Made by a program: the position numbers and the translations under genes
Notes under the pieces: generated by a model
Databases searched by the model: none
Seen by the model: only the letters and a program-made list of their open reading frames with translations
Told to the model about the DNA's origin: nothing
Part shown: positions 1-9,598 of the stretch, piece after piece
Numbering within the stretch: position 1 is the first letter of the stretch
How the letters are laid out: every line of letters begins with the position of its first letter
DNA from: an uncultured Oscillospiraceae bacterium
GTDB lineage: Bacteria > Bacillota_A > Clostridia > Oscillospirales > Oscillospiraceae
Length of the DNA stretch: 9,598 bases
Assembly: GCA_900762245.1 (NCBI GenBank)
Contig: CAAFFR010000043.1
Coordinates: forward strand, 1 to 9,598
Reading direction: 5' to 3'

Positions 1-558
1 CACGGTGTTGTCGTTGAGGCTGAGCTGGGTGCTCTGGCCGGTGTTGAGGACGAGGTTTCCGTCGAAGCTGACAACGCTCACTACACCCGTCCCGAGGAAG
101 TCGAGGAGTTTGTTGCCCGTACCGGCTGTGACTCCCTGGCCATCGCCATCGGCACCTCCCACGGCGCTTACAAGTTCAAGCCCGGCACCAACCCCCAGCT
201 GCGCTTCGACATTCTGGAGGAGATCATCGCAAAGCTGCCCGGCTTCCCCATCGTTCTGCACGGCTCCTCCTCCGTTCCTCAGGAGTACGTCGAGATGGTC
301 AATACCTACGGCGGCGCTATGCCCGGCGCTATCGGTGTTCCCGAGGAGCAGCTGCGCCGCGCTGCTGAGCTGGCAGTCTGCAAGATCAACATCGACTCCG
401 ACCTGCGTCTGGCAATGACCGGCACCATCCGTAAGTTCTTTGCCGAGCATCCCGACAAGTTCGACCCCCGCGAGTACCTGAAGCCCGCCCGTGCCAACAT
501 CAAGGAGCTGGTCCGCCACAAGCTGATCAACGTCCTGGGCTGCGCAGGCAAGGCCTAA
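1..558 (+). CDS. fba: Class II fructose-1,6-bisphosphate aldolase (3' part)
   Basis: Partial gene, open from the first base in frame 1, giving the last 185 residues; roughly the first 110-130 residues lie outside the window, judging from the usual length of this family. The enzyme is zinc-dependent and cleaves fructose-1,6-bisphosphate to dihydroxyacetone phosphate and glyceraldehyde-3-phosphate in cytoplasmic glycolysis. Visible family motifs are VEAELG near the start, GTSHGAYKFKP (metal-ligand histidine), VLHGSSSVP (second metal histidine, phosphate-binding loop) and KINIDSDLR (substrate-binding Asp region). The long insertion with YGGAMPGAIGVPEEQ and the ending LKPARANIKELV...NVLGC match the longer class II form common in Clostridia rather than the short Bacillus FbaA. 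Codon use is GC-rich and biased (GGC, CTG, ATC, AAG), as expected of a highly expressed gene. A strong terminator follows directly. Confidence 0.95.
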   Translation, partial: HGVVVEAELGALAGVEDEVSVEADNAHYTRPEEVEEFVARTGCDSLAIAIGTSHGAYKFKPGTNPQLRFDILEEIIAKLPGFPIVLHGSSSVPQEYVEMVNTYGGAMPGAIGVPEEQLRRAAELAVCKINIDSDLRLAMTGTIRKFFAEHPDKFDPREYLKPARANIKELVRHKLINVLGCAGKA

Positions 559-580
559 TCTCTCCCTACTTAAAAAATGT

Positions 581-611
581 GACCTCCCGAGAAATCGGGA
601 GGTCATTTTTT
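581..611 (+). terminator. Rho-independent terminator of the aldolase gene
   Basis: A perfect 10-bp stem (GACCTCCCGA at 581-590 with TCGGGAGGTC at 595-604) is capped by a GAAA tetraloop and followed by ATTTTTT. An A-run sits just before the stem, so it may also work weakly in the other direction. It lies 22 bases after the aldolase stop codon. Confidence 0.93.
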
Positions 612-632
612 GCAATTCTGTAGGATTTCCTT

Positions 633-660
633 GTAGGGGAGGGGCATTTGCCCCTCCCTC
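633..660. repeat. GC-rich palindromic intergenic repeat, copy 1
   Basis: A 9-bp perfect stem GGGAGGGGC (637-645) and GCCCCTCCC (650-658) with an ATTT loop, preceded by GTAG. A related but differently decayed copy sits at 2021-2044. The idealised element would read GTAGGGG...CCCCTAC at its ends; copy 1 has lost the 3' outer arm. No T-run follows, so it is not a classical terminator. It looks like a dispersed miniature palindrome; copy number in the genome cannot be judged here. Confidence 0.6.
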
Positions 661-707
661 CTTCCTCTGATAACCAATGTGTTGGTCTGACTGCTAACAG
701 CAAGCAT

Positions 708-740
708 GTCATTGCGAGGAGCAAAGCGACGTGGCAATCT
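708..740. repeat. Imperfect palindromic repeat of the ATTGCGAGGAGC type
   Basis: The stretch starting GTCATTGCGAGGAGC and ending GTGGCAATCT has terminal inverted repeats ATTGC (711-715) and GCAAT (734-738). Similar ATTGCGAGGAGC..GCGACGTGGCAAT units are known from memory as dispersed intergenic repeats in several bacterial groups. A smaller palindrome (ACCAA-TGTG-TTGGT, 673-686) lies just before it. The rest of 612-835 shows no convincing gene. Confidence 0.5.
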
Positions 741-838
741 CCCGGTATCATTTAGCGTACTGCTTATGGTATTGCAAAATATCATCACAATATTTCCTTT
801 GACTCCACTTTGATATTGTCCCAGCAAATAATAGTAGC

Positions 839-867
839 TTGTCTTGATGATTTTCATATGGTATACT
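839..867 (+). promoter_or_regulatory. Candidate promoter of the EcsC/SHOCT gene
   Basis: TTGTCT (839-844), 17-base spacer, TATACT (862-867). Matches to the sigma-A consensus are 4/6 and 5/6. It would give a leader of about 70 bases before the start codon at 945. The surrounding DNA is AT-rich, so chance matches are possible. Confidence 0.4.
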
Positions 868-944
868 GATATCACTTAGTTTCGCGTAAATAACAATTTC
901 TATTATGCTGTATTCTCTAATTAAAAATCAAAGAGGTGTATATC

Positions 945-1991
945 ATGAAAAAAGATGTATCAAGTGAACCCGTTTCTGCAGAGAAAGAGTTTGCATTAGA
1001 AAGCATCATCTCATCTGCAGTTCAGCTCCCAGGTGTCAAAGTTGATAGAAAAAAGTTTTTGGCAGAAATCTTTGCATCTGAGAACTATCCTATTCAGGAC
1101 ATCTTGGACTTCGGACCTATCACTGTAGGCGTGTCACAAGACAGGCTTTCTTTAATCGCAAATAAGTTGATTCTGAAACGGACAAGTCAATCCTCTGCCG
1201 CTTCTTTTGTGACGGGTATCCCCGGTGGTCTGGCAATGGCGGCTACTATTCCCGCTGATGTTTTACAATTTTTTGGTATGGCTTTACGTCTCGCACAAGA
1301 ATTATCCTATCTTTATGGTGCACAGGATTTATGGCAGAACAAACAGTTGGATGATGATAGGGTAAAAAATCAACTGTTATTATATTGCGGTGTTATGTTT
1401 GGTGTTTCGGGTGCTGTTTCTGGTGTCCGCATTTTGTCTACCCAAATTGCAAAAACTACACTAAAAAAGCTTCCTCAGAAAGCACTGACAAAAACATTCT
1501 GGTATCCTATCATTAAACAAATCGGAAAAGCTATCGGTATAAAAGTCACAAAGTCCACTGTTGCTAAGGGTGTATCAAAAGCCATTCCTGTAATCGGTGG
1601 TGTGATTTCCGGTGGACTGAACTTTGCTTCAATGATGCCCATGGCCAATCGCCTGCAAGTCGCTCTGGATAGCGCGACCTTCGGTTATACTGAAGAAGAT
1701 TTAGCAAAGGACATCATTGAGATCGAGAGTATTACACTGGACGATTCCGAAATGGAAGATGCTCCCGTTATCGCTCCTAGCGAAGATGTTAAAGCTAAGA
1801 TCGTTGAAGGTAGTAAAAAAACGCTTAATAGCATTTCTGGTTTCTTTGCTAAAAAGAAAACCACATCCGTAACACCAAATGACGGGGATGTTTTTGAAAC
1901 TATCAGCAAACTCTCCGAATTAAAAAATCGTGGCATTCTCACACAGGAAGAGTTTGACGCCAAAAAAGCAGAACTGCTTTCCCGCTTGTAA
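945..1991 (+). CDS. EcsC-family protein with C-terminal SHOCT domain
   Basis: A 348-residue protein of unknown cellular role. The start is placed at ATG 945, eight bases after AGAGG (932-936); a GTG at 936 in the same frame overlaps that site and is less likely. Residues about 85-245 resemble the EcsC family: a glycine-rich hydrophobic stretch GIPGGLAMAATIPAD (91-105), then the helix with LRLAQELSYLYG (114-125), and a second conserved IPVIGGVISGGLNFA stretch (about 214-228) that could associate with membrane. Residues about 246-315 are acidic then lysine-rich linker. Residues about 318-345 (LSELKNRGILTQEEFDAKK) are a clear SHOCT motif, a short C-terminal module often linked to oligomerisation or membrane-stress proteins. 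The gene is visibly more AT-rich than its neighbours, has its own promoter candidate, and is bracketed by two related palindromic repeats, which suggests separate acquisition. There is no operon partner. Confidence 0.8.
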   Translation: MKKDVSSEPVSAEKEFALESIISSAVQLPGVKVDRKKFLAEIFASENYPIQDILDFGPITVGVSQDRLSLIANKLILKRTSQSSAASFVTGIPGGLAMAATIPADVLQFFGMALRLAQELSYLYGAQDLWQNKQLDDDRVKNQLLLYCGVMFGVSGAVSGVRILSTQIAKTTLKKLPQKALTKTFWYPIIKQIGKAIGIKVTKSTVAKGVSKAIPVIGGVISGGLNFASMMPMANRLQVALDSATFGYTEEDLAKDIIEIESITLDDSEMEDAPVIAPSEDVKAKIVEGSKKTLNSISGFFAKKKTTSVTPNDGDVFETISKLSELKNRGILTQEEFDAKKAELLSRL

Positions 1992-2020
1992 AACGGGGCC
2001 AACTTCTTTCAATACAATCG

Positions 2021-2044
2021 GTAGGGGCATTGCCCCTCCCCTAC
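2021..2044. repeat. GC-rich palindromic intergenic repeat, copy 2
   Basis: Outer arms GTAGGGG (2021-2027) and CCCCTAC (2038-2044) pair over 7 bp; an alternative inner stem is GGGGC-ATT-GCCCC (2024-2036). It shares GTAGGGG and GCATTGCCCCTCCC with copy 1 at 633-660, but here the 5' inner arm is shortened. It lies 30 bases after the EcsC/SHOCT stop and has only a short T stretch (ATTTT, 2046-2050) after it, so it may act as a weak terminator for that gene. Confidence 0.6.
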
Positions 2045-2073
2045 AATTTTGCTTACAAATACTAGTTTTCCTC

Positions 2074-2102
2074 TTGTAAGTTCCCCAAAAATGTGGTAAA
2101 CT
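2074..2102 (+). promoter_or_regulatory. Candidate promoter of prfC
   Basis: TTGTAA (2074-2079), 17-base spacer, TAAACT (2097-2102), 4/6 matches in each hexamer. Transcription would begin near 2109 and give a leader of about 105 bases, long enough to contain the small ORF at 2142-2165 and the hairpin at 2167-2208. Confidence 0.35.
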
Positions 2103-2141
2103 GAATTAGTTTGAGAAAAAATGACCGTTTTGGAGGCTTAT

Positions 2142-2165
2142 ATGCATTTTCCCTTTCCCCCGTAG
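2142..2165 (+). CDS. Candidate 7-residue leader peptide (ends Pro-Pro-stop) upstream of prfC
   Basis: A short ORF reading MHFPFPP followed by TAG. It has a strong ribosome binding site, GGAGG at 2132-2136, five bases before the ATG. The coding content is striking for its position: it ends in two prolines directly before a stop codon, a context known to slow translation termination, and the next gene encodes release factor 3. The stop lies 48 bases before the prfC ATG. Its stop codon is directly followed by CATCCC, which can pair with the prfC ribosome binding site. Too short for homology to help; assignment as a regulatory leader is inference from layout only. Confidence 0.4.
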   Translation: MHFPFPP

Positions 2166-2166
2166 C

Positions 2167-2208
2167 CATCCCGGTATTTCTATATCATAAAATTCTAATG
2201 GAGGGATG
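2167..2208 (+). promoter_or_regulatory. Possible Shine-Dalgarno-masking hairpin of prfC
   Basis: CATCCC (2167-2172) is the exact complement of GGGATG (2203-2208), which contains the 3' part of the prfC ribosome binding site GGAGGG (2200-2205). The stem is 6 bp with a 30-base AU-rich loop, so it is weak on its own. A ribosome held at the leader stop codon (2163-2165) would cover the left arm and free the site. Confidence 0.3.
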
Positions 2209-2213
2209 ACAAA

Positions 2214-3806
2214 ATGTCCAATTTAGTAGAAGAAATCAGCCGACGCCGAACCTTTGCCATCATTTCCCACCCCGACGCCGGTAAAACCACTCTGACCGAA
2301 AAATTCCTGCTCTACGGCGGTGCCATTGCACAGGCCGGTGTCGTCAAGGGCAAGAAAAATTCCCGCGCCGCCACCTCCGACTGGATGGAGATCGAAAAGC
2401 AGCGTGGTATCTCCGTTACCTCTTCCGTCATGCAGTTCCAGTATGGCGGTTTCTGCATCAACATTCTGGATACCCCCGGCCACCAGGACTTCTCCGAGGA
2501 TACCTACCGTACCCTGATGGCTGCCGACTCCGCCGTCATGGTCATCGACGGTGCCAAGGGCGTGGAGCCCCAGACCCGGAAGCTCTTCAAGGTCTGCGCC
2601 ATGCGCCATATTCCCATCTTCACCTTCGTCAACAAGATGGACCGGGAAACCAAGGACCCCTTCGACCTGCTGGACGAGGTGGAGCGGGAGCTGGGCATCG
2701 AGACCTACGCCATGAACTGGCCCATCGGCTCCGGTAAAGATTTCCAGGGCGTTTACGACCGGGAAAAGGAAGAACTGATCTTCTTCACCAGCAATACCGG
2801 CAAGCGCAAGGCAGACAAGATGTCCGTTGACCTGTACGACAAGCAGGTTGCAGAGCTTCTGGACAGTGAAGCCAAGCACCAGCAGCTCATCGACGATGTG
2901 GAGCTGCTGTCCGCAGGCCGGGAGATGGATATGGAGGCTGTCCGCCGCGGTCAGCTGTCTCCTGTCTTCTTCGGCTCCGCTCTGACCAACTTCGGCATTG
3001 AGCCTTTCCTGGAGAATTTCCTGAAGCTGACACCCCCTCCCCTGGCCCGCACCTCTGACCAGGGTGAAGTGGATACCTTCAGCCCCGATTTCTCCGCCTT
3101 CGTCTTCAAGATCCAGGCCAACATGAACAAGGCCCACCGGGACCGCCTGGCTTTCATGCGCATCTGCTCCGGCAAGTTCGAGCGGGATAAGGAATACTAC
3201 CACATCCAGGGCAAGAAGAAAATGCGCCTAAGCCAGCCTCAGCAGCTGATGGCTGCCGAGCGCGAAATCGTGGAAGAAGCCTATGCCGGCGACGTTATCG
3301 GTGTTTTCGATCCCGGTATCTTCGCCATCGGTGATACCATCACCGTTCCCGGCAAGAAATTCAGCTATTCCGGCATCCCCACCTTCGCCCCCGAGCATTT
3401 CTGCCGTGTATCCGCCAAGGATTCCATGAAGCGCAAGCAGTTCGTCAAGGGCACCGAGCAGATCGCTCAGGAAGGTGCCATCCAGATCTTCAAGCTGCCC
3501 AACTCCGGTATGGAAGAAGTCATCGTAGGCGTTGTCGGTACCCTGCAGCTGGATGTGTTCCAGTACCGCATGAAGAACGAGTATGGCGTGGATCTGCGGA
3601 TGGAGATGCTGCCTTACGAAGAGATCCGCCTCATCGACGAATATCCCGGCGGCCTGTCTGATATGAACCTGGGCAGCGATGCCGAACTTCTGGAAGATTA
3701 CCGTGGCCGCAGCCTGCTGGTCTTCTCCAGCTACTGGGCCATCGATTTCACCTGCCGCCGGAACCCCGGCCTGAAGGTGTCCGAGATCGTGGTAGCCGAA
3801 GGCTAA
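2214..3806 (+). CDS. prfC: Peptide chain release factor 3 (RF3)
   Basis: A full-length 530-residue translational GTPase, close to the roughly 529 residues of E. coli RF3. RF3 uses GTP to remove RF1 or RF2 from the ribosome after the finished protein has been released. Motifs in order: G1 SHPDAGKT (18-25), switch region DWMEIEKQRGISVTSS (56-71), G3 DTPGH (86-90), G4 NKMD (140-143), G5 FFGSAL (about residue 255), then the beta-barrel domain II and the RF3-type C-terminal domain. The DWMEIEKQRGISV signature separates RF3 from EF-G and the TetM/LepA families. The start at 2214 is supported by GGAGGG at 2200-2205. It is monocistronic: candidate promoter at 2074-2102, two hairpins after the stop. 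The upstream leader may carry termination-dependent control (see the small ORF at 2142). Codon use is GC-rich and host-like, in contrast with the EcsC gene before it. Confidence 0.97.
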   Translation: MSNLVEEISRRRTFAIISHPDAGKTTLTEKFLLYGGAIAQAGVVKGKKNSRAATSDWMEIEKQRGISVTSSVMQFQYGGFCINILDTPGHQDFSEDTYRTLMAADSAVMVIDGAKGVEPQTRKLFKVCAMRHIPIFTFVNKMDRETKDPFDLLDEVERELGIETYAMNWPIGSGKDFQGVYDREKEELIFFTSNTGKRKADKMSVDLYDKQVAELLDSEAKHQQLIDDVELLSAGREMDMEAVRRGQLSPVFFGSALTNFGIEPFLENFLKLTPPPLARTSDQGEVDTFSPDFSAFVFKIQANMNKAHRDRLAFMRICSGKFERDKEYYHIQGKKKMRLSQPQQLMAAEREIVEEAYAGDVIGVFDPGIFAIGDTITVPGKKFSYSGIPTFAPEHFCRVSAKDSMKRKQFVKGTEQIAQEGAIQIFKLPNSGMEEVIVGVVGTLQLDVFQYRMKNEYGVDLRMEMLPYEEIRLIDEYPGGLSDMNLGSDAELLEDYRGRSLLVFSSYWAIDFTCRRNPGLKVSEIVVAEG

Positions 3807-3819
3807 ATTGGATACCTGC

Positions 3820-3850
3820 AGGGGCGGGTGACCGATGGTCACCCGCCCCT
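3820..3850. terminator. Long perfect hairpin after prfC, no T-run
   Basis: A perfect 14-bp stem (AGGGGCGGGTGACC at 3820-3833 with its complement at 3837-3850) around a 3-base loop, 13 bases after the prfC stop. It has no T-run on either side, so it is either a non-canonical terminator, a 3'-end stabiliser, or a repeat. Its AGGGGCGGG...CCCGCCCCT arms resemble the other GC-rich hairpins in this window. Confidence 0.55.
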
Positions 3851-3859
3851 ATTACGATA

Positions 3860-3893
3860 AAAAAGCTGCCTGCGCAATTGCAGGCAGCTTTTT
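3860..3893. terminator. Bidirectional rho-independent terminator between prfC and the small-peptide operon
   Basis: Stem GCTGCCTGC (3865-3873) and GCAGGCAGC (3880-3888), 9 bp, loop GCAATT, extended by AAAAA on the left and TTTTT on the right. On the plus strand it ends prfC; on the minus strand the stem is followed by TTTTTT and starts 12 bases after the stop codon of the last small peptide gene (3905-3979). Confidence 0.92.
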
Positions 3894-3904
3894 CCATTTT
3901 TAAC

Positions 3905-3979
3905 TTACAGGTTGCCAATGACGTTCATCATTTCGCCGATTTCCTGCATACCCTTGATCAGATTCTTCTTCATAGACAT
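3905..3979 (-). CDS. Small peptide 4 of the cluster (24 aa), last gene
   Basis: A 24-residue peptide, no recognised family. The ATG at 3977-3979 lies nine bases after a perfect AGGAGG (3989-3994); a second ATG two codons later is too far from that site. The core KKNLIKGMQEIGEM (residues 4-17) matches its three upstream neighbours and is followed by a tail of seven residues ending in IGNL. Hydrophobic residues M3, L7, M11, I14, M18 and I21 fall on one face of a helix, with lysines at the N-terminus and glutamates in the middle, so an amphipathic helix is likely. There is no signal peptide, cysteine or double-glycine cleavage site. Codons (AAG, CTG, ATC, GGC) are host-like. The bidirectional terminator follows at once. 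Function is unknown; candidates are a leaderless bacteriocin or modulin-like peptide or a signal precursor. Confidence 0.75.
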   Translation of the reverse strand: MSMKKNLIKGMQEIGEMMNVIGNL

Positions 3980-4035
3980 ATATATTATCCTCCTATATGA
4001 GTGTTAATTGGTTGATTTTTAAATATTTTTTGCAA

Positions 4036-4107
4036 TTAACCGCCGATCTTGGCCAGCATCTCGCCGTAGTTCTGCATACCGCGAACCAGATTCTTCTTCA
4101 GGGACAT
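4036..4107 (-). CDS. Small peptide 3 of the cluster (23 aa)
   Basis: A 23-residue peptide with core KKNLVRGMQNYGEM (residues 4-17) and a six-residue tail ending in KIGG. The ATG at 4105-4107 is nine bases from AGGGAGG (4117-4123). It is the closest relative of the last peptide in the cluster (both begin M-S-x-K-K-N-L) and differs mainly in the tail and at I/Y before the conserved GEM. The frame is open further upstream: an ATG-ATG pair at 4177-4182, seven bases after AAAGGA, would give a 48-residue version with an Arg/Pro-rich N-terminal part. The strong internal ribosome binding site and the conserved core favour the short form. The ending GG could in principle be a C-terminal recognition feature, but no processing enzyme is nearby. 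Function unknown. Confidence 0.75.
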   Translation of the reverse strand: MSLKKNLVRGMQNYGEMLAKIGG

Positions 4108-4193
4108 TCTTACACACCTCCCTAAAACAAATTGTGTGGGATAGGGCCGCCGTACAGTGGGCAGACCACGTTTGGTCATCATATTTGCATCCT

Positions 4194-4271
4194 TTACTCG
4201 CCGCAGATGCAACGCATCTCGCCGATCTCCTGCATGGCACGGACCAGGTTCTTCAGCATAATGTTCTTCAT
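4194..4271 (-). CDS. Small peptide 2 of the cluster (25 aa), Cys-containing tail
   Basis: A 25-residue peptide. GGAGGT (4281-4286) lies nine bases before ATG 4269-4271; an earlier ATG at 4277-4279 is out of frame and hits a stop after three codons. The core is LKNLVRAMQEIGEM (residues 6-19), nearly identical to the two following genes, but the tail reads RCICGE and carries the only cysteines of the set, as a C-x-C pair. That tail could allow a thiolactone, disulfide or metal contact, as in AgrD-type autoinducers, although the long acidic tail of AgrD and an agrB gene are both missing. Separated by 79 bases from the gene before and 86 from the gene after, with no promoter or terminator seen in the gaps. 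Function unknown. Confidence 0.72.
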   Translation of the reverse strand: MKNIMLKNLVRAMQEIGEMRCICGE

Positions 4272-4350
4272 AATTTCATTACCTCCAAAAATTGAGTGGT
4301 GAAAAATTCCATCTATTTTTTGTCCACATTGGGACACTCTGTAATTGAAC

Positions 4351-4434
4351 TTAGAAGCGATCAGAAAGGATCAAGGTGTTGCCGTACTCCTCCATCGCAT
4401 TGATGAGGAGCTGCTTCATAGAAACCTTCTTCAT
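4351..4434 (-). CDS. Small peptide 1 of the cluster (27 aa), first gene
   Basis: A 27-residue peptide, the most divergent member. AAGGAGGT (4441-4448) is the strongest ribosome binding site of the cluster, six bases before ATG 4432-4434. The core KQLLINAMEEYGN (residues 7-19) aligns with the others with one extra residue before the Ala-Met pair (L-x-x-x-AM versus L-x-x-GM), keeping the M-[QE]-E-[IY]-G pattern. The tail is TLILSDRF, more hydrophobic then charged. It is promoter-proximal: the extended -10 at 4535-4543 gives a leader of about 94 bases containing a hairpin. It may have a different role from the other three, for example as signal, immunity-like partner or second component. Function unknown. 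Confidence 0.7.
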   Translation of the reverse strand: MKKVSMKQLLINAMEEYGNTLILSDRF

Positions 4435-4497
4435 AGCGTTACCTCCTTAAAAAAGTGGGGCGGACTCAGCCGCAAATGCAATTTTATTTTTTATTCC

Positions 4498-4527
4498 TGC
4501 AAGGCGTCGTTGCCGCTCGCCTTAGCA
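4498..4527 (-). promoter_or_regulatory. Hairpin at the 5' end of the small-peptide mRNA
   Basis: CGCCTT (4518-4523) pairs with AAGGCG (4501-4506) around an 11-base loop, and the outer TGC/GCA ends (4525-4527 and 4498-4500) extend it past a single bulged base. It would begin within a few bases of the predicted transcription start near 4528. No T-run follows on the minus strand, so 5'-end mRNA stabilisation is more likely than attenuation. Confidence 0.45.
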
Positions 4528-4534
4528 TGGCGGT

Positions 4535-4543
4535 ATTATAGCA
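4535..4543 (-). promoter_or_regulatory. Extended -10 promoter of the small-peptide operon
   Basis: On the minus strand TGC-TATAAT: a perfect -10 hexamer (4535-4540) with the TGn extension (4541-4543). No good -35 hexamer is found at 16-18 bases, which is typical of promoters that need an activator. Start expected near 4528. Confidence 0.7.
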
Positions 4544-4571
4544 CCTGTTTTCCAAGGAAGAAAGTGGTTAA

Positions 4572-4600
4572 ATTGACTTTGGTTGGGTGAATATTGACTT
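4572..4600 (-). promoter_or_regulatory. Direct-repeat activator site (LytTR-like geometry)
   Basis: Two perfect copies of AAGTCAAT in minus-strand sense (4572-4579 and 4593-4600), 21 bp start to start, that is two helical turns. The nearer copy ends 31 bases upstream of the TATAAT. Paired direct repeats of about 9 bp with this spacing, ahead of a promoter lacking a -35, are the known binding arrangement of LytTR regulators such as AgrA, ComE and PlnC. The repeat sequence only loosely resembles their consensus, so the regulator class is inference. A GAACA-AAATA-TGTTC inverted repeat lies further upstream at 4616-4630. Confidence 0.5.
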
Positions 4601-4843
4601 CCGTGAATGGTTTGTGAACAAAATATGTTCTATTTTATTTACATTTTATGAATAATTCGTAACATTCCAGCACCATAATATTTTCTTCGCACTGTATATA
4701 TTGATTTCCCATCCAGATTCAGGTCGGCTTTTCCTTCCCTGGAACCCGGATTTTCTTTTTTCATTTTTGAGAGTTTTCCTGCATTTTGTAAATAAGGCAG
4801 GGCGGGAGCATATTCTGCTCCCGCCCTGCGGTCATATCCTGTT
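4601..4843. other. AT-rich intergenic stretch between the peptide operon and the ATPase gene
   Basis: Contains the inverted repeat at 4616-4630 and the hairpin at 4797-4829. A 41-codon minus-strand ORF (4639-4764, beginning MKKENPGSREGK and rich in Lys, Arg and Gly) is open here, but its nearest Shine-Dalgarno-like sequence (AGGA) is 12 bases away and no promoter is evident. It is treated as possible remnant coding sequence rather than a gene. Confidence 0.4.
4797..4829 (-). terminator. Hairpin terminator of the ymdB-yhaO-yhaN operon
   Basis: A perfect 14-bp stem (GCAGGGCGGGAGCA at 4797-4810 with its complement at 4816-4829) and a 5-base loop, 14 bases after the ATPase stop codon on the minus strand. 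The following CTTATTTAC is a poor T-run, so it resembles the other GC-rich, T-poor hairpins of this window. Confidence 0.65.
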
Positions 4844-6961
4844 TTAACACTGCGCTTCTCTTTCCTGGCAGGTAAAGCAGAGAATCTGTTTATCCTTCGC
4901 CATCTCCCGCAGAAGCTTCATTGCAGCCTGCATCCGGCCATCGTCGAAGCGTACCAGCACATCATCCAGCACCAGAGGTGCCTTTGGGGTCAATTCCTCC
5001 GCCACCGCAAGGCGCAGGGCCAGATACAGCTGGTCCATGGTGCCGTCACTGCGCCAGAGTGCATCCCGCAAGGTGTCCTCCGCCTCCGTTCCCGTCTGCA
5101 GGGAGAAATCCTCCTGCATGGTCAGGCGGCGGTAGCGGCCTCCGGTCATGGCGGACAGCAGCTTCTGAGCCCGTTTGGTGATCCGGGGCGCGTAGCGGCG
5201 CTGCAGCTCTGCTTTTGCCGCAGCCAGCGTATCCTGTGCCAGCACCAGGGCGGCATAGGTCTCTTCCAGCTTTGCGATCCGCAGCTGCACCTGCTGCAGC
5301 TGACGATTCAGTTCCTCCCGGTCACCCAGAAGCTCCATACGGCCCTGATACTGGCCCAGACGATTTTGCAGCCGCTGCTGTTCTTCGGCGCAGTCTGCCA
5401 GAAGCTGGGTGGTCTGCTGCTCACTTTGGGGCAGGTGGTCCTCCATGGAGGGCTTTTCCACCGGCTTTACCATGGCGCTTAACGTCTCATGGTGCCGTTT
5501 TGCCTGGGCCGCCTGCTGGCGGGTGCGAAGGCAGGCATTCCAGTTTTCCAGGTCTTCCTGCCAGCGCCGCATCATGTCATCCGGGTCCTGATCGGAACCC
5601 AGCGATTCCCGCTTTTTCCGCAGGACCATCATCCGCACTTCCAGATCGCTTTGGATCTCCCGGTATTCCTTCAGGGCAGTACGGTAAGCTGCCTGATCCT
5701 TTTCAAACTTGCCAATGGGTGTCACCCATTGTTTCCAGTTGGGAGTTCCGTACTTGGCAAGCAGATTTTTTCCCTGCTTTTTGATCCTTACCTTTTCCCA
5801 AATGCCCCAGACAAGGGCCAGCGCACCGCAGACTGCGGCACCGGCGGCATAGATCATTGCCTGCAGGTACCACAATCCCGCCGCAGCCAGCAGGCCCAGA
5901 ATGCCCACAAGGATCAGAATGCCGGGAGCCTTGGTCTTGGTAATTTCCGTGTAAACCTTCGCATCGGCCCGCGCCATTTCCCAGGCGGCTTCCGCTGTCA
6001 TGCCGGTAAAGGGCTCCGGCATCTGGGGAATGATGGGTTCCCGGGGTGCTTCCCGGTATTCCCGTTCCAGGCCGCTGCGCATTTCCAGGAAGGAACGCAG
6101 CTCCCGTACCTTGCTTTCCACCGCCTCCCGTGGGGGCAGCTGGGCACAGATGGCTTCCAGACGGTCCAGTTCCCGCTCCGTTTCCTCCCGGGCAGTTTTG
6201 GCCTGGGCTGTCCGGGCAATCAGCTCTTCCATCTCCCGGTAGGCCAGGGTCTGCTGGTGGTTATACAGCTGCTTCAGCCACAGCTTGATATCTTCCAGAT
6301 TCCGGCGGAGCTTTTTCGTCTGCTCTTCCAGGGTATCCAGTTCCCGCAGCTTTCCTTCCAGCTCCTCCCGGCGTTCTTCTGCCTGGGGCAGCAGTCCGGT
6401 GCGGTGATAACGGCAGCGGTTGCGCAGGGTCTTTAAACTTTCTTCCAGCCGTTCTGCCCCGCCGCTGTCATCACCGGTGGTGACCAGTGCGTTGAGGCGG
6501 CGGCGCAATGCCTCATCCTGCGTCAGAGGCAGGTCTGCATGGCGAATAAAGCCTGCCCGGCGGAACACGGTCTGCTCCACCCCCAGCAGCATCTGACCAC
6601 AGTTGGCGGCTGTCAGCTCTGTCACCGGAAGCCCCGATTCCGTTTCGTAGGCCTTAAATTCCCCCAGAGGAATCCGTCCCTGTGTCCTGCGCTCAATGGT
6701 GATATCCCGTCCATTCCAGTTCAGGTCCATCCGTCCCTCCATAGGGGCACCGGACCAGGGCTGGTAATGGGTTTTGTCTGCCAACCCTGACTTGGTGCTT
6801 TTGCTGCGGGTATCCAGACCATAGAGCATGGCTGCCAGGAAAGCGCACCAGGTACTTTTGCCCCACTCATTGGGAGCGGTGATGATATTCAGCCCCGGCT
6901 CCAGTTCCAAAGTCGCGCGCTCCAGCTTGCCGAAGGTGGCTGTCATACGGTAAATTCTCAC
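4844..6961 (-). CDS. SbcC/Rad50-like ATPase, YhaN type, with membrane hairpin
   Basis: A 705-residue ABC-type SMC-like ATPase. The N-terminal half-domain carries the Walker A APNEWGKST (29-37); the C-terminal half carries an ABC signature region WRSDGTMDQLYLALRLA (636-652) and Walker B PLVLDDV (662-668). Between them lie two charged coiled-coil stretches (about 170-300 and 425-590). At the turn, where Rad50/SbcC has a CxxC zinc hook, there are two hydrophobic segments (about 345-362 and 367-388) joined by a short loop, predicted to form a membrane hairpin. It is shorter than the roughly 960-residue B. subtilis YhaN. The ATG overlaps the end of the nuclease gene by four bases (ATGA), implying translational coupling and a shared complex. 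Probable role: ATP-driven DNA end processing or repair, perhaps at the membrane. Family assignment is firm; the exact orthologue name is less so. Confidence 0.88.
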   Translation of the reverse strand: MRIYRMTATFGKLERATLELEPGLNIITAPNEWGKSTWCAFLAAMLYGLDTRSKSTKSGLADKTHYQPWSGAPMEGRMDLNWNGRDITIERRTQGRIPLGEFKAYETESGLPVTELTAANCGQMLLGVEQTVFRRAGFIRHADLPLTQDEALRRRLNALVTTGDDSGGAERLEESLKTLRNRCRYHRTGLLPQAEERREELEGKLRELDTLEEQTKKLRRNLEDIKLWLKQLYNHQQTLAYREMEELIARTAQAKTAREETERELDRLEAICAQLPPREAVESKVRELRSFLEMRSGLEREYREAPREPIIPQMPEPFTGMTAEAAWEMARADAKVYTEITKTKAPGILILVGILGLLAAAGLWYLQAMIYAAGAAVCGALALVWGIWEKVRIKKQGKNLLAKYGTPNWKQWVTPIGKFEKDQAAYRTALKEYREIQSDLEVRMMVLRKKRESLGSDQDPDDMMRRWQEDLENWNACLRTRQQAAQAKRHHETLSAMVKPVEKPSMEDHLPQSEQQTTQLLADCAEEQQRLQNRLGQYQGRMELLGDREELNRQLQQVQLRIAKLEETYAALVLAQDTLAAAKAELQRRYAPRITKRAQKLLSAMTGGRYRRLTMQEDFSLQTGTEAEDTLRDALWRSDGTMDQLYLALRLAVAEELTPKAPLVLDDVLVRFDDGRMQAAMKLLREMAKDKQILCFTCQEREAQC

Positions 6962-8022
6962 AAGGTGACCTCCCTTCCGCTCAGAAGCTTTCGGGATATC
7001 TCCGCAGCCAGCTGTACCCGGGCAGTATTCTCCGGCTGCTGCTCCATGGTTTTGCGAAGCATATGGAAATAGAGGCCCTCCAGGGTATCCTGATCCGTAT
7101 CCCCCCAGAGGTCCACAGGCTCCTCCGTCCGGTCCCGGAGCTCCAGATTGGGGAAGGCTGCAAATTTCTCTTTCAGCGCTTCCACATCCGGTTTTCCCCA
7201 GCCCGTCAGGGTGATCCGGTAAAAATCCCCGCTTCCCGCGCCGGGCAGCACTGCTTCCAGCGCTAGAGCCGCGTCACTGCCCACATCCACTTCCAGATCG
7301 TAAAAACGCAGGGTGTCCAGACTGATGGCCTGGACCTGCGCTTCCTCACCCAAGGTCACGATGCACACGCCTTTTTCTCCCGTCTCGTCCCAGCCGCGGC
7401 CCATAGGGCAGCCGGGCCATGCGCAGAGGGTATTGCCGCTGCGGAAGGCTCCTGCCTTGTGGATATGTCCCAGGGCCAGATAATCCAGGCCGGAATTACG
7501 GACCTGCAGATTGGTGATGGCATTATAGGGAGAATTCCGCTGGACAGGGTCACCGTGGAAGACACCAACAGCAAATTGTTCCTCCCCTGCTGCCCGGAAG
7601 CCTTCCAGCACAGCTGCACAGTCCATGCTCTGGAATCCCGCACCGTAGACCCGGCAGTTCAGTTCCGGCAATGCCACGGATTCCAGTTTTCCTTTAAAAA
7701 TAAAGACGTTCTTCGGCCAGCTTTCCTCCAGCCAGAGGCTGCCGGGGCCGCAGAAATCGTGGTTGCCAGGTGCGATCATCACCGGCACACCGGTTTCTCC
7801 CAGAGTTTTCTTCACCAGTTCCAGCGTTTCCCGGCTGGGTTTTCCGTCAAAGAGGTCGCCGGAAAGCAGCATCAGATCGCATTTTTCCCGGCGGCACAGA
7901 TCCGCGATCTTGCCGGGGATTTTACGCTGCTGGCTTTGCAGCCATTTGCGCCGGTCTTCCGGGAAGCTCCCAAAGGGAGAATCCAGATGCCAGTCGGCGC
8001 TGTGTAATATCTTCAGTCCCAT
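6958..8022 (-). CDS. SbcD/Mre11-like metallophosphoesterase (YhaO type)
   Basis: A 354-residue DNA-exonuclease-type calcineurin-like phosphoesterase, the likely nuclease partner of the following ATPase. Motifs in order: SADWHLDSP (8-16, metal ligands D10 and H12), SGDLFDG (54-60, D56), GNHDF (86-90, N87 and H88), FHGD (155-158) and GHIH (185-188), a complete two-metal active site. The PGCPMGRGWDETGEKG stretch (203-218) is typical of the YhaO/SbcD branch. The start is placed at ATG 8020-8022, which overlaps the last codons of the ymdB-like gene by ten bases and is preceded by AAAGAG; an in-frame ATG at 8047-8049 would add nine basic residues not typical of the family and has AGGA only three bases away. 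The C-terminal third (about 230-354) corresponds to the capping domain and ATPase-contact region. Confidence 0.92.
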   Translation of the reverse strand: MGLKILHSADWHLDSPFGSFPEDRRKWLQSQQRKIPGKIADLCRREKCDLMLLSGDLFDGKPSRETLELVKKTLGETGVPVMIAPGNHDFCGPGSLWLEESWPKNVFIFKGKLESVALPELNCRVYGAGFQSMDCAAVLEGFRAAGEEQFAVGVFHGDPVQRNSPYNAITNLQVRNSGLDYLALGHIHKAGAFRSGNTLCAWPGCPMGRGWDETGEKGVCIVTLGEEAQVQAISLDTLRFYDLEVDVGSDAALALEAVLPGAGSGDFYRITLTGWGKPDVEALKEKFAAFPNLELRDRTEEPVDLWGDTDQDTLEGLYFHMLRKTMEQQPENTARVQLAAEISRKLLSGREVTL

Positions 8023-8789
8023 TCGTCCACTCTTTCTGCTTTGACGCATTTTCCTGTGGCGCTGTCAATGGTGAACAGCACCGCTTCCATTTTTGTGGGT
8101 CCCTCGGCCCAGCGGTAACGCTCCGTCAGATCTCCCCGAAATTTGGCAATGGACAGGTCCGGCTGGATGCCCAGGATGGAATCCCGGGGGCCGGTCATGC
8201 CAAGGTCTGTCACATAGCCCGTGCCCTTGGGCAAGATACGGGCATCCGCAGTGGGCACATGGGTGTGGGTGCCCCATACCGCGCTGACCCGGCCATCCAG
8301 CAGGTAGCCCATGGCCAGTTTTTCGGAGGTAGCCTCCGCATGGATCTCCACCAGGATGATTTTGGCAGTGATCTGCTTCAAAATTTTGTCGATCATCAGG
8401 AAGGGGTTATCCGGGCCGTAGTCCATATTACAGCGGCCGATGAGGTCGATGACTGCCACATCTCCTGCTTTCGTTTCAAAAATCTGCCAGCCCCGGCCAG
8501 GGACCTGAGGAGCATAATTGGCAGGCCGGATGATCTGGGGGCAGTCCTCCATGTAGTCCACGATCTCCCGCTTGCCCCAGGTGTGGTTGCCCATGGTGAT
8601 GCAGTCGGCGCCGGAATCCAGAATATCCTCTGCCTGATGGGGCAAAATGCCTACCACAGCGGCATTTTCGCCGTTGACCACTACAAAATCCGCTCCGGTC
8701 TTTCGTTTCAACTGCCGCAGATGACGGCGCACCCGGTCAAGACCCGGATTGCCTACCACGTCACCTACCGCCAATACCTTAAATTCCAT
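8013..8789 (-). CDS. ymdB: YmdB-family metallophosphoesterase / phosphodiesterase
   Basis: A 258-residue protein, close to the roughly 264 residues of B. subtilis YmdB, which hydrolyses 2',3'-cyclic nucleotides and influences biofilm versus motility decisions. Conserved motifs: VGDVVGNPG (8-16, metal Asp), NGENA (39-43), MGNHTWGK (66-73), GRCNMD (118-123), EIHAEATSEK (148-157), WGTHTHVPTAD (172-182) and TDLGMTGP (194-201). The start is ATG 8787-8789 with GGAGG (8797-8801) seven bases away; the frame is open to 8906 but the extra 39 residues overlap the promoter and do not look like this family. First gene of a three-gene operon, read from 8818-8846. Its end overlaps the nuclease gene start. 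The pairing of a YmdB-type phosphodiesterase with a YhaO/YhaN-type pair suggests co-expression rather than a proven joint function. Confidence 0.93.
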   Translation of the reverse strand: MEFKVLAVGDVVGNPGLDRVRRHLRQLKRKTGADFVVVNGENAAVVGILPHQAEDILDSGADCITMGNHTWGKREIVDYMEDCPQIIRPANYAPQVPGRGWQIFETKAGDVAVIDLIGRCNMDYGPDNPFLMIDKILKQITAKIILVEIHAEATSEKLAMGYLLDGRVSAVWGTHTHVPTADARILPKGTGYVTDLGMTGPRDSILGIQPDLSIAKFRGDLTERYRWAEGPTKMEAVLFTIDSATGKCVKAERVDEWD

Positions 8790-8817
8790 ACGGTTTCCTC
8801 CAAGGGATATTTGGGTT

Positions 8818-8846
8818 ATTATACTATAGCTTGCCCATTTTCGCAA
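8818..8846 (-). promoter_or_regulatory. Promoter of the ymdB operon
   Basis: Minus strand: TTGCGA (8841-8846), 17-base spacer, TATAAT (8818-8823, perfect). A CTTGC/GCAAG inverted repeat (8829-8833 and 8842-8846 as read on plus) spans the -35 and spacer and could be an operator. Confidence 0.75.
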
Positions 8847-8872
8847 GTGGTCGGATATCCCACGGACCTTGC

Positions 8873-8901
8873 TTGACTCCTTCTCTCTCACCGGGTATAA
8901 T
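8873..8901 (+). promoter_or_regulatory. Promoter of the ygjV-like gene
   Basis: TTGACT (8873-8878), 17-base spacer, TATAAT (8896-8901): 5/6 and 6/6 consensus. Start expected near 8908, giving a leader of about 22 bases. It diverges from the ymdB promoter, with the perfect palindrome GGATATCC (8853-8860) between the two. Confidence 0.82.
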
Positions 8902-8929
8902 AACACCAGCTTTTTTTGAGGTAATATTT

Positions 8930-9427
8930 ATGAACACACTTCTCATTGGCAATCTGATTTCCGGCATTGGCTGTCTGATCATGGTAGCCATCGGACTTCT
9001 GAAAAAGAAGTCCCACATTCTCATCGCCCAGAGCTTCCAGTGCGCCTTTATGGGCTTTGGCAATCTGATTCTTGGCGGTGTCAACGGTTTCATCGCCAAT
9101 GTGGTCAGCATTGTGAGAAATCTGGTATTCGTCAAATGCAAAAGTACCGTGACACTGAAGCTGATCTTCATTGCGGTGCAGCTTCTGCTGTCTCTGGGTT
9201 CCATGGGAGACGGCTGGGTTGCCTGGCTGCCCATTCTGGCAACAGCCCTGTTCACCTGGTTTCTGGACACGAAGCATACTTCCACACTGAAAATCGTCAT
9301 CATTACCACGCAGGTCATGTGGCTGATTTATGACATCTATTACCGCAATTTTGTAGCGGTGACCTTTGATGTCATGACCATGATCTCCAACCTCATCGGC
9401 TTCTTCCTGGTAAGAAATCAAAAATAA
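8930..9427 (+). CDS. YgjV-family inner membrane protein
   Basis: A 165-residue, highly hydrophobic protein with about six or seven predicted membrane segments (near residues 3-22, 30-50, 53-68, 75-92, 97-112, 119-136 and 142-161), short loops and a basic Lys cluster at 25-27. The segment pattern, the size, and the WLIYDIYYRNF motif (131-141) fit the YgjV family of small membrane proteins of unknown function. The start at ATG 8930-8932 follows GAGGT (8918-8922); the frame is open from 8831, but the promoter lies inside that extension, which rules it out. It is monocistronic, divergent from the ymdB operon, and ends in a GC-rich hairpin. Substrate or role cannot be told from the sequence; transport or sensing are only possibilities. 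Confidence 0.8.
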   Translation: MNTLLIGNLISGIGCLIMVAIGLLKKKSHILIAQSFQCAFMGFGNLILGGVNGFIANVVSIVRNLVFVKCKSTVTLKLIFIAVQLLLSLGSMGDGWVAWLPILATALFTWFLDTKHTSTLKIVIITTQVMWLIYDIYYRNFVAVTFDVMTMISNLIGFFLVRNQK

Positions 9428-9435
9428 TGCTTATA

Positions 9436-9459
9436 GGGCGGGAATTTTCATTCCCGCCC
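9436..9459 (+). terminator. Hairpin after the ygjV-like gene
   Basis: Perfect 10-bp stem GGGCGGGAAT (9436-9445) with ATTCCCGCCC (9450-9459), loop TTTC, eight bases after the stop codon. No T-run follows, as with the hairpins at 3820-3850 and 4797-4829. Confidence 0.65.
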
Positions 9460-9461
9460 CC

Positions 9462-9598
9462 AGACTGTTGAAAAAGCTTCGCAGAATTTTTCGCGTAAGC
9501 GAAAAACAAAGTCTAAAACATTTTGTGTCAGGGCGTGTACCTGACACAAAATACTTCTCAGGCTGCAAGTGTACGAGTTGTGCGCCAACGGCGCACAA
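9462..9598. repeat. Stem-loop-rich intergenic element, cut by the window edge
   Basis: Starts near CAGACTGTTGAAAAAGC and holds three perfect palindromes in tandem: TTTTTCGC-GTAA-GCGAAAAA (9487-9506); a 13-bp stem ATTTTGTGTCAGG (9520-9532) with its complement (9540-9552) around a 7-base loop; and TTGTGCGCC-AAC-GGCGCACAA (9578-9598), which ends exactly at the window edge. There is no ORF of note. The dense, unrelated hairpins suggest a non-coding mobile element (MITE-like) or a structured RNA. Confidence 0.5.

Follow-up and report, generated by a model that had tools for sequence, protein, structure and literature searches.

We have identified an operon of unannotated micro-peptide genes in a 9,598-nucleotide stretch of DNA from an uncultured gut bacterium of the Oscillospiraceae (hereafter the window). 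The peptides are members of a rapidly changing family of which we found no description in Pfam, NCBIfam or the open-licence literature, and in related genomes their operons lie behind a shared operator, usually beside a divergent AraC-family gene; we are highly confident of this module and of its control by the AraC protein. Taken as a whole, the window locus is best explained, at a likelihood falling slightly short of even, as the distal operon in a regulon that is linked to an AraC protein and has no detected targets apart from micro-peptide operons. That the peptides are intracellular helical effectors is put forward more tentatively. The features of the window operon are listed below from 5' to 3'.

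4561 to 4598, minus strand: operator GTCAATATTCACCCAACCAAAGTCAATTTAACCACTTT, two GTCAAT direct repeats 21 bp apart
4535 to 4540, minus strand: -10 box TATAAT, closely preceded by TG; the first base of the operator is 58 bases away
4498 to 4527, minus strand: possible stem-loop at the mRNA 5' end, predicted and weak, its window energy no better than that of shuffles
4351 to 4434, minus strand: peptide D, MKKVSMKQLLINAMEEYGNTLILSDRF, 27 residues; frame conserved in the syntenic locus L002, and as MRKISMKQLLVKAMEQHGNNLILSDRF in L046
4194 to 4271, minus strand: peptide C, MKNIMLKNLVRAMQEIGEMRCICGE, 25 residues; last 20 codons conserved in L002
4120 to 4182, minus strand: conserved part of a GLST-type fifth ORF, MMTKRGLPTVRRPYPTQFVLG, starting at 4182; 10 of the 19 operons have an ORF of this type
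4036 to 4107, minus strand: peptide B, MSLKKNLVRGMQNYGEMLAKIGG, 23 residues; differs from L002 in 4 codons synonymously and in 2 nonsynonymously
3905 to 3979, minus strand: peptide A, MSMKKNLIKGMQEIGEMMNVIGNL, 24 residues; conserved in L002 except for the tail, which has changed
3860 to 3893, minus strand: terminator hairpin at the operon end, with T-runs on both strands

An earlier note on this DNA had described an operon of four paralogous minus-strand micro-genes at 4434-3905. ORFs are indeed found there, in the 5' to 3' order D, C, B, A, and the paralogous operon is real, but its size was understated, the fifth ORF from 4182 having been missed along with the operator and the regulator that adjoins the operator in relatives. 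Each of the four genes has its own ribosome binding site, as described, an AAGGAGG/GGAGG-type sequence; the measured distance is 7-10 bases rather than 6-9. One promoter and one terminator were correctly recognized, with TATAAT at 4540-4535 preceded by the operator on the 5' side and the hairpin at 3860-3893 on the 3' side. The operator is the sole match in the window and had 0 matches in 200 shuffles. The operon is flanked by prfC (2214-3806, plus strand) and by an ATPase gene (4844-6961, minus strand) with AAA_27, AAA_23 and SMC_N matches, and the T-runs on both strands of the terminator hairpin suggest that it may also serve prfC. The note's failure to recognize a known family was repeated in our searches: Pfam holds none for any of the four window peptides, NCBIfam none for the three peptides tried (one from the window and two relatives of window peptides), and Rfam none matching the window. 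Elsewhere in the window, 936-1991 encodes a 351-residue protein whose sole recognized domain is a C-terminal SHOCT.

A degenerate DNA pattern of the peptide core was scanned over the GTDB genome collection and gave two loci, L001 and L002. The first (Desulfogranum) was taken for chance. The second lies in the goat-rectum MAG Oscillospiraceae bacterium RGIG3015 (genome G001) and is syntenic with the window, with the same neighbors and with six peptides versus the window's four. The two loci are almost the same in the promoter block and over the first ~70 bases of D. Conservation of the frames in a related genome had been proposed as a test of the operon, and all four are kept in L002: from the small counts that two genomes provide (19 synonymous and 16 nonsynonymous differences), pN/pS was 0.17 for D, 0.50 for C (last 20 codons only), 0.14 for B, 0.62 for A and 0 for the fifth ORF (over 21 codons, 7 differ synonymously and none nonsynonymously), with a pooled value of 0.23 and a value of 0.046 for prfC. 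Judged by these codon differences, the frames are under selection, which is loosest in A with its changed tail. As a separate observation, the DNA of the peptide D site and the ~70 bases that follow is identical in the window and L002, which exceeds coding demand alone.

The operator, searched with up to three mismatches, occurred 18 times across 136 genomes of the genus, in 16 of them, and the reversed-pattern control gave 0 in the same 136; since the pattern was derived from peptide operons, it could overlook weaker sites in other places. There is a single site in 15 genomes and there are three in G001, each of the three preceding a peptide operon. G001 contains two further peptide loci besides L002, at one of which the peptides are divergent from the AraC-family gene. 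Such a gene is divergent at 16 of the 18 sites; the other two are extra G001 operons that lack one, and one of these is the counterpart of the window operon, which likewise has no such gene beside it. The spacing from operator to TATAAT is 58 bases in all 19 operons, the window's included. Each of the 16 operator genomes has the AraC gene and, conversely, an orthologue (E<=1e-60) was found in 12 of 199 relatives, all 12 of which carry the operator. In the two orthologues scanned, the domains are AraC_binding and HTH_18, and the families matched were only AraC_binding, Cupin_2 and HTH. The ligand domain keeps cupin-like HWH, E and H residues. After clustering at 90% identity, the regulator has 732 matching proteins at E<=1e-60. 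By extension from G001, the genome of the window probably has an AraC gene of its own, and the AraC protein is likely to bind the operator repeats. AraC-type activation from paired direct repeats is familiar from araBAD, to which the direct repeats 21 bp apart just 5' of a promoter with a poor -35 are similar; the difference is that the targets here are micro-peptides. A phage or virus origin was also considered and rejected, there being no exact operator match in a viral contig collection.

Within 600 bases behind the 19 operators, SD-led ATG ORFs of 19-35 codons numbered 48 in sense and 0 in antisense, against a mean of 0.78 and a maximum of 4 in 200 shuffles, which rules out chance ORFs; the 48 include within-operon copies, and at least one, MRQSEEFTERGLSRQPIRR in L058, looks spurious. 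Their number per operator ranges from one (L042, L047, L059) to six (L044). A terminator-like hairpin follows the last micro-ORF in 15 of the 19 operons, which leaves no larger gene in those operons. The terminator search gave none for L049, L051, L053 and L054, of which L051 and L053 end near a contig end and L054 was searched from an ORF beyond a visible hairpin that was taken as the last. Peptide sequences vary greatly across species, and most align on a core, [LI]xxxMxxYG[EKN]x[LM], with a near-invariant Gly; the micro-ORFs of L042, L043 and L047 barely resemble it. Identical peptide copies occur in L050 and L051. The earlier picture of a conserved core with tails that differ in every copy holds in that the core is kept, the ends are more variable and tails differ within an operon, but certain tail types are shared by different species (SDRF by the window and L046, GQL by L052 and L058). 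A profile search with the core had also been suggested, and it was productive: a 24-row profile (E<=0.01) matched in 10 of the 136 genomes, every one operator-bearing, and found no peptide in 6 of the 16 operator genomes. An early version of the profile matched 4 genomes among 99 relatives; its match in G072, inside a 796-residue frame, was taken for chance.

The fifth ORF represents a distinct type with the motif GL[SP]TxR, found in its 10 operons by a search with the window ORF and look-alikes followed by operon reading. In all eight cases with a measurable upstream stop, the ORF starts 1-19 nt after that stop; seven of these eight have no SD-like site, and the window has only AGGA. The GLST ORFs of L048 and L059 do have an SD-like site. 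Six of eight closely followed GLST ORFs overlap the next peptide's start, twice as ATGA, and the two that do not overlap stop 2 nt (L044) and 40 nt (L048) before it. This arrangement has the anatomy of translational coupling, which probably operates here. In the window, the GLST-type frame reads on through peptide B as far as 4036. A model built from the single sequence of the window's 48-residue frame predicted a helix at residues 16-46 (mean pLDDT 78, pTM 0.42), and one 48-residue protein matched that frame among 5.8 billion predicted proteins. Across 136 genomes the GLST search gave 17 matches in 16; the six at E<0.001 were all in operator-bearing genomes, and three of the eleven at E 0.005-0.05 (G598, G014, G600) lay in peptide operons and were read as GLST ORFs. 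The other eight were taken for chance.

In evenly drawn family samples of 400 genomes, only G001 was found by peptide profile, operator and GLST profile. A conserved neighbor gene was used as an anchor and matched in 39 of 80 relatives, of which 30 loci were read. Among operator genomes, the operator was visible at six of seven anchor loci, the seventh (L100) being at a contig end. A Metallophos_2 phosphoesterase gene adjoins the AraC gene in G001 and G043, and in operator-less genomes a phosphoesterase motif lay within ~0.5 kb of the anchor at 11 of 23 loci, as if the module were absent; at the other 12 the simple phosphoesterase pattern gave no match. The best reading of these gene orders is that the AraC-peptide module may be an accessory one, subject to gain or loss. 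Fifteen neighboring proteins at three relatives' loci were scanned against Pfam and matched CHAP (below the cut-off), phosphoesterase, CDP-alcohol phosphatidyltransferase, sortase (near L023), integrase, TnpV, DUF6809, TetR, MFS sugar transporter and glycosyl hydrolase 3, with four having no family. No immunity, peptide-export or modifying family occurred among these 15 or among five window proteins, several of the small neighbors having no family and the check for RiPP enzymes being confined to nearby genes.

We propose that the AraC protein would bind the direct repeats beside the weak -35 and, on a cue, give rise to a strong transcript of the peptide operons only. Ribosomes would make from it several peptides of 21-31 residues, and termination-reinitiation would yield the GLST peptide. 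The peptides would stay in the cell and fold as short helices whose conserved YG core would modulate a protein or membrane partner, and the paralogues with their tails would provide specificity or dosage. Intracellular helical effectors are favored because no other target was detected, because no immunity, export or modifying genes were recognized nearby and because hydropathy is low; the near-invariant core Gly fits a specific partner better than mere lysis. The evidence on helicity is divided. Among the four window peptides, for which the earlier note had offered an amphipathic nature as one option, the moment test agrees for B (z 3.36) and A (z 2.42), but not for C (0.79) or D (-0.16), and the result for D counts against the effector reading. 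In a hand-picked set of 43 family peptides (the set excludes GLST peptides, four from L044 that closely resemble window peptides, near-copies from L053 and L058, a 45-residue ORF of L053, a poor ORF of L042 and doubtful ORFs), the helical moment was raised (p<0.05) in 19 and not in 24. These 24 likewise weigh against the effector reading, as do the six operator genomes with no match to the core profile and the micro-ORFs of L042, L043 and L047.

Alternatively, the products could be leaderless, membrane-active peptides, induced by the AraC protein and secreted through a general exporter, after the manner of PSMs or multi-peptide leaderless bacteriocins, as the earlier note had suggested. We regard this as rather unlikely. 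The staphylococcal PSM-alpha operon encodes several leaderless peptides in tandem under a dedicated activator, and the present operons resemble it in having a probable dedicated activator and short tandem peptides of about the same length, each with its own start site and, by reading, no evident signal peptide. The 19 raised helical moments, the strong divergence and the duplicate copies point the same way, and the difference of four versus six peptides at one locus, together with that divergence, would also suit secreted, competing peptides. However, the same 43 peptides are mostly hydrophilic (mean GRAVY -0.35, 6/43 above zero, mean charge +1.3), whereas table rows of PMC6131525 give leaderless bacteriocins GRAVY values of 0.154 to 0.690. 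They differ from PSM-alpha further in their conserved YG core, the linked AraC-family gene and the absence of a recognized exporter. Aureocin A70, a four-peptide bacteriocin by the title of a reference in PMC6131525, likewise has several short leaderless peptides per cluster, but relative to such bacteriocins the present loci have lower hydropathy and no recognized immunity or peptide-export gene among the neighbors scanned; beside the L021 operon the transporter is of the MFS sugar type. PMC6131525 also states that immunity and secretion genes within the cluster are confirmed for few leaderless bacteriocins only. As to the other suggestion of the note, a leader/core precursor, neither a modifying enzyme nor a leader protease was recognized in the 15 proteins beside three relatives' loci or the five window proteins.

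It is less probable again that the peptides, or pieces of them, induce their own synthesis as ligands of the AraC protein. The regulator and peptides co-occur, no other target was detected, and across 16 AraC proteins mean identity is 65% in the ligand domain, the more variable one, against 86% in the DNA-binding domain. Yet the ligand domain is still well conserved, while peptides of some species can hardly be aligned with each other; twelve SD-led peptides in three operons stand under one regulator in G001, and no exporter was recognized. Small molecules are the usual ligands of AraC ligand domains. The RRNPP pairs described in PMC10075063 likewise consist of an intracellular regulator adjoining a small peptide gene; they differ in that the present regulator has AraC_binding and HTH_18 and no TPR domain was found in two orthologues, and in that there are up to six SD-led peptides per operon. 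The fuller version of this idea, in which the AraC protein not only activates its own micro-peptides but also serves as their receptor, in a one-regulator, many-peptide signaling module of gut Oscillospiraceae, strikes us as improbable; a search of open-licence literature with narrow terms gave no description of an AraC protein sensing its own peptides.

Least probable, and by a wide measure doubtful, is the possibility that the micro-ORFs serve chiefly as coupled leader ORFs or as an RNA device, with peptide products of little importance: the tight spacing (8/8) and overlaps (6/8) of GLST ORFs and the predicted hairpins in the 5' leader of the window and relatives would suit it, but the terminator-like hairpins after the last micro-ORF, the retention of GL[SP]TxR while third codon positions vary, the pN/pS values (GLST and pooled) and the folding of six leaders or 5' pieces (z 0.52 to -1.87) speak against it.

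Titles and abstracts of the open-licence literature searched held no description of such an AraC-peptide module, and genes of this kind escape annotation because they are so short. Genomes and metatranscriptomes can be searched for such peptides by way of the operator, and with so narrow a regulon a single deletion could test the function. Several minor features were seen in the relatives. At the 5' stem-loop position (window 4498-4527), CTTC-AAGGG...CCCTT-GC-AAG occurs in many other operons, and a third peptide type comes last in two operons, as MKDFATNLVIMLKLNDERQTGISQNN (L046 2135-2212) and MADFASNMIIIMKMEQERQKEIDNQ (L048 1839-1913). The second extra G001 operon (L021 3-1682) is followed by a TetR gene, the MFS sugar transporter gene and a glycosyl hydrolase 3 gene; it also adjoins phage-integrase-family, TnpV and DUF6809 genes, neighbors that hint at possible transport by a mobile element.
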